64,000 bases of DNA from Alphaproteobacteria bacterium (GTDB lineage: Bacteria > Pseudomonadota > Alphaproteobacteria > Rickettsiales > SXRF01). Of the stretch, positions 1 through 64,000 are shown piece after piece. The DNA is taken from assembly GCA_025360605.1 (NCBI GenBank), contig JANYBV010000028.1, forward strand, positions 1 to 64,000. The letters run 5' to 3'. A program made the position numbers and the translations under genes. Every line of letters starts with the position of its first letter. Within the stretch, counting starts at the first letter, position 1. The notes under the pieces were generated by a model. The model was not told the DNA's origin. It was given only the letters and a program-made list of their open reading frames with translations, and ran no database searches.

Positions 1-139
1 AATATATTGAAGTGTTCTATAATCGCGTCCGTATCCATTCCGCTAACGGCTATTTGTCGCCAGTCGAATTTGAAACGACAATACTACATCAACCAAAAGC
101 TGCTTAACAGAGACTGTCTACAAAACTGTTGCCACATCA
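1..139 (+). mobile_element. Right end of an IS3-family insertion sequence
   Basis: The first 107 bases encode the last residues of an IS3-type transposase. The following bases up to about 139 look like the terminal inverted repeat, ending in the CA dinucleotide usual for IS3-family ends. On the minus strand the element end begins TGATGTGGCAACAG. The rest of the element lies to the left of the window. Immediately beyond base 139 the interrupted host gene begins. The exact boundary is inferred from where the host protein stops resembling an exported protein; the target duplication cannot be tested because the left junction is not visible. Confidence 0.75.
3..107 (+). CDS. IS3-family transposase (OrfB), C-terminal end only
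   Basis: This is a 34-residue open tail that enters from the left edge and stops at TAA 105-107. It contains the end of the integrase (rve) domain of IS3 OrfB proteins: an FYNRVRIHS stretch followed by GYLSPVEFE, a very recognisable family signature (YN..R.H...G..SP..FE). The DDE catalytic residues themselves lie outside the window. Normally the protein is made by frameshifting between orfA and orfB; that site is also outside. Whether the complete copy is active cannot be judged. Confidence 0.8.
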   Translation, partial: YIEVFYNRVRIHSANGYLSPVEFETTILHQPKAA

Positions 140-342
140 GATTCTATATAAGGATTTAGTTCGTATTTATGGTAGCTGGCTTGGGGGCGCAACCGTCCCT
201 TGACGTTATATAATTGATGGGAATCGTAGGTGGTGGCGCTGAGGATGAGCTGCGTATCGCCCTGCAGTTGCGTCCATGCCCCGCCATGCGCTTGAGTGGC
301 AAAGAGCATAATACCCAGTGATAGGATCCGATGAAAACGCAT
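118..342 (-). pseudogene. Exported-protein gene truncated by the IS element
   Basis: The reading frame starts at ATG 342, preceded by a G-rich ribosome site, and encodes a signal peptide (MRFHRILSLGIMLFATQAHG) followed by a mature start GAWTQLQGDTQLI and a YDSHQLYN stretch. The pattern resembles exported, possibly beta-barrel, proteins of unknown function in alphaproteobacteria; that match is from memory. About 67 host codons remain. The last residues (SDVATVL) are encoded by the IS end, and the frame stops inside it at 118. An in-frame ATG also exists at 387, but the signal peptide places the start at 342. It lies 80 bp after atpF on the same strand. The product is probably non-functional. 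Confidence 0.6.
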
Positions 343-422
343 ACAGCCCCGAACTATTGAAGTGCGGACTGTACCGAATAGGCGCAACTACGACAATACG
401 TTACTTGCGTAACTAATGCAGA

Positions 423-905
423 CTAGTGGATTTTGCGTTCGATGTCGGTGAGGGCGAGCTTCACCAGATCTTCCTGCGACATGGTGCTGACCTGATCGAC
501 GATCAGTGTGCGTGCAGCGGCAAGCGCGATATCCACCACATGATTACGCACATCGGCAATCGCGTGGGATTCTTCCTGCGCAATACGGTCGAGGGCATGT
601 TTCATACGGGTTTCAAGAATGCCTTTGAGTTCTTCTTCGGTGTGGTTGCGCATCAGATCGGCGTCGCGGCGGGCATTGGCAAGAATCTGTTCTGCTTCCT
701 GCAAATATTCCGACTGTTTCTGTTTGTATTGTGCCAGCACCTGTTCGGCCTGTTCACGCAGGCGGCGTGCTTCATCCAGTTCTTGTTTGATTTTAGCAGA
801 ACGCTCATCGAGTGCGCGTACAGCAAAACCAGCAACCTTTTTGTAGGCCAGCATCACAAAAGCAAAAAAAGAAACGGCTACCCAGAAACGTGGATCTTCC
901 AACAT
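423..905 (-). CDS. atpF: F0 ATP synthase subunit b
   Basis: Subunit b of the membrane F0 sector forms the peripheral stalk that holds the F1 head against rotation. The 160-residue protein has one N-terminal membrane helix (about residues 6-24, WVAVSFFAFVMLAYKKV) and then a long charged amphipathic helix with E/R/Q-rich coiled-coil character to the C-terminus, as in the family. It is the last gene of the minus-strand atpI-B-E-b'-b operon, 2 bp after the b' gene. The stalk is expected to be a b/b' heterodimer, the usual alphaproteobacterial arrangement. F1 genes are not in this window. Confidence 0.93.
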   Translation of the reverse strand: MLEDPRFWVAVSFFAFVMLAYKKVAGFAVRALDERSAKIKQELDEARRLREQAEQVLAQYKQKQSEYLQEAEQILANARRDADLMRNHTEEELKGILETRMKHALDRIAQEESHAIADVRNHVVDIALAAARTLIVDQVSTMSQEDLVKLALTDIERKIH

Positions 906-907
906 GG

Positions 908-1399
908 TTATCTCCGGCTTTTATGTAATTCGTTCAGGACGCGATTTACCTGATCGGTGTTGGGAGTCTTCTGCATCAGTTTTTCAAAAATGAGCGAGGT
1001 CAGCTCACCCATAGTAGGGGCGAGTGCCTCGATCATTTCTTCTTTTTTAGCTGCAATACGGCGTGACGCATCGGCCAGCTTCAACTCGATCTGACGGTCC
1101 ATTTCCTTGGCAGCAATTTCCGATTTCTTTTTGTATGAATCTGCTGTGTCGTTCATCACGGCCTGAGCGCGTTCACGGGCATCCGCCAGTGTGCGCTCAT
1201 AGTCGCTACGGGCATGCTCTGCCTGCGATTTCAGCGATTGGGCCTGCGAGATATCATCCTCAACCGTGCTGAGACGGCGAGCCATGACATCTTGCAATGG
1301 TGGAAGTACGAAGCGCGATAAAATAATGTAAAGCGCAAAGAAGCAAACCACCAGCCAGAAAAGCTGAGACGCGAACCAAGTGGGATCAAGTTGTGGCAT
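908..1399 (-). CDS. atpF': F0 ATP synthase subunit b'
   Basis: This is the second, diverged b-type stalk subunit (b'), found in alphaproteobacteria and photosynthetic organisms. It is 163 residues with one membrane helix near residues 9-29 (SQLFWLVVCFFALYIILSR), the FVLPPLQDVMARR segment typical of b', and a long polar helix. It lies between the c-subunit gene and b, spaced 27 bp and 2 bp respectively, so it is co-transcribed. Some genomes name it atpG or atpX. The identification is firm; only the symbol varies. Confidence 0.93.
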   Translation of the reverse strand: MPQLDPTWFASQLFWLVVCFFALYIILSRFVLPPLQDVMARRLSTVEDDISQAQSLKSQAEHARSDYERTLADARERAQAVMNDTADSYKKKSEIAAKEMDRQIELKLADASRRIAAKKEEMIEALAPTMGELTSLIFEKLMQKTPNTDQVNRVLNELHKSRR

Positions 1400-1426
1400 G
1401 GCCAGATACTTTTAAGTTATGGGTTA

Positions 1427-1654
1427 TTATACTGCGTAGATGAGCAGCAATGCAATAACGAGTGCGAACAGACCCATCGCTTCTGCAAGACCAGCGCCGA
1501 TGTATACATACTTCGACAGCTTCGCTTCAGCCGCAGGGTTGCGGGCGATACCGGTGAGCATGGCAGCGAACACGTTGCCCACGCCGATAGCGGCACCAAG
1601 CATACCAAACGACATCAGACCAGCACCGATGTATTTAAGAGCGATATATTCCAT
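1427..1654 (-). CDS. atpE: F0 ATP synthase subunit c
   Basis: The 75-residue hairpin subunit of the rotor ring has two membrane helices joined by a polar loop (ARNPAAEAKL). The first helix is glycine-rich (GMLGAAIGVGNVF) and the second carries the proton-binding carboxylate Glu58 in GLAEAMGL. The extra sodium-binding polar residues seen in Na+-coupled rings are not evident, so proton coupling is likely. Codons are biased toward ATC, GGT and AAG, as expected for a very highly expressed gene. It follows atpB by 41 bp in the same operon. Confidence 0.97.
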   Translation of the reverse strand: MEYIALKYIGAGLMSFGMLGAAIGVGNVFAAMLTGIARNPAAEAKLSKYVYIGAGLAEAMGLFALVIALLLIYAV

Positions 1655-1695
1655 AGTCGTAATTCCTTTAAAGTTCAGAGTTAAAAAAGTAAATT

Positions 1696-2448
1696 CTAGT
1701 GTAAATGTAAGGCATTATTAAGATAAACGCAGGTTAGCACCGTAAAAATGTACGCCTGCAGAATTGCAATGCCTACTTCAAAGCCGGTCAATACCACCAG
1801 CAGCGCTAAAGGAGCCCAGCCGCCCATAAATCCAAGCATTATCACGAAGCCAGCGATGACTTTCAGCATGGTGTGGCCTGCCATCATGTTGGCGGCCAGA
1901 CGAACCGAGAGGCTCACCGGACGGGCGAGGTAAGAGAATAATTCGATGAAATACATCAGCGGTGCCATCCACAGCGGCGTACCTTCCGGCAGGAACGAGT
2001 GCAGGAATTTAGCAGGTCCGTGTTTGATAATTGCAATCATGGTGCAGCCAACGAAGATCACAATGGCAAGCGCAAAGGTGACGATAATGTGGCTGGTCAC
2101 AGTGAACGAGTAGGGAATCATTCCTAGCAGGTTGCATAGCAGGATGAACATGAACAGCGAGAAAATCAGCGGAAAATATTTGAGGCCGGAATTCCCCGCG
2201 CAATCTCGAACTGTGTTCGATACGAACTGCACCAGCACTTCCGACAGCGATTGCCAGCGTCCGGGTACGAGCTGGCGTGATTTGACACCAAGGAACATCA
2301 GCAATGTCACCATGCCGATCGCCAGAACCATCCATAGGGATGCATTGGTAAAACTCAGGTCAAGTTGACCGAGTTTGAACGGGATGAGCGGATGTACCTC
2401 GAATTGAGCGAGAGGACTATGGCCATGACCGGTTTCTGACACAAGCAT
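1696..2448 (-). CDS. atpB: F0 ATP synthase subunit a
   Basis: Subunit a provides the proton half-channels facing the c-ring. The 250-residue protein has several hydrophobic helices and the essential arginine (about Arg183) in SLSVRLAANMMAGH. The family C-terminal region (GFEVGIAILQAYIFTVLTCVYL) is also present. The ATG at 2448 lies directly against an AAGGA sequence, so a GTG two codons downstream (2442) is better spaced and may be the real start; the protein would lose only two residues. It sits 26 bp after atpI. Confidence 0.96.
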   Translation of the reverse strand: MLVSETGHGHSPLAQFEVHPLIPFKLGQLDLSFTNASLWMVLAIGMVTLLMFLGVKSRQLVPGRWQSLSEVLVQFVSNTVRDCAGNSGLKYFPLIFSLFMFILLCNLLGMIPYSFTVTSHIIVTFALAIVIFVGCTMIAIIKHGPAKFLHSFLPEGTPLWMAPLMYFIELFSYLARPVSLSVRLAANMMAGHTMLKVIAGFVIMLGFMGGWAPLALLVVLTGFEVGIAILQAYIFTVLTCVYLNNALHLH

Positions 2449-2474
2449 TCCTTAAACTTAAAATATTCCAATTA

Positions 2475-2807
2475 CTAATCTGTATTTTTTCTGGCTTCGC
2501 GCACCATATTCCTGAAACCAGCGGCAGCGCCCAGAAAAAATCCAAGGATAAAAAACAAGGGCAGGGTATGTAACCAGCGATCCAGAAAAAAGCCGCAAAT
2601 ACCGCCTACGGCCACTCCGGAAACCAGCTCTATCCCGACCCGCATCGCATCCCCTACATCTTTGGGAGCATTAGCGGAGTCGTCGCCTTGATCTTTCCTG
2701 TCTGTCAGAGACTTAGCCAAATCAATTTCACTTTGCAGTGACTCAAGGCATGGCAACGGATCATGGGATGATGACGTAACTGCCTTTGAATCATCTGGTT
2801 TTGGCAT
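2475..2807 (-). CDS. atpI: AtpI-like ATP synthase accessory protein
   Basis: This is a small membrane protein of the AtpI/AtpZ group, which assists c-ring assembly or cation transport and heads F0 operons. The 110 residues comprise a polar N-terminal half and then two membrane helices (VGIELVSGVAVGGICGFFLDRWL and LFFILGFFLGAAAGF), with the FFLDRW and GFFLGAAAGFRN signatures of the family. The polar N-terminal stretch of about 55 residues is longer than in many homologues. It lies first in the F0 operon, 56 bp after the dsbA-like gene, with its own predicted promoter. Confidence 0.88.
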   Translation of the reverse strand: MPKPDDSKAVTSSSHDPLPCLESLQSEIDLAKSLTDRKDQGDDSANAPKDVGDAMRVGIELVSGVAVGGICGFFLDRWLHTLPLFFILGFFLGAAAGFRNMVREARKNTD

Positions 2808-2828
2808 AGTACCTTCAAGACGCTGCGC

Positions 2829-2857
2829 AATGTATGGATGAGTCCCACCACTGTCAA
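2829..2857 (-). promoter_or_regulatory. Predicted sigma-70 promoter of the F0 ATP synthase operon
   Basis: On the minus strand a perfect TTGACA (2857-2852) is followed after 17 bp by TACATT (2834-2829). The predicted start is near 2822, giving a leader of about 15 nt before atpI. It begins 7 bases inside the intergenic side of the dsbA-like stop codon. This is sequence matching only. Confidence 0.6.
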
Positions 2858-2863
2858 GCAGGT

Positions 2864-3628
2864 TTATTTCTTCTCTTGTTTTTTCTCCAGTTCCGCCAGT
2901 TTTTTATCAATAAACTTGGAGGTTGCTTCAAAAGTGCGTTCTCCTTCATAGGCTTCGCCGCCGATGAAGATATAAGGCGTATGCGGCACTTTTACGCTTT
3001 CTTCGGCCAGTTTCTTTCTTTTGAGAGCTTTCATTTCGCGTTCTGTAGGTACAACACAGTTCTGAAACTGGTCTTTGCTCAGGCCGCCAACGGTGGCAAT
3101 GGTTTCAAGTCCGGACATGAAATTGGTGTCAAACGCCCATTTGCTCTGGGCATCGAACAAAACTTTAGCAAAAATATAATATTTTTCGGGGCTTTGTTCG
3201 CCGACGCAATCCAGAAGCTCAGCGGCTTTGAGGGCAGGTTCATTGAGCGGGAACTGGCGGAGGATGTAGCGTACCTTGCCGGTTTCGATATAGACTTTTT
3301 CGATCTGCGGCAGCACGGTAGCGCTGAAATGGGCGCAATGTGGGCATGACATGGATGCGTATTCAACGATGATCAGAGGCGCATCGGATTTACCCATGAC
3401 ATAATCATCAGAGAGTGGGGCACCGGTGATCTGTGAAGAAACTGATATACCGCCACTATCCTTAGGCAAGCGCAGGTTGGGTTCCAGAAAAGGAGATGTA
3501 TTAGCAGCTTTGGTGGCAGCGGCAGGATCCGCGGCGGCGGCAGGGCTGGTGGCAGCTGTTTGGGCGAAAGCAACGCTTGCGGTTCCAAGTAACAGTGACA
3601 TTGTGAAAGCTGTAAATGCAAGACGCAT
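2864..3628 (-). CDS. DsbA-family periplasmic thiol oxidoreductase
   Basis: A DsbA/DsbG-like thioredoxin-fold protein probably oxidises or isomerises disulfides in exported proteins. It is 254 residues, with a signal peptide (to about residue 22, ASVAFAQ), an Ala-rich linker (about 24-45) and then the thioredoxin domain with active site Cys95-Pro-His-Cys98 (CPHC, the DsbA-type pair) and the helical insertion. The start at 3628 is supported by AGGAGG nine bases upstream. It lies between the dciA-like gene and the ATP synthase operon on the same strand. A second DsbA-type gene with CGYC lies at 14618-15580. Confidence 0.88.
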   Translation of the reverse strand: MRLAFTAFTMSLLLGTASVAFAQTAATSPAAAADPAAATKAANTSPFLEPNLRLPKDSGGISVSSQITGAPLSDDYVMGKSDAPLIIVEYASMSCPHCAHFSATVLPQIEKVYIETGKVRYILRQFPLNEPALKAAELLDCVGEQSPEKYYIFAKVLFDAQSKWAFDTNFMSGLETIATVGGLSKDQFQNCVVPTEREMKALKRKKLAEESVKVPHTPYIFIGGEAYEGERTFEATSKFIDKKLAELEKKQEKK

Positions 3629-3725
3629 GGGTGGTTCCTCCTGAAATATGACGCTAAGAAATACGAAGTTCTTTATTATGGTGATTTGATGCCTTGTGCA
3701 ATCAGATTATGTCTTAACCATTATA

Positions 3726-3829
3726 AGAGCATTTCCCATTTACTCCTGCACGTTGTCAGGCTTCGGCTCATGTAGTTTTTCTACACTTTGCCTTATCTTC
3801 CTAGTGCAAGACTAAAGCGAAAACGCTCT
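3726..3829. repeat. 104-bp imperfect palindromic intergenic element
   Basis: The ends AGAGCATTTCCCATTTA and, read on the opposite strand, AGAGCGTTTTCGCTTTA are imperfect inverted copies. The match extends 26 bp (about 20 identical positions) to TGCAC on both sides. The centre holds a second hairpin, TGTAG-TTTTT-CTACA. The whole can fold into one long cruciform or RNA hairpin. It starts 4 bases after the stop codon of the dciA-like gene (minus strand) and lies upstream of the dsbA-like gene. It looks like a mobile palindromic or MITE-like element rather than a simple terminator; no other copy was found in this window. Confidence 0.6.
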
Positions 3830-3833
3830 AAGG

Positions 3834-4334
3834 TTAGGTCTTCTGGCCGGAAAGCGTTTTTGCGAGTGACTGGAGGGCGGCTTTAAGGTCGTCATCGGCA
3901 ATGTCGTGGGTCAGGTTCACGCTGTCGCTGGAGAGTGTCGGGCGTGGGGCAGGAGGGGTTGGCGCTTGTGGTTTTTCCACCCAGCTATGGGAAATGACGA
4001 TGCGTGACACCGCGGCATAGCCAAAATAGCCCGAAAGGCGCTCCATGATTTGTGGCTGCATGTGCTGTAGTTCGGTAGCAAAGCCATTTTCACACGAAAT
4101 CACCAGTGTTCCGCCGGTTTTTTTACCCCCATTTTGTTTATTAGATTGGGGGAAGCTGAGTTTCTCCGGCAGGGTATGGGCGGCAAGCTGAGGGCCGACG
4201 ATGGCATCCCACTGGCTGACGATGCGTGACCCTGCCAGCCCTTGGGTTTTAAGCAGGGGGCGGGTGAGCGGTTCGATACAGGCTTCCAGCGATTTCGGGA
4301 AAAACGATGAGGTGCGTTTGCTATCGGTGGTCAT
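3834..4334 (-). CDS. DUF721 / DciA-like protein
   Basis: The 166-residue protein has the DUF721 fold: an N-terminal segment (about 10-60, with LKTQGLAGSRIVSQWDAIVGPQLAAHTLPEKLSFP) and a GTLVISCENGFATELQHMQPQIMERLSGYFG strand-helix unit. This family includes DciA, the ancestral loader of the replicative helicase DnaB in bacteria lacking DnaC, so a replication role is plausible here, but DUF721 proteins vary. The C-terminal 45 residues are proline-rich and probably disordered. The start overlaps the rnhB stop by 4 bases (ATGA), indicating translational coupling in an slt-rnhB-dciA operon. Confidence 0.75.
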   Translation of the reverse strand: MTTDSKRTSSFFPKSLEACIEPLTRPLLKTQGLAGSRIVSQWDAIVGPQLAAHTLPEKLSFPQSNKQNGGKKTGGTLVISCENGFATELQHMQPQIMERLSGYFGYAAVSRIVISHSWVEKPQAPTPPAPRPTLSSDSVNLTHDIADDDLKAALQSLAKTLSGQKT

Positions 4335-4951
4335 GCGGCAGATGCATTCTTGTCTAACACGGCTTTGATGGGAGCGTAACTGCGGCGATGATGAATGGTG
4401 ACCCCAAGGCTTGCAAGTCCTTTCTGGTGGGCAGCGGTGCCATATCCGGCGTTGCTCTCCCAGCCATACCCCGGATGGTTACGCGCTAGTTCGGACATAA
4501 GGCGGTCGCGGGTTACTTTTGCAAGGATGCTGGCTGCGGCAATCGAAAGGCTTAACCCATCACCACCGACAAGGGTTTGCACCTTACAGGGCAGAATGGG
4601 CGGCTGGTTGCCATCGACCAACGCCAGATCAGGGAGGATACCCAGTGCATCGACAGCACGCCGCATCGCCAGTTTGGTGGCTTGCAAAATATTGAGCGTA
4701 TCGATTTCTTCAACATTGGCACTGCCGATGCCGCAACGGCAGCTTGCTAGGATCACATCAAACAGGCGTTCACGTTGTTTGGCGGAGAGTTTTTTGGAAT
4801 CGTTGATGCCTTCGGTGTTTCCGTTTTTACCGATGATAACAGCGGCAGCTACCACCGGACCTGCCCATGGGCCACGGCCAGCCTCATCAATACCTGCAAC
4901 GATACCACCATGGGCGGCCTCGCGGGAAAGGTCAGGCTTAGGAGAAGGCAC
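4331..4951 (-). CDS. rnhB: Ribonuclease HII
   Basis: RNase HII removes ribonucleotides and RNA primers from DNA-RNA hybrids. The 206-residue length is normal. The acidic catalytic pair is visible in GIDEAGRGPWAGPVVAA (Asp22, Glu23), and the family blocks NDSKKLSAKQRE, LVDGNQ and GDGLSLSIAAASILAKVTRD supply the remaining acidic residues. It is spaced 5 bp after the slt gene and overlaps the downstream dciA-like gene by 4 bases, so the three are probably one transcript. Confidence 0.96.
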   Translation of the reverse strand: MPSPKPDLSREAAHGGIVAGIDEAGRGPWAGPVVAAAVIIGKNGNTEGINDSKKLSAKQRERLFDVILASCRCGIGSANVEEIDTLNILQATKLAMRRAVDALGILPDLALVDGNQPPILPCKVQTLVGGDGLSLSIAAASILAKVTRDRLMSELARNHPGYGWESNAGYGTAAHQKGLASLGVTIHHRRSYAPIKAVLDKNASAA

Positions 4952-4956
4952 GTATG

Positions 4957-6630
4957 TTAGGCTCCGTTGGGAGTGGAGCGCTCTTTGCTGGAATCGATGG
5001 CCACGGGGCCTTGGTAGCCATCATAGGAAGGCCATTTGCCTTTGATAAAGGCGTAGACGGAACGGTTGGCGGTACCTGCCAGTTCAGAGTAAATCCAGTA
5101 ATTGGTCATCACCTGCATCACATAGTGGCGGGTTTGGCCAAAGGGAATGCTTTCGACGAACAGGAGTGGATCGTTGTTGCCTATATTGCGTGTTTTCCAT
5201 TCCTGAACCCTGCCTGGTCCGGCATTATAGGATGCTAGCAGATAGACGAGATTACCATCGACAATGTTGTTGTCGAGGAGATGCTGCACATAGTTCTGGC
5301 CGAGGGTGATGTTGACGATCGGTTCGGATACGTTGCCGCCCGTGGAAGGCATAGGCGTGAGATCGAGGTTCATCTGTTTTTGCATCAGGGATGCTGTTTG
5401 TGGCATCAGCTGCATGAGCCCCAAGGCCCCGCCCGGACTTACGGCGGAAGGACGGAAACCGGATTCCTGACGCATCAGTGAGAAAATAAGCAACGGATCC
5501 ACTTTGAAACCACCCTCAGGCTGCCAGCTTGGAATAGGGTAGCGGGCGAAATCGAGTTCGTGGCCATCGGTTCCGAGCTGTTTGGCCATGCTGACCTGAA
5601 TGGATGCAAGGCCCAGCTCATGGGCGAGGGCGAGTAGGCGTTGTTTTTCACCGTCATCAGCTTCAGGAAAGCGCACGCGCAGTTCTTTTTCTGCGAGTTC
5701 ATTGAAGCCGGTTTGCGAAAGGGCAACCACACGGCGGATGGTTTGGTCACCCACCATTTCCAGCACATCGCTGTCGGTCAGTTCCACAGGGCTGACATCC
5801 AGCTCCAGCGGACGGTTTAGCTGTTTGCGCGCGAGGATTCCATAGAAACTACGGGAATGCTCTGCGGCGATTTCGAGGTACTTAGAAGCTTCGTCCTTGT
5901 TACCAATGGCGTTGTAGCTGCGGTACGCCCAGTAAGCGGCTGCTGACGCGACCCAAGGGGATAGTTCATTCTTGTGGTCCACCATGGTTGCGAAGTATTT
6001 CGCTGCTTCATGTTTTTGATTGGCTTTCCATGCACTCAGGCCGGCACGCCAGTAAGGGCTTAATGGGCCATTATCGGCATCTTGCGTATTCATGCCTTTA
6101 TCATCACCATAGCCTTCGAGGCTGAGTTGCTTGCGTACCAGCGGCACTTCCGAGCGTAAGGAAGGCGACTTGGACATAGCATAGGCGTATATTTCGGGAG
6201 CTTCCGGATGGTCGCTATAATTCTTTAGCCAAGCGGCTAACTGATCGGCGGTTGCACTGACGTGGCGGTTTAAATAGCGCTCTGCGAGGGCATGGCCGAG
6301 TAAAAGCTTGTTATCTAGCTTAGCGATGGCGGCATCGGCGGTGGTGTAGTCGAAGGTTTTCTGGGCGGCGAAAATCTCCTGATACAGCGCTATATCCTTC
6401 TTGCCGAGGATGTTCGGCAGGATACCTTCTTGGTTCAGGCTGGCATAGGAATGTTTGGATTCGGACGCACTACGGCTGTTGCCGCTGAATATGAGCGACG
6501 CGAACTTGCCTGATTTTACCCAGTGGTGAGGTCCTGTCACGACGACGACCGGGGTAATAAAGGCAACACACCAAGCTGCGTAAAAAAGTGAGCTGTACAA
6601 CTTGGTCTGGTATGGTTTGCGTGTGACCAT
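4957..6630 (-). CDS. Soluble-type lytic transglycosylase (Slt family)
   Basis: This enzyme cleaves peptidoglycan glycan strands, leaving 1,6-anhydro-MurNAc ends. The 557-residue protein has an N-terminal hydrophobic segment (about 12-33) that could be a signal anchor, then a long alpha-helical superhelix region typical of Slt70 (to about 370). The C-terminal SLT catalytic domain carries the catalytic Glu389 in LMRQESGF, followed by GALGLMQLMPQTA and a YNAGPGRVQEW block. It heads the slt-rnhB-dciA group. The protein would act in the periplasm. Confidence 0.9.
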   Translation of the reverse strand: MVTRKPYQTKLYSSLFYAAWCVAFITPVVVVTGPHHWVKSGKFASLIFSGNSRSASESKHSYASLNQEGILPNILGKKDIALYQEIFAAQKTFDYTTADAAIAKLDNKLLLGHALAERYLNRHVSATADQLAAWLKNYSDHPEAPEIYAYAMSKSPSLRSEVPLVRKQLSLEGYGDDKGMNTQDADNGPLSPYWRAGLSAWKANQKHEAAKYFATMVDHKNELSPWVASAAAYWAYRSYNAIGNKDEASKYLEIAAEHSRSFYGILARKQLNRPLELDVSPVELTDSDVLEMVGDQTIRRVVALSQTGFNELAEKELRVRFPEADDGEKQRLLALAHELGLASIQVSMAKQLGTDGHELDFARYPIPSWQPEGGFKVDPLLIFSLMRQESGFRPSAVSPGGALGLMQLMPQTASLMQKQMNLDLTPMPSTGGNVSEPIVNITLGQNYVQHLLDNNIVDGNLVYLLASYNAGPGRVQEWKTRNIGNNDPLLFVESIPFGQTRHYVMQVMTNYWIYSELAGTANRSVYAFIKGKWPSYDGYQGPVAIDSSKERSTPNGA

Positions 6631-6961
6631 GGGGGTAGGTTCTAACCTATAACGGGCTGTCAGGCAAGGCTAAAAGCCAAAAAATTAACTTTATATTTAT
6701 ATTTCAGTACATTGATTTCGGCTCCGTAATGCCATATTAACCATTTTGGCACGGATACCTACTGTTTCGCACATCGTTCCTGTAGGCGTTATATGGTATA
6801 TTTTTATTAATAAATGAGCAGGGAAGCAGAGACGGTAGCATCTGTATGGTGAATGAGAAAAAGCGACATAATACGTCCGCACGCTACCTAAGTAGTCCCG
6901 TACCGTGAAGTATCAGAAGAAACAGTTCCATGGGCGGCACGAGTCTTCAATCCAAAGATAA
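6631..6961. other. 331-bp intergenic region between the uracil-DNA glycosylase and slt genes
   Basis: This AT-rich gap separates two minus-strand genes. It contains a short GGCT-aaa-AGCC hairpin near 6670 close to the slt start and AT-rich runs (6689-6704, 6791-6812) that could hold the slt promoter. A 61-codon frame at 6697-6882 (minus) has no ribosome site or recognisable composition and is not called. No tRNA or known RNA was recognised. Confidence 0.5.
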
Positions 6962-7825
6962 TCAAGCGCGAAAAAGAGATTGCAAAAATATCTTTATCAT
7001 CAGTAAGTCATTCCACGCGAGGCGTTTCTGTGACGGTGTTCTCAGCAGATAGGACGGATGGAATGTGACGATGGCAGGGACCGGCTGATCCATAAAGTCG
7101 TTCTTATATTCATAGAGTTTGCCGCGTAACCGCGAGATCGACAGGTCCTTCTTCAATAAGGTGCTGGTGGCGACACCGCCGGAAAGCACCAGAAGTTTCG
7201 GCTTAACCAGCGCAATATGTTTTTCGACCAGAGGAAGGCAGATGGCGGTTTCTTCCGGTGTAGGCTGCCGGTTGCCGGGGGGGCGCCAGAATACCGTATT
7301 GGAAATATAAACAGAGGTACGGTCCAGTCCGATAGCCGCAAGCATCCGGTCGAGCAACTGGCCGCTTGGGCCGCAAAAGGGAATACCCTGCACATCTTCC
7401 TGCGCGCCGGGGGCTTCACCGATGATCATGCACGATGCTTCAGGGTTGCCGTCGCTGAAGACGGTTTTGCTGGCAGTTTTTTTGATGGCGCAGCCGTCAA
7501 AGGCCCGCACGGCCGCTTCCAGTTCGGCCAATGAGGTGATGGTCTGGGCTATTTCGCGGGCCTGCTGTGTGGCGGCCGAGGGGGTGTGGTGCAGGGGAGA
7601 TGGAGAGCTGGCAGCAGGTCTGGCCGGTACAGGCGGGGCCTCGGCAGCATGGACGGCGGGGATATCCGCCTTACGCTTCTCTTCAGGCGCAGGAAGCTCA
7701 ACTGCATTGAAATAGTCCACGCTCACCTCGTCAACCGCCTCGTCGACTCCGGCGCTGATATACCATTCCAGTAGCTGTTTGCTATCCATGTACGGGCCAA
7801 AAGTTGGGGAATGCTTACTTGTCAT
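6962..7825 (-). CDS. Family 4-like uracil-DNA glycosylase
   Basis: The enzyme excises uracil from DNA. The 287-residue protein has a proline/alanine-rich N-terminal extension (about 1-95). The UDG domain follows, with motif [21 protein letters not shown], an [14 protein letters not shown] block and a [15 protein letters not shown] motif near the end. Canonical family 4 enzymes bind a 4Fe-4S cluster with four Cys. Here the first pair reads C-A-I-K and the KCRPP cysteine is replaced by Trp (FWRPP), so two ligands are gone. Rickettsial homologues show the same FWRPP, from memory, so this appears to be a clade feature. Activity is likely but the cluster is doubtful. Confidence 0.85.
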
Positions 7826-7884
7826 AGGATAGCAGAATAGTTAATGCCATCCGGAGTGTAAAGGCAATCTGCGGGAAATGAGCT

Positions 7885-8526
7885 TTAGCCTAGGGTACGT
7901 GGTTGCGACGGGTCGGCTTCCACTTTGGATTGCCAGTCGCCGGAGGCATCGCGGGGTTGTGCCGGCGGTTTATCGGTTTCTTTCATCAGCGCATAGGTTG
8001 CAAGCCCAACGGCAGCACCGGTGGCTACACCCACCCCCATACCGAAAGTACCTTTACCACCTATACGGCGCATCCACTTAGCAAAGCCATATTTTTGGGG
8101 TTCTTCACGGATAAGCTGCGTCATAAATTTTTCTTCAATGACACCTGCATTCATACCGGTTCCAAGCCCGTTGAGGCCGTTTGGGATAAAGCTACCGCCG
8201 GATTCCGCCACGGCAGCACCCAGACCTCCTTTACCGGTCACTTTATCGACCGTGCGGTTGAGGTATTCGGCTTCAAAATCGAGCATTTTATCCTGTGCAT
8301 ACACATGGGCAGCAAACCATGCTACTGCACCGCTGGCGGCACCGGCAATGATGGCATACAGTCCACGTTTGGATACTTCGGGTGGTTTATCGCGAGCAGG
8401 CTCACGCACAGTGCGCGACTGCATCGTCATTGCGCCAATGGCGGCGAGTTGTTCCTGCGTTAGCGGCTGCTGAGCCGCATTTGCTCGTTCAGTGTTTTCA
8501 GGGTGGATAGGGGTGTCGTAAGACAT
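7885..8526 (-). CDS. Unknown protein with two glycine-rich membrane segments
   Basis: I do not recognise this 213-residue protein. It has a polar, Gln/Pro-rich N-terminus (1-50), a hydrophobic segment (about 54-78, GLYAIIAGAASGAVAWFAAHVYA), a polar middle and a second glycine-zipper-like hydrophobic segment (about 160-187, GTFGMGVGVATGAAVGLATYALM). The C-terminus is polar. A GAGG ribosome site lies about 11 bases before the ATG. It follows the divergent ETF:ubiquinone oxidoreductase gene and precedes the uracil-DNA glycosylase gene by 59 bp. A two-pass inner-membrane protein is the most that can be inferred. Confidence 0.7.
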   Translation of the reverse strand: MSYDTPIHPENTERANAAQQPLTQEQLAAIGAMTMQSRTVREPARDKPPEVSKRGLYAIIAGAASGAVAWFAAHVYAQDKMLDFEAEYLNRTVDKVTGKGGLGAAVAESGGSFIPNGLNGLGTGMNAGVIEEKFMTQLIREEPQKYGFAKWMRRIGGKGTFGMGVGVATGAAVGLATYALMKETDKPPAQPRDASGDWQSKVEADPSQPRTLG

Positions 8527-8661
8527 GGCGCATCAACCTCGGGGTGAATTGTGTAGCTATTAATCTATGCCATTTAGGCATAAACGACTATTTATTGTTT
8601 ATGACATTTATGTTACAAGGGGTTGAGCGGTAAAAAATACTTTGGTTCAGGCAGGTTATAC

Positions 8662-10284
8662 ATGAGCGATAACACCATGTTTTACGACGTTGTCATCGTC
8701 GGCGCGGGGCCAAGCGGGTTGTCAGCCGCTATCCGCCTGCGCCAGATGGCGATAGCATCGGGAAAAGGCCTGCGCGTATGCATTCTTGAAAAGGGTTCCG
8801 AGGTCGGGGCGCACATATTGTCAGGAGCGGTGCTGGAGCCGCGCGCACTCGATGAGTTGATTCCCGATTGGCAGGAAAAAGGGGCTCCCGTCACTACCAA
8901 AGTTACTAAAGATCGTTTCCAGTTTCTTACCCGCCGCCACAGCATCCGGCTGCCTACACCGCCGACGATGAACAACCACAATAACTATATTATTTCCCTG
9001 AGCAACCTGTGCCGTTGGCTGGCAGCACAGGCGGAGAGTCTTGGGGTGGAAATATTTGCCGGATTTCCGGCGGCGGATATACTGCTTGAAGATGGGCGTG
9101 TAGTCGGGGTCATGACCGGTGAGTTTGGCCGCGGCAAGGATGGCCAGCCAACGGCTACCTACCAACCGGGGATTGAGGTGCGCGCTCAGTACACGCTGTT
9201 TGCCGAGGGTTGCCGTGGCTCAATTGCAGAAAAGCTGATGAAACAGTTTGGGTTGCGTGAGGGTGTGCAGCCGCAAACCTATGGCATCGGTATTAAGGAA
9301 CTCTGGGAGATTGACCCCGCTAAACACAGGCAGGGACTGGTGTCGCACAGTATTGGCTGGCCACTCGACCCGAAAACGTATGGCGGGTCGTTCATGTACC
9401 ATATGGCAGATAATCAGGTGTCGGTGGGTTTTGTTATCGGGCTGGATTACCACAACACCTATCTCGACCCGTTCGCGGAATTCCAGCGTTTCAAAACCCA
9501 TCCGGCCTTGGCTCCTGTTTTCGAAGGTGGCAAGCGTATTGGCTATGGGGCGCGCGCACTCAACGAAGGCGGGTTCCAGTCGATTCCCAAGCTCACCTTC
9601 GCCGGCGGTGCGCTGATCGGTTGTTCAGCCGGTTTCATGAACGTGCCTAAAATCAAGGGAACCCACACCGCCATGAAGTCTGGCATGCTGGCGGCAGAGT
9701 CGGTATTTGACAGTATGCAGCGCGGCGGAAAAGGCGAGTTAGTCAGCTATCCCAAGTCGCTTCGCTCAAGCTGGATTCATAGGGAACTCTACAAAGTGCG
9801 CAATATCCGTCCGGGATTCCGCCATCATCTGGTCAATGGACTGCTTAATGCTGCATTTGAAACCTACGTAAGCCGAGGTTTTTCACCGTGGACACTGCAT
9901 TACAAGCCCGACCACCAGCATTTGTGCAGGCGTGCCGAATGTAAAAAAATCGACTATCCCAAGCCAGATGGTAAACTTACCTTTGACCGCCTGAGTTCGG
10001 TGTTTCTATCTAGCACCAACCATGAGGAAAACCAGCCCGCGCACCTGACATTGAAAAATGCCTCTGTGCCGGTGGAGGTGAATTACAAGCAGTATGACGG
10101 CCCCGAACAGCGCTATTGTCCGGCGGGGGTCTATGAATATGTGATTGAGGCGGGGGTTCCCAAACTCCAGATCAATGCGCAGAATTGCGTGCATTGTAAA
10201 ACCTGCGATATCAAGGATCCAACGCAGAATATCGTCTGGGTTACGCCTGAAGGCGGCGGCGGACCTAACTATTCGGGTATGTAG
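8662..10284 (+). CDS. Electron transfer flavoprotein:ubiquinone oxidoreductase
   Basis: ETF-QO passes electrons from electron-transfer flavoprotein (fatty-acid and amino-acid oxidation) to ubiquinone in the inner membrane. It is 540 residues from ATG 8662. The FAD-binding Rossmann motif VVIVGAGPSGLSAAIRL is at the N-terminus. The C-terminal 4Fe-4S domain is present (CPAGVYEYV ... NCVHCKTCDIKDP ... GPNYSGM ending), as in the human and bacterial enzymes. The frame is open back to TTG 8623, but that codon abuts AAGGGG with no spacing, whereas ATG 8662 has an AGG seven bases upstream. The gene is monocistronic and faces a convergent sulfotransferase gene 5 bp away. Confidence 0.95.
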   Translation: MSDNTMFYDVVIVGAGPSGLSAAIRLRQMAIASGKGLRVCILEKGSEVGAHILSGAVLEPRALDELIPDWQEKGAPVTTKVTKDRFQFLTRRHSIRLPTPPTMNNHNNYIISLSNLCRWLAAQAESLGVEIFAGFPAADILLEDGRVVGVMTGEFGRGKDGQPTATYQPGIEVRAQYTLFAEGCRGSIAEKLMKQFGLREGVQPQTYGIGIKELWEIDPAKHRQGLVSHSIGWPLDPKTYGGSFMYHMADNQVSVGFVIGLDYHNTYLDPFAEFQRFKTHPALAPVFEGGKRIGYGARALNEGGFQSIPKLTFAGGALIGCSAGFMNVPKIKGTHTAMKSGMLAAESVFDSMQRGGKGELVSYPKSLRSSWIHRELYKVRNIRPGFRHHLVNGLLNAAFETYVSRGFSPWTLHYKPDHQHLCRRAECKKIDYPKPDGKLTFDRLSSVFLSSTNHEENQPAHLTLKNASVPVEVNYKQYDGPEQRYCPAGVYEYVIEAGVPKLQINAQNCVHCKTCDIKDPTQNIVWVTPEGGGGPNYSGM

Positions 10285-10289
10285 GCGCG

Positions 10290-11132
10290 TTAGAGATTGG
10301 GATAATATAGCTTGGTAAACACCCCGTATTTACGGAACGCGTCGCGGAATGTTGTGGCCTGCGGGCTGTGGTGGGCATGGGTACGTTTTTCAATCAATTT
10401 CAGGATCGCACCTGAAATGTCCTTTGCACCGAATTCCTTGTGTAGTAACGCAGGATCTTCCATCAGGTCTTCGTATTTGACGATGGTAATATGGTCGCGC
10501 AACTCGTGGTAACGCCCCAGATACGCCTCATAAAGCTGGGCAAAACATTCTGCCTGACTCAGGCTGGCTTCCGAAATTGCGAGTAATTCCGGCCAGAAAC
10601 GGGCAATACCGTGCGGATTGCCACGGCTAATCAGCGGCTGCGGCAGGCGACCCCATGAGCTGAGTACGTCCAGTGGGTTGCGGATAACCGCAATGATTTT
10701 AAAGTGGTTGAATTGTACCAGTGTCGGCAGGACGCTGGTGAACAGGGTATGGTGGCGCATGGCAAGGATAAAATCCTTATCCAGCCCGTTCTTTGTAAAA
10801 AAAACCGGTTCGGGTTCAGGCATTGCATCTGCCGTTCCTTCTTGTACAAGTTCTTTGAGCTTGCGGCGCGCATCAAACAAGCCGTCCAGCAGAGGGGTTC
10901 CGTCAGCGGCGCGGAAATCGCACACGGGCTCTTGCTTAAGCAGTGCGCGGCGCGTCCACACATAATCCCCGACCAGCCATTTGCAGTAGGGCAACGTTTC
11001 AAGGGGCTTTTGTGCCACCGCCATCGGCGCCGGCGGTTGATTAAGGCTTACTGTGTTGGGTAATGAATCCAGCAGGGCTGAGGCCAAGGCAGAGCCTGCA
11101 CGAGGAAGTCCCGTGATAATGACATCAGCCAT
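10290..11132 (-). CDS. Sulfotransferase-family protein
   Basis: The protein probably transfers a sulfuryl group from PAPS to an unknown acceptor. The 280-residue protein carries an N-terminal phosphosulfate-binding loop (ITGLPRAGSALASALLDSLP) in place of the classic Walker-like PSB loop and a VIRNPLDVLSSW motif corresponding to the 3'-phosphate-binding site. The C-terminal IVKYEDLMEDP is also typical. It lies convergent with the ETF-QO gene and 27 bp downstream of a conserved-looking 62-codon gene. No PAPS-synthesis genes are near, so the substrate cannot be inferred. Confidence 0.8.
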   Translation of the reverse strand: MADVIITGLPRAGSALASALLDSLPNTVSLNQPPAPMAVAQKPLETLPYCKWLVGDYVWTRRALLKQEPVCDFRAADGTPLLDGLFDARRKLKELVQEGTADAMPEPEPVFFTKNGLDKDFILAMRHHTLFTSVLPTLVQFNHFKIIAVIRNPLDVLSSWGRLPQPLISRGNPHGIARFWPELLAISEASLSQAECFAQLYEAYLGRYHELRDHITIVKYEDLMEDPALLHKEFGAKDISGAILKLIEKRTHAHHSPQATTFRDAFRKYGVFTKLYYPNL

Positions 11133-11159
11133 TATATCAACGCACCGTTAGGGGAATAA

Positions 11160-11348
11160 TCAGATATTTTTGTAAGCGATAGGCAACTGAGTTATCTTGT
11201 CGATAACCAATTCGCCATTTTCAAACATGGCGGCAATGTAACGGCCCACACCACGTTTAATGAACAATACAGGCTTTACTGGCTTGCCATTATATTTACG
11301 CAGTTCAGTGACTTTACCGCGTGCTTCTGGATTATTTTTACTGCTCAT
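11160..11348 (-). CDS. Small protein of unknown function (62 aa)
   Basis: This is a short basic protein (MSSKNNPEARGKVTELRKYN start) with a compact predicted beta-rich core, VKPVLFIKRGVGRYIAAMFENGELVI. Its composition and clean frame suggest a real conserved gene; I recall similar small proteins in alphaproteobacteria but cannot name a function. It precedes the sulfotransferase gene on the same strand by 27 bp and may be co-transcribed. No membrane segment, signal peptide or catalytic motif is seen. Confidence 0.65.
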   Translation of the reverse strand: MSSKNNPEARGKVTELRKYNGKPVKPVLFIKRGVGRYIAAMFENGELVIDKITQLPIAYKNI

Positions 11349-11485
11349 ATCCTACCACCATACTAAAACTGTTGTTTTTGAGTCTGCGGGATTCTAGTAA
11401 TATAAGTTCAAGGTGCAAGCATTTTTGTCGTTGGGGGGCGTATTTTTATTAACAAAGCCTTCCCTGAACAACCGAATTTACGTGA

Positions 11486-11499
11486 TTAATGGCCATTAA
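11486..11499. promoter_or_regulatory. 14-bp perfect palindrome overlapping the TPR gene start
   Basis: TTAATGGCCATTAA reads the same on both strands and spans the first candidate ATG (11489) of the TPR gene. A second in-frame ATG lies at 11504, which would put the palindrome in the leader as a possible operator. No known regulator is assigned. Confidence 0.3.
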
Positions 11500-13261
11500 C
11501 CAAATGAAATGTAAAATTATTTCGCTTTACCTCCTGCTGGGTATCTGTACGGCGTTAAGCCACCCTGCCTACGCGGCAGAGGACGATGAAACCCCTCAGG
11601 AAGAGGTTTCTGATGTAAAAGAACCGGTAGTTGATGATGGTCAGTCGGTACGCACTCCCATTACCACTAATATCGCCGGTAGTTATCTCTCCAGCCGCTT
11701 TGCCCGCGACAATGGTAATATTGATCAGGCTATCGGCGCGTTAAAACGCGTTCATAGCGAGCAGCCGGATAATATGGGGATTGCCCTTCAGTTGCAGGGC
11801 ATGTTACTGGTGCAGGGGCATATTGACGAGGCGATAAAACTTGCGGAAAGTATTGATAAATCCGGTCAGAAAGATTCACTGACCTCATTGCTGATGGCGC
11901 TGCGGGCGATTAAGAATGACGACGTTGATACCGCGACGAAAGTACTGGAAAAAGCGGCGGAGTCCGGCAATCCGCAATTGTGGCAACCTTTGATGCTGGC
12001 GTGGATGGATGTCAGTCGCCGCAAACTGGAAAAGCCGGTTACGCTGGAAAGTATCAATAGCGATATCGGGCGGGCGGCTCCGCTGGTCAATTATCATCTC
12101 GCGCTTATCAATAATCAGGCTGGGTTTGTTGATGAAGCGGCAAAAAACTTTAGTAATGCTATTCAGGATCCCAAAGATCCGCCGCTTCGCGTCATGAAGC
12201 AGCTTCTGCATTTTTACGATCAGAATGACGCACCCGAACAGTTATCTGCTCTGGTCAAAGAATACCATGAAGCGAATCCGGATATTGCGCCTGATACAAG
12301 CATTTCTGGTATTAATAATGCAAAAGACGGTGTGGCAGAAATTCTATACACCATGGGTGGCATAATGTTCGGTGCTGGTGTGCCTAATGATGCTGCGATT
12401 TATTTGCAACTGGCCGTTTATACCAAACCGGATTTGAATGAAGCCATCGTGGCCTTGGGCGATACGTACAGCCAGCTACGTCAGGAAGAGCGCTCAAACG
12501 AGATGTATGCGGAAATTCCACCATCTGATCCGTTATATTCCAAGGCGCAATTGCATATTGCCGTCAACCATGAGCGCATGGGGCACTTAAAAGAAGCGGT
12601 TCAGTTGCTCGATAAAATGATCCGGCAATCACCAAAGTCTACGGAAGCGCTGGTGACCAAGGGGGATTTACTGCGTATTCATGGCCGTTATAGCGATGCG
12701 GTGGAAGCCTATAGCCTTGCGATCAAGCGCATTGGAGAACTCAAGCCCATGTATTGGCCGTTGTTGTTTGCACGCGGGTCTTGTTATGAACGTCAGGGCA
12801 AATGGGCGCAGGCGGAAAAAGATCTCCAGACCGCACTTGAACTCAAGCCTGATCAACCTGATGTTCTCAACTATCTGGGATTTGCGTGGCTGGAGCGCGG
12901 CATCAATATAGAAGAAGCACGCGATATGATTGCACGTGCGGTGCAGGCGCGGCCGGATGATGCCCAGATTGTGGATAGCATGGGATGGGCGCTTTACATG
13001 GGCGGTGATTATGTTGCTTCCATTGAATATCTTGAAAAAGCAGTTGAATTACTCCCTGGTGACCCAACGGTAAATGACCATTTGGGTGATGTGTACTGGC
13101 GCTTGGGGCGCAAAAACGAAGCGAAATTCCAATGGGAACGTGCCTTATCCTTTTCACCTGAACCCAAGCTGGCACAGGGCATCCATAAAAAATTGAAAGA
13201 CGGTTTGCCCCCTTCGCATTTTGCGAATTCGATTACTTCTGAACACAGCGCTACCCCCTGA
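11489..13261 (+). CDS. Exported tetratricopeptide-repeat protein
   Basis: This 590-residue periplasmic or outer-membrane-associated scaffold protein has a signal peptide (residues about 6-30, IISLYLLLGICTALSHPAYA), an acidic linker (30-55) and many TPR-type helix pairs. The C-terminal ones are clearest (PDVLNYLGFAWLERG, DAQIVDSMGWALYMGGDYVAS, DPTVNDHLGDVYWRLGRKNEA). Related alphaproteobacterial proteins are annotated only as TPR proteins. ATG 11504 (MKCKII) is an equally plausible start and gives a better signal peptide. It is 13 bp ahead of ispE and likely co-transcribed with it. Confidence 0.88.
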   Translation: MAINQMKCKIISLYLLLGICTALSHPAYAAEDDETPQEEVSDVKEPVVDDGQSVRTPITTNIAGSYLSSRFARDNGNIDQAIGALKRVHSEQPDNMGIALQLQGMLLVQGHIDEAIKLAESIDKSGQKDSLTSLLMALRAIKNDDVDTATKVLEKAAESGNPQLWQPLMLAWMDVSRRKLEKPVTLESINSDIGRAAPLVNYHLALINNQAGFVDEAAKNFSNAIQDPKDPPLRVMKQLLHFYDQNDAPEQLSALVKEYHEANPDIAPDTSISGINNAKDGVAEILYTMGGIMFGAGVPNDAAIYLQLAVYTKPDLNEAIVALGDTYSQLRQEERSNEMYAEIPPSDPLYSKAQLHIAVNHERMGHLKEAVQLLDKMIRQSPKSTEALVTKGDLLRIHGRYSDAVEAYSLAIKRIGELKPMYWPLLFARGSCYERQGKWAQAEKDLQTALELKPDQPDVLNYLGFAWLERGINIEEARDMIARAVQARPDDAQIVDSMGWALYMGGDYVASIEYLEKAVELLPGDPTVNDHLGDVYWRLGRKNEAKFQWERALSFSPEPKLAQGIHKKLKDGLPPSHFANSITSEHSATP

Positions 13262-13274
13262 TCGTTGATGTGTC

Positions 13275-14138
13275 ATGCAAATGCTCACTATCAAAGCGCC
13301 TGCCAAGCTGAATTTTTTTCTGCATATCACCGGTAAACGACCTGATGGGTATCATCTAATTGAAAGCCTTGCAGGCTTTACCTTTTTTGGCGATGTGCTG
13401 GAATTGTCTGAAGCACCAACCCTGACATTGGCAATAGACGGACCTTTTGCATCCGCACTCGGCGATGATGTGAATACCAATCTGGTGATGCGTGCCGCTT
13501 GTGCGCTTCAGCAACATAGTGGCACGAAACGTGGGGCGCATATTCACCTCACTAAACATATACCGATGGGGGCAGGGTTGGGTGGCGGGTCATCGGACGC
13601 TGCCGCTACCTTGAGGGGATTAATAGAGTTATGGGAGCTTACAGTTACTCCCGAAGCATTACATGCTATAGCTCTTTCGCTGGGGAGCGATGTTCCATTG
13701 TGCTTGCGCCAGCACAGTGCGTGGGTTAGCGGGATAGGCGATCAGGTTGTAACTGTAGGTATGGACGTGAATAGCTGGATCGTGCTGGTAAATCCGAACC
13801 TTCCGCTGTTAACGGCGGATGTTTATCGTGGTTTTTCAGGCAGGTTTACGGCTTCATTGGTCGCGCCTGCAACGCTTCACTCTCTGAGCGATCTTGTGGA
13901 CTTGATGCACGCAACCCATAATGATCTTGAGGAGCCTGCCATCCGCCTGATGCCGGTGATCGCTGACTTACTGGATTTTTTGCGTGCGGGTGATGGTTGC
14001 AAAATCGCACGTATGTCAGGAAGTGGGGCGACCTGCTATGCGATCTATGATAATCAAGGGCAGGCGGAAAAAATGTTGCACAGCCTCCAGCATCTGAAAT
14101 CAGGCTGGTGGTCGCAGATGACACAATTATTAGGATGA
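13275..14138 (+). CDS. ispE: 4-diphosphocytidyl-2-C-methyl-D-erythritol kinase
   Basis: IspE phosphorylates CDP-methylerythritol in the MEP (non-mevalonate) isoprenoid pathway. The 287 residues are normal for the family. The N-terminus KAPAKLNFFLHITGKRPDGYH, the GHMP-kinase ATP loop PMGAGLGGGSSDAAATLRGL and the C-terminal MSGSGATCYAIY are diagnostic. It lies between the TPR gene and an unknown 145-codon gene, only 3 bp before the latter. Confidence 0.96.
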   Translation: MQMLTIKAPAKLNFFLHITGKRPDGYHLIESLAGFTFFGDVLELSEAPTLTLAIDGPFASALGDDVNTNLVMRAACALQQHSGTKRGAHIHLTKHIPMGAGLGGGSSDAAATLRGLIELWELTVTPEALHAIALSLGSDVPLCLRQHSAWVSGIGDQVVTVGMDVNSWIVLVNPNLPLLTADVYRGFSGRFTASLVAPATLHSLSDLVDLMHATHNDLEEPAIRLMPVIADLLDFLRAGDGCKIARMSGSGATCYAIYDNQGQAEKMLHSLQHLKSGWWSQMTQLLG

Positions 14139-14141
14139 TAT

Positions 14142-14579
14142 ATGGGAAAGCGTAATAAGATCCGTTACCAAAGCAAGCCAAAAGACAAAGTCACGATTGT
14201 GCTAACAGGGCAGGTCTTCTTAAAATATCAAGATGATGATGCCATCGATCTGGCTAAAAAGGGTGATATGCTGGTCTATCCTTGTAACGATGCACTTAAC
14301 AGCACGCGTTTGGGCGATTATGGCAGCACAGGGTTTTCAGGATATTTCAAGGTAGACGTGTTTGAGGGCAATGTATGGTGCCCTGTATTGCTGAACGATA
14401 TTTTCATGCACAAGGAACATTATTTTTCTAAAACCGAGTGCCCGATCGATACCTATGAATTATGCGCTGACATACTGCGTAGTTTCATAGGCACTACTCT
14501 TGTGCGTACCTACCGTGAGCATTATGAGCTTCATACCGAATCTGATGAGCCGAACGATAAAAAAAACGGAGACCAATAG
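14142..14579 (+). CDS. Unknown protein (145 aa) downstream of ispE
   Basis: I do not recognise this protein. It starts 3 bp after the ispE stop and is probably translated from the same mRNA. It has a basic N-terminus, a predicted mixed alpha/beta body with several Asp, Tyr and Phe residues (DYGSTGFSGYFKVDVFEGN), five cysteines including two in the C-terminal half (ECPIDTYELCADIL), and a charged Asp/Asn/Lys tail. No signal peptide or membrane helix is seen. Its stop codon lies inside the following terminator hairpin. Confidence 0.7.
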   Translation: MGKRNKIRYQSKPKDKVTIVLTGQVFLKYQDDDAIDLAKKGDMLVYPCNDALNSTRLGDYGSTGFSGYFKVDVFEGNVWCPVLLNDIFMHKEHYFSKTECPIDTYELCADILRSFIGTTLVRTYREHYELHTESDEPNDKKNGDQ

Positions 14580-14591
14580 GCCTCCGTTTTT
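14562..14591. terminator. Bidirectional rho-independent terminator
   Basis: AAAAACGGAG (14562-14571) pairs perfectly with CTCCGTTTTT (14582-14591) across a 10-nt loop. The A-run and T-run let it act in both directions. It separates the convergent ispE-side operon from the dsbA-like gene at 14618 and contains the stop codon of the 145-codon gene. Confidence 0.85.
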
Positions 14592-14617
14592 AGATTTTAG
14601 CCAGCCGTTATTCTGAT

Positions 14618-15580
14618 CTATTTCTTTTCAGAATCCTTAGAGCCATCTTCCTTTTTGTCCGTATCTTTTTTATCAGCATTTTTGCCTGCTTTTTTATCGC
14701 TTGGCTCAGCAGATTTTAAACCTGCATCAGGCGCAAGGCCTTTTCTAACATTATCAATCATCTTCGCTAGGTCGTCATGAGAAACAGCACCCGGAAGCAC
14801 TTGATCGCCAATGACAACTGCCGGAGTTCCGGTAATGTGTAAATCTTCAGCTAACGCACGATTATCATCTAATTGCTTGGTGATATCAGGATTTTCCATT
14901 TCTTTATGTAATTTTTTAGCATCGATGCCTACTTTTTTAGCGCTTTCATCAATTGATTTCTCATCAAACTTCCCTGAGGTCTTCATCAATTCAGTATGAA
15001 AATCAAAATATTTTCCTTTATCAATATTGTATGCGGCAATAGCAGCACGTGCAGCATAGACAGAGTCTTCCGATAAGATTGGGAATTCCCTGAAGATAAT
15101 TTGCACTTTTTTATCTTCGTTGACGATTTGTGTTATGGTTGGCAACATTCTTTTGCAATACCCACAATGGTAGTCAAAAAATTCAACTAAAGTGGTATCC
15201 GCTTCTTTTGCGTCCCCCACTCGTGGTGATTTGGTATCATTGAAAAGATCGGCTTTGCGCTTTGCCATGGCTTCCTTAAGTTGGTTTCTGGCCTCAAGCT
15301 CTTGATTGGCACGAAGTTTTTTCATAACATCAATCAGTATTTCGGGATTATTCATCATTGTATCTTTTAACAGCGACTCGAACTCAGCATGCGTTACCGG
15401 CGAGGTGTCTTTGCTCTTGGTCGCATCGGGTGTTGCGGAGGTTTTGTCTGTTGTTGAAGAAGCTGTTACAGATTTTGGTGAGGAAGCGTCCACCGATTCG
15501 GCTTGGGCGCTGACAGGCAACGCAAATGCAAGTGATAGCGCAAAGGAAGCAGTGATCAGGAGATTTTTTTTCAGTGACAT
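14618..15580 (-). CDS. DsbA-family exported thioredoxin-fold protein (Com1-like)
   Basis: This is a periplasmic disulfide oxidoreductase/isomerase candidate of about 320 residues. It has a signal peptide (MSLKKNLLITASFALS to VSAQA), a Ser/Thr/Asp-rich linker and an N-terminal helical segment (about 65-115, HAEFESLLKDTMMNNPEILIDVM). The thioredoxin domain has a Cys-Gly-Tyr-Cys active site in FFDYHCGYCKRML and the cis-Pro loop TGTPAVVIG. A highly charged Lys/Asp tail of about 35 residues follows. ATG 15580 is preferred over TTG 15592 because it begins the signal peptide. It lies 105 bp after the M48 protease gene. Confidence 0.88.
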   Translation of the reverse strand: MSLKKNLLITASFALSLAFALPVSAQAESVDASSPKSVTASSTTDKTSATPDATKSKDTSPVTHAEFESLLKDTMMNNPEILIDVMKKLRANQELEARNQLKEAMAKRKADLFNDTKSPRVGDAKEADTTLVEFFDYHCGYCKRMLPTITQIVNEDKKVQIIFREFPILSEDSVYAARAAIAAYNIDKGKYFDFHTELMKTSGKFDEKSIDESAKKVGIDAKKLHKEMENPDITKQLDDNRALAEDLHITGTPAVVIGDQVLPGAVSHDDLAKMIDNVRKGLAPDAGLKSAEPSDKKAGKNADKKDTDKKEDGSKDSEKK

Positions 15581-15685
15581 GGGGAGCTCCAAAAATAAAA
15601 TGGTACGATGGTTATGTAGCGAATATCAAAGCTGGAGTATAGGGAAAATAAGCTTAAAAAATCATTAATAAATTCTTGAGAAATC

Positions 15686-17038
15686 TTACTTAGCCTCTTT
15701 TTCCGCGCGTCGCATATCGATGGCACGTGCCTTGATATCCTGAGCACGTTGGCGTGCAGGCGACCCCTGATTTAACTTAGGCAATGCCTGTTCGACTTGT
15801 GAAAGTGCCATTTTGGGGTCATTTTCTAAAATGGCTTCTTCCGCCAGAGCCAGCGATGCCATCGGGGTGTTATCTGCTTTGCCGTACGCTACAGCAAGCT
15901 GGTGCCAGGTATTAGCGTTGCCGTCATCAAGGGCAGTGGATTTTTCCAGATGCGATATGGCAGAAGCAACTAAGCCCCTGTCATTTTGCGCCAGCTCAAC
16001 CTTGGAAAGATCCGCCAGAATCAGCGGGGAGTCCGGCAATAGCCTCACGGCTTCCTGATAAGAGGAAAGGGATTCTTTGGGATGATTGCTTTCGAATAAA
16101 ATTTGTCCCTTAAGCTCATGGAAAAAAGGATCTTTGGGGGATTCGGCAATCAGGCTGTTCATTTCGCCCAGCGAACGTTCCGTATCGGGCATTTTGTAAT
16201 AGGCGATGGCACGTGCGAGGCGGGCGGCAACCGTTTTGTTGGAAATGGGATATTTGGCCAGTGTGTGTTCCGGTGATTGCAAGAAGCCATAAAGCTTTGC
16301 GATCATGCGCTGGTGCGGCAGATCAAGGCTTTTAGGATACTGGCCTTCAGGTACTTTCGATTTTTCAGCGTGATCACGCACATGCTCGATACGCAATGAT
16401 GTTAGTGGATGGGTAAGCGTGTAGGGGTCAGGGGACCCGCCGTGCTGACGTTCATTGCGGCGTAATAGTTCGAAAACTTTAAGCATGCCGCTGGCGGATA
16501 CATTAATTTTATCAAGTGCCCCTAGTGCAGACTGATCTGCGGCTTCTTCATGGGCACGGGTGAAGGCAATAAAATTACGTCCCACAGCCCCCTGTCCACC
16601 GGTGATAACGGCTGCGGCTGCTTCAGGCCTGCCAGAGGCAGCAGCGGCGGCGGCTCCCAGCACGAAACTCAGAATACTACCCAACTGGGCATCTTTGAGT
16701 TTTTCGCTGCCCTGCGCCAGATGGCCACCAACAATATGGCCCGTTTCATGCGCCATAACCCCGATCACCATATCGGGAGTGTCGCAATCCATCAGCAATC
16801 CCGTATGAATAAAGATGTTGCTGCCGCCTGCCACATAGGAGTTTAGCGAATCATCTTCCACAATAAAAAGTTTAATAGCAGAAGGCTTAAGGCCATCGAC
16901 TTTAAAAATCGGATCGGTGTACAACCGGAGCGTATGCTCGATTTCTGCGTCACGAATCAATGGCACAGCCATTGCAGGATTGGCAACAAGACATACAGCA
17001 AGAACAGTCGAGACTAATGAATAACGTTTTTTTGCCAT
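15686..17038 (-). CDS. M48-family metalloprotease with TPR region (BepA/YfgC-like)
   Basis: This periplasmic zinc protease is likely involved in outer-membrane protein quality control. The 450 residues comprise a signal peptide (to about residue 24, NPAMA), then the M48 domain with the zinc motif His97-Glu98-x-x-His101 (MAHETGHIVGGH) and the downstream third-ligand helix (RAHEEAADQSALGAL). C-terminal TPR-like helices run from about 270 to 440. This domain order matches E. coli BepA. It lies between rne and the CGYC DsbA-family gene, a neighbourhood consistent with envelope folding functions. Confidence 0.9.
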   Translation of the reverse strand: MAKKRYSLVSTVLAVCLVANPAMAVPLIRDAEIEHTLRLYTDPIFKVDGLKPSAIKLFIVEDDSLNSYVAGGSNIFIHTGLLMDCDTPDMVIGVMAHETGHIVGGHLAQGSEKLKDAQLGSILSFVLGAAAAAASGRPEAAAAVITGGQGAVGRNFIAFTRAHEEAADQSALGALDKINVSASGMLKVFELLRRNERQHGGSPDPYTLTHPLTSLRIEHVRDHAEKSKVPEGQYPKSLDLPHQRMIAKLYGFLQSPEHTLAKYPISNKTVAARLARAIAYYKMPDTERSLGEMNSLIAESPKDPFFHELKGQILFESNHPKESLSSYQEAVRLLPDSPLILADLSKVELAQNDRGLVASAISHLEKSTALDDGNANTWHQLAVAYGKADNTPMASLALAEEAILENDPKMALSQVEQALPKLNQGSPARQRAQDIKARAIDMRRAEKEAK

Positions 17039-17075
17039 AGCATTAGAGCTTTTTTATTGTGAGCCGTGTGTCCGC

Positions 17076-19835
17076 TTAGTCATCCAGCTCGATCATTTTC
17101 TGCCACCAGCCCTTTTTGGCACCGCCCTCTGAAGTGCTTGCCTGAACAGGCTCTGCTTGGGAGGCAATAAAAGGTTCAAAGCTGCGTGATGGCATAGGTT
17201 CTGCGGGCGCACGTTCTTCGGTAGCAAATGCGGGTAGCGTGTTGCCATCGGTAGCGGAAACAGGCGCGGCATCATAGCTGTGGCTTTGCACGTCACCGGC
17301 TACATTGGTTGTATCTTTGGTTTCACCGCCGCGTTCATCACGGTCACGCCAGCGCCGGCGGCCACGGCCACCACGATTGCGGGGCGGACGTTCCTGCGTA
17401 TCCTGTGGCGCTCTTTCCGTAGCAGGGGATTCTTCGCTGAAACTGGTATCATTAGCTGCCACGGTAGGTTGATCCATAACTTCACCTTCGACCGGAATCG
17501 GTGCGGTGTTCTGAGGACGTTCTCCACGGTCACGATCGCGGTTACGGTTACGTCCGCCACGGCGGCGATTGCGGCCTTTGCGCTCACGGTCACCGCCTGA
17601 ATTTTCATCACGTGGCGATTCCATCATCTCGATATTGCTGCCTTCGGAGCCTCTGGCGTTGTCGTTGCTGGCTTCTTCTCCTTGTGATGTTTCCACAGGG
17701 CGGTTACGCTCAGGGCGTTCATTCCTGTCGTTGCGGTCATTATTACGCTCCGGACGTTCGCGGCGCGGGCGGCGTTCACGGTCGGCATTTTCACTGCGTT
17801 CTCCGCCTTGCGAGCGGCGCATTTTTTCAAGATTGAATTCTGAAGAAGCCATATCGGCATCAATCAGCACCTGAATCGTGAGATTGTGGCGCTGTTCAAT
17901 GGTGCGCAATACGTCACGCTTGCTATTGAGCAGGTGAAGGGCGATTTCCTGAGGAGCGATCAGGCGCAGGCCGCTCCATGTGCCGGTGCTGGCTTCTTTT
18001 TCAATCGAGCGGACCATCTGGATGCTCATTGATTCGTTGGAACGGATGACCCCACGGCCTATGCAATGCTGGCATTGTACCATGTTAGATTCCGATATCG
18101 ATGGGCGTAGGCGCTGGCGTGACATTTCCAGCAAACCAAAGGGGCTGATACGTCCGAGCTGGATTTTAGCGCGGTCGGCTTTCAGAGAATCCTTCAGCAT
18201 TTTTTCAACGGCGCGGCGGTTGCGCGATTCCATCATATCGATAAAGTCGATAACGATAAGGCCGGCAAGGTCACGCAGGCGTAACTGGCGCGCCACTTCG
18301 GCGGCGGCCTCAACGTTGGTTTTGACAGCGGTTTCTTCGATGTTGCGCTCACCGGTTGCACGTCCTGAGTTTACGTCGACGGAGATGAGTGCTTCTGTAG
18401 GATTGATCACGAGATAGCCACCGCTTTTCAGCTTAACGACCGGATCGTGCATCGACAGCAGCTGTTCCTCAACGCCATAGGCATAGAATAAGGGTGTTGC
18501 TTCCTTATAATGCTTTATTTTAGGAGTATGGCTAGGCAGCAGGAGTTTCATAAATTCCTTAGCCGCCTGATAACCCACATCGCCTTCAACGATCAGCTCG
18601 TCAATATCACTGCTATACTGGTCACGTATGGCGCGTTTAATGATGTCGCTTTCCTCGTAAATGAGGGCAGGGGCGTTGGATTTTAATGTATCTTCGCGGA
18701 TCTGATTCCATAATTTGACCAGATAATCATAGTCACGTTTGATTTCCGCGCGCGTGCGGTCCATACCGGCGGTGCGGACGATAACGCTCATGCCTTGTGC
18801 CAGACGTAACTCTGTGGAAATGGCTTTCAGGCGCTTGCGATCTTCGGCGTTGGCAATTTTACGTGAGATGCCGCCGTCTTTCGGGGAGTTAGGCATCAGA
18901 ACGCAATAGCGGCCAGCGAGGGAGAGATAGGTGGTGAGTGAGCAACCCTTGTTGCCGCGTTCTTCTTTAATAACCTGAACCAGTACAATCTGGCCGCGAC
19001 GAATCACTTCCTGAATTTTGTAGCGTCTCATGAAGACGTTTTTCTTCGGGCGGTTCTGGTAGTCTTCTTCTTCACTGGAAAGTGTTTCGACACCTTCGGA
19101 AGGCTGTGCTTCCGTTGGTGCGCTTTCGGTAGCCTGAATATCTGTTTTTTGACTATCGTTTGCACCATTATCGTCAGGTGCAACTTCCCCTGCGGGCAGC
19201 TCTACCGGTTCGCCGTGATCGGCAGAGGTGGCTGCGGACATATCAAGCGACTGGGATAGAGGAGTTTTATCATATTCGCTATCGGGCATTTCGACATCTT
19301 CACTGACGGAGATATCAATGGCGCCCTGCGTCAGATAGGCGGGATGGTCGATGGCTTCTTCTTTGTCGTCACTAGCGGTTTGTTCAAAGATATCTGCTGG
19401 GGACATAAAACTAGCAGATTCATCCGTGGAAACCGGATTCTCAGAGGTCTGGGTTTCATTGTTTTCGGATGTGTGTGCGGCTCCCTCATTCGAAGACGGG
19501 GTGTGAGCATAAGGCATGTTGCGTTCGCGCGCCTCTTCAGCGGCTTCTTCAGCCTGCGCTTCTTCCATCAGCCGTTTACGGTCCGAGATCGGTATCTGAT
19601 AATAGTCGGCATGAATTTCGGAAAACGGCAGGAATCCCTGTTTGCCACCGCCATATTCGACGAAGGCAGCCTGAAGAGATGGTTCCACGCGCGTAATTTT
19701 AGCGAGGTAGATATTGCCCTTGAGCTGTTTTTTAGCGGTGCTTACGAAATCAAAATCGTAGATTTGATTTTCATCAGCGATGACAACCCGTGTTTCTTCC
19801 GGATGCTGTGCATCAATCAACATTCTTTTAGCCAT
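17076..19835 (-). CDS. rne: Ribonuclease E/G
   Basis: The main endoribonuclease of RNA decay and rRNA maturation. The 919-residue protein has an N-terminal S1 RNA-binding domain (about 35-120) interrupted by a long acidic insertion (about 95-260, rich in Glu/Ser/Thr), as in other alphaproteobacterial RNase E. The catalytic core contains SVDVNSGRATGERNIEETA and VIDFIDMMESRNR, and the Zn-link cysteines are in VQCQHCIGRG. The C-terminal third is Arg/Asn/Glu-rich and disordered and would scaffold a degradosome. It has a long untranslated leader. The divergent neighbour is a polytopic membrane protein. Confidence 0.94.
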   Translation of the reverse strand: MAKRMLIDAQHPEETRVVIADENQIYDFDFVSTAKKQLKGNIYLAKITRVEPSLQAAFVEYGGGKQGFLPFSEIHADYYQIPISDRKRLMEEAQAEEAAEEARERNMPYAHTPSSNEGAAHTSENNETQTSENPVSTDESASFMSPADIFEQTASDDKEEAIDHPAYLTQGAIDISVSEDVEMPDSEYDKTPLSQSLDMSAATSADHGEPVELPAGEVAPDDNGANDSQKTDIQATESAPTEAQPSEGVETLSSEEEDYQNRPKKNVFMRRYKIQEVIRRGQIVLVQVIKEERGNKGCSLTTYLSLAGRYCVLMPNSPKDGGISRKIANAEDRKRLKAISTELRLAQGMSVIVRTAGMDRTRAEIKRDYDYLVKLWNQIREDTLKSNAPALIYEESDIIKRAIRDQYSSDIDELIVEGDVGYQAAKEFMKLLLPSHTPKIKHYKEATPLFYAYGVEEQLLSMHDPVVKLKSGGYLVINPTEALISVDVNSGRATGERNIEETAVKTNVEAAAEVARQLRLRDLAGLIVIDFIDMMESRNRRAVEKMLKDSLKADRAKIQLGRISPFGLLEMSRQRLRPSISESNMVQCQHCIGRGVIRSNESMSIQMVRSIEKEASTGTWSGLRLIAPQEIALHLLNSKRDVLRTIEQRHNLTIQVLIDADMASSEFNLEKMRRSQGGERSENADRERRPRRERPERNNDRNDRNERPERNRPVETSQGEEASNDNARGSEGSNIEMMESPRDENSGGDRERKGRNRRRGGRNRNRDRDRGERPQNTAPIPVEGEVMDQPTVAANDTSFSEESPATERAPQDTQERPPRNRGGRGRRRWRDRDERGGETKDTTNVAGDVQSHSYDAAPVSATDGNTLPAFATEERAPAEPMPSRSFEPFIASQAEPVQASTSEGGAKKGWWQKMIELDD

Positions 19836-20170
19836 GATGGCGACTCCTAATTAGAAAATCGCCTCAAAAAGTCTGCAGGTTCAGTTGGGAGGTGAGGATT
19901 CTTCAGGATATAGCAGTACAATGATTCCATCAGCCATGCGGGAACGCACGTGCGCCATAGGCGATAGCCCTGGCGGGGAATACAAAGACTGTGAAAACTG
20001 ACGGAATAAAAAATCCATACAAATAACTGATTGCCGTACCTATCGAGGTCGAGGTTATATAAAAAAACTCCAAAAATCCTATGTCAAAGCCCATCTATTT
20101 CATACAGCCAGCTCATTATTTTATGAGGTGGTACTGTGTAAATGACCTTTGACGTAAATCCTTTTTGCAA

Positions 20171-20189
20171 CGGGCTGGACATCAGCCCG
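20171..20189 (-). ncRNA. Stem-loop near the 5' end of the predicted rne leader
   Basis: CGGGCTG pairs perfectly with CAGCCCG around a 5-nt loop. In the minus-strand transcript it would begin about 13 nt from the predicted start site. There is no adjacent T-run on either strand, so it is unlikely to be a terminator. A structured rne leader mediating autoregulation is known in enterobacteria; the same role here is inference. Confidence 0.4.
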
Positions 20190-20208
20190 AAGTAATATTA
20201 GTGGATAC

Positions 20209-20237
20209 ACTATAGTAGTAAAAAAAATATTACACAA
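20209..20237 (-). promoter_or_regulatory. Predicted rne promoter
   Basis: On the minus strand TTGTGT (20237-20232) and TATAGT (20214-20209) are separated by 17 bp, with a predicted start near 20202. It matches sigma-70 at 4 of 6 positions for the -35 and 5 of 6 for the -10. Sequence matching only. Confidence 0.45.
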
Positions 20238-20344
20238 CCAGTCTTTATAAAAAAAACACTATTTAACTTGCTATTCTCGTGCTGATAATTAATAATAAAA
20301 TCAGAATATTGTGGTTTTTACCGTGTTGTCTTGTGGGTGGCTCT

Positions 20345-21505
20345 ATGGCATATGATTTCGCTAAGTTACAGACTCGTTTAATGAATGATTTAAGACGTTT
20401 TGAAAGCTACATGAAGGCGAACCCGCGCCTTCGGGCGCTTTCTGTTGTCATTGCCGGATTGCTGATTGTATTTGTCAGCCGCTGGATTGCCTTTGGCAGT
20501 ATGGTGTTGCAGCAGCCCTTTTTATTCTTTCCCTTGCCTCTTTTGCTGTATCTTTTTTTGAAGGCTGGCGATGCAAAAAGCGAGAATCTCTACCGCGAGC
20601 TGTCCTTCCGCAGCCTCAATATTGCGGCCAGTGGCTTTTTTCTTGCGATATTTGTTACAGGTTTCGCGCATACGGCGGCCCTAGCCACTGGTATTATAGG
20701 CGGAATGTTTTCATACATGAGCTATCATGAGTTCAGACGACTTGTGTCGCGCTCGCTTTATGGTGCCGTTGTGGCGCTCATTGGCTCATTATCAGGCATT
20801 TTTTATTTTTATGCGCAAAAGGGGCTATGGAAAGTGCTGGCAGCGTTTACCGCCAAAACGGTTCATTCACTGTTGCATCCGTTGATTACAAGTTTATCCG
20901 TGGTGATAAAAAGCCCACCGCCACCAGCTCCTCCTATGCCCCCTCCGCACATGCACCAGTTTCATAGAATGGTGCCACGAAGGGTGTTCGGACATTTTAC
21001 TCCCCGTCCGGCTCCCAATGCCGGCGCCCATCCACCTTTCCATCCACCGATACCGCAGCATCCCAAGCCGTCTCTCAATGGCGGGCCTCAGGACTTTGTT
21101 GGCCTTCTATCCGATAACTTTGCCATGAAAATTTGTATGATAGAGAATTTAACAATCGGGATTTTCTTGTTTTTATTTTTGCTGTCGCTTGAGTTGGTGC
21201 TTTCCGGACGCAAAGTAAAACCCTTAAGGCTTATGGCTTTAGCTTTTGGTGGAATAGTGAGCATATTCCTCCTGAACGTGTTATCTATCGCTGTCTATTT
21301 TCTGGTTAATCACTTTGCGCAGGCACCGGATGCTGCTGGCATCATTGTGTATCTGGGACGCGTGATAGCATTTATGCGCTCTTCTAACCTTGTCAGCCTG
21401 CTGAGCTATATTGTGGTCGCGGTGTTGTTAATTAAATGGTTTTTTAAGAATCCGGCATTGCTGAGCTACACGATTGATCTTCCCAAGGCGCGTTTCCGTT
21501 CTTAA
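20345..21505 (+). CDS. Polytopic membrane protein with Pro/His-rich loop
   Basis: I do not recognise this protein of about 386 residues. Start ATG 20345 (MAYDFAKLQTRL) has a GGGTGG site eight bases upstream; the frame is open back to GTG 20279. About seven hydrophobic segments are visible: four in the N-terminal 180 residues (LRALSVVIAGLLIVFVSRWIA the first) and three at the C-terminus. They are separated by a loop of about 60 residues very rich in Pro and His (PPPPAPPMPPPHMHQFHRMV). The loop could bind metals or partner proteins. It is divergent from rne and lies before the amidase gene on the same strand. Confidence 0.75.
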   Translation: MAYDFAKLQTRLMNDLRRFESYMKANPRLRALSVVIAGLLIVFVSRWIAFGSMVLQQPFLFFPLPLLLYLFLKAGDAKSENLYRELSFRSLNIAASGFFLAIFVTGFAHTAALATGIIGGMFSYMSYHEFRRLVSRSLYGAVVALIGSLSGIFYFYAQKGLWKVLAAFTAKTVHSLLHPLITSLSVVIKSPPPPAPPMPPPHMHQFHRMVPRRVFGHFTPRPAPNAGAHPPFHPPIPQHPKPSLNGGPQDFVGLLSDNFAMKICMIENLTIGIFLFLFLLSLELVLSGRKVKPLRLMALAFGGIVSIFLLNVLSIAVYFLVNHFAQAPDAAGIIVYLGRVIAFMRSSNLVSLLSYIVVAVLLIKWFFKNPALLSYTIDLPKARFRS

Positions 21506-21573
21506 ACTGTCCATAAAACCACAGTGGTGTAATAAACGTAACTAAGGCGTTTTTTTCTGTTCAAAACGGCATG

Positions 21574-21607
21574 GAATTCCCTTACAACAATGGAATTGTA
21601 AGAATTC
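21574..21607. promoter_or_regulatory. Composite palindrome upstream of the amidase gene
   Basis: GAATTC-cc-TTACAA (21574-21587) and TTGTAA-GAATTC (21596-21607) form a 12-bp interrupted inverted repeat around an 8-nt centre. It lies 17 bp before the preferred amidase start and overlaps an upstream in-frame ATG at 21571. It could be an operator or an mRNA hairpin. Confidence 0.45.
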
Positions 21608-21624
21608 TTTGGGTATACACCTGC

Positions 21625-22938
21625 ATGGTATCAAGGCAGAGAGTAAACAGGCTGTGTCTATTGCTTTTGGTTGGGGCAGGCGCTGTAACGGATATTTCTG
21701 CTGCCCTTGCGAGGGATGTTCTTTTAGTAGAGTCGGGCAGGCGTGGCGAAACCATTTCCCTGTCGCTCAAGGCCGTTTCACCACACAAAGTTTTTACTCT
21801 GCCATCGCCTGACCGGCTGGTCGTGGATGTTCCTGCTACGGGAATACGCCCTGATGTTGAATTGCCTGATAATTATCAGGGGAAATTAATCAAGCACGTT
21901 CGCTTTGGGCAGTTTAATCCCCAGACATGGCGGCTGGTGTTTGATTTAAGCCAGCCCATTCAGGTGGTCGCAGAAGACCAGAAAAATGGGTTGATAAATA
22001 TCCAGATCGCGGCGGCAGGTGAATCTCAGGCGAAAGAATCTAAACCGGCGGCCAATACTCCAGCGGTTGCATCTGACGAACAGAATCAAAACTGGCCGCA
22101 GGATGCGAAGAAAAGAATCGCATACGAAGATTACAGTATTAAAAATGAATACCATTTCAAGGACGATAAAAAGCACACGGAAAGTAAGCCATCCAAGTCA
22201 AAAGTTGTCGCGTCCAAATCGGAATCCGCCGCATCTAAATCAGAAAAGCCTGTGATTGTCATTGATCCCGGGCATGGCGGCGTTGATCCGGGCACGCAAG
22301 GACCGGACGGATCCTATGAAAAAAACATTGTGTTGGCGTATGCTCATGAGCTGGAGGAAAAACTACTTAAAACCGGACGCTACCGTGTGGTTCTGACGCG
22401 TGATGACGATCAGATTGTTATGCTGCGTAAGCGTGTGGACATTGCCCGCAAAGCGGGGGCGCGGATGTTTATTTCATTGCATGCGGATTCCGCTCCTGAG
22501 CAGGATGTGCGCGGCCTTTCTGTATACACCGTATCAGAAAAAGCATCGGATCTGGAGACAGAAGCGTTGGCGGCACGCGAAAATAAGGCTGATGTGTTGA
22601 CCGGAATGGATCTGTCAGATGAACGTGAGGATGTTGCGGGGATACTGATATCCTTAGCGGAACGCGAAACTAAAAACCGCTCTGCCACGCTTGCAGATTT
22701 TCTGGTGACATCGCTTGACGACAAGGTGCATCTTCTGTCAAATTCACACCGCTTTGCAGGTTTTGCCGTGCTAAAAGCACCTGATGTTCCGTCAGTGCTT
22801 ATCGAAATCGGATTTTTATCGCATCCACGTGAGGAAAAATTGATTAATTCAAAAGCGTATCGTGACAAAGTCACCAGCGGTATTGTTGCCGGTGTCGGCG
22901 AGTATTTCCGTTTTGAAAAGCGCATGGGAGATCAGTAA
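21625..22938 (+). CDS. N-acetylmuramoyl-L-alanine amidase (AmiC type)
   Basis: This zinc amidase splits the stem peptide from MurNAc for daughter-cell separation. The protein is about 437 residues from ATG 21625, which begins a proper signal peptide (MVSRQRVNRLCLLLLVGAGA); an upstream ATG at 21571 sits inside a palindrome and would add non-signal residues. An AMIN domain (about 30-130) follows, then a Lys/Ser-rich linker. The Amidase_3 domain contains VIDPGHGGVDPGTQGPDGSYEK (zinc His and Glu), FISLHADSAP and VLIEIGFLSHPREE. It is 2 bp before the GTG start of mrcA, a classic alphaproteobacterial pair. Confidence 0.93.
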   Translation: MVSRQRVNRLCLLLLVGAGAVTDISAALARDVLLVESGRRGETISLSLKAVSPHKVFTLPSPDRLVVDVPATGIRPDVELPDNYQGKLIKHVRFGQFNPQTWRLVFDLSQPIQVVAEDQKNGLINIQIAAAGESQAKESKPAANTPAVASDEQNQNWPQDAKKRIAYEDYSIKNEYHFKDDKKHTESKPSKSKVVASKSESAASKSEKPVIVIDPGHGGVDPGTQGPDGSYEKNIVLAYAHELEEKLLKTGRYRVVLTRDDDQIVMLRKRVDIARKAGARMFISLHADSAPEQDVRGLSVYTVSEKASDLETEALAARENKADVLTGMDLSDEREDVAGILISLAERETKNRSATLADFLVTSLDDKVHLLSNSHRFAGFAVLKAPDVPSVLIEIGFLSHPREEKLINSKAYRDKVTSGIVAGVGEYFRFEKRMGDQ

Positions 22939-22940
22939 GC

Positions 22941-25550
22941 GTGTTTAAAAAAATTCTCTCGGCCATTAAAGCGCTTATTAAACATTTTTTTGGCAGCATA
23001 ATCGGATTATCCGGATGGTTGTTTTCTCTGGGCTTTACCATACTGATTATCGGCGGCTCGGCGGGCTTTCTCGTATTTAATCATTATAGTAAAGACCTGC
23101 CCGATTACAGCCAGCTGGCCAAGTATGATCCGCCAACCATCACGCGCCTGTATGCCGCCGATGGCCGCCTGCTGGCAGAGTACGCCACGGAAAAGCGCGT
23201 GTTTGTTCCGTTATCTGCCATTCCCAAGCGTGTGATTCATGCGTTTATCTCGGCTGAGGATAAAAATTTCTATGAGCATGAGGGCATTGATTTTACCGGT
23301 ATCGTGCGTGCGGTACGTGACAACGTCATCAATTATGGTCATGGTAAATCGCTGGTGGGTGGATCCACTATTACACAGCAGGTGGTCAAAAACTTCCTCC
23401 TGACCAATGAAAAATCCATCGAGCGTAAAATCAAGGAAGCCATTCTCGCTACACGCATCAGCCATGTGTATAGCAAAGATAAAATTCTCGAACTCTATCT
23501 CAACGAAATTTATCTGGGGCTGAGTTCGTATGGGGTGGCGGCTGCCGCACAAAATTACTTTAATAAATCCCTCGATGAACTCACCATTGAAGAGGCGGCA
23601 TTGCTGGCAGCGCAACCTAAAGGGCCTGCATTATATGACCCCCGCAAAAGCTATAATGCCGCTAAAGACCGCCGTGACTGGATTATAGATCACATGGTGG
23701 AAGGCGGCTATCTCACTGCAGAAGAGGCGGCCGGAGCCAAGAAAGTGCCTATCGTCCTGCGAAAACGTGATGCTTCGGACATTGCGCGTGCGGACTTCTT
23801 TGCCGAAGAAGTGCGTCGCCAGCTTGGCGATATGTACGGGGCTGATGTGTTATATGAAGGCGGTCTGGTCGTCAAAACGACGCTCGATCCACAGCTTCAG
23901 AAATATGCCGAGGCAGGTTTGCGTAAGGCGCTGATTGATTATGACCGCCGCCGTGGCTATCGCGGCCCGATGGGGCATCTGCCTACCATTGGTGCCAAGG
24001 CGGATGACTGGAAAGAACAGCTGATCAAGCTTGGTAAAGAACACAGCTACCATATATTTGATGGTCAGAGGCTGGCGCTGGTGACGGCCATTGACGATAA
24101 AAAAGCCACCCTTAATTTTGAGGACGATACGCAAGGATTTTTACCGTATGCGGTCTTGAAATGGACCCGTCGCGTGATTGCAGACGGGCAGCTGGGGCCG
24201 GAAGTGAAAAAGCCTGCCGACATTCTCAAAGTAGGGGATGTGGTGATGGTGGGGCCGCTTAGCGATGATGAGAAAAAAGTGGTGGAAGCTGCCGACCAAA
24301 AGAAAACATGGGATCTGGAACAGATTCCGGAAGTCAACGGCGCCATGGTGGTGCTGGATCCCCATACGGGGCGCGTGCTGGCTATGTCGGGTGGATATTC
24401 CTACGGTGGCACAGAGTTTAACCGCGCTACACAGGCAAAGCGTCAGCCTGGTTCATCCTTCAAGCCGTTTGTGTATCTTTCCGGTTTGGAAAACGGCTTT
24501 ACCCCGTCCACCATTATTATGGATGCACCTGTTGAGCTAAGTCAGGGCGCGGGGTTACCCAACTGGAAGCCGCAAAACTATCATGATGATTATCTGGGGC
24601 CTACCACCATGCGCGTAGGGCTTGAAAAATCGCGTAATACCATGACGGTGCGTATGGCGCAGGTGATTGGTATCGATAAAATTATCGGTATGGGCAAGCG
24701 CTGCGGCATTTATGATGAGCTGCCGCGTAATTTCTCCATTGTTCTGGGCGCGGCAGAAACCACTTTGATGCGCCTTTCCAATGCCTATGGCATCATTGAC
24801 AATGGCGGTAAAAAAATCACCCCGTCGCTGATCGAGCGCATTGACGATCGCCACGGGGTCACAATTTTCCGCCGCGACGCCCGTCAGTGCAAAGGGTGTC
24901 AGCTGGAAGCAGAACCCGTTGATGACAAAACCTTGCCGCCGATTCCTGCGGACGAGCGCGAACAGCTGATTGACCCGCGTGTGGCGTATCAGATGACGTC
25001 TATGCTGCAAGGTGTTACCATTCGTGGTACAGCGGCGCGTGCCAATGTTGAAATCAAAAAAATCGTCGCTGGAAAAACCGGAACCACCAACGACAGTAAC
25101 GACACATGGTTTATCGGGTTCTCGCCGGATCTCGTGGCAGGGGTTTTTGTGGGCTATGACAAACCGCGCACCATGGGTAAAAAAGAAACGGGTGCTTCCG
25201 TGGCGTTACCTGCGTTCATTTCTTTTATGAAAGAAGCACTGAAAGATAAGCCAAATACGCCATTCCGCGTACCGAAAGGCATTCAGTTTATTAAGGTCGA
25301 TTTGCACACGGGTGTTCCGGTGTCTGCGGCTGCTGCGGGTGGTACGGTGATTGATGAGGCCTATATTACCGGTAAAGGCATTGCCATCCCTGGAGTACCT
25401 ACCAAAGGTGACGACAAAGTCGAAGGGCAAGATGCGGTGAATGCGGCGGCAACCGAAGGATCGGATAAGCTGGACGAAAGCCCTGCTGATGCTCCGCCAG
25501 CGACAGGCCGTGCCAAACCGCCAATCGATGGCACGGGTGGCCTGTATTAA
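22941..25550 (+). CDS. mrcA: Penicillin-binding protein 1A (bifunctional)
   Basis: PBP1a polymerises glycan strands and cross-links peptides. The 869-residue protein begins at GTG 22941, 2 bp after the amidase stop. It has a membrane anchor (about 18-45) and the glycosyltransferase domain with Glu106 in ISAEDKNFYEHEGID and GGSTITQQVVKN. After an OB-like insertion comes the transpeptidase with SSFK (Ser505), SRN in EKSRNTMTVR and KTGTTNDSND. The C-terminal tail is Ala/Pro/Asp-rich. It lies in the rne-amidase-mrcA-prfB neighbourhood, here interrupted by a small basic-protein gene. Confidence 0.96.
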   Translation: MFKKILSAIKALIKHFFGSIIGLSGWLFSLGFTILIIGGSAGFLVFNHYSKDLPDYSQLAKYDPPTITRLYAADGRLLAEYATEKRVFVPLSAIPKRVIHAFISAEDKNFYEHEGIDFTGIVRAVRDNVINYGHGKSLVGGSTITQQVVKNFLLTNEKSIERKIKEAILATRISHVYSKDKILELYLNEIYLGLSSYGVAAAAQNYFNKSLDELTIEEAALLAAQPKGPALYDPRKSYNAAKDRRDWIIDHMVEGGYLTAEEAAGAKKVPIVLRKRDASDIARADFFAEEVRRQLGDMYGADVLYEGGLVVKTTLDPQLQKYAEAGLRKALIDYDRRRGYRGPMGHLPTIGAKADDWKEQLIKLGKEHSYHIFDGQRLALVTAIDDKKATLNFEDDTQGFLPYAVLKWTRRVIADGQLGPEVKKPADILKVGDVVMVGPLSDDEKKVVEAADQKKTWDLEQIPEVNGAMVVLDPHTGRVLAMSGGYSYGGTEFNRATQAKRQPGSSFKPFVYLSGLENGFTPSTIIMDAPVELSQGAGLPNWKPQNYHDDYLGPTTMRVGLEKSRNTMTVRMAQVIGIDKIIGMGKRCGIYDELPRNFSIVLGAAETTLMRLSNAYGIIDNGGKKITPSLIERIDDRHGVTIFRRDARQCKGCQLEAEPVDDKTLPPIPADEREQLIDPRVAYQMTSMLQGVTIRGTAARANVEIKKIVAGKTGTTNDSNDTWFIGFSPDLVAGVFVGYDKPRTMGKKETGASVALPAFISFMKEALKDKPNTPFRVPKGIQFIKVDLHTGVPVSAAAAGGTVIDEAYITGKGIAIPGVPTKGDDKVEGQDAVNAAATEGSDKLDESPADAPPATGRAKPPIDGTGGLY

Positions 25551-25659
25551 CTGTTTTTGAGTGTGCAATTGTCGCTATAATTCTATTTTATACAGATAAA
25601 ACAATAAATTGTCTTTTCAAGCAATGGCTGCATAGTTTCTCTGGGCCATTAATTTTTTA

Positions 25660-25688
25660 TTGAATAGTGGTTAAAAAAAAGATATATT
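25660..25688 (+). promoter_or_regulatory. Predicted strong promoter of the 68-codon gene
   Basis: TTGAAT (25660-25665) and TATATT (25683-25688) are spaced by exactly 17 bp, with a predicted start near 25695. The spacer contains an A-run. Both hexamers match the consensus at 5 of 6 positions. Confidence 0.55.
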
Positions 25689-25707
25689 AGACGTGATTTT
25701 ACCTTTT

Positions 25708-25772
25708 GTGGTTTTACAAATCCTGTAACCACGTAAAGGTTACAGGCCACTAAGGTAAGGTCTGTCCCCTTA
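25708..25772 (+). promoter_or_regulatory. Structured mRNA leader with mutually exclusive hairpins
   Basis: Three stems lie between the predicted start and the ribosome site. Stem A (25708-25732): GTGGTTttACA with TGTAACCAC. Stem B (25722-25746): CCTGTAACC with GGTTACAGG, a perfect 9 bp around a 7-nt loop. Stem C (25756-25772): TAAGG with CCTTA, ending one base before TGGAGG. A and B share the TGTAACC strand, so only one can form at a time. This resembles a switching leader; no known riboswitch class was recognised. Confidence 0.45.
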
Positions 25773-25788
25773 TGGAGGTTCACCCCCC

Positions 25789-25995
25789 ATGTCCAGTTCA
25801 GATTCCGTTCCCGCCGATGTCGTCAAGATGGTGCTCGGGAAGACGAAGAAGGCCTTCGCGAAGTGGTTGCAACAGCACCGCATCTCGCTGAGCAGCTCCC
25901 GTCAGCACGGCTCGCGCATCAAGCGTGCCCAGCTCTCCGCCGGTATGCTCAAGGAGATCGACGGCCGTCTCGCCAAGGCCCAGATGGCGAACTAA
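25789..25995 (+). CDS. Small basic protein of unknown function (68 aa), extreme codon bias
   Basis: I do not recognise this protein. It is strongly basic (8 Lys, 7 Arg and 3 His against a few acidic residues) and predicted helical, with AFAKWLQQHRISLSS and a C-terminal LKEIDGRLAKAQM helix. All eight Lys codons are AAG, all Ile codons ATC, and Leu is mostly CTC, unlike neighbouring genes where AAA is common; this could mark very high expression or foreign origin. GGAGG lies 10 bases before ATG. It has its own promoter, structured leader and strong terminator, so it is monocistronic between mrcA and prfB. A nucleic-acid- or ribosome-binding role is a guess. Confidence 0.75.
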   Translation: MSSSDSVPADVVKMVLGKTKKAFAKWLQQHRISLSSSRQHGSRIKRAQLSAGMLKEIDGRLAKAQMAN

Positions 25996-26023
25996 TGCAA
26001 CAACCGGATAATCACCGGTAATT

Positions 26024-26066
26024 GAACGCCCCACCAACCCCATCAAAAAGGTTCGGTGGGGCGTTC
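26024..26066 (+). terminator. Strong GC-rich hairpin after the 68-codon gene
   Basis: GAACGCCCCACC (26024-26035) pairs perfectly with GGTGGGGCGTTC (26055-26066), extended inward by AACC/GGTT with one bulged base. A TCGTTTC stretch follows; it is a weak T-run, so termination rests mainly on the stem. Confidence 0.7.
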
Positions 26067-26189
26067 TCGTTTCAGGGTGTTTTTGGGCTTCATCATCTAT
26101 GATTTTCCCTCCATTTTCAAACCTCCACACATAAGAAAAAACTTGACCTTTCATGTCATTCGCCGCTTTATGCCGGAAAAGGAATCGCC

Positions 26190-27312
26190 ATGAAAGCCGA
26201 ACTCGAAACTCTATCCCGCAAGATCAAGCAGTCGCAGGAGCTGTTAAGGAGGTATCTTTGACTGGGATAACGCGCTGCGCCGCCGTGACGAATTAAACTC
26301 CCTCACTGAAGACCCTGATCTCTGGAACGACCCCAAAAAGGCGCAAACCTTGCTGCGCGAGCGCAACCATCTCGATGAGGTGGTCACGTCCTATGAAAAG
26401 CTTGACCGCGATTTTCAGGACAATATGGAGCTGGCCGAAATGGCCGAGGCAGAAAAAGACGATGCCATGCTCAAAGAAGCGGAAGATGCGCTTGAGAAGG
26501 TGGCTACCCATTTACATAAGCTGGAAATTGAAAGCCTGCTTTCGGGCGAGGCGGATGGGTATGATTGCTTCCTTGAAATAAACTCCGGTGCAGGCGGCAC
26601 GGAATCGCAGGACTGGGCATCAATGCTGATGCGTATGTATCTGCGCTGGGCGCAGCGCCGAGGTTTTAAAACCGAAATCATCGACGAGAACGAAGGCGAA
26701 GAAGCCGGTATTAAATCGGCGACGATTAAAATTTCCGGCCATAACGCCTATGGCTGGGCCAAGACGGAATCAGGGGTACACCGGCTGGTGCGTATCTCGC
26801 CGTTCGATTCGAACGCCCGCCGTCATACCAGCTTTTCCGGTGTGTGGGTGTATCCGGTGATTGACGATACCATTGAAATTGTGGTCGATGAAAAAGACAT
26901 TAAAGTGGATACCATGCGCTCGGGCGGAGCGGGCGGGCAGCACGTGAATAAAACGGAATCGGCGGTGCGCTTTACCCATTTGCCCACCGGTATTGCCGTT
27001 AAATGCCAGACCTCACGTTCGCAGCACGCCAACCGCGCCGAAGCCATGCAGATGTTAAAAGCACGTCTTTATGAACGCGAGTTGCGCCTGCGCGAAGAAA
27101 AAGCGGATGCGCTGAATGCCACCAAAACCGACAATGCGTGGGGCCACCAGATCCGCTCCTATGTGCTGCATCCTTACCAGATGGTCAAAGACCTGCGCAC
27201 CGATGCCGAGACCAGTGACACGCAAGGTGTGCTGGACGGTGAATTGGATGTGTTCATGAGTGCAGCGCTGGCCGAGCGCGTGAAGGGTAAAAAAGAGCAG
27301 GCCGGTCAGTAA
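26190..27312 (+). CDS. prfB: Peptide chain release factor 2, with programmed +1 frameshift
   Basis: RF2 terminates translation at UGA and UAA. The gene is read in two parts: ATG 26190 to CTT 26258 (23 codons), then a +1 shift past the in-frame TGA (26259-26261), continuing at GAC 26260 to the stop at 27312, about 373 residues. The GGQ motif is in RSGGAGGQHVNKTESAVR and the SPF anticodon-mimic tripeptide is in LVRISPFDSN. An AAGGA ribosome site precedes the ATG. It sits downstream of mrcA as in other alphaproteobacteria. Confidence 0.97.
26246..26261 (+). promoter_or_regulatory. prfB programmed frameshift site
   Basis: AAGGAGG (26246-26252) acts as an internal Shine-Dalgarno sequence three bases before the CTT slippery codon (26256-26258), followed by TGA C. 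This is the canonical RF2 autoregulatory site: slow UGA decoding when RF2 is scarce allows the +1 slip from CUU to UUU. Confidence 0.95.
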
Positions 27313-27353
27313 ATCTGGGGCTATTGGCCGGAGCTATTGAGTGGCAACAGCGG

Positions 27354-27383
27354 TTGACAATAACTATTTTATTAACCTATGCT
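27354..27383 (+). promoter_or_regulatory. Predicted promoter of the 103-codon gene
   Basis: A perfect TTGACA (27354-27359) is followed after 18 bp by TATGCT (27378-27383). The spacer includes TATTTTATTAACC, part of which recurs at the promoter of the facing gene (28173-28207). Confidence 0.55.
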
Positions 27384-27432
27384 ATACGCCAGCTCAGTAC
27401 ACAATAAAAAATAATAAAGAGTGGGGTGGAGT

Positions 27433-27744
27433 ATGCATATTAGCGATGACATGCGTAGTACGGCTTTAGAATTGGTTCGTACACAAAAAACATTCAGAAA
27501 TAAAGTCAGATCAGACATCGGTGAGGCGGCAGTGGAATCTCCTGAAAAGACAGCATTTGACAATGCGCTTGAGCGCTTTAATGCGGCGGTAGCCACGGCT
27601 AATCCTGAATTTTCGTTGCCGCCTGCGGATTTTCAGGCCAGATCGCTGCATCATTTTTTGCAGGAGGTGGCTGTTGCTGAAGGCGTTCCGTCATACGAAT
27701 CGCCAAGGCCTTACAGGGATATGCTATCCGCTGTAAGACAATAA
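27433..27744 (+). CDS. Unknown small protein (103 aa)
   Basis: I do not recognise this protein. ATG 27433 (MHISDDMRSTALELV) is preferred to the in-frame GTG at 27421 because GGGTGGAG precedes it. It is predicted alpha-helical and soluble, with charged segments (TQKTFRNKVRSD, FDNALERFNAAVATA) and an aromatic/His helix (ARSLHHFLQEVAVAEG). It has its own near-consensus promoter and converges with the 127-residue gene at 27763, with only 18 bp between the stops. No motif suggests a function. Confidence 0.65.
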   Translation: MHISDDMRSTALELVRTQKTFRNKVRSDIGEAAVESPEKTAFDNALERFNAAVATANPEFSLPPADFQARSLHHFLQEVAVAEGVPSYESPRPYRDMLSAVRQ

Positions 27745-27762
27745 GGTCACTGAATAAGTAGG

Positions 27763-28143
27763 CTACTGTCTTCCCTGATCTTCGCTGTTGCCACCCAGAT
27801 TATATTTATGTCCATGATCTTCAAAGACTTTGCGCCCGCTCCCTACGGAAACTTGAGCAGGGCGACGTGGGCGTTGCTCGTTCTGCGCCTGTTCGATAAA
27901 CCCTCTTACCGCACGTTCCGGTGACGATTTGAGGCGGTTATGCAGTGCATCGGGAGCATCCGGTGTTTCATAGGCTGATTCACGCGCATCGAGTAGCAAA
28001 GCCGATAAATATCCATCTACCGTGGGATTGCCCACACCTACTCGTAACGGAGGGGATTTGGTCTCTTTGGCGATCAGTTGCCGGAAGTTTTCCACTTGTG
28101 TTTCGGTAAACACATCTTCGAGTTTCTTGCGTTTTACAGCCAT
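27763..28143 (-). CDS. Unknown protein (126 aa), charged C-terminus
   Basis: I do not recognise this protein. ATG 28143 (MAVKRKKLEDVFTETQ) has an AAAGGA site nine bases upstream and is preferred over in-frame starts at 28152 and 28161. The N-terminal half is helical and ends in a VGVGNPTVDGYLSALLLDARES segment; the C-terminal half is Arg/Gln/Gly-rich and likely disordered (NEQRPRRPAQVSVGSGRKV). No membrane helix is present. It is divergent from mnmA and convergent with the small gene at 27433, and has a strong predicted promoter with an overlapping palindrome. Confidence 0.65.
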   Translation of the reverse strand: MAVKRKKLEDVFTETQVENFRQLIAKETKSPPLRVGVGNPTVDGYLSALLLDARESAYETPDAPDALHNRLKSSPERAVRGFIEQAQNEQRPRRPAQVSVGSGRKVFEDHGHKYNLGGNSEDQGRQ

Positions 28144-28172
28144 CGAATGCATCCTTTCCATCAGTGGTAATG

Positions 28173-28207
28173 GTTAATAGTATTAACTATTTTGAGCGCA
28201 ATGTCAA
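28173..28207 (-). promoter_or_regulatory. Predicted promoter with overlapping palindromic operator
   Basis: On the minus strand TTGACA (28207-28202) and TAATAC (28185-28180) are separated by 16 bp. The perfect inverted repeat GTTAAT-agt-ATTAAC (28173-28187) covers the -10, as a repressor operator would. It would drive the gene at 27763-28143. Confidence 0.5.
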
Positions 28208-28319
28208 ATGCTTAGCTACAGATTGATAGGGCTGCAATTTAATTAATACATTGATAAATATTGTTTTTATAAGCATCCCGCTGGGGAAGGCAATCGTATA
28301 AGTAGGGGTTCATGTTGTG

Positions 28320-29450
28320 ATGGGGGCGATTGCATGCTATAGCAGCCCCATGAATTCATTAGGAATTAATAAAGCACCCGCCGATACGCGGGTCGTAGTG
28401 GCGATGTCGGGCGGGGTTGATTCCTCGGCCGTGGCAGCGCTGTTGCGAGAGCAGGGGTATGAGGTGATTGGCATCACGCTGCAGCTCTATGACCATGGGG
28501 CGATGGTGAATAAAAAAGGCGCGTGCTGCGCCGGTCAGGATATCCATGACGCGCAGCGTGTCGCCGAGACTCTCGGCATTCCCCATTATGTGCTGAACTA
28601 CGAGAGCAAGTTTAAAGAAAGTGTCATGGATGATTTCGTCGACACATATCTGGCGGGTGAAACACCTATACCATGCATCAAATGTAACCAGTCCGTGAAG
28701 TTCAAGGATTTGTTGCAGACCGCCCGTGAACTGGGAGCGGACGTGATGGCGACAGGGCATTATGTACAGCGTAAACAAGAGCAGGGCAGCGGCACCATGC
28801 ACCGTGCGGCCGACCCGTCGCGCGACCAGAGTTACTTCCTGTTTGCTACCACACAAGAGCAACTGGATTTTCTGCGTTTCCCGTTAGGGCATTTGCAAAG
28901 CAAGGAAGAGACGCGTGCGCTGGCCGCCCGTTTTGGATTGCAGGTAGCCGACAAGCCGGACTCGCAAGACATCTGTTTCGTCCCCACCGGTGGCTACGCC
29001 AAGGTGATTGAAAAATTACGTCCGGGGGCATTAGAGTCCGGCTTGGTCGTACATATCGACGGAACCATTATGGGCAGCCACGACGGTATTATTAATTACA
29101 CCGTCGGGCAGCGTAAAGGACTCGGCATCAGCAATGAAGAGCCGCTGTATGTGGTGAAGCTTGACGCAGCAAAAAAACAAGTAATTATAGGGCCTAAGAT
29201 AGCGCTCTTAAAGCAAAGCTTTATTATTCGCGAATGTAATTGGCTGAGCGATTTGCCACCGGAAGAACCGGTTATCGTGAAGCTTAGGTCCGCACATCCG
29301 GGGGTAGGGGCAACCATTGAGCGGCTGGCACAAAACCGTGCGCGTGTCACGTTGGAGCAACCACAAGCGGCGGTGTCACCAGGTCAGGCGTGCGTGGTAT
29401 ATACCGGCGACCAGCTGGTGGGTGGTGGCTGGATTACTTCCGAGGAATAG
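28320..29450 (+). CDS. mnmA: tRNA-specific 2-thiouridylase MnmA
   Basis: MnmA thiolates the wobble uridine U34 of tRNA Lys, Glu and Gln using persulfide sulfur. The protein is about 376 residues with the ATP-pyrophosphatase PP-loop [15 protein letters not shown] and the two catalytic cysteines in [10 protein letters not shown] and [14 protein letters not shown], plus GHYVQR. Three starts are possible (GTG 28317, ATG 28320, ATG 28350); the AGGGG around 28303 favours 28317/28320, while the conserved region begins only after 28350. It faces the response-regulator phosphatase gene, with the stops 5 bp apart. Confidence 0.95.
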
Positions 29451-29455
29451 CTGTC

Positions 29456-30652
29456 TTATTTTTTGCCGCGCCAGTAGGCATTAATAGTAAGATCATCTTC
29501 CAGTGGATCCTGTTGGTGATTTTTTAGTTTAGTAAGCAGAGCATCCACTGCCCGACGGGCCGGATCGGGATTGTTTTCAGCCATTACGGATATCATACAG
29601 TTAGCAATATCCTTGTCTGTCAATACGTCCCCATTTGCATTTTTTGTTTCCGTGACGCAGTCGCTGCAGAATACCAACAGGTCTTCAGGCAGGAAGGGAG
29701 CGTATTTTTTTTCATAGGTGGCATTGCTCACTGAACCCAGCGGGAATCCGGTTCCGCTCAAAAATTCGCATTGTTGCTCCCTGTGATTGAATAAAATGGG
29801 GGCAGGGGCGGCGGCGGTGGCGTAGATAATGCAGTTGGAATCGGTATCGATCACCCCGTAAAACATGGTGGCAAACTCATTGCGTTCCAGCAGTGGGTGC
29901 AACCGCATATTGAGTTGTTCCAGAAAATGACCTGCGTCTGCTGCGGTATGGATACATTCGTTCATCAGGGTATGGATGCGAAAAACGTTTAAAGCAGCGC
30001 TGATCCCGTGACCTGAAAAATCATAGCTGTATATGGCCAGTTTCTTTTCTGACAACGGGCGCATTCCCCAGCAATCCCCGCCTAATGACGAAGATGGTTC
30101 AAAGTGTACAGCAATTTTCATATCAAAAATTCGCTCGCACATGGCTATATTTTGTGCGCTCGGTATCAACCTTTCTTGCATAACACGGGCGGATTCAATT
30201 TCAGCCCGTATTTGTTTCTGGAAGTTATGCAGGTCTTCGATCAGCAGTTTTCTGCTGAGATGGACATGGGTTCTTGCCGCAAGCTCATCCGGATCAATGG
30301 GTTTCGAGATGAAATCCGATGCTCCCAAGTAAAAGGCTTTGAGTTTGTTTTCCATGTCCTCAAGCATCGTCTGAACAACAATAGGCATGTTATCAAAGAG
30401 AGGATCGCGCCGGATCGTCTGACAATAGGAAAAACCGTCCATTCCGGGCATGATAAGATCAAGGATAACCAGATCGGGTTTCATATCCTGAGTGAGTTGC
30501 AACGCTTCCATACCTTCTTTAGCAATGATTATTTTGTGATAGCCTCGGCTATTGAGACTTCGCACGAGCATGGCACGATTGTTTTCTACATCATCGACAA
30601 TAAGAATCAGCGAATTGAAGAGGCGCTCATTAGGGATCGCAGATGGTTTCAT
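29456..30652 (-). CDS. Response regulator with PP2C-type (SpoIIE/RsbU) phosphatase output
   Basis: This protein probably dephosphorylates a STAS anti-sigma antagonist in response to phosphorylation. It has an N-terminal receiver domain (LILIVDDVENNRAML, phospho-acceptor in VILDLIMPGMDGF), a coiled linker with RAEIESARVMQERLIPS, and a PP2C/SpoIIE domain with metal-binding GGDCWGM and YDFSGHGISAA. ATG 30652 follows the upstream gene's stop by one base and has CAGG six bases before it; the earlier frame start is a TTG. It is the last gene of the chemotaxis/partner-switch cluster; the STAS and ATPase partners are directly upstream. Confidence 0.88.
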   Translation of the reverse strand: MKPSAIPNERLFNSLILIVDDVENNRAMLVRSLNSRGYHKIIIAKEGMEALQLTQDMKPDLVILDLIMPGMDGFSYCQTIRRDPLFDNMPIVVQTMLEDMENKLKAFYLGASDFISKPIDPDELAARTHVHLSRKLLIEDLHNFQKQIRAEIESARVMQERLIPSAQNIAMCERIFDMKIAVHFEPSSSLGGDCWGMRPLSEKKLAIYSYDFSGHGISAALNVFRIHTLMNECIHTAADAGHFLEQLNMRLHPLLERNEFATMFYGVIDTDSNCIIYATAAAPAPILFNHREQQCEFLSGTGFPLGSVSNATYEKKYAPFLPEDLLVFCSDCVTETKNANGDVLTDKDIANCMISVMAENNPDPARRAVDALLTKLKNHQQDPLEDDLTINAYWRGKK

Positions 30653-30653
30653 A

Positions 30654-31349
30654 TTAAGCCTGTTGATCAAAGGTCATGAATAATGTTTTTCTGTTCTCGC
30701 CAATCCAGATATGACTCGCCATAGATTGAATAATAAACAATCCCCTTCCACATAACGATTGCATGGGCAGGGAGTGTTCTAAAAGAAAATCCTCAGGAAA
30801 TCCTTTCCCCTGATCAGTGATGGCAATGGTAAGATTACTCTTGTTAAACCATGCGTGCATCCCGATACGCAATTTATTTAATGTAGGTTCAAGGATACGT
30901 TTTGCAATAAGGGTTTGATATGATTCAAAATCACCGCCCATTTTAGCCATGCTTTCTATGCCAAGATTACCATGAATGATGGCGTTAGCAATTGTTTCCT
31001 GAAGGCAGGTGTGGAGGTTCATGCGTTGATGGCGTGTTAGGCAAAAACGTTTTTCTAGCACCTTAGCAAAAGTCTTGGCTATTCCATGATGGTATGCAAT
31101 GGCGGTGGAAATAGAGAGAGAGAAATCAGGATTGGTATTAAAGAGCCCGTTAATTTCTTCATCCAGTATGCTGTATGGGCATACCTCAAGGAAATAACGA
31201 TTGGGCCGGAGTAAAATGGCAGGGAGGTTTCCTATATCTTTGGGAGAAAAATAATAAGGGCAATGCACCACTTCAAATTGCTGCTCAATAGGCGACATCC
31301 CAAGTGGTTTGGTTAGAAAATCAAGAGAGAGGGATGCTGCGAAATACAT
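30654..31349 (-). CDS. GHKL ATPase-domain protein (anti-sigma/RsbW-like kinase)
   Basis: The 231-residue protein has a C-terminal histidine-kinase-like ATPase fold of the RsbW/SpoIIAB type. The N-box is in LHTCLQETIANAIIHGNLG, the G1 box is ITDQGKGFPEDF, and the G2 box is GRGLFIIQSMA. The N-terminal 100 residues are unassigned. Such proteins phosphorylate a STAS antagonist and may bind a sigma factor or another target. It lies between the STAS gene (stop 5 bp upstream) and the PP2C response regulator, forming a compact partner-switch trio. No sigma factor is encoded nearby, so the output target is unknown. Confidence 0.82.
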   Translation of the reverse strand: MYFAASLSLDFLTKPLGMSPIEQQFEVVHCPYYFSPKDIGNLPAILLRPNRYFLEVCPYSILDEEINGLFNTNPDFSLSISTAIAYHHGIAKTFAKVLEKRFCLTRHQRMNLHTCLQETIANAIIHGNLGIESMAKMGGDFESYQTLIAKRILEPTLNKLRIGMHAWFNKSNLTIAITDQGKGFPEDFLLEHSLPMQSLCGRGLFIIQSMASHIWIGENRKTLFMTFDQQA

Positions 31350-31354
31350 TTGTT

Positions 31355-31660
31355 TTATACAGCCGAAGCAAATATCTGGTCAAATTTTGAAATAGTAAGA
31401 ATTTTATCCACCTGTCCCTGCGCGCCCTGTAATGAAATCGGAATATCTTTTTTCAGGCATTCATCGCGCAGGAGAAGGAGCATACCAAGGCCTGAGGAGT
31501 CGATAAACTCAACGCCTGTGAGATTGACGGTCAGTGAAAGGCAATCGTTAGTTTCTAATAGTTCAATAATCTGTTTGAATTTCTGATTGTGGTTGAAGGT
31601 AAATTGCCCTGAGATGGCAATCTCCAACACATTGGGATGCGAGATTACAGAAAATTCCAT
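31355..31660 (-). CDS. STAS-domain anti-sigma-factor antagonist
   Basis: The 101-residue single STAS domain is like SpoIIAA/RsbV. The conserved phosphorylation loop reads VEFIDSSGLGMLLLLRDE, with the acceptor serine in DSSG. It would be phosphorylated by the ATPase-domain protein encoded next to it and dephosphorylated by the PP2C response regulator two genes downstream. AAGGAG lies eight bases before ATG. It follows the soluble receptor-like gene by 12 bp. Confidence 0.9.
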   Translation of the reverse strand: MEFSVISHPNVLEIAISGQFTFNHNQKFKQIIELLETNDCLSLTVNLTGVEFIDSSGLGMLLLLRDECLKKDIPISLQGAQGQVDKILTISKFDQIFASAV

Positions 31661-31672
31661 GGTGTTACTCCT

Positions 31673-32797
31673 TCAAAAAAGTTCAACGTTATCATCTATT
31701 TTATCTGCTAATATAGCTACATCTTGTTTGTTTTCTAGAGGATTACCCGCAAGGCTGTTTTTGAACATCTGGGCGAATTCCCACAGTTTGAATTGTTCTG
31801 TGATCGCGGTGGCAAGATTTTTATCGGTGCCCAGTTGCGAAAGTTCGGGGATAGCACGCTCGCTTTCCGTTTTAAGTTTTTCAATCGTTTGCTGCATGTG
31901 TGATAATAAATTGACGCTGTTATCAATATATTGCGTGGTACGGTCCTGAAACTGCATACCGACCACCATACCGGATATGGTTTTGGCTAATTCATCCGTA
32001 GCTTTGGCGGTAGTGTTTAGCACACCGCTGAAATTAGTGTTCTGACGAAGCAGGCTGTCCATGAGTAAGGTCAATTTTTCCTGTGCCAGAATATTGCTGC
32101 TCATATCGATCGTGGCAACTTCCTGAAGCGTATTATAACCGGCACGCACGCTTTGCGTAACATTTGTAATTCTTTCGCGCATGTTTTTGGAAAGATTACT
32201 GATTTGTGACGATACTTGCTTTACTTCATGGGCAACCACACCAAAGCTTTTTCCAGCTTCTCCGGCACGTACTGATTCAATGGTGGCGTTGAGAGCCAGT
32301 AAGTTGGCTTGTTTGTTAATGGTCTGGATATCTTTGACGAATGATTCGATGGAGGTAAGATTTTGCATAGCCTCATCCAATTGATAAACCATGCTTATCG
32401 CTTGTTTTGATACGATAAGAATTTGTTGCATGGAATCGCCGAGCGTCTTTGAAAAAAGATCGGTAAATTCTTTCAGAGAGATACGCTGATCGCCCATTTC
32501 AAGAAATCCCGCCATGTCGATGATCTTTTTAACCTGATCGCTTTGGGCATTTGCTCCCTTGGCCAGATCCAAAAACTGGTCGGAGAGTGCTTTGGTCGAT
32601 GTTTCCACAAGTACTGCTGTTTTAGGCAGCTGATTATTAAGTACGTTGATCGCGTGAGAGTAGGTTTCGATGGTGGATATCCAACGTGTTAGCAACAGTG
32701 CTATGCTATCTGATTGTGTCGCCTTGCCATCACCATTGATCGCGCCGTTGGTATTCTCTGCGGGCGTGTGCATATCGTTATGGTTTGCTAAGAGCAT
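31673..32797 (-). CDS. Soluble methyl-accepting chemotaxis protein-like signalling protein
   Basis: The 374-residue cytoplasmic protein has no membrane helix. The receptor hairpin tip is recognisable in NATIESVRAGEAGKSFGVVAHEVKQVSSQ, flanked by long helices, with a GMQFQDRTTQYIDN motif near the C-terminus. It would dock to CheA/CheW or act as a decoy signalling body. ATG 32797 is chosen because AGGAAGG lies six bases upstream and it overlaps the cheB end by only 20 bases; the frame is open to 32869. It ends with NVELF, similar to the CheD terminus. The STAS gene follows. Confidence 0.85.
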   Translation of the reverse strand: MLLANHNDMHTPAENTNGAINGDGKATQSDSIALLLTRWISTIETYSHAINVLNNQLPKTAVLVETSTKALSDQFLDLAKGANAQSDQVKKIIDMAGFLEMGDQRISLKEFTDLFSKTLGDSMQQILIVSKQAISMVYQLDEAMQNLTSIESFVKDIQTINKQANLLALNATIESVRAGEAGKSFGVVAHEVKQVSSQISNLSKNMRERITNVTQSVRAGYNTLQEVATIDMSSNILAQEKLTLLMDSLLRQNTNFSGVLNTTAKATDELAKTISGMVVGMQFQDRTTQYIDNSVNLLSHMQQTIEKLKTESERAIPELSQLGTDKNLATAITEQFKLWEFAQMFKNSLAGNPLENKQDVAILADKIDDNVELF

Positions 32798-33857
32798 ATG
32801 AACCTTCCTGTGCCTTACAGAGTGCAAGAATTTCTTTAGGAATTTCCAGTAAGGGCAGCTGTTTCTCAACAGCGCCTAACGTAAATGCTGCTTTGGGCAT
32901 TCCGTATACGGTGCAGCTTGCTTCGCTTTCGCCGATAGTGGCGGCTCCGGCCTTACGCAATTTCAGCAGGCCCTTGGCTCCATCTTGTCCCATGCCGGTA
33001 AGGATGACACCTATCACTTTTTTGTGGCGAATCTGTGCTACGGATTCAAATAACACATCCACAGAAGGCCGGTGGCCGGACACGAGCGGTTCAGACGATA
33101 GGTGACAATACATTTTTTCTGCTTTCTGCTTGATCTCCAGATGGTAATTACCAGCGGCGATGTACACGTTGCCTGCTTGTATAGGTTGGTTGTGAAACGC
33201 TTCATGTACTTTCATCGCGCATAATCCGTCCATGCGAGCGGCAAACGAGGCAGTAAAGACCTCTGGCATATGTTGGGTAATGACAATTGGAGGGCTGTTA
33301 GCGGGCATTCTTATCAGTATTTCTCGGATGGCTTCAACCCCTCCGGTAGAAGCACCAATGGCAATCAGTTGGCTGGTATTGATGCCTTTAAACGGGACAA
33401 TTAAGGAGCCGGACTGCTGCAGCATATGCCTGTTCCCCGGAGCCATGCGCTTGATGAAAGCTGCTTGCTTTACCTTGTATACCAGCTCTTCTTTAAAGAG
33501 TTCAAAGGCTTTGCCTTCAAGGGTTTTGGGTTTGGTAATATAATCAACTGCGCCCGTTTCAAGGGCACGAATGGTGGTGTCCGCACCCCTACTGGTCAGG
33601 GTGGAAGCCATGATGACGGGCATGGGGCGCAGCGTCATGATTTTTTCAAGGAAGGAGATGCCATCCATTTTCGGCATTTCAACATCAAGTGTGATCAGAT
33701 CCGGGTTGAGCTGCTTGATTTTTTCACGTGCATCATAGGGATCTTCGGCGGTGCCCACGACTTCAATAGAAGGGTCAGCCGAAAGGATGGCAGTAAAAAG
33801 CTCGCGGATGGATGCGGAATCGTCCACAATAATAACTCTGGTTTTAGGCATAATCAA
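32778..33857 (-). CDS. cheB: Chemotaxis response regulator protein-glutamate methylesterase
   Basis: CheB removes methyl groups from, and deamidates, receptors when phosphorylated by CheA. The 359 residues contain a receiver domain (VIIVDDSASIRE, phospho-acceptor Asp58 in LITLDVEMP), a linker, and a C-terminal methylesterase domain with the serine triad Ser170 (IAIGASTGG), His196 (VITQHMPE) and Asp292 (LTGMGQDGAKG). The start overlaps the cheD stop by four bases (ATGA), and the end overlaps the next gene by 20 bases. An internal ATG at 33851 is equally possible. Confidence 0.96.
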   Translation of the reverse strand: MIMPKTRVIIVDDSASIRELFTAILSADPSIEVVGTAEDPYDAREKIKQLNPDLITLDVEMPKMDGISFLEKIMTLRPMPVIMASTLTSRGADTTIRALETGAVDYITKPKTLEGKAFELFKEELVYKVKQAAFIKRMAPGNRHMLQQSGSLIVPFKGINTSQLIAIGASTGGVEAIREILIRMPANSPPIVITQHMPEVFTASFAARMDGLCAMKVHEAFHNQPIQAGNVYIAAGNYHLEIKQKAEKMYCHLSSEPLVSGHRPSVDVLFESVAQIRHKKVIGVILTGMGQDGAKGLLKLRKAGAATIGESEASCTVYGMPKAAFTLGAVEKQLPLLEIPKEILALCKAQEGSYALSKP

Positions 33858-34468
33858 AACAACTCAATCGAGCCCTCCACTGGTTTATCTTTAAGAACTT
33901 TGGCAAATTTTTGCTCGGTATCGACGACGCTGTAATCTTCCTTGCGGCGTAACTTCATCAGCATAACTTTGCCGGTATCAGGGTAATAGCGCAGGCGGCG
34001 CGGATAGGTATCGCCAAGATCTTCTTTGACAATTTTAAGTCCTTCGGTTTTTAAAAAATTACGGACAAATTCGGCATTGCGTGAGCCGATCATGGCCGAG
34101 CTTTCAATCACATTGCCACCGCCAAATACTTTCACTTCGAGTCTATTTTTATTGCCGCCGAGTTTAATGATGCCATTGATAAGCTGTTCCATGGCATAGG
34201 CACCATAGCGTGCGCCTTCGCTGCTGCCTTTGAGGGAGAGATCGGGGGAGTCTGGTAAAAGAAAATGGTTCATGCCGCCAATCTGTGTCACCGGATCGCG
34301 CATGCAGGCGGCAACGCAACTCCCTAAAATAGTGACAATCATTTCATTGGGTTTATTCGTGACGTAGTAATCGCCCGAAAACAGCTTTACCACATGCACA
34401 TTGTCGTCACGATCCGTACCACGCCTGTCGAGGCTGCGACGTTCTTCTGTTGCGGTTCGTTCCAGCAT
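33854..34468 (-). CDS. cheD: Chemoreceptor glutamine deamidase CheD
   Basis: CheD deamidates specific glutamines in receptors to set their signalling state. The 204-residue protein has an N-terminal extension, the catalytic cysteine in TILGSCVAACMRDP, the catalytic histidine in GGMNHFLLP, and KVFGGGNVI. It starts with a one-base overlap (TAATG) on the cheR stop and overlaps cheB by four bases, so cheR-cheD-cheB are translationally coupled. Confidence 0.94.
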   Translation of the reverse strand: MLERTATEERRSLDRRGTDRDDNVHVVKLFSGDYYVTNKPNEMIVTILGSCVAACMRDPVTQIGGMNHFLLPDSPDLSLKGSSEGARYGAYAMEQLINGIIKLGGNKNRLEVKVFGGGNVIESSAMIGSRNAEFVRNFLKTEGLKIVKEDLGDTYPRRLRYYPDTGKVMLMKLRRKEDYSVVDTEQKFAKVLKDKPVEGSIELF

Positions 34469-35313
34469 TATAAAACCCTCTGGTACGTTGTTTTATCGCA
34501 AAGCTTGAAACGCTTGGACACGCTATGCAGTGTTTCGGAATGACCGATATAGAGCCAGCCTTGTGGCTTCATGCGGTCAGCAATTTTATCGAACAATTCT
34601 TTCTGGGTATTCTTGTCAAAATAGATGACCACGTTGCGGCAAAAAACGGCATCAAAGGGGCCTTTAAACGGCCATGGTTCAATCAGGTTGAGCGGTTTAA
34701 ACGTGATTAGTTTTTTGAGCGCATCGTTCATACGGCCCATGCCAGTTTTTTTATCGTAATTAATGTAGCGTGTGCGCAGTGCAGCGGGGATGGGTTCGAG
34801 TTCGCTTTCGTTATATTCACCCGCGGCGGATTTAGCGAGCATGCCGGTATCGATGTCGGTTGCCAGAATTTTAATATCCCAGCGTGCAATATCAGGAATG
34901 GATTCAAGACATGTCATGGTCATGCTGTAGGGTTCGGCGCCGGAAGAGCAGGCGGCGGACCACAGGCGCAATCGTCGGCCCGCAGGCGGATCGGCAACTA
35001 TGGGTTTTAATGCTTGTTTACTTAAATGCTCGAAATGATGTCCTTCACGGAAAAAGCTTGTGAGGTTGGTGGTGACAGCGTTAACGAAATTACCAATTTC
35101 TTCTTCACCTCTGTCGCTCTCCAGCAATGAACAATAGTCGCGGAAGGTGGTGAGCCGTAGGCTTCGCAATCGTCTTGCGATGCGTGCATAGACCATGTCC
35201 TTCTTATGCTCTGCGAGCACAATGCCGGTTTGTTTGTGGACAAGGGAGGAGATGAAGCGAAAATCATCCTCCCTGAACTCAAATTCCCGTTCGCGTTCCA
35301 TGGGCTGGTTCAT
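34468..35313 (-). CDS. cheR: Chemotaxis protein methyltransferase
   Basis: CheR methylates receptor glutamates using S-adenosylmethionine. The 281-residue protein has the N-terminal all-helical domain (about 10-90), the SAM-binding domain with LRLWSAACSSGAEPYSMTM, the DFDAVFCRN-type block here as FDAVFCRNVVIYFD, and GWLYIGHSETL. It lies 16 bp after the large receptor gene, whose C-terminus carries a CheR-docking-like pentapeptide. Confidence 0.96.
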   Translation of the reverse strand: MNQPMEREREFEFREDDFRFISSLVHKQTGIVLAEHKKDMVYARIARRLRSLRLTTFRDYCSLLESDRGEEEIGNFVNAVTTNLTSFFREGHHFEHLSKQALKPIVADPPAGRRLRLWSAACSSGAEPYSMTMTCLESIPDIARWDIKILATDIDTGMLAKSAAGEYNESELEPIPAALRTRYINYDKKTGMGRMNDALKKLITFKPLNLIEPWPFKGPFDAVFCRNVVIYFDKNTQKELFDKIADRMKPQGWLYIGHSETLHSVSKRFKLCDKTTYQRVL

Positions 35314-35329
35314 ATGACTATCCTATCGC

Positions 35330-38300
35330 TCAAAATTCTTCCCACTCGCGGTCATGTCCATTCCCTGACTGTGATGCAGATTTGCTCGCAGCAATCAGTT
35401 TGCGGTCAGCCAGAATAGGGCTTCGTGCAGATTTTGTTGGGCGTGGTTTAGCGGCTGCTGGCTTGGTGGAAGCGACGATCACGGGTTCAAATCCGCTACG
35501 AGCCAATCCATCAGCAGCATGTTCATCCACCTTGAAGAAGGCAACCAGTTGCGCCAGCATTTGCGCTTGCTGCACCAGTGATTGCGCAGCAGCAGTGTTT
35601 TCTTCCACCAGTGCAGCGTTTTGCTGGGTCATTTCATCCATCTGCGAAACAGCGGTGTTGATTTCATCAATGCCGGTCGATTGCTCGGTGCTGGCATTAG
35701 CGATTTCTGAAATAATCTGCGCTACTTTTTTCACCGATCCGACGATGTCTTTCAGCGTGGAGCCTGCAGAATTTACCAGTTCCGCACCGGTTTTGACCTG
35801 ACCACTGCTTTCCATGATGAGTGCTTTGATCTCTTTGGAAGCCGTTGCCGAGCGTCCGGCAAGTGAGCGTACTTCCGAAGCTACCACTGCAAACCCCTTA
35901 CCGGCATCACCTGCACGCGCTGCTTCCACCGCAGCGTTGAGGGCAAGTAGGTTTGTCTGGAAGGCGATTTCGTCGATGACGCTGATAATATCGGAAATCT
36001 TTTTCGAGGATTTTTCGATACTGTTCATCGCTCCGACCGCTTCACCCACCACTTGGCCGCCACGTTCAGCAACATTCTGTGCTTCTGATGAAAGCGTATT
36101 GGCATTTTTAGCATTTTCGGAGTTCTGGCGCACAGTGCCGGTGAGCTCTTCCATGGAGGCGGCCGTTTCTTCAAGTGACGATGCCTGTTCTTCCGTGCGT
36201 TGCGACAGGTCGGTGCTGCCCGCGGAAATTTCACTGGAAGCGGAATTGACCGATTCAGCCGATTCCTTGATGCGTAGCACCGTGTCTTTCAGTCGGTCGA
36301 TGGTGGCGTTGAGGGCGGTCTTGATCTGGCCAAACGTGCCTTTATACTCCATCACCATTTTTTGGGTCAGGTCACCTTCCGACAGTCCGGTGAGAATGCG
36401 TACTGATTCGGTCATGCCTTGTTCATTTTCGATGCGTGTAGTGACCATCTGGGTGATATCGGAGGCGGTTTTCACAACGCGTACCACCTTGTTCTTGAGG
36501 TCGAAGATAGGGTTGTAAGAAGCCTGAATCCAGACTTCCTTGCCGCCCTTGCCGAAGCGTCTGAATTCACCGGTTTGTGGTTCGCCGCGGTTTAGGTTAT
36601 CCCAGAACTGACGGTATTCGGGGCTGGCTTTATATTCCGCATCAGCAAACATGCTGTGGTGTTTTCCTTTGATTTCATCAAGGGAATAACCCATGACACT
36701 GAGGAAATTATGGTTGGCATTGAGAATGCTACCATCCGTCTGGAATTCGATGACTGCTTGCGATTTATTGATGGCATCGGCTAAGCCTACGGCAGCGCCG
36801 TCTTGCCATTCTACTACGGTGCCCAACCGTACTTTATTTTTATCAAAGATAGGATTTGCAAAAAGATTATAGGATTTTCCACTGATTTGTATGGAGCTTT
36901 TAAACGGCCCTGATAAGCGCTCCAACATCCCGCGCTGGTGCGCCGGATTTTTGTGGAAAATATCAATATTGGAACCGAGCAGGCTGCTCATGCTGAAGCG
37001 TGGCAACTCTTTCTGGATATCTTTTTCAGATTCCTTAAGGAAGTTGATAAGCGATTCATTGATATAATTAATATTAAAATTTTCATCGGCCATCATCACG
37101 TTGGCGCTGGACGTATCCAGTGCTAACTTCAGGCGCGCACCTTCCATGCTGTCGATTTTAGCTTGGGTAATATCGGTTGCGTATTTAACCACTTTGAATG
37201 GTTTTTTATTCATATCCAGAACGGGGTTGTACGAAGCCTGAATCCAGATTTCTTTGCCGCCTTTTCCAATACGCTTATATTCACCTGCGTCATATTCGCC
37301 GCGGTTCAGTTTTGCCCAAAACTCTCTGTAGGTAGGGTTATCACGGTAGCTTGATTCGACAAACATGGAATGATGCTTGCCTTTGATTTCATCCAGCGTG
37401 TATCCCAAAGTATTCAGGAAATTGTCGTTAGCGGTAATAACGGTGCCATCAAGATTAAATTCGATGATGGCCTGTGATTTACCGATAGCGTCAATCTGAC
37501 CGGAATAATCTGCTACGGTTTTTTTGATGTCATTTAAGGCTTTAGCAAGACTGCCCATTTCGTCTGTCCTGCCTTGACCACCGATTTCAATTTTATAATT
37601 TCCCGAGGCTAGTTCATTAGATGCTTCCGTCGATTTACGGATAGGACGGCTCGCTAACGTTCCAACGAATGCGCCTACGCCAGATACGAGGAGGAGAGCA
37701 ATGCCCATAACGCTTAACAGTATATGCTTAGCGGAAGCAATATCAGCAAAGGCATAGCGACCTGGTTGATGCATGATGACTGTCCATCCCAACCCGGGGA
37801 ATCCAAGCGCACCAGTAGTTTTAACCCAGCTGACAGCGTCTTCTTCGCTGCTTCTGGCATCGGGTTCCACAGCCGTTCCGGCAGCTTCTTTCATAGCAAC
37901 TTCAGCGGCTGGAATTTTCATGTCGGTCAAAGTTTTTTTGGCGATGACATCAGGTTGGCGGTTTTCAAATTCCTTACGTTCGGTCGGATCGTAATTCACA
38001 AGGATGGTGCCTTTATTGTCACCAACCGCAAATGCAATATCTTTCATGCCTGATTCTGTTTTTTGCTTGAACACATCTTTGATAATGCTTTCAACTAAGC
38101 CAAAATCAGCAAAGTTTACCCATACGCCGATCATCTGGCCGGCGTAGTCATAAACAGGGGCGGCAAAAGGAATGGTGAAACCGTCTTCGCCTTTATAAAT
38201 GTCGGAAACAGTTGCTTCATAACGCGGCTGCTCAACAACGGAACCATCGAGTTCTTCACCTTTGAGGAATTCTTTGCGCGTTGCTTTTTGAAACCACGTG

Positions 38301-38725
38301 GTGTCTTTAAAATTACGACCATAGATCGCGCTGGTGTTCAGCGGTTTGCCTTTATTGTCGACATCGTTCACGGCCGCAACTTTGCCATCCATATCCACTA
38401 ATACCATCAGCTTATACAAGCCATAATTGGTCATGTACGCGTTCATCGAGGCAATCAGTGGATTTTCAGGGGAGTGAGTGTACCAGTTTGGTTTTGCTTT
38501 GGCTGCAGCATTGGTGCCGAACGATTGTACGTCGCCATAGCGCTCAAATAAATTGCGGTCAATCAGGTTGCCAACTGTTGCGGCGGTATTTTTCATATCG
38601 TCAGTGTGGCTTTGCTCCATTTTATGGAGTTCGCTAAAGACGATGGGCATCACTGCCCCTACCGGCAGGAGGCCAAATACCAGAAAACTTACTGTGAGCT
38701 TGGTGCGTATGTTGAAGTTAAACAT
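35330..38725 (-). CDS. Large transmembrane chemoreceptor with Cache and three PAS domains
   Basis: This methyl-accepting receptor of 1131 residues has a membrane helix near residues 10-30, a periplasmic dCache-type region with [10 protein letters not shown], a second membrane helix ([22 protein letters not shown]), and HAMP. Three PAS domains follow, the first and third nearly duplicates ([11 protein letters not shown] and WIQASYNP in both), then the MCP signalling hairpin ([20 protein letters not shown]). The C-terminal five residues EWEEF fit the xWxxF docking tail for CheR/CheB. ATG 38725 is preferred over 38776 because GAAAGGA precedes it and the membrane anchor follows directly. Confidence 0.93.
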
Positions 38726-38789
38726 AAAAAATTCCTTTCGTAAGCGGTGATGCGTCAATGTTAAACGGCAAAGCAAATAGCGGTTGTGA

Positions 38790-38820
38790 GGACATTCAAT
38801 TCAGGTATGGCGGAATGTCC
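38790..38820. promoter_or_regulatory. Inverted repeat upstream of the receptor gene
   Basis: GGACATTC (38790-38797) and GAATGTCC (38813-38820) form a perfect 8-bp inverted repeat with a 15-nt spacer, in the gap between the carbonic-anhydrase-like gene and the receptor. It could be an operator or a hairpin that splits the transcript. Confidence 0.35.
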
Positions 38821-38928
38821 GGAAACCGCCGTCAAAATCCCTTTACGCGAGAGTATGTTTTGGGTAAATCCCGCACTGGTTGTATCGATAGGCGTGGAAA
38901 ATTCCTTATGATATAACATAGTGTTACC

Positions 38929-39693
38929 CTAATTTATGGTTTCTTTGATGGTTCGTAAATAAATGGGCTGCAACAACCTTGCATTGCGGCCGAGTAATTT
39001 GCCGAGCGCGGTCATTTGCGCCTTGGACAAAGCCATAGTCGACTTCATGATGCGCCATTCGACACCCTCGGTGCAGGGCGGCCATGAAAGCGAGCCGGAA
39101 TAGGCATAATAGCCACGTTTTTTCGGGAGTAGGTCCTCTGGATTAAACGCGAGGGAAACGATAGTTTTTGTCTTCGCAGGGGCTTTATCCAGAATGGTTT
39201 GCAATGCGTTTGTTCCAGTATATTCAAAATCCATAAACACCCCGACAATCAAAATTTTTCCTGCACTGTCACGGTGGATGAGATGTATTTCGGCAGGATA
39301 TATTTTACCGACCACCTCGTGTTCAGCAGGGGTGTGGATGCGTATTTCTTCGAGTGTATAGACGTGCCCATGATCGGAGACCGTTCCGCCATTTTTCATG
39401 GTGATGACCACCGTCCGGTCTTTCTTTTCGATATGCATCGACGTTTTATGGTAGTGAAAATTTAAGTCCGCCATCGCCGATTTGGTGGTTTCACCGATGC
39501 CCACAGGGGACTGATTCTGCCCAGTGTCACATGTAATAAAATCGGGAGTGAGGGTTCCCCATCCTTCGTCGTCATTGCCGCCGCCCATATAGCCCCATAT
39601 CACCTGCGGGCTTTTACTGTCCGCCGCAGCGTGGGCGCCGGCGGGCATCAATAGCAAGGCAGACAACATCAGGCGTGTAATGCTTGGGGGCAT
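38929..39693 (-). CDS. Exported alpha-carbonic-anhydrase-like protein lacking one zinc histidine
   Basis: The 254-residue protein begins at ATG 39693 (signal peptide MPPSITRLMLSALLLMPAGAHA), with CGGAG six bases before it. Family blocks: WGTLTPDFITCDTGQNQSPVGI, VYTLEEIRIHTPAEH, AEIHLIHRD and GSLSWPPCTEGVEW. In active alpha-CAs the first pair of zinc ligands is H-x-H; here it reads R-I-H, so the first histidine is arginine. The usual threonine before the PP is changed too (S-W). Two of three ligands remain, so hydration activity is doubtful. It sits between cheW and the receptor gene on the same strand. Confidence 0.8.
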   Translation of the reverse strand: MPPSITRLMLSALLLMPAGAHAAADSKSPQVIWGYMGGGNDDEGWGTLTPDFITCDTGQNQSPVGIGETTKSAMADLNFHYHKTSMHIEKKDRTVVITMKNGGTVSDHGHVYTLEEIRIHTPAEHEVVGKIYPAEIHLIHRDSAGKILIVGVFMDFEYTGTNALQTILDKAPAKTKTIVSLAFNPEDLLPKKRGYYAYSGSLSWPPCTEGVEWRIMKSTMALSKAQMTALGKLLGRNARLLQPIYLRTIKETIN

Positions 39694-39752
39694 ATCGTCT
39701 CCGCAGATAAGAGGGCTAACCCAAGGATTATAAGGGGCGTGGAGCATCATTT

Positions 39753-40268
39753 TCAAGCCTTTACACCAGTGGCGGCATCCAGCAGGTGAACTTCACCTGA
39801 TAGCAGCACTTCAATATCGAGCAATACGACCATACGTCCTTCAACGGCGATCAGGCCGCTGACAAATTTTTCATTCAGGCCGGTGCTGGTTTCCGGCGAT
39901 GGTTTGATATCGTCGCTGCCGACGGTTAGAATGTCCGATACCGTGTCGCACAGAATGCCCAGCGTGCGGCTACCCACGGCGATGATGACCACAACGTTTT
40001 TCTCGTTCGCATCGGTCAGTCCGCTGCCAAAGCGTGCGCGCAAATCAAAAATAGGGATGATGATACCGCGAAGGTTTAGCACACCACGCAGATATTCCGG
40101 TGTATTGGGTAAACGCGTGGTTTCCGACCAGCCTTTGACCTCACGCACCATCATGATGTCGACACCAAATTCTTCCTTGCCGACAGTAAAGGTCAGAAAT
40201 TGCATGGTCGACGAGGAGGCGACAGGAAGGAGAGGGGCGGTTGATTGTTGCAATGTTTGTGTGCTCAT
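39753..40268 (-). CDS. cheW: Chemotaxis coupling protein CheW
   Basis: CheW links receptors to CheA. The protein is about 171 residues with a short Ser/Pro-rich N-terminus and one CheW SH3-like domain: FLTFTVGKEEFGVDI, LRGVLNLRGIIIPIFDLR, LGILCDTVSDIL. ATG 40268 (MSTQTLQQ) has AAAGGA seven bases upstream, better than the upstream start at 40283, which would overlap cheA. It follows cheA by 11 bp. Confidence 0.95.
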   Translation of the reverse strand: MSTQTLQQSTAPLLPVASSSTMQFLTFTVGKEEFGVDIMMVREVKGWSETTRLPNTPEYLRGVLNLRGIIIPIFDLRARFGSGLTDANEKNVVVIIAVGSRTLGILCDTVSDILTVGSDDIKPSPETSTGLNEKFVSGLIAVEGRMVVLLDIEVLLSGEVHLLDAATGVKA

Positions 40269-40279
40269 ACGAGGTCCTT

Positions 40280-42301
40280 TCATGCTGCTTGGAGTTCTTT
40301 GTCCGGCGTTGGTTCTGGTGGCATATCATCATGCGCCAGAAGGCCATTGGTCATGCGCCGTAGTCCGACGATATCCAGAATCAGCGATACTTTACCGTCA
40401 CCCAATATGGTGGCACCCGATACACCCTCGACCGGATCTGCGTTGTCTTCCAGTGTTTTAATCACTACCTGTTGCTGGCCTACGAGTTCATCAACGACAA
40501 GCCCGATTTGTTCATGGCCATTTTCTACGAGCACGACAAGGCCTTTGCTCGCATCGCGCACGGCATTTTTAATGCTGAATAAACGATAGAGATACAGGAT
40601 GGGAACAAAATTACCGCGCACGTTGATGACGGACTGGCCATCGGCAATATCGCGGACTTCTTCGGCTTTAGGGCGGAGGGTCTCGATAATATTGGCAATG
40701 GGTATGATGTAAAATTCGCTGGCCACACGTACGATCATTCCATCGAGTATGGCCAGCGTCAGCGGGAGAGAGGTTGTAAGATGGGCGCCTTTGCCCGGTG
40801 TATTGGCCACGGTCACGGTGCCGCCAATACCTTCTATATTGCGTTTGACTACATCCATGCCTACACCGCGGCCAGAAATGCTGGTTACTGTTTCGGCGGT
40901 AGAGAAGCCGGGGGCAAAGATCAGCTGGTCGATGTCTTCCGGACTTAAATTAGCATCGGCGGTGATAAGGTGTTTTTCTTTGGCTTTGGCGAGGACTTTG
41001 TCACGGTTTATGCCTGCGCCGTCATCGCTGATTTCGATGACGATGCGCCCGCCGCGATGGGCTGCCGATAAGTGAATTGTTCCCTGCGCCGGCTTACCTT
41101 CATGTACGCGCTGTTCCGGCATTTCAATGCCATGGTCAATAGAATTGCGTATCATATGGGTGAGTGGGTCGGCCAGCTGTTCGATAATGGTTTTATCGAC
41201 CTCGGTATTTTCTCCCGACATTTCAAGGCGTATGTTTTTGCCCAGCTGACCGGATAGATCGCGCACCAGCCTTGGCATGCGCGAGAAAATGGATTTGACG
41301 GGTTGCATGCGTATCGCCATCACGGCGGCCTGTAATTCGCGGGTGTGGGTAGTCAGTTCGTTGATGCCGCCCACCAGTTCCGTATGTTCCTGAGCGATAA
41401 GAAAACGGGTTTGCATTGAGAGCATGGCCTGAATAATGACAATTTCTCCGACCATGTTGATCAGCCGGTCCACCTTATCGATATCCACGCGGATGGAGGT
41501 TGAGGCCTGCACCTGTTCCTTGGGAGCTTGTCCACCCGATGGTGTCTGTTGATGCACATCCTGTTCCGCCGCCTGTACCGTTTCGTGCTGCGGGGCTATT
41601 TCTTCCATCACGAGTTCGCATTCGTCCTCCACGAATTCAAACACTTCGGCAATCAGGCTTTTAGATTTGGTGGTAGCCAGTGTGATTTCCCAGCCGAGAT
41701 AGCTGTTCTCGCATTGCAAGGTATGCAGGTCGGGAATGCGACTGATGTCCGCTGTGATGGTGCATTCACCCATCCGCTTTAATTCGCGGAGCAACAAAAG
41801 AGGATCACTGCCATGGGCAATCATTGACGGATGCGGAATAAACCTGATTCGGTACAGTGTAAGACTTTCGGTTGTTTTAACTGTATCTTTGTCTGATTTT
41901 TTAACGGGAGCAGGCATGTTACAGATTTTGGCAAGTTCCTGAGCGACATCCTCTCCCAAACCATCGGGCAGGGCACTGCCGTCTCTGGCGGCATTCACCA
42001 TGGTAAGCACAATGTCCTTGGATTTAAGCAACGTGTCGATGACGTGCCGGCTGGGAGCAATTTTGCCCTCACGCATCTGGTCAAGCAGTGCTTCCAGAAT
42101 ATGTGTAAAGTTGGCAATACTGCTGAAACCAAAAGCACCCGCTCCGCCTTTAATTGAATGCGCGCAGCGGAATATAGCATTAAGTTCTTCGGTATCCGCA
42201 CTGGCTTCATCCAGATTCATCAGGCTATCTTCCATATTGGAAAGAAGCTCCAGACATTCTGTGATGTAGGTGGATTTGAACTGCTGTAATTCGTTATCCA
42301 T
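40280..42301 (-). CDS. cheA: Chemotaxis histidine kinase CheA
   Basis: CheA autophosphorylates in response to receptors and passes phosphate to CheY and CheB. It is about 673 residues: Hpt domain (phospho-His48 in FRCAHSIKGGAGAFG), a linker with a CheY-binding-like segment, dimerisation helices, the GHKL kinase domain (THMIRNSIDHGIEMPEQR, ISDDGAGINRDKVL, SGRGVGMDVV) and a C-terminal CheW-like regulatory domain (FVPILYLYRLF). ATG 42301 (MDNELQQF) is chosen over the upstream in-frame ATG at 42316. It overlaps nothing and follows cheY by 11 bp. Confidence 0.96.
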   Translation of the reverse strand: MDNELQQFKSTYITECLELLSNMEDSLMNLDEASADTEELNAIFRCAHSIKGGAGAFGFSSIANFTHILEALLDQMREGKIAPSRHVIDTLLKSKDIVLTMVNAARDGSALPDGLGEDVAQELAKICNMPAPVKKSDKDTVKTTESLTLYRIRFIPHPSMIAHGSDPLLLLRELKRMGECTITADISRIPDLHTLQCENSYLGWEITLATTKSKSLIAEVFEFVEDECELVMEEIAPQHETVQAAEQDVHQQTPSGGQAPKEQVQASTSIRVDIDKVDRLINMVGEIVIIQAMLSMQTRFLIAQEHTELVGGINELTTHTRELQAAVMAIRMQPVKSIFSRMPRLVRDLSGQLGKNIRLEMSGENTEVDKTIIEQLADPLTHMIRNSIDHGIEMPEQRVHEGKPAQGTIHLSAAHRGGRIVIEISDDGAGINRDKVLAKAKEKHLITADANLSPEDIDQLIFAPGFSTAETVTSISGRGVGMDVVKRNIEGIGGTVTVANTPGKGAHLTTSLPLTLAILDGMIVRVASEFYIIPIANIIETLRPKAEEVRDIADGQSVINVRGNFVPILYLYRLFSIKNAVRDASKGLVVLVENGHEQIGLVVDELVGQQQVVIKTLEDNADPVEGVSGATILGDGKVSLILDIVGLRRMTNGLLAHDDMPPEPTPDKELQAA

Positions 42302-42312
42302 AAATGTGCCTG

Positions 42313-42681
42313 TCAACCCCCGCAGACTTTATTGATGACCTGAATTAATTTTTCAGGATTAAAGGGCTTGATGATCCATCCGGTAGCGCCAGCGGATTTT
42401 CCTTCCATTTTTTTATTATCATCTCCTTCGGTGGTTAGCATAAGGATGGGGGTGAATTTATAACTTGCGTTGTTGCGCAGATTGCGGATCAGCTCGAAGC
42501 CATTCATATTTGGCATATTGAGATCGGTAATGACGATATCGACAGGGTTGTTGCCTAATTTATCAATGGCGTCCTTTCCGTCTTCTGCTTCAATCACTTC
42601 AAAGCCCGCACCTTTTAATGTGAACGACACCATGTCGCGCATCGTTTTTGAATCGTCTACTGCTAGCGCGCGCTTGCTCAT
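42313..42681 (-). CDS. cheY: Chemotaxis response regulator CheY
   Basis: This is a single receiver domain of 122 residues that binds the flagellar switch when phosphorylated. It has the acidic pair in LAVDDSKTMRDM, phospho-acceptor Asp53 in VITDLNMPNMNGFE, the conserved Thr in MLTTEGDD and Lys in WIIKPFNPEKL. Its ATG overlaps the stop of the preceding interrupted STAS gene (GTATGA), so translation may be coupled to it. Confidence 0.95.
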   Translation of the reverse strand: MSKRALAVDDSKTMRDMVSFTLKGAGFEVIEAEDGKDAIDKLGNNPVDIVITDLNMPNMNGFELIRNLRNNASYKFTPILMLTTEGDDNKKMEGKSAGATGWIIKPFNPEKLIQVINKVCGG

Positions 42682-42989
42682 ACGCTTTCCTTTCCATCGG
42701 CCACATTGTCTCTGAAGAGGACGTTGAAGGCTAAATTAAGGCCAAGGTCATCCACTGCCTGTATCAGTGCCGGAGTGGGTGAAGTGAGGCTGAGTTTTTT
42801 ATAGTCAGTGCCCATAGTTTTAATCAGGCTGAGCAAAAACTAGATTCCTGGAGTCGAGATACGTTCAATCGCCGAGCTATCCAGCGTGATATGATCCTGA
42901 ACGGTCATTCGCTCCAGAAGGGTGGACTGGAGAACTCCGCAGGCGTTGATGTCCATCACTGCGGGAAGCGGTATTGCGGTTGAATCCAT
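42678..42989 (-). pseudogene. STAS-domain gene before cheY, interrupted by an in-frame TAG
   Basis: From ATG 42989 (AGGGA eight bases upstream) a 104-codon frame runs to TGA 42678, overlapping the cheY ATG. Codon 50 is TAG (42840-42842), in DSSAIERISTPGI-stop-FLLSLIKTMGTDY, exactly where STAS/MlaB-type homologues usually carry Gln (STxxIQLLL). A single CAG-to-TAG change explains it. The frame after the TAG remains intact for 53 codons and keeps STAS-like ends (LTSPTPALIQAVDDLGLNLAF), so decay is recent, or the UAG is read through, or it is a sequencing error. Alphaproteobacterial che operons often begin with such a STAS (CheS-like) gene. Confidence 0.7.
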
Positions 42990-43021
42990 AAAGATATCCC
43001 TGAAAAATAACGCGTTACGTA

Positions 43022-43050
43022 TGTATAAACCTTATCTCAAAACGATACAA
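43022..43050 (-). promoter_or_regulatory. Predicted promoter of the chemotaxis cluster
   Basis: On the minus strand TTGTAT (43050-43045) and TATACA (43027-43022) are 17 bp apart, giving a leader of about 25 nt before the STAS gene. The surrounding 43028-43160 region is strongly AT-rich. A flagellar-type sigma-28 promoter was not recognised. Confidence 0.4.
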
Positions 43051-43193
43051 TAAAAATAAGAATAATTACTTATAATAACAACCAATGATATTAGTTTTAA
43101 TCCAGCTTCCTTAAGAAAACATGAAAGATTGGGGGGAATATTTTAAAATTATTATCCGCATGAGGTGCGGCGGCGCTAGGCTGAAAGCTACTG

Positions 43194-43649
43194 TTAGGCA
43201 GTAACTTCTGTTTTTCCTTCAGACTCATCAATGCGGATAATATCATCTCCCCATTCTTCAACGAGCTGTTTTTGCTGTAATTTTAATTTGTTGATGTTGT
43301 ATTCATAGGTGATGGTCACGACGAAACGTGCAATGAAACGGCATAGATAAATCATTCCCCAGCCTGCACCAGCTCCCATATACACAAACATCCAGTTTGT
43401 CGGATCAATCATAATACTTTCAATATCATAGTGCTTCATGTGAACAGCGGCTTTCATCATAGGTACCAGTGTCGGTAATGTGGCCGCCAGATTGCCGCTG
43501 CCAATGACTTTAAATACGGAACGTTTATTATCGGTGTCGGTATAAAACGCAACGATCGTAGGTAACAACGCCAATAGCAGGAAAATAAACCCTACCTGCA
43601 ATACCACGATGCCAACGAGCGAGAGGAGCAAAAATAAAACTAGTCCCAT
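43194..43649 (-). CDS. Small membrane protein partner of the pseudokinase
   Basis: I do not recognise this 151-residue protein. It has hydrophobic segments at about 2-34 (probably two tight helices) and near 88-112 (NWMFVYMGAGAGWGMIYLCRF), then a charged amphipathic C-terminus (INKLKLQQKQLVEEWGDD) that should face the cytoplasm. It starts 3 bp after the pseudokinase gene stop, so the two are co-expressed and probably act together. A weak CCGCA/TGCGG hairpin near 43160 follows and may terminate transcription before the chemotaxis promoter. Confidence 0.75.
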   Translation of the reverse strand: MGLVLFLLLSLVGIVVLQVGFIFLLLALLPTIVAFYTDTDNKRSVFKVIGSGNLAATLPTLVPMMKAAVHMKHYDIESIMIDPTNWMFVYMGAGAGWGMIYLCRFIARFVVTITYEYNINKLKLQQKQLVEEWGDDIIRIDESEGKTEVTA

Positions 43650-43652
43650 GAC

Positions 43653-45815
43653 CTACCTCGCTACCACTGTGGTGAAATAGAACGAGCCCAGCAAACATGC
43701 GTAGGCGACGAGTTTAGCAATGCGAAAACCCATTGCCATACTCTCTGCTTCCACGTTTTCTGCTGCTTCGTAGAAAGCAATGAAATTATTATTATTTTGG
43801 TAATCAATGAGTGCCTGTTGATAGCCGTTGTAATCGTTTGAGGCGTAGTCAGCGGATACGATTAGGTCTGCAATTTTAGGTATGGAACCGACTCCGGCAA
43901 GGGCCATGAGGGCTGTTTTATATTTTTTCCGTAATGAGCGGCTATGGATGTGATCCATCAGCGGCAGGGTGCGTAGCACCAGCCAGTTTGTCAGTCCGGG
44001 CAGGCGCAGGTGGCTCGCCTTGATCTGCGATGCTCCCAACAGATAAATGGCCATGACGGTTTTGTTGGTCGCCAGCATGGGCAGACCTTCCAGCTCATCT
44101 AGCCACACCTCTTTGAGTATCACAAGTTTACTGGCGATAAAAGCGGCGATATGTCGGTCAAAAGGATCGTCATTTTCCGATAATGTGGGGGCAAGGTGAT
44201 CGAGTTTGGTCAGCAGTTCGGCAAGCGTAGTAACATTTTGCGAGGCTAAGGTTGGACTGATGCAGGCCATTTCCGGATTGAGGTCATATAACACGCGTTC
44301 CAGCCCGAATCCCATGCCTGCATTGCGGATATAACTGCGCAGGCGGTCGAGCCGGACATTGAGTGCGTTGATAACAGCCGGAGTTTCATAATCTTCTTTT
44401 TCCTTTTGGAATTTGTTCTGCAATTCTATCCAGTAATTGACCATGTTGGATTCAATAAACTTGGCGAGTAATTGCAATTCCTGATGCATTTTCTTGAAAT
44501 ACAAATCAGCACACAATGAGTCCATACCATCAATATGCATTGCCAGTTGGCGGATTCTGACCGGCCCGACCGGATCAAGAAGCATAATGATATTCATGAG
44601 TGCTTCGTAGGTCTGTGTTTCATTCTTTGTGCTAAGATCGTATGCGGTGCGGCTCAGGCGGCCTACAATGTCCGATAATTCTTTGTTACGCAGCGATACC
44701 GATACCCAGTGCGAGAGCTGGTTATTATGCAGCGATGCGATCATCCGCTCCCAGTCATTACTGAACATGTGCGCTAGTTCCCGACGGGTATTGGCGTGCT
44801 TCTCATCACCAAGGTCATAGGGTCTTACCGCATCAACGGGGGTAGGTGGAGCGAGTACGTTAAACCGCTTGCCGCCGAGCCATTGCAACACCTGTTTCCC
44901 GCTCCAGCGCTCCTGTGGGTTTAAGGTGAGGGTGCCACGGAAAAAGTCGTAGAATACTTCCGGCACTTCCCTATCCTGCATTAAGGTATTATAGGCGCCA
45001 TTTCGGAAGATGGACTGGACGAATGCTTCCTGATTCATATGCGCCAGATATTCTGGGCCGTGAAGAATTTCCAATAGTACGACTGCTAGTGCATAGTAAT
45101 CCTGCGAGGTTGATCCTTCCCCTTTGGCGGTAGGCATTGCCTGAATGCGCTCGACGGATTCATAACGGAATGGTTGTGAAAAACCACACGGTTCTGCAAC
45201 GCACGGACCAAGTACAGCCATGTCGTTAATGTAGATGTTATCAGGATTGATCAACCCGTGTGAAATATCGAGATCCGAAAATTGCTGAATAGCATTTGCG
45301 AGCGGTGAGAGAATATGCTCGAAGAGAAACAGTGTATTCGCCGGTATTTTTTTTCTTTTAATGAGTTCTGATAATTTGATACCGGCTGGACGCTCATAGA
45401 AAACCACATAACGTTCGTGATTATTATTGGAAAGTCTTACGTTGCCTGCTGCAGCCACTTGTGTGATCGAGCGGTAGTCCAGCCCTTTGATTAACTTAAT
45501 GGCGCGGTAACGTTGCACTTTCCCCCAATCGCATACATGAGCATACAGCATCCGGCTGGGGATGGTGGAATCGTTTGCAGAATATGCCTTGGCGTTTTCA
45601 ACATCAAACGATTGCAGGGGTTGATTGAGATCAATGGTGTAGCGCTTTTCCAGCGTGTCAATTTCGCTGGTATCGTAGCTCGGTTGGTAGCCACGCAGAT
45701 GATCGCGGAGTTTAGCCATCAAAGGTTCGTTCGCCTTTGGTCCATCCTCGATGGCGTCCAAAGCGGCCAGCGTATTTTTCTTATCCTTAGCTGATGATGG
45801 GGTCTCAGTGACCAT
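43653..45815 (-). CDS. Membrane-anchored protein-kinase-like protein, probable pseudokinase
   Basis: The 720-residue protein has a Ser/Thr-kinase-like fold in about residues 60-330. The helix-C/catalytic-loop region reads DISHGLINPDNIYI where active kinases have HRDxKPxN, so the catalytic Asp and Lys are replaced. No DFG is visible (CVAEPCGFSQP). A DYYALAVVLLEILHG block and LNPQERWSG match the C-lobe. The middle (350-650) is alpha-helical and unassigned, and a single hydrophobic helix lies at the C-terminus (IAKLVAYACLLGSFYFTTVVA). It probably works as a scaffold or ATP-independent regulator. It follows purA, with its own extended -10 promoter. Confidence 0.82.
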   Translation of the reverse strand: MVTETPSSAKDKKNTLAALDAIEDGPKANEPLMAKLRDHLRGYQPSYDTSEIDTLEKRYTIDLNQPLQSFDVENAKAYSANDSTIPSRMLYAHVCDWGKVQRYRAIKLIKGLDYRSITQVAAAGNVRLSNNNHERYVVFYERPAGIKLSELIKRKKIPANTLFLFEHILSPLANAIQQFSDLDISHGLINPDNIYINDMAVLGPCVAEPCGFSQPFRYESVERIQAMPTAKGEGSTSQDYYALAVVLLEILHGPEYLAHMNQEAFVQSIFRNGAYNTLMQDREVPEVFYDFFRGTLTLNPQERWSGKQVLQWLGGKRFNVLAPPTPVDAVRPYDLGDEKHANTRRELAHMFSNDWERMIASLHNNQLSHWVSVSLRNKELSDIVGRLSRTAYDLSTKNETQTYEALMNIIMLLDPVGPVRIRQLAMHIDGMDSLCADLYFKKMHQELQLLAKFIESNMVNYWIELQNKFQKEKEDYETPAVINALNVRLDRLRSYIRNAGMGFGLERVLYDLNPEMACISPTLASQNVTTLAELLTKLDHLAPTLSENDDPFDRHIAAFIASKLVILKEVWLDELEGLPMLATNKTVMAIYLLGASQIKASHLRLPGLTNWLVLRTLPLMDHIHSRSLRKKYKTALMALAGVGSIPKIADLIVSADYASNDYNGYQQALIDYQNNNNFIAFYEAAENVEAESMAMGFRIAKLVAYACLLGSFYFTTVVAR

Positions 45816-45949
45816 AACTTCAGAACCGATTGATAAATGTCAGAAAATAATACTAACGGCACACTCTTAAAAAAGGATGAAAAAAAGGTTGCTAGTCCTA
45901 TGCGCGGACACACATAAAAGCGCTCTGCTAAATCGAATTAACATGCTTT

Positions 45950-45958
45950 ATTATATCA
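45950..45958 (-). promoter_or_regulatory. Extended -10 promoter upstream of the pseudokinase gene
   Basis: TGATATAAT on the minus strand is a perfect -10 (TATAAT) with the extended TGN element. No good -35 lies 17 bp upstream, as is usual for extended -10 promoters. It lies 26 bp past the purA stop and gives a leader of about 130 nt. Confidence 0.45.
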
Positions 45959-45983
45959 GTTTATTGAAGAAAATGGCCTTAGC

Positions 45984-47276
45984 TTAGTCGGCGAACGGAT
46001 CGCGTACCAAGATGGTGTCTTCCCGTTTGGGGCTGGTGGACAGCAGCGCAACCTGACATTCTATCAGCTCTTCAATGCGGCGGATATACTTGATTGCTTG
46101 CGCTGGCAGATCAACCCAACTGCGTTTGCCTTGCGTGCTTTCGCTCCAGCCTGACATCTCTTCATAGATGGGTTCTACTTCTGCCTGAATTTTCATTGAG
46201 GCAGGCAAATAGTCATATAATACACCTTTATGTTTGTACCCAACGCAGATTTTAATGGTTTCAAAACCATCAAGGATATCAAGTTTAGTCAGTGCGATGC
46301 CGGTGATACCACAAATTTTTACCGCCTGACGAACTAATACGGCGTCAAACCAGCCACAACGCCTCGGGCGTCCGGTGACGGTGCCGAACTCATTACCAAT
46401 TTTACCGATTTTGGCACCGATAGCGTCGGTGAGTTCGGTGGGGAAGGGGCCGGAGCCTACGCGCGTGGTGTATGCTTTGGTGATGCCAAGTACATAACCG
46501 ATGCCGCCCATGCCAATGCCTGATCCGATGGTGGCGGTGCCAGCCAGCGTGTTGGAGGAGGTCACATACGGATAAGTGCCATGGTCAACATCCAGCATGA
46601 TGCCTTGTGCGCCTTCAAACAGGATACGCTTGCCTTCACGCTTCAGTTTATCAAGCAATAACCACACAGGGGTCGAGAAGCTGAGAATTTTGGGAGCCAC
46701 TTCAAGGAGCGGTGTCAGTATTTCATCCACATTCATCGGCGGTGCGCCAGCTGCCTGCAATAGCGCATTATTGTACACCAACAGATTTTCAATTTTTTCA
46801 CGCAGCAAATCCGGATCAGCAAGATCGCATACGCGAACGGCGCGGCGTGCCACTTTGTCTTCATAGGCAGGGCCGATGCCACGTCCGGTGGTGCCAATTT
46901 TACCTTTGCCACGGATGGCTTCTGCCATCTGGTCGACTTTGCGGTGAACGGGAAGAATCAACGGTGCATTTTCGGCGATACGCAGATTTTCTGGTGTAAC
47001 TATCACGCCGAGTTTGCTCACCGATTCAATTTCACTGAGCAGCGCATACGGATCGATGACGACACCGTTGCCAATGATGGATAATTTATTCGGACGCACG
47101 ATACCTGACGGCAGCAGAGATAATTTATACGTCACGCCATCAATCACCAGCGTATGGCCAGCGTTGTGCCCGCCTTGGAACCGTACCACCACATGGGCGC
47201 GTTCGGACAACCAGTCTACGACTTTACCTTTACCTTCATCTCCCCACTGGGAGCCAATCACTGCGACGTTAGTCAT
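45984..47276 (-). CDS. purA: Adenylosuccinate synthetase
   Basis: PurA condenses IMP with aspartate using GTP, in the first step to AMP. The 430 residues are normal. The N-terminal P-loop [24 protein letters not shown], the catalytic [40 protein letters not shown] and [12 protein letters not shown] are all present. It follows hisZ by 7 bp on the same strand, an order shared by many alphaproteobacteria. Confidence 0.97.
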
Positions 47277-47283
47277 TAGACGG

Positions 47284-48450
47284 TTATTCCTTTTTTTCGT
47301 TGCTGCTTGCTATTGGTTTTAATTCATTGTTTTTAAAAATCCATCCGCATCCAAGGCGGCGCGCTTCTTCCTCAGCATAGCCAAACTCCGGCAGTGCGTA
47401 AATGGTGACAAATCCATCGGAACGAAGTTTTTGCGCTTGATCATCGGCGATGCCATCGGCCATGAAAACACGTTTGGGGCGCTTGGGTTCGGCAAGTAAT
47501 CCGCGTAAGGTTTCGACATACAGCGTAAAACCGGTTGCTTCGCTGTCTTGGCCGGATTTATCACCTTCGATCAAATAACGTCCGCCGCGTCCTACTTCAC
47601 AGGTGGCACCGGGAATAAAGATCGAGAAGTTGATACCGGAGTGGTAATTCAGGCCACGGTTTTCGGTGATATCGACGGTCAGTGTCCAGTCCGGATTAGG
47701 AACACGCGTGAGGATATGCACCACTTCTTGCAGGTCACGCAATTGTTTGCGGGCGCTTTCCGGTAGTTCAAGGCGGGCAATCGCCGCAAGTGCCGGACCC
47801 GCCGGACCCGCGCATTGCAGCAGAGCCACCAGTGTCTCGCGGTAGCCGAAGGATAAGGTGCTTAAAGTGGATACGTCTTTGCACGCGACCGCTTCAAACA
47901 GAATTTTTAGTTGTTCGTTTGTCAACTTTTCCGATGCAAGCAAGGAACCAACAATCCCCGGAAGGTTGAGGTCGATAGATAGTTTAGTAATGCCTGCTTT
48001 TTTGAGAGCATTGGCAGCGACTAAAATGACTTCTGCATCCGCCTCGGGCGATGCGGTCCCAATCAACTCAATGCCAGCCTGACGCAATTGGCGGTCATTT
48101 TTAAGTTGTTCACCCTGCATGCGCAGGATCAGCCCGTTGTAACACAGGCGCAACGGACGGGGGGCCTGAGAAAGACGACCGGCAGCAATGCGTGCGATCT
48201 GCAAAGTGATATCGGCCCGCAGTCCCATCACCTTGTGGGCGGTGGGGTCCATCACGCGGAAGGTGTAGGGCGATAACGCGGCACCGCGGCCAGCCAGTAA
48301 ATTTTCACTATATTCAAGCAGTGGTGGCGACACCTGTTCATACCCGTAGCTTTCAAAGGTGGAAAGCAATGCGGACGAAAGCTCCGACTCATGGCGGGCA
48401 TGAGGGGGCAACAGATCGTAACAACCGGCGGGTAAAAGTGTTTTCGACAT
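47284..48450 (-). CDS. hisZ: ATP phosphoribosyltransferase regulatory subunit
   Basis: HisZ is a histidyl-tRNA-synthetase-like protein that activates and regulates the short HisG enzyme of histidine biosynthesis. The 388-residue length is close to the family norm. The N-terminus [20 protein letters not shown] and motif-2-like [18 protein letters not shown] are typical, while the catalytic tRNA-synthetase features are lost, as expected. A short HisG must be encoded elsewhere. Divergent from the SemiSWEET gene; purA follows. Confidence 0.9.
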
Positions 48451-48484
48451 CGTTTTTAATGCGTTAAGGGTAAAAGTATGACTT

Positions 48485-48505
48485 ACTAACCACTAACCAC
48501 TAAGC
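48485..48505. repeat. Tandem 7-bp repeats in the hisZ/SemiSWEET divergent region
   Basis: ACTAACC occurs twice in tandem (48485-48498), followed by ACTAAGC (48499-48505). The array lies 34 bp from the hisZ start and 23 bp before the SemiSWEET start. It could be a regulator-binding array or a simple replication slippage product. Confidence 0.4.
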
Positions 48506-48527
48506 ACTGCAACCAAAAAAGGCAAGT

Positions 48528-48779
48528 ATGAATCCTGAAATTATCGGCACAATTGCTGCATTTCTGACCACCGTAGCCTATATTCCGCAGGTTATTAAGG
48601 TATTGAAACATAAAGATACCAAGAGTATCTCCTTGGGGATGTATGTGATGATTACCAGTGGCTTAGCGGCATGGCTGCTTTATGGGATCCTGATCCACAG
48701 TCCTTCACTGATTATTGCTAACGCAATCACTGTTTTTCTGGCACTGGTGATTTTAATTATGAAAATAAAACATGGTTGA
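48528..48779 (+). CDS. SemiSWEET-family small transporter
   Basis: This is a three-helix half-transporter that dimerises to move sugars or related small molecules. The 83 residues contain the PQ-loop motif YIPQVIKVLKHKDTKSIS and three helices. The helix-2 region is MYVMITSGLAAWLLYGIL, with an asparagine later (IIANAITVFLALV), as in the family. The substrate cannot be predicted. It is divergent from hisZ and followed by an unknown 171-codon gene. Confidence 0.88.
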   Translation: MNPEIIGTIAAFLTTVAYIPQVIKVLKHKDTKSISLGMYVMITSGLAAWLLYGILIHSPSLIIANAITVFLALVILIMKIKHG

Positions 48780-48853
48780 ATCGACTTGCCGGTGGCTCCT
48801 TTTTCCCTTAATAACGCTCTTGGAAAAAACAGCTAAAAAAGAGTGCAGGAAAA

Positions 48854-49369
48854 ATGAGTTTCGTAGCAGCATTAGCAAAACCCGCCGAAGAAAACAATGA
48901 ACTGGAATTTAAAGCGCTGGCCCGTGATATAAACACGAGTTTTAAGCGCATGCGTGAATCTGAAAAACTGCATCGTGTCTATATGAGAGCTTATGATATC
49001 GGTGAGGATATGGGTGAACAGGTAAAAATAGCGGCTGCAGGCATCGAAAGAACCGCGATGCGTTATCAGAGCGGTGGGATCAGTTTGGAAAAAGCTGCCA
49101 GCGAATTCGCATTGGATATCCCACCCATGATACGTTTTTTGATACATGAGATTCAGTTTCACGAAGGCGACGTAAGAGTGCTGTCAAGAGAAGTTAATCA
49201 AACCCTGCACAATTATTATGACAAGAAGACTCTTCAAAACGCTGCTGAATTTTTAATTGCCTGCACAAACGACCGCACGTTAAATACCCACTGGTTGTTT
49301 GACAATGTGGCACGCGCTGCCACCTTCTGTGCAAAAGCAGCGGAACGCTCTCAGGAGTTGGCGGCTTAA
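48854..49369 (+). CDS. Unknown helical cytoplasmic protein (171 aa)
   Basis: I do not recognise this protein. It is predicted almost entirely alpha-helical, with a charged N-terminus (FKALARDINTSFKRMRESEKLHRVYMRAY as part of the first helices). It has no signal peptide or membrane helix; five or so helices are suggested by the repeated heptad-like spacing. Its C-terminus (AERSQELAA) overlaps the stop of the convergent pssA by four bases. It lies 74 bp after the SemiSWEET gene. Confidence 0.7.
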   Translation: MSFVAALAKPAEENNELEFKALARDINTSFKRMRESEKLHRVYMRAYDIGEDMGEQVKIAAAGIERTAMRYQSGGISLEKAASEFALDIPPMIRFLIHEIQFHEGDVRVLSREVNQTLHNYYDKKTLQNAAEFLIACTNDRTLNTHWLFDNVARAATFCAKAAERSQELAA

Positions 49370-50151
49370 AGAGTTGCTGGCGGGCTTTCTTGTGCCTCTT
49401 TGTTCATGCGTTGCCATTTACGGGCGCTAAAATAAATAGATCCCAGATAGATGATGCTGATGCCTGACAGGAACAGCCATGGCTCGATGATAAACACCAC
49501 CAACAAAAACGTCGATGCAATCATGAATTGCGGAATATAATCGTGCTTGATGCGGATGTGTTTTCCGGCATAGGTCGGGATGCGGCTTGCCATTAGCGTA
49601 CCCACCAGCAATACATGGCCGGCAATGAGTGCAGGCGGAAGCTTGAGATCGCTGTCCAGCAGATTCAGCACCAGCGGCAACAGGCATAATATACCGCCCG
49701 CTGGCGCCGGAACGCCAACAAAAAATTGTTTTTCCCATGGCTGCTTGGTGTCTTCAAAAAGGCCTGTGTTAAAACGGGCGAGGCGCAATGCCATGCACAC
49801 GCTGAAAAACAACACCGCCGCCCAGCCATAACCTTTGAGTTCATTGAGGTGCCACATGTATAGTACTAACACTGGTGATACGCCAAAACAGACAAAATCC
49901 GATAATGAATCCAACTGTGCGCCAAACAGGCTGGTGGCACCCAGCATGCGTGCAAGGCGGCCGTCCATGCCGTCGATCAAAGCAGCGGCAATAATGAAGG
50001 CCACGGCCATATCCCATCGTGGGATCATGGCAAAACGGATAGCGGATAAACCGCAGCACAATCCTGCAATCGTCACCATGTTAGGGAAAAGGCGGCTGAT
50101 CGGTTGTTCGCTTTTAAGCAAGCGCCGGCGCTTGGAGGTGTCTGGTCTCAA
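49366..50151 (-). CDS. pssA: CDP-diacylglycerol--serine O-phosphatidyltransferase
   Basis: PssA makes phosphatidylserine from CDP-diacylglycerol and serine in the inner membrane. The 261-residue polytopic protein carries the full CDP-alcohol phosphotransferase motif D-G-x2-A-R-x8-G-x3-D-x3-D in [20 protein letters not shown] and the following LSD. Its start overlaps the psd stop by four bases, so the two phospholipid genes are translationally coupled. It converges with the unknown gene at 48854. Confidence 0.95.
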
Positions 50152-50864
50152 TGGGTGGTTCCGATCGGTTGAGGTTGGGTGCTTTGGGTATCTGCCAGAA
50201 TGGTTTCACCGCCAATGGAAACCTGACCAACAATCACTGCGGGGATAACGCCTTGCGGCAGGTACACGTCTAAACGGCTGCCAAAGCGGATAATGCCAAA
50301 GCGTTCACCGGTTTTTACGGACTGGTTGTCTTTAAGGTCGCACAGGATGCGGCGTGCCACGAGTCCGGCAATCTGTACTACGCCGAATTGCTTGCCATCG
50401 GGCGTGGTGATGCGGATAGACTGGCGCTCGTTTTCTTCACTCGCTTTGTCGAGCGAGGCGTTGAAAAATTTACCCGTCTGGTAGTGCAGTTTGGTGATGG
50501 TGCCTTCGATCGGGATACGGTTTACATGGACGTTGAACACGTTCATGAAAATGCTGATGCGGGTGCGTTCTTCATTGCCCAGTCCCAGTTCGGCGGGTGG
50601 TACGCAGGTGTGGATTTTCTGAACCACGCCGTCAGCGGGGCTGATGACGAGTCCTGCGCGCGTTGGTGTGGTGCGTGGCGGGTTGCGGAAAAAGTAGGTA
50701 CACCATGCGGTGGCGATCAGCCCAAGCCAACCTAAAAACGAACATAACAGGCTGAGAAGCAAAGAAACAACGGCGAAAATGGTGATAAACATCCATCCGG
50801 CAGGATGAATGGGGACCAACACGCTTTTAATGGTTTCCAATAGATGGTTGTCTTCGCTTTTCAT
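50148..50864 (-). CDS. psd: Phosphatidylserine decarboxylase proenzyme
   Basis: Psd decarboxylates phosphatidylserine to phosphatidylethanolamine. The 238-residue short-form proenzyme has an N-terminal membrane region (about 18-55), [24 protein letters not shown] and the pyruvoyl-forming Gly-Ser cleavage site in [13 protein letters not shown]. It is directly coupled to pssA, completing phosphatidylethanolamine synthesis. About 150 bp upstream lies the polytopic protein gene, on the same strand. Confidence 0.94.
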
Positions 50865-51014
50865 AGTATTTCCAATGCGTTGTGGGTGATGTCAGCTATA
50901 TACACGCTTTGGTGGCAGATTTCAAATAAGATCGGAGGCCACCATTCACTGCCCTTACAAAAAGAGTGGCAGCAGTGAAATATGCACCATTTTACAACGC
51001 TGTGGAAGGCCGTA

Positions 51015-52487
51015 TTATTTCGTGGCGATATAGACGTTGCCGCGTTTTCCCTCGAATACCAGCTTCCAGTGGTCATGGTATAGCCCCTTGTCATAGCTGT
51101 TGGCAAAGTTTGTCGTCTTGGCGACGATCAGGCCGTTTAAGTGGCGCTTACGGAGGTTTTCTTCCCAGCCATCGCCCAGTTTCAGGAACACCATCGACTC
51201 TTCGACGGCCTGATAAGGGTAGGCGGTACTGGCACGGCTATCCATGAAATAGGAGAGCTTACCCTGCGTATGATAAATAATCTGACCACCAAAGTTGTAA
51301 TCGCTAAGGTAATGATGGTCAGGGTAGTGCTTAAGTGCAAAATCGATAGCATCTTTAATGCTGTATTCTTCGCTTTCAATTTGTTCGTCGTGTGGCAGCG
51401 CATTCGCTATGGCATACAGCACTATAAATGCGACAATGCACCCACCCCAGACATGTTTAACCTGCTGCTTGCCCATGAACGTCACAAGCGGTGATGTGGG
51501 TTGCGGGGTGCGCAGGTCGCGGGTTTGTTCGTCAAGGCAGGTGGCGAAATAAGGCGCTGACATCAGGATGAAAAACGCACCATTACGGATAGAAAACATG
51601 GTGGCCACAAACCAGCCCATTGCCAGAATCTTATCGGCAACCGAGATTTTCGCGCCCTTTAAATTAGAAGCCAGAATGACCATCACCAGCCAGACGGACA
51701 GGCCCGTACTGGTGCCGAAACAAAACGGAAGCCATTCCGCAGTGTATTTGGTGGCGGGGCTGGTGAAGGACAACAGTGCAGCGATAATCACGGTTGGCCC
51801 GTAAGGATTGATAAGGCCAAGGAGCGCGCAGGCAACACCGGTCAGGATAAGACGTTTGAGCCAGTCATGGCGTTTGGCAAACCATGCTTCGGCGGCGTAT
51901 GCCCCCATGATGATAAACCCGACCATGAAGCTGCCATGCGAATTGGTCCATAACAACATCAGCGGCGGTAGCCAGCGCAGGTGCCTGTAGCCTTTATCGT
52001 CGCGGCTCTTGTGGAGTAGGCCGTGATAGATAAATGCCAGCACATATCCGGCCATTTGCGGGCGGGCGGTGATGTAATCCAGCAGGCACAGGCTTGTGAG
52101 CATCGTGGTCATGAGGACGGCGGGCAGGGCGATATCGCGTTTCAGCAGGCGGTGGGTGATGCCTGCGGTGAGGGCGGCACCGATTGACAGGGTGAAGACG
52201 TACACACCGAAAACACCACATATTTTCTGTACGATGCCCAGCGCAAGGTTCCACACCCACGACAGGATATACCACGGGTGATCTTGATTACCATACGCCC
52301 ATGGATCAGTTTTCGGCAGGTGGTGTGTATCCATGAACATTTGGCCGATGGCGATGTGCCACGGCACGTCATTATCATTCAGCAGCGGATAGGCCAATCG
52401 GTACAAAGCAACGACACTGGCAAGAAATACGACGGGAACTACCCATAAAAAACCGCGGTTGTCGTTGCTTTCTACGGTGGCTGTCAT
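51015..52487 (-). CDS. Polytopic membrane protein, possibly GT-C glycosyltransferase-like
   Basis: The 490-residue protein has about ten hydrophobic helices and a conserved-looking first loop, NDNDVPWHIAIGQMFMDTHH, reminiscent of the acidic first-loop motif of GT-C glycosyltransferases. A soluble C-terminal part (about 390-490) contains NFGGQIIYH and YFMDSRASTAYPYQ. I cannot assign a substrate or confirm the family. It starts 2 bp after the icd stop and may be read through from icd. Confidence 0.65.
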   Translation of the reverse strand: MTATVESNDNRGFLWVVPVVFLASVVALYRLAYPLLNDNDVPWHIAIGQMFMDTHHLPKTDPWAYGNQDHPWYILSWVWNLALGIVQKICGVFGVYVFTLSIGAALTAGITHRLLKRDIALPAVLMTTMLTSLCLLDYITARPQMAGYVLAFIYHGLLHKSRDDKGYRHLRWLPPLMLLWTNSHGSFMVGFIIMGAYAAEAWFAKRHDWLKRLILTGVACALLGLINPYGPTVIIAALLSFTSPATKYTAEWLPFCFGTSTGLSVWLVMVILASNLKGAKISVADKILAMGWFVATMFSIRNGAFFILMSAPYFATCLDEQTRDLRTPQPTSPLVTFMGKQQVKHVWGGCIVAFIVLYAIANALPHDEQIESEEYSIKDAIDFALKHYPDHHYLSDYNFGGQIIYHTQGKLSYFMDSRASTAYPYQAVEESMVFLKLGDGWEENLRKRHLNGLIVAKTTNFANSYDKGLYHDHWKLVFEGKRGNVYIATK

Positions 52488-52489
52488 CG

Positions 52490-53929
52490 TTATTCTCCCT
52501 GTCCGAGGCTGAACCCGATTACTCCGTCAAAGGTGTAGAGGTTTTCGGTTTTGGTAAAATCGAGGCCCGATTTTTGCGTCCTGTCCAACAGCGCTGTGAT
52601 AGCGGCGTGGGTGGTGGTTTTTCCGTCCGCGCATTTAAAGCGGCAGTGGAACTGGTCGGTGATGTGCATACCACTGGTATCGGCATCCGGCCATACTTTT
52701 AGTCCCTTGTTCGAAAGTGTTTTGAGATCCAGACCATCAGCGGAAAGCGCGGTAATTTTTTCGCCTAGTTCATTGATGCTGCCGTTCCATGCGACAAACA
52801 CATCCACGCCAATGAGTTCTTTTTTCGCAGGAGTGCGCACCGTGTTTTTTTTCATTTCAGTGGTGATCGCTTTGCCGTACGCCACGCTGTCGAAAGTGGA
52901 TGGTTTTTTACCCAGACGCTGCACAACGGCTTCGGCGAATTCCTTGGTGCCGACTTTTTCTTTGCTTACTTCCTTGCGGTAGATGTCACCGGTATGGACA
53001 CCGTCTTCCAATGTGCGAAGCCACGCATTCTGGATTTTGGAGGCGACATCCGGCTGGCCGATATGGATCAGCATCATGATGGCGGACTGCAGGATACCGG
53101 ATGGATTGGCCATATTTTTTCCGGCGATATCCGGAGCTGAACCGTGGATGGCTTCGAACATGGCGAAGCCTTCGCCGATATTGGATGAACCGGCAAGCCC
53201 GACCGAACCGGAAACTTCCGCAGCAATATCGGAAATGATGTCGCCGTAGAGATTGAGGGTAACGATCACATCGAACACTTCCGGTTTACTGGCAATGCGT
53301 GCCGCACCGATGTCGATGATGTAATGGTCTTTTTCAAGCTTGGGATATTCTTTGCCGATTTCATCGAACAGCTTGTGGAACTGGCCATCGGCGAGTTTCA
53401 TGATGTTGTCTTTGCTCATGCAGGTCACTTTTTTGCGGTTATTCGCTACCGCATAATCGAAGGCGTAGCGGATGATGCGTTCACTGCCGGAGTGGGTGAT
53501 GAGCTTCAGGCACTGGAACACGTCTTCGCTTTGGCGGTGTTCGATGCCTGCGTATAAATCTTCTTCATTTTCACGCACGATGATCAGGTCCATCTTCGGA
53601 TGGTTGGTTTTCACCAGCGGATGGTAGCTTTTGGTCGGACGGATATTGGCATAAAGGCCGAGGGTTTTACGCATCGTTACGTTGAGGCTCTTGTAGCCTT
53701 TGCCTTGCGGGGTGGTGATCGGAGCCTTTAAAAATACTTTGTTGCGGCGCAGCGTGTCCCATGCCGATGGCAGGATGCCCGATGTCGCGCCCATATTGTA
53801 GACGCGTTCGCCGACCTCAATCGTTTCTACGGTAATGTCTGCTGCCGCCTCACGCAGGATGTGGAGGGTGGCTTCCATGATTTCTGGGCCAATGCCGTCG
53901 CCGTAAGCTACTGTGATAGGTGTGGTCAT
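52490..53929 (-). CDS. icd: NADP-dependent isocitrate dehydrogenase, alphaproteobacterial long type
   Basis: The TCA-cycle enzyme converts isocitrate to 2-oxoglutarate. It is about 479 residues from ATG 53929 (MTTPITVAYGDGIGPEIMEA); a longer in-frame start at 53971 adds an unlikely leader. The isocitrate/isopropylmalate dehydrogenase core is seen in DGIGPEIM, VRENEEDLYAGIEHR, NLYGDIISDIAAEVSGSVGLAGSSNIG and IHGSAPDIAGKNMANP. A C-terminal extension of about 130 residues marks the rickettsial/alphaproteobacterial and Thermus-like subgroup. The polytopic protein gene follows by 2 bp. Confidence 0.93.
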   Translation of the reverse strand: MTTPITVAYGDGIGPEIMEATLHILREAAADITVETIEVGERVYNMGATSGILPSAWDTLRRNKVFLKAPITTPQGKGYKSLNVTMRKTLGLYANIRPTKSYHPLVKTNHPKMDLIIVRENEEDLYAGIEHRQSEDVFQCLKLITHSGSERIIRYAFDYAVANNRKKVTCMSKDNIMKLADGQFHKLFDEIGKEYPKLEKDHYIIDIGAARIASKPEVFDVIVTLNLYGDIISDIAAEVSGSVGLAGSSNIGEGFAMFEAIHGSAPDIAGKNMANPSGILQSAIMMLIHIGQPDVASKIQNAWLRTLEDGVHTGDIYRKEVSKEKVGTKEFAEAVVQRLGKKPSTFDSVAYGKAITTEMKKNTVRTPAKKELIGVDVFVAWNGSINELGEKITALSADGLDLKTLSNKGLKVWPDADTSGMHITDQFHCRFKCADGKTTTHAAITALLDRTQKSGLDFTKTENLYTFDGVIGFSLGQGE

Positions 53930-54040
53930 AAGGGTTCTTTGCTCACTTTGGTTAAAGTATTTGCGTAGCAATGTATAATGTAACCATTGCGATTTAGTTA
54001 AGTTTTTTTATATTTTGGAGATGGGAGAGGAGGTTGGCTG

Positions 54041-54583
54041 TTAGCACACAGTGGAATGAGGAGACTGTGCAACCTTCCTGCCGTTGAGCCAATTGTTGAT
54101 CTCGTCAATCTCGGGGCGGGTGCTGTTGACTAGCACCGAATGCCTACCGCCACATATATGCCCACCGGCATTAATTTCATACTCAAGGCCAATGATAAAT
54201 GTTTTGACCGCACGGCGTGTATCGACATCTACATCCGCCTCAAATGCCATCGCTGCAATGAGCCTTGCTCCGGCCAGTTCGGCGCGTAACTTGCCATTAA
54301 ATTCTTTGCTTCCCATCAATTTGCGATAGGTCTTTAGGAGGTCTTCGACCGCCATGTGTCCATCTTCAGTTTTAGGGGTCTGGGTTAGTAACTGATATTC
54401 AATCCTGTCGATAAGCGGTTTCTTTCCGTCGGTTCTTGGATGTTCGGGGATGGATCTGTCAATGATGTTGAGTGCAGGCAGGGTGTCGCAGCTCGTAGTT
54501 TGTTCCCCAAACAATCGCTGAAGGGCGCGTGATGTTGCTTCCGGAGATATGCCAGACTGGCTATGTATACGTCTTTTATTCAT
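54041..54583 (-). CDS. Unknown protein (180 aa) between icd and alaS
   Basis: I do not recognise this protein. It is hydrophilic and mostly helical, with a middle segment GKLRAELAGARLIAAMAFEADVD, a C-terminal GGRHSVLVNSTRPEIDEINNW and a cysteine at the end. No signal peptide or membrane helix is seen. The start at 54583 follows a leader containing a perfect 15-bp tandem repeat. It could be regulated separately from both neighbours. Confidence 0.65.
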   Translation of the reverse strand: MNKRRIHSQSGISPEATSRALQRLFGEQTTSCDTLPALNIIDRSIPEHPRTDGKKPLIDRIEYQLLTQTPKTEDGHMAVEDLLKTYRKLMGSKEFNGKLRAELAGARLIAAMAFEADVDVDTRRAVKTFIIGLEYEINAGGHICGGRHSVLVNSTRPEIDEINNWLNGRKVAQSPHSTVC

Positions 54584-54606
54584 TCCAACGCCTTGCAGAA
54601 ACGCAA

Positions 54607-54636
54607 CCTGAAAGCCTTATTCCTGAAAGCCTTATT
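54607..54636. repeat. Perfect 15-bp tandem duplication upstream of the 180-aa gene
   Basis: CCTGAAAGCCTTATT occurs twice head-to-tail (54607-54621, 54622-54636), about 24 bp before the ATG at 54583. On the coding strand each copy contains AATAAGG. It may be a duplicated operator or slippage. Confidence 0.6.
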
Positions 54637-54685
54637 GTAGTTAATTTACATTACTTATTGGTTAGTTCGTCCAAGTGGCAGAATG

Positions 54686-57445
54686 TCAGGCTACTTTGGC
54701 CCTGATCAGGGCGATGGCTGATTCCAGCTTACCTGCATCCGGTCCGCCGCCTTGGGCCATTTCCGGACGGCCGCCGCCACCTTTGCCGCCCAGCTCGGCA
54801 ACAGCTGCCTGAACAAGGGTTACGGCGCTAATGGTGTCACATAACGGTTTGGACACCGCAACGGCGACTGAGGCTTTGCCCTCGACATTGGTACCCACCG
54901 CCACGACTTGGGCGAGTTTGGTATAGCCTTCGATAAGCGAGCGCAATTCCTTCGGGTCCAGCCCGTCAAACACCTTGCCGATGAAACCGATGTTGCCGAT
55001 CATTTCGGGTTTCACTTCACCGCCGCTGCTGAGCGCAGCTTGTTTTTTCAGTTCCGCCAGTTCTTTGCCAAGGTTTTTATTGTCCGTTTGCAGTGCCTCA
55101 ATAGCGTTTGCACGTGCTGACGATTGCTCCTGATACAGAGCAAATATTTTACCGGCTTCCGTGGTTTTCATAATAGAGGGTGACATGAACGCGGGCAGGG
55201 CGGGGGCGGTTTTTTTCAGTTCGGCAGATAGCTTGTTGCGTTCTTCCTGCAATTTTTGCAGCTGCTCGGATTGTTTTTCCAGCTCCTGTACAAAATAGCT
55301 GCGTACACCTTCGCCAGTCACTGCCGTAATACGGCGTACACCCGAAGCCACCGAGCCTTCCGATACAATCTTGAACAGGCCGATGTCGCCCGTATTGCGT
55401 ACATGTGTGCCGCCGCAGAGTTCCACCGAGTAGGTTTTGTTGTTTTCAACACCCATGGACAGCACGCGCACCTTATCACCATATTTCTCACCGAACAGCG
55501 CCATAGCTCCGGCGTTGATGGCCTCTTCCTGTCCCATTACTTTGGTATCAACAGGAGTTTTCCGTGTAATCACTTCATTGACCTTCTGCTCAATGCCCGC
55601 AATTTCATCAGGCGATACGGCTTTGGGGTTACTGAAGTCGAAGCGCAGGCCTTCGGGTTCTACCAGTGAGCCTTTCTGGGCGACATGATCACCCAGCGCA
55701 TCGCGCAGGGCTTTGTGCAGCAAGTGGGTTGCCGAGTGGTTCGCGCGGGTGGCATTGCGAATGGTTGTATCAATCTTCGCATAGATATCATCGCCTACGT
55801 TCAGGTCGAATGACAATTTGGCCTTGTGCACATGCAGTTCATCGACAGGTTTTTGCGTATCACTGATGTCGGCAACCACCATTCCATTGCGTTCAAAACA
55901 TCCGCTATCGCCTACCTGACCACCGGATTCGCCGTAAAATGGTGTGGTGCTCAGCACGATAAATACATCGTCACCCGCTGAGGCGTTGGCAACCGACTCA
56001 TTGTTTTTAACAATGGCGAGTATTTGACTTTCGGTGGCATCCTGTTCATATCCGACGAAGCGGGTTGCGCCGACTTTTTCTTTGATCTCGAACCAGATTT
56101 TACCGACTGCAATGTCGCCAGAGCCTTTATGCGCAGCCCGCGCCATGTCGCGCTGGCCTTCCATGGCTTTTTCAAAACCATCGGTATCTACTTCCATGCC
56201 GCGTGCGCGTAGAATATCCTGCGTCAGGTCAAGCGGGAAGCCGTAAGTGTCGTAGAGTTTAAATGCCGCTTCCCCCGCCAGTTTCTGGCCTTTAGAAAGC
56301 TTTGCGCTATCTTCTTCCAATAACTTCAGCCCACGTTCCAGCGTCTGTTTAAATCGCTCTTCTTCTTGCTTTAAATTATCAATGATGCTGGCTTCAGCAC
56401 GTTTAAGTTCCGGATAGGCACCGCCCATTTCGGCAACTAAAGCAGGCACCAGATGGTACATCAGCGGGTCTTTGCACCCCAATTGGTGGGCATAGCGCAT
56501 GGCGCGGCGCATGATGCGGCGCAGCACATAGCCACGGCCTTCATTTGATGGAAGCACGCCGTCTGCAATCAAAAAGCAGCTTGAGCGAAGGTGATCGGCA
56601 AGCACCTTGTAAGGTGCGGATTCTTTCGCTGGCTGTGCGCCAAGTTTAGTCGCATTATCTTTGATGTTCGCTATCAGATTCTTAAATAAATCGATATCGT
56701 AATTGTCATGCACGCCCTGCATCACCGCAGCGATACGCTCCAGCCCCATGCCGGTATCAATCGACGGTTTGGGCAGTTCTACGCGCGTATCGGCATCCAC
56801 TTGTTCATATTGCATGAATACGAGATTCCAAATTTCAACAAAGCGCGCGTCAAAGCGGTCGGAGCCATCAGCGTTAAGTGCCCACTCGCCATTGCCGGCT
56901 TTTTCGCCGTGGTCATAAAAAATTTCGGAGCACGGGCCGCACGGGCCGGTATCGCCCATCGCCCAGAAATTATCCTTGGTCGGAATGCGTAAAATCTTGC
57001 TGTCATGGCAACCGGTGATGCGCTTCCATAAATTAAAGGCCTCGTCATCGGTGTGGTACACCGTGAAGCTGAGCTTGTCGGGATTGAGTCCGTAATCCTT
57101 GGTCAGTAATTTCCACGCATATTCTATGGCACCTTCTTTGAAATAATCGCCAAATGAGAAGTTGCCCAGCATTTCGAAGAAGGTGTGGTGGCGGGCCGTA
57201 TAGCCAACATTATCGAGATCATTATGTTTACCGCCTGCACGCACGCATTTTTGTGAGCTGGTCGCGCGGACATAGGGTAGCTTTTCCGCGCCGGTAAACA
57301 CGTTTTTAAACTGATTCATCCCTGCATTGGCAAACATCAGGGTCGGGTCGTTTAAAGGCACAAGGGGGCCTGATGGGCGCACTTCGTGGCCATTGTGCCC
57401 AAAAAACTCTAAAAATCGGGATCTTATACCGTTAACATTTTCCAT
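54686..57445 (-). CDS. alaS: Alanyl-tRNA synthetase
   Basis: AlaRS charges tRNA-Ala and edits mischarged Ser and Gly. The protein is about 919 residues, slightly longer than the common 875. It has the class II core (PTLMFANAGMNQFKN, HHTFFEMLGNFSFGDYFK, GLERIAAVMQG), the editing domain with zinc ligands in HSATHLLHKAL and SVELCGGTHVRNTG, and the C-Ala domain with GGKGGGRPEMAQGGG. ATG 57445 (MENVNGIRSRF) has GGTGAG upstream and is preferred over ATG 57463, which lies inside the terminator stem. Confidence 0.97.
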   Translation of the reverse strand: MENVNGIRSRFLEFFGHNGHEVRPSGPLVPLNDPTLMFANAGMNQFKNVFTGAEKLPYVRATSSQKCVRAGGKHNDLDNVGYTARHHTFFEMLGNFSFGDYFKEGAIEYAWKLLTKDYGLNPDKLSFTVYHTDDEAFNLWKRITGCHDSKILRIPTKDNFWAMGDTGPCGPCSEIFYDHGEKAGNGEWALNADGSDRFDARFVEIWNLVFMQYEQVDADTRVELPKPSIDTGMGLERIAAVMQGVHDNYDIDLFKNLIANIKDNATKLGAQPAKESAPYKVLADHLRSSCFLIADGVLPSNEGRGYVLRRIMRRAMRYAHQLGCKDPLMYHLVPALVAEMGGAYPELKRAEASIIDNLKQEEERFKQTLERGLKLLEEDSAKLSKGQKLAGEAAFKLYDTYGFPLDLTQDILRARGMEVDTDGFEKAMEGQRDMARAAHKGSGDIAVGKIWFEIKEKVGATRFVGYEQDATESQILAIVKNNESVANASAGDDVFIVLSTTPFYGESGGQVGDSGCFERNGMVVADISDTQKPVDELHVHKAKLSFDLNVGDDIYAKIDTTIRNATRANHSATHLLHKALRDALGDHVAQKGSLVEPEGLRFDFSNPKAVSPDEIAGIEQKVNEVITRKTPVDTKVMGQEEAINAGAMALFGEKYGDKVRVLSMGVENNKTYSVELCGGTHVRNTGDIGLFKIVSEGSVASGVRRITAVTGEGVRSYFVQELEKQSEQLQKLQEERNKLSAELKKTAPALPAFMSPSIMKTTEAGKIFALYQEQSSARANAIEALQTDNKNLGKELAELKKQAALSSGGEVKPEMIGNIGFIGKVFDGLDPKELRSLIEGYTKLAQVVAVGTNVEGKASVAVAVSKPLCDTISAVTLVQAAVAELGGKGGGGRPEMAQGGGPDAGKLESAIALIRAKVA

Positions 57446-57462
57446 AAGGCGCTCACCATACA

Positions 57463-57497
57463 AAAAAGCATGCGACTATGCAAGCCGCATGCTTTTT
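57463..57497. terminator. Rho-independent terminator between the periplasmic-protein gene and alaS
   Basis: AAAAAGCATGCG (57463-57474) pairs perfectly with CGCATGCTTTTT (57486-57497) over 12 bp with an 11-nt loop, flanked by A and T runs. Read on the minus strand it ends the transcript of the gene at 57520-57945 just before the alaS start. Confidence 0.85.
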
Positions 57498-57519
57498 ATA
57501 GGCTGAAAAAGACGGGCTC

Positions 57520-57945
57520 TTAGCGGGCTGCAGCCGGAACAGTGGTTGCAGGAGCCGTTGTTGTGGTTGTTGTAGCGGTAGCAGGTTTTGTTGCCGTAGT
57601 TGCAGCAGGTGTTGCTACTGTAGCTGCTTTAGCAGCTGCGGCCTTCGCGGCAGGTTTTGCTGCTGGGAGCGGCGCAGGCTTTTTAGGGGCCATGGTTATG
57701 CTGTTGGCGACGATTTTATTCTTGGTTACGATGTAATCCCCAGCCTTGATGGAGGCAGGAACTTCGGTTTTTTTATCGATAACGATATCAAAAATCTTTC
57801 TGTCACCAAAGCGCATGACGGTCACTTTTTTGTCCGTCACTTCCATTACTTTTCCGGCAACAGGGAATACAAATTTATCGTCAGCAAGCGCTGAAGTGGT
57901 TGATAATAAAGCAATAGCAGCGGTGGTCAAAATAAGTTTTTTCAT
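57520..57945 (-). CDS. Periplasmic protein with small beta domain and Ala/Thr tail
   Basis: The protein is about 141 residues: signal peptide (MKKLILTTAAIALLSTTSALA), then a domain of about 60 residues, FVFPVAGKVMEVTDKKVTVM, with regularly alternating strands (a DUF5666-like beta-barrel impression). A C-terminal low-complexity tail of about 60 residues of Ala, Thr, Lys and Pro follows. It is related in sequence to the protein at 58131-58421 (KVMEVTDKKVTV versus PVLELTDKKIVV; KTEVPASIKAG versus NTKIPADVKVG). Function unknown. Start ATG 57945 begins the signal peptide. Confidence 0.75.
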   Translation of the reverse strand: MKKLILTTAAIALLSTTSALADDKFVFPVAGKVMEVTDKKVTVMRFGDRKIFDIVIDKKTEVPASIKAGDYIVTKNKIVANSITMAPKKPAPLPAAKPAAKAAAAKAATVATPAATTATKPATATTTTTTAPATTVPAAAR

Positions 57946-58130
57946 GGCGGGCAACTCCTAAATGACTGTTATCGACTGATGAACCGAGTATTTTTTAAAC
58001 ACTATTACTCTGCTTTTATTATAAAAATACCGTTGCGGCAAGTGGCGCGTTGCGGCTAGAGCCCAATTTACAGGTTTTTGCCTAAAAACTGACGATGCGT
58101 TGTTTTTCCAACACACCACCGCCGAACAAG

Positions 58131-58421
58131 CTATTTTTTATCTTTTTTAGCCGCTTTATCGGATGCCTTCGGCGTTTTGTCGGTCACATCCACCGCTGTC
58201 ATGCTGTATTCGATGGTCACCTTGGAGCCCACTTTTACGTCAGCAGGGATTTTAGTGTTGGCATCGCGTGTGATTTCCCAGTTTTCTTTGCCTTTAGACA
58301 CCACAATTTTTTTATCGGTCAGTTCAAGCACCGGACCGGTCACCTGATAGGTATGCGGAGCGGCAAAGGTGGCGGTTGCAGAAAAAAGAACAGCAGTAGC
58401 AGCAAGCAGCATCGTCTTCAT
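58131..58421 (-). CDS. Periplasmic protein, paralogue of the 57520 gene
   Basis: The protein is about 96 residues: signal peptide (MKTMLLAATAVLFSATATFA), one beta domain HTYQVTGPVLELTDKKIVVS, and a short Lys/Asp-rich tail. The two paralogues share the domain but differ in tail (Ala/Thr-rich versus Lys-rich). The start is ATG 58421, or 58430 three codons earlier; upstream frame extensions to 58577 overlap the YciI gene and are rejected. It lies 176 bp from the paralogue on the same strand, suggesting a local duplication. Function unknown. Confidence 0.72.
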   Translation of the reverse strand: MKTMLLAATAVLFSATATFAAPHTYQVTGPVLELTDKKIVVSKGKENWEITRDANTKIPADVKVGSKVTIEYSMTAVDVTDKTPKASDKAAKKDKK

Positions 58422-58494
58422 AGGTTTCATCCATTCATGGGGTTGATAATAGCTAACCTTGTAACGCAAAAAAACTGCGCAGGCAATACGCTGT

Positions 58495-58788
58495 TTATTT
58501 CTCAAAAGACGGGGCGATCTTACATTCACTGACGGTGACATCGTCCCATACATCTTCGATAATATACGGCTCTTCATTCAGCCACTCTTCCAGCGCCTCG
58601 CGCGAAGGATAGTCTACCACCATCATGGAGCCGACCATTTTATCGCCATCCATGAGAGCTGCGCCGAAACGAGCATGCCCCGCTGCTTTGTTTTTTTCTA
58701 CCAGCTTCAGATGCGCGTCCCGCGCTGCCATACGGCGGGCGAGCGCTTCATCGTCTTCTGCATCATAAGCAACAATAAGAAATTGCAT
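58495..58788 (-). CDS. YciI-family protein
   Basis: The 97-residue protein has the small ferredoxin-like alpha/beta fold of the YCII group. It starts MQFLIVAYDAEDDEALARR with a conserved Asp/Arg/His helix (ARDAHLKLVEK), contains SMMVVDYPSREALEEWLNEEPY, and ends with VSECKIAPSF. A catalytic His/Asp pair is typical of the family, but the reaction is mostly unknown. It precedes the paralogous periplasmic genes on the same strand and follows the repeat downstream of recA. Confidence 0.8.
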   Translation of the reverse strand: MQFLIVAYDAEDDEALARRMAARDAHLKLVEKNKAAGHARFGAALMDGDKMVGSMMVVDYPSREALEEWLNEEPYIIEDVWDDVTVSECKIAPSFEK

Positions 58789-58809
58789 ATTTACCTATCC
58801 ATTAGTTCT

Positions 58810-58892
58810 AAAACGACGCGAAGCTGCCTTAAGTCGTTTTTGTCTTTATCTTCAAATCTAATCGCAAGCCGAAGGCTGAGATTGGATTTGAA
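58810..58892. repeat. Two-hairpin post-stop repeat, copy 1 (after recA)
   Basis: Read with recA on the minus strand, the repeat begins one base after the recA TAG. The first hairpin (58892-58851) pairs arms that begin TTCAAATC and end GATTTGAA. The second (58840-58810) pairs AAAACGAC with GTCGTTTT, giving a terminator-like T-run. It aligns along its whole length with a second copy at 60678-60763 after the cckA stop; they share AAGCTGC, CTTC and the AAATC hairpin arms. Confidence 0.6.
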
Positions 58893-58893
58893 T

Positions 58894-59928
58894 CTATGCG
58901 TCTTCGGTTTCTGCCGCTTCGACGGTTTCACCCTTGAGCACGGCTGTAATAGTACCGGCATTATCGCGGATTTTCTTTTCGATTTCCGCAGCGATTTTTG
59001 GGTTATCTTTCAAAAATTGCTTGGCATTTTCACGCCCCTGTCCAATGCGCTGGCTATTATAAGAGAACCACGAGCCGGATTTTTCGACGATGTTGGATTT
59101 TACGCCCAAATCAACCAACTCGCCGGTTTTGGAAATACCTTCGCCGTACATGATATCGAATTCCACCTGACGGAATGGCGGTGCCACCTTGTTTTTGACT
59201 ACCTTCACGCGCGTCTGGTTGCCCACTGCTTCTTCTTTTTCCTTGATGGAGCCGATGCGGCGGATGTCCAAGCGTACAGACGCATAGAACTTCAGCGCAT
59301 TACCACCGGTGGTAGTTTCAGGGTTGCCAAACATGACACCGATTTTCATGCGGATCTGGTTGATGAAGATGACGGTGCAGTTGGTGCGTGAGATGGATCC
59401 GGTGAGTTTGCGCAGCGCCTGACTCATCAGGCGTGCCTGCAAGCCCATGTGTGAATCGCCCATTTCGCCGTCAAGTTCAGCTTTAGGGACGAGTGCGGCC
59501 ACCGAGTCAATGACAACCACATCAATAGCGCCTGAGCGCACCAGTGTGTCGGCGATTTCAAGCGCCTGTTCACCGGTATCGGGCTGCGAGATCAGCAATT
59601 CATCAATATTCACGCCCAGCTTTTTTGCATAGACAGGGTCGAGGGCATGTTCGGCATCGACGAATGCGCAGATGCCACCTTTTTTCTGTGCTTCAGCAAC
59701 GATATGCAGGGTGAGGGTGGTTTTACCAGAGCTTTCCGGCCCAAAAATTTCAACGACACGTCCACGGGGGATGCCGCCAATGCCAAGAGCAAGGTCAAGG
59801 CCGAGCGAACCCGTGGAAATCGCATCTACGATTTCCATTTTGTTGTCACCCAGCTTCATTATCGAACCTTTACCGAAGTTTTTTTCGATCTGGCTGAGCG
59901 CAGTTTCGAGTGCTTTATTTTTATCCAT
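58894..59928 (-). CDS. recA: Recombinase RecA
   Basis: RecA carries out homologous recombination and SOS activation. The 344-residue length is normal. It shows the Walker A motif [63 protein letters not shown] and a short acidic C-terminus (VEAAETEDA). CAGGAG precedes the ATG. No clear alphaproteobacterial LexA box was recognised upstream. Its stop is followed at once by a two-hairpin repeat. Confidence 0.98.
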
Positions 59929-59997
59929 GGCGTGCTCCTGATAAATGTAAATAAAAGTTTAACGATACTTTACACAGAATATCGGTGCATGCAATTA

Positions 59998-60654
59998 TTA
60001 ATGTGTACTCATTTCGTTTCGTTTTAGCAGAGCGCACACGAGCAGATACAACACCCATCCGTTGATGGTATGCCAGATGAAATGGGTGCCTGTGGGGATG
60101 ATGCTGCACAGCTGTATATCCAGCGAGCGGTAGAGAATGGAAACGGTGAACCAACTGGCGGCGCGTAACATCAAAGACGCGGAAATATGTTTGTGCTGAT
60201 AGAGGTACGCACCAATAATAAACAGCGCACCAAGGCACGGGAAGTAAGCCACCGAACCGTTGAACTGGAGTGATTCGGGCGCGTGCGGGGCAAGCACTCC
60301 GAACATGGTGAACGCCAGCAGAGAGCGGACGGCAAGAGTTTTATTCATTTCCACAAGGCGGCGCAGCGCCAGCCACAGATACATAAAGGTAAAAAGGGTA
60401 ATCGGCAGCACATCGCCTATCATTGTCAGGCCATTGGCAAACGTGTGAAACAACGTGCTTCCGCAGCCAATCAGCGCCAGCAGTATGATGAGGGCAACCA
60501 CTTGCGGGTCTTTGTGTCCGGCTTTTCGGTATTTACGGTAGAGGACAAAGGCGGCAATAAAGAACGATACATTGGAAATGGCATTGACAGGCTCATCAAA
60601 AAGGCCGGAGCCCGAGCGTTCACAGTAGCTATTGATAGGATCGAGCAATGACAT
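59998..60654 (-). CDS. Ceramidase-family (CREST) membrane protein
   Basis: The 218-residue protein has about seven membrane helices of the alkaline ceramidase/CREST superfamily. It shows NAISNVSFFIAAFVLYRKYR, the conserved Ser/His in GCGSTLFHTFANG, an aspartate in GDVLPITLF, and the late histidine pair in GTHFIWHTINGWVLY. These polar residues form the zinc hydrolase site in the family. Bacterial members are poorly characterised; sphingolipid substrates are not certain here. It lies between recA and the CckA-type kinase gene, all on the same strand. Confidence 0.82.
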   Translation of the reverse strand: MSLLDPINSYCERSGSGLFDEPVNAISNVSFFIAAFVLYRKYRKAGHKDPQVVALIILLALIGCGSTLFHTFANGLTMIGDVLPITLFTFMYLWLALRRLVEMNKTLAVRSLLAFTMFGVLAPHAPESLQFNGSVAYFPCLGALFIIGAYLYQHKHISASLMLRAASWFTVSILYRSLDIQLCSIIPTGTHFIWHTINGWVLYLLVCALLKRNEMSTH

Positions 60655-60677
60655 TGTACTTTTATAACCCTAAGTTT

Positions 60678-60763
60678 AAAAAAACAGTACAAAGCTGCGC
60701 TTCGAGCCATTTTTTTCCATATTCTTCCAAATCAAACCGTAGCGTAGTGAGATTTGATCTGAA
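60678..60763. repeat. Two-hairpin post-stop repeat, copy 2 (after cckA)
   Basis: This copy begins 5 bases after the cckA TAA on the minus strand. Hairpin 1 (60763-60725) has arms containing ATCAAA and TTTGAT. Hairpin 2 (60716-60678) pairs a 7-T run with a 7-A run around a GCTCGAAGCGCAGC core. The alignment with copy 1 (58810-58892) is clear along both hairpins and the spacer, including the shared AAGCTGC. Confidence 0.6.
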
Positions 60764-60768
60764 CATCA

Positions 60769-62364
60769 TTATCCAGTCACTTCTTTAATCTTGCTTGCCA
60801 GCTGTTTCAGCGTGAAAGGCTTGGCAAGGAAATTGAAGCTGCGTTCAGCACCGTAGTTATTAACAAACACGTCTTCTGCATAGCCGGAGATAAAAATAAC
60901 CTTCACGTTCGGATAAGAAGGAATGATTTTATCAATCATGGTGGGGCCATTCATTCCGGGCATAATAACGTCCGTGACGATAACTTCCACGTCCTTGCCG
61001 TGTTCAGCCATCAGGTTGATAGCTGTTTCACCACAATCGGCTTCTAAAATAGTGTAGCCCTTATTACGCAGGGCGCGGGCGGCAAAAATACGCACTGGTG
61101 TTTCATCTTCTACCAATAGAATGGTTCCCTTACCGGTCAGGTCAAGCGGAGTGCTTTTTTCAACTGATTCAATCTCGGCAACGGCTATTGCCACATCTTC
61201 TGCCAATACAGTCGGGAAGAAGAGGCTGAAGTTGGTTCCGCTTTCGCCGGATTCACCTTGTTTTTCCTTGCTGGACACGTACACATAACCGCCGGTTTGT
61301 TTGATAATGCCATACACAGTGGAAAGGCCAAGGCCGGTGCCGGATCCGACCGCTTTGGTGGAGAAAAATGGCTCAAAGATTTTCTGGACAATGTTCCTTG
61401 GAATGCCGCATCCGGTGTCAATCACCTCGACGAGAACATAATCGCCGTTAGGAATGGTGGTGTCTTCTTCAGCAGGCGCGATGAGGTCGCGGGGTAGGGG
61501 ATTGCTGCGATTAATGGTGGTGCGGCGGGTGGCGATGGTCAGTGCGCCGCCGGTTGGCATAGCGTCGCGGGCGTTTACAGCCAGATTGATCAGCACCTGT
61601 TCGAGCTGCCCCTGATCGGCGCGGACATGGCCGATATCACGGCCATGCGTCATTTTCAGTTCGATGTTTTCACCGATGAGGCGGCGGATCAGGTTCGAGA
61701 GTTCGGCCAGTACGTCGGTCAGGTCAAGAATTTTGGGTTGCAACGTCTGGCGGCGTGAGAAGGCAAGAAGCTGGCGCACAAGGTTGGCGGCGCGGTTGGC
61801 GTTTTGCTTGATCTGCATGATGTCGGCGAAGGACTGGTCGCCGGCGGGGTGGCGCATCAGCAGCAAATCGCAGAAGCCAATCATGGCGGTGAGCAGATTG
61901 TTAAAGTCATGGGCGACACCGCCTGCCAACTGGCCAACGGCCTGCATTTTCTGCGAATGGGCAAAGCGCAATTCAAGATTTTTTTCTTCCGTGATATCGA
62001 TCAGATGGACAACAAGATAGTTGCCTTCTTCACTGCTGCTCATCGGGCTGAAGTACGCCGAGACAATGACTTCCACACCGTTGGGAAGAATAAGTTCAAA
62101 TGACTGCGCATCCTGTGGAATCTGGCCGCTGCTGGCTTTTTTAAGCACGGCTTCAGCCTCTGTTTTTTTAGCTACAGCCAATAGTTCTGAAAATGAAACC
62201 GGCAGGCGGTTATACAGCGTTTGCTGCGTCAGCGAATGAAAGGCTACGTTACCTTGTACAATGTGGCCACTTTCGTCGAGCTTCACGATTGCGATGGGGG
62301 AATTTTCAATGAAATGGTCGAGCTTGTTGAAGGATTCTGTCACGGGAAGGGGCATGGCTACCAT
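60769..62364 (-). CDS. cckA: CckA-type hybrid histidine kinase, catalytic half
   Basis: The 531-residue protein has a PAS domain (about 10-125, HFIENSPIAIVKLDESG), the HisKA phospho-His152 in GQLAGGVAHDFNNLLTAMIGF (the CckA signature), the GHKL ATPase (NLAVNARDAMP, DTGCGIP, GTGLGLSTVYG) and a C-terminal receiver with Asp465 in VIVTDVIMPGMNGP. CckA is the master cell-cycle/motility kinase acting through ChpT and CtrA. It lacks membrane helices: these, with further PAS domains, are on the upstream overlapping frame. Its ATG 62364 overlaps the previous stop by seven bases (ATGGTAG). Confidence 0.85.
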   Translation of the reverse strand: MVAMPLPVTESFNKLDHFIENSPIAIVKLDESGHIVQGNVAFHSLTQQTLYNRLPVSFSELLAVAKKTEAEAVLKKASSGQIPQDAQSFELILPNGVEVIVSAYFSPMSSSEEGNYLVVHLIDITEEKNLELRFAHSQKMQAVGQLAGGVAHDFNNLLTAMIGFCDLLLMRHPAGDQSFADIMQIKQNANRAANLVRQLLAFSRRQTLQPKILDLTDVLAELSNLIRRLIGENIELKMTHGRDIGHVRADQGQLEQVLINLAVNARDAMPTGGALTIATRRTTINRSNPLPRDLIAPAEEDTTIPNGDYVLVEVIDTGCGIPRNIVQKIFEPFFSTKAVGSGTGLGLSTVYGIIKQTGGYVYVSSKEKQGESGESGTNFSLFFPTVLAEDVAIAVAEIESVEKSTPLDLTGKGTILLVEDETPVRIFAARALRNKGYTILEADCGETAINLMAEHGKDVEVIVTDVIMPGMNGPTMIDKIIPSYPNVKVIFISGYAEDVFVNNYGAERSFNFLAKPFTLKQLASKIKEVTG

Positions 62365-63389
62365 AATGATTTCTTTAAGTTAGGATCTTTTTCTACAATG
62401 TTATTAATAAGGGCGACGCAGCCCAGCAATTTATCCTCATCACCTAAAATTACTTTTTGGTTGATGAAAGCCTTGATCAGTCCGCCTTCTTTCTTGCGTA
62501 GCGTGACTTCCCCTTCAAAATTTTCAGGTGAAATAGTGCCCGGATCGGAGCTGCCCTGATGCACGATGTCCTTGAGCGTCAGGTTGGTGGTGATAATTTC
62601 GGATTCGCGGTATCCAAGCCATTGTTCGGTCAGGCGGTTGGCATAAATGATCATGCCGGTCGGGTCGGTCATGTACACACCTGTGTTCATGCGGTCCATG
62701 ATGTAGGCAAACAGGGTGATGCTCGATTTGGTGAGGAGCGGGTTGCCGGTATTCTGGACTTTTGGTTCTGCCGGAGCGCCTTCACGGGAACGCTGCTCGA
62801 CAAACTCACGGGCACGCAGCAAAATAAAGCCAGAAGGGCGAATAATTGGCTCCAGCGACATGACTATTTTGACGGTTTGGTTATCGCTGGTGCGGATGTC
62901 AAAGATAATCTTATCGTAGACACCACGATCAAGCGCCGAGAAGATTTTTTCCTTGTCAATGGTAGCTACTTTGCCGTGCTTAAGCATGCCAGCGATTGAT
63001 ATCATCCTCTCCCTGACCAGTTCAGGGAACATCTTCTGGAAGCCGTTGTCCATATACACGATGCTGCCTTCACGTTTGATAATCAGGCAGAATTTGTTGT
63101 TAAAACCCAGTGCCGAGGCAAATAATGCGTTTTGAAATTCGGTGGCCAGAATCAGATCGCGCGAACGGGTGATTTCGACAATCACATACCATCCCGCCAG
63201 CGACAGCATGAGGCACATCCAGAAAATGAGCATCATCTTGTCGAGGATAAACACTGGCAGCGAAACGCTTAGCGCCAGCGCAAAGACAAAGATAAGCATT
63301 AATTCGAACACCGTCGGTTTGCGGTCACGCGGCATGAAATCCGAGGGGGCATCCTTTCTTGAAATAAAGTCGGTGTAACGAATGGCCAT
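62358..63389 (-). CDS. Membrane/PAS sensor half upstream of the CckA-type kinase
   Basis: The 343-residue protein has two membrane helices (about 28-50 and 51-72), a first PAS-like domain (about 95-200) and a second PAS domain (about 215-335, MDRMNTGVYMTDPTGMIIYANR). It then stops, with no kinase domain. In most alphaproteobacteria CckA carries two membrane helices, PAS domains, kinase and receiver in one chain, so this is probably the sensor part of a split CckA, coupled by the 7-base overlap. It could also reflect a frameshift. It lies beside flhB, the usual cckA location. Confidence 0.75.
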   Translation of the reverse strand: MAIRYTDFISRKDAPSDFMPRDRKPTVFELMLIFVFALALSVSLPVFILDKMMLIFWMCLMLSLAGWYVIVEITRSRDLILATEFQNALFASALGFNNKFCLIIKREGSIVYMDNGFQKMFPELVRERMISIAGMLKHGKVATIDKEKIFSALDRGVYDKIIFDIRTSDNQTVKIVMSLEPIIRPSGFILLRAREFVEQRSREGAPAEPKVQNTGNPLLTKSSITLFAYIMDRMNTGVYMTDPTGMIIYANRLTEQWLGYRESEIITTNLTLKDIVHQGSSDPGTISPENFEGEVTLRKKEGGLIKAFINQKVILGDEDKLLGCVALINNIVEKDPNLKKSLW

Positions 63390-63502
63390 GGATTACAATG
63401 CAAAAAAGTTAAGTCCGCAAAAGACTGTATGACAAGACTTTAGGAATTTATACTAAAATAACAACAGGTTTTTTTGTTTTTTATAAATGGGCATACGCAA
63501 GC

Positions 63503-64000
63503 TTATACCCTGCGTCCTTTAAGCTGATAGACATAGGAGATGACTTTTGCCACGGCCTCATAGTGTTTGGCCGGAATTTCTTTGTCGATGTCAGTAGAGT
63601 CAAACAAGGCACGCGCCAGCGGCGGATTTTCAACAATCGGGATATTATTTTCGCCGGCAATTTCACGGATTTTAAGGGCGATCAGGTCTTTACCCTTAGC
63701 AAGTACCAGCGGCGCTTTCATTGCTTTAGAGTCATATTGCAGCGCTACGGCAAAGTGGGTCGGGTTGGTGATGACTACGTCGGCTTTGGGGACGTTAGAC
63801 ATCATACGGTTTCGTGCCCGCTCCATGCGGAGTTTACGCAAGCGCTGCTTGACCACCGGATCGCCTTCCGATTGCTTGTATTCGTCACGCACCTCTTGCT
63901 TGGTCATGCGTAAAGACTTGGTGAACTGGAAGCGTTGGTACAACAAATCAAACAGTGCGATAAAAAACATGATCAGCGCGGCGGCAATTGTCATCCGCTT
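63503..64000 (-). CDS. flhB: Flagellar type III export protein FlhB, C-terminal part
   Basis: FlhB is the substrate-specificity switch of the flagellar export gate. The visible 165 residues include the last membrane helix (IAAALIMFFIALFDLLYQRF), the cytoplasmic linker (SLRMTKQEVRDEYKQSEGD), the autocleavage motif Asn-Pro-Thr-His in VVITNPTHFAVALQYD, and the conserved tail (VENPPLARALF). The gene continues past the right edge; its N-terminal membrane domain is not in the window. The stop is at 63503. It indicates a flagellated cell and precedes the CckA-type genes. Confidence 0.95.
   Translation of the reverse strand, partial: KRMTIAAALIMFFIALFDLLYQRFQFTKSLRMTKQEVRDEYKQSEGDPVVKQRLRKLRMERARNRMMSNVPKADVVITNPTHFAVALQYDSKAMKAPLVLAKGKDLIALKIREIAGENNIPIVENPPLARALFDSTDIDKEIPAKHYEAVAKVISYVYQLKGRRV

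Follow-up and report, generated by a model that had tools for sequence, protein, structure and literature searches.

Why should the first gene of an otherwise intact chemotaxis operon be interrupted by a single TAG? In the window (the whole stretch of 64,000 nucleotides that was analysed), the frame preceding cheY translates from 42989 to 42678 of the minus strand as MDSTAIPLPAVMDINACGVLQSTLLERMTVQDHITLDSSAIERISTPGI*FLLSLIKTMGTDYKKLSLTSPTPALIQAVDDLGLNLAFNVLFRDNVADGKESV* (asterisks are stops), which reads MDSTAIPL...STPGI*FLLSL...GKESV*. The TAG at codon 50 (42842-42840) is its one internal stop, and the rest of the frame is open. The first-pass annotation had described a frame open save for codon 50 (42840-42842), its strand unstated, whose end overlaps the cheY ATG. 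Translation bears out both points and places the frame on the minus strand, where its terminal TGA (42680-42678) shares an ATGA (42678-42681) with the cheY start codon (42681-42679). The sequence pattern at the TAG site occurs once in a search of the whole assembly, and a second copy of the gene is therefore absent from it. The features of the locus are listed in Table 1.

Table 1. Features of the interrupted gene and of the che operon that it opens
Feature	Position	Strand	Basis
CheS-like gene for a STAS-domain protein, opening the che operon, broken at codon 50	42678..42989	-	Translation, Pfam STAS_2, operon position
In-frame TAG, codon 50; Gln in relatives, mostly CAG	42840..42842	-	Translation and homologue comparison
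Candidate Shine-Dalgarno-like AGGGATAT preceding the STAS start codon	42994..43001	-	Sequence reading
cheY (122 aa), whose ATG shares bases with the STAS stop	42313..42681	-	Pfam Response_reg
Candidate Shine-Dalgarno-like GGAAAGGA of cheY, within the 3' end of the STAS gene		-	Sequence
cheA (678 aa; Hpt, dimerisation, ATPase and CheW domains)	40280..42316	-	Domain matches
cheW (176 aa)	39753..40283	-	Domain match

To establish what the interrupted gene encodes, we masked the stop as X and compared the translation with protein families. It matches Pfam STAS_2 (PF13466) over residues 8-84 with 39.8 bits (cut-off 29.2, E = 5e-10), and Pfam STAS with 26.8 bits (cut-off 22.6). With the TAG read as glutamine, AlphaFold2 returns a model with a pLDDT of 89.4 and a pTM of 0.80, in which strands and helices alternate as expected for STAS and residue 50 falls within the helix spanning residues 46-61. 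By its domain matches, the interrupted gene is one for a STAS_2 protein, and the predicted STAS-like fold is confident when the TAG stands for glutamine. A tblastn search, again with codon 50 masked as X, reaches E = 1e-22 to the closest relative, and the sequence homology on either side of the TAG is far beyond chance.

The che-operon STAS family carries the motif S/T-T-P-(C/G)-x-Q at the position where SpoIIAA-type proteins have DSSG. A profile built from 37 members of the family matches solved STAS proteins of the SpoIIAA/RsbV type with E-values from 5e-8 to 1.5e-4, and the domain is thus shared with anti-sigma factor antagonists (PDB 4hyl, 6m36, 1th8). No gene for an anti-sigma partner was recognised adjoining the che-operon STAS gene. 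Among named proteins, CheS from the che clusters of rhizobia comes closest, a likeness based on domain and operon position. CheS of Sinorhizobium meliloti, which consists of a STAS domain only and is encoded in a che cluster, binds CheA and boosts the sink function of CheY1 (PMC12654446, PMC4214558). Both proteins are small, have the STAS domain alone and belong to an alphaproteobacterial che cluster, here directly before cheY-cheA. Unlike its S. meliloti counterpart, the present gene is broken by a stop codon, and its operon has one cheY beside cheA, whereas CheS was characterised with two CheYs.

The window encodes a second STAS protein (31361-31672, minus strand), which belongs with the SpoIIAA/RsbV anti-sigma antagonists, has a DSSG motif and follows a soluble protein with an MCP signal domain (31676-32875). 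The two genes may form a chemoreceptor-linked anti-sigma module (31361-32875, minus strand). We considered this second protein as a backup copy of the interrupted one and rejected the idea, as it is a classic anti-sigma antagonist and has no BLAST similarity to the interrupted STAS protein.

The expectation of glutamine at codon 50, already voiced in the first-pass annotation, holds when homologues are compared. Of 50 homologues, 46 carry Gln at this residue and the other 4 Glu (CAG in 33, CAA in 13, GAA in 3 and GAG in 1), and none has a stop at the position. The STAS frame is also open, without a stop, in both other genomes of the same genus. Since CAG is the commonest codon at the site and is preferred in the long open reading frames (ORFs) of this genome (7,391 CAG against 3,459 CAA), one transition from CAG to TAG explains what is observed. 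We looked for signs of long decay in two ways, and neither revealed any. The mean identity to outgroup members is 0.298 for the copy in the window, and 0.298 and 0.293 for the sister copies. Matches to the closest congener amount to 22 of 45 residues before the stop and 19 of 38 after it. Neither half of the protein is unusually diverged, which indicates that the lesion is either recent or a sequence or assembly error.

To assess the operon context, we collected 80 loci with a close relative of cheY and counted the 68 that had an adjacent cheA and enough upstream sequence. A STAS gene lies immediately before cheY in 66 of these 68 cheY-cheA operons, in agreement with the proposed place of the interrupted gene as the first of a che operon. 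The cheY, cheA and cheW genes downstream of it are all intact.

We then asked whether UAG could be read as a sense codon in this organism. The gene for release factor 1 (prfA) is intact (TIGR00019, 502.8 bits against a cut-off of 423). The genome yields 46 Rfam tRNA matches, and ARAGORN on the sequence covering them returned 42 distinct tRNAs. The first-pass annotation had suggested looking for a tRNA with a CUA anticodon; none is found among these 42 distinct sequences, a list from which intact tRNA-Tyr, tRNA-Trp and tRNA-Asp are missing. Two of the Rfam matches are weak, one being a tRNA-Thr remnant and the other an apparently 5'-truncated tRNA-Tyr. The former, of tRNA-Thr(CGT), lies beside the intact gene; the latter resembles tRNA-Tyr, has had its 5' acceptor strand replaced and sits at the end of a contig (L140 1068-1133 and L148 18410-18476; contigs C57 and C29 of this genome, G000). 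These partial copies may possibly be attachment sites of integrated elements.

The use of TAG across the genome was surveyed in stretches that together cover 1.47 Mb, or 55% of the genome. TAG terminates 324 of 1,359 ORFs in this sample (approximately 24%). Within the first 0.68 Mb, a single TAG separates two coding-like frames no more often (14 of 680) than a single TAA (22 of 937) or TGA (12 of 1,077) does. We also compared ORFs from 0.72 Mb of a congener with the 1.47 Mb of the present genome, which after overlap filtering gave 467 independent matches and 127,096 aligned residues. The TAG of the STAS gene is the only clean in-frame stop among these 467 matches, so that the search for further in-frame TAGs that had been proposed, run on about half of the genome, produced no other clean case. 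Each of the other apparent in-frame stops that was checked, by comparison with the longest ORF overlapping it, proved to lie in a shadow frame of a longer gene or at an alignment end. Taken together, the intact release factor, the lack of a CUA tRNA in the list, the ordinary use of TAG as a stop and the absence of another clean TAG from the sample argue against reassignment or a dedicated suppressor tRNA, both of which are strongly disfavoured. In the reverse search, a congener locus (genome G002, L167, around 9639) is 84% identical over 350 residues to an ORF of L147 and may contain a single TAA (ATSMLA*FVFKEN), possibly a nonsense lesion; this locus was left out of the evidence.

The first-pass annotation had noticed no other internal TAG in the major genes of the window. 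This needs a correction in that a TAG at 43653-43655 separates two long in-frame ORFs of 720 and 151 residues (43194-45815, minus strand), the first of which has a weak protein-kinase-like match below the cut-off. We rejected recoding at this position because the closest congener likewise has two separate matches, as expected for an ordinary gene boundary.

The most probable explanation (about 90%) is therefore a single nonsense codon that is either a recent loss-of-function mutation, fixed or present at strain level, or a wrong base in the consensus. Two of the options originally listed, a very recent pseudogene and a sequence error, thus stay, while readthrough and reassignment are unsupported given the intact release factor, the failure to find a CUA tRNA and the share of TAG among stops. 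A genuine nonsense mutation of recent date, whether fixed in the strain or polymorphic there, would make the STAS gene a young pseudogene, and has an even chance of being correct. It is supported by the single step that separates TAG from the common CAG, by the release factor and the standard genetic code, and by the integrity of the other che genes; the conserved position of the gene in relatives and the lack of any other clean nonsense lesion in the sampled genome weigh against it. The second form of the same explanation, in which an error of sequencing or assembly or a base from a minority strain entered the consensus and the gene is intact in the living population, is slightly less probable. 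In favour of an error are an unblemished frame before and after the stop, the lack of a second lesion and a divergence no greater than that of the sister copies; one base accounts for the TAG, in a gene that is nearly universal at this position of the operon. Against it, wrong bases in the consensus are uncommon in short-read assemblies, and no second assembly of the species that could have given positive evidence was found in the collections searched. The division between these two forms is close to even and reflects general expectation rather than data. The nonsense-codon explanation as a whole has its own difficulties: with a STAS gene before cheY in nearly all related operons, its outright loss would be unusual for the lineage, the base is known from the consensus of one assembly, and the tRNA list has the gaps mentioned above.

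The remaining explanations keep the gene functional despite the TAG, and all of them are improbable. Readthrough of UAG, at a low level or programmed, with tRNA-Gln or another near-cognate tRNA, could supply small amounts of the STAS protein as a form of expression control. In its favour, the protein is conserved in both halves and the genome has a tRNA-Gln(CUG) that could weakly misread UAG. Against it, no relative has a stop at the site, the release factor is intact and UAG is followed by a U, which in Escherichia coli is generally held to favour efficient termination. We consider such readthrough very unlikely, and still a little more so its regulated form, in which the TAG is real and termination efficiency sets the level of a STAS modulator of CheA in one strain. 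Less plausible again is a split gene, where translation stops at the TAG and re-initiates at a TTG two codons further on, so that two half-proteins reconstitute the STAS domain. An AGGA nine bases before this TTG would fit re-initiation, but the arrangement is found in no relative, and the break would fall inside the predicted helix 46-61, a poor place for a split. Equally marginal is the idea that UAG has been reassigned across the genome or is decoded by a dedicated amber suppressor tRNA. The single site is all that speaks for it; the frequent use of TAG at ORF ends, the intact release factor, the failure to find a CUA tRNA and the lack of any excess of in-frame TAGs all oppose it.

If the preferred reading of a single nonsense codon is correct, its simplest origin would be the transition of a CAG glutamine codon to TAG, which probably happened recently. 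A real TAG would cause ordinary termination by release factor 1 and leave a fragment of 49 residues. According to the predicted structure, this fragment would be devoid of most of helix 46-61 and of all later elements, would not form a functional STAS protein and is presumably inactive. The cheY gene is likely still expressed. The core chemotaxis pathway has probably outlived the loss of the STAS modulator, given that cheY, cheA and cheW are undamaged and that cheY is preceded by a ribosome-binding-like site of its own.

Finding one nonsense codon in a single conserved gene is ordinary, and beyond annotation it carries little weight: automated pipelines would miss the gene that opens the che operon or mark it as a pseudogene. 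Should the TAG allele be real, the strain would be a natural null for the CheS-like gene, with cheY, cheA and cheW all intact, and could be compared with its congeners to learn what part the STAS modulator plays in chemotaxis. Further along the minus strand, a eukaryotic-type (alpha) carbonic anhydrase is encoded at 38929-39756, with cheW on one side and the gene for a large MCP containing a PAS domain on the other.
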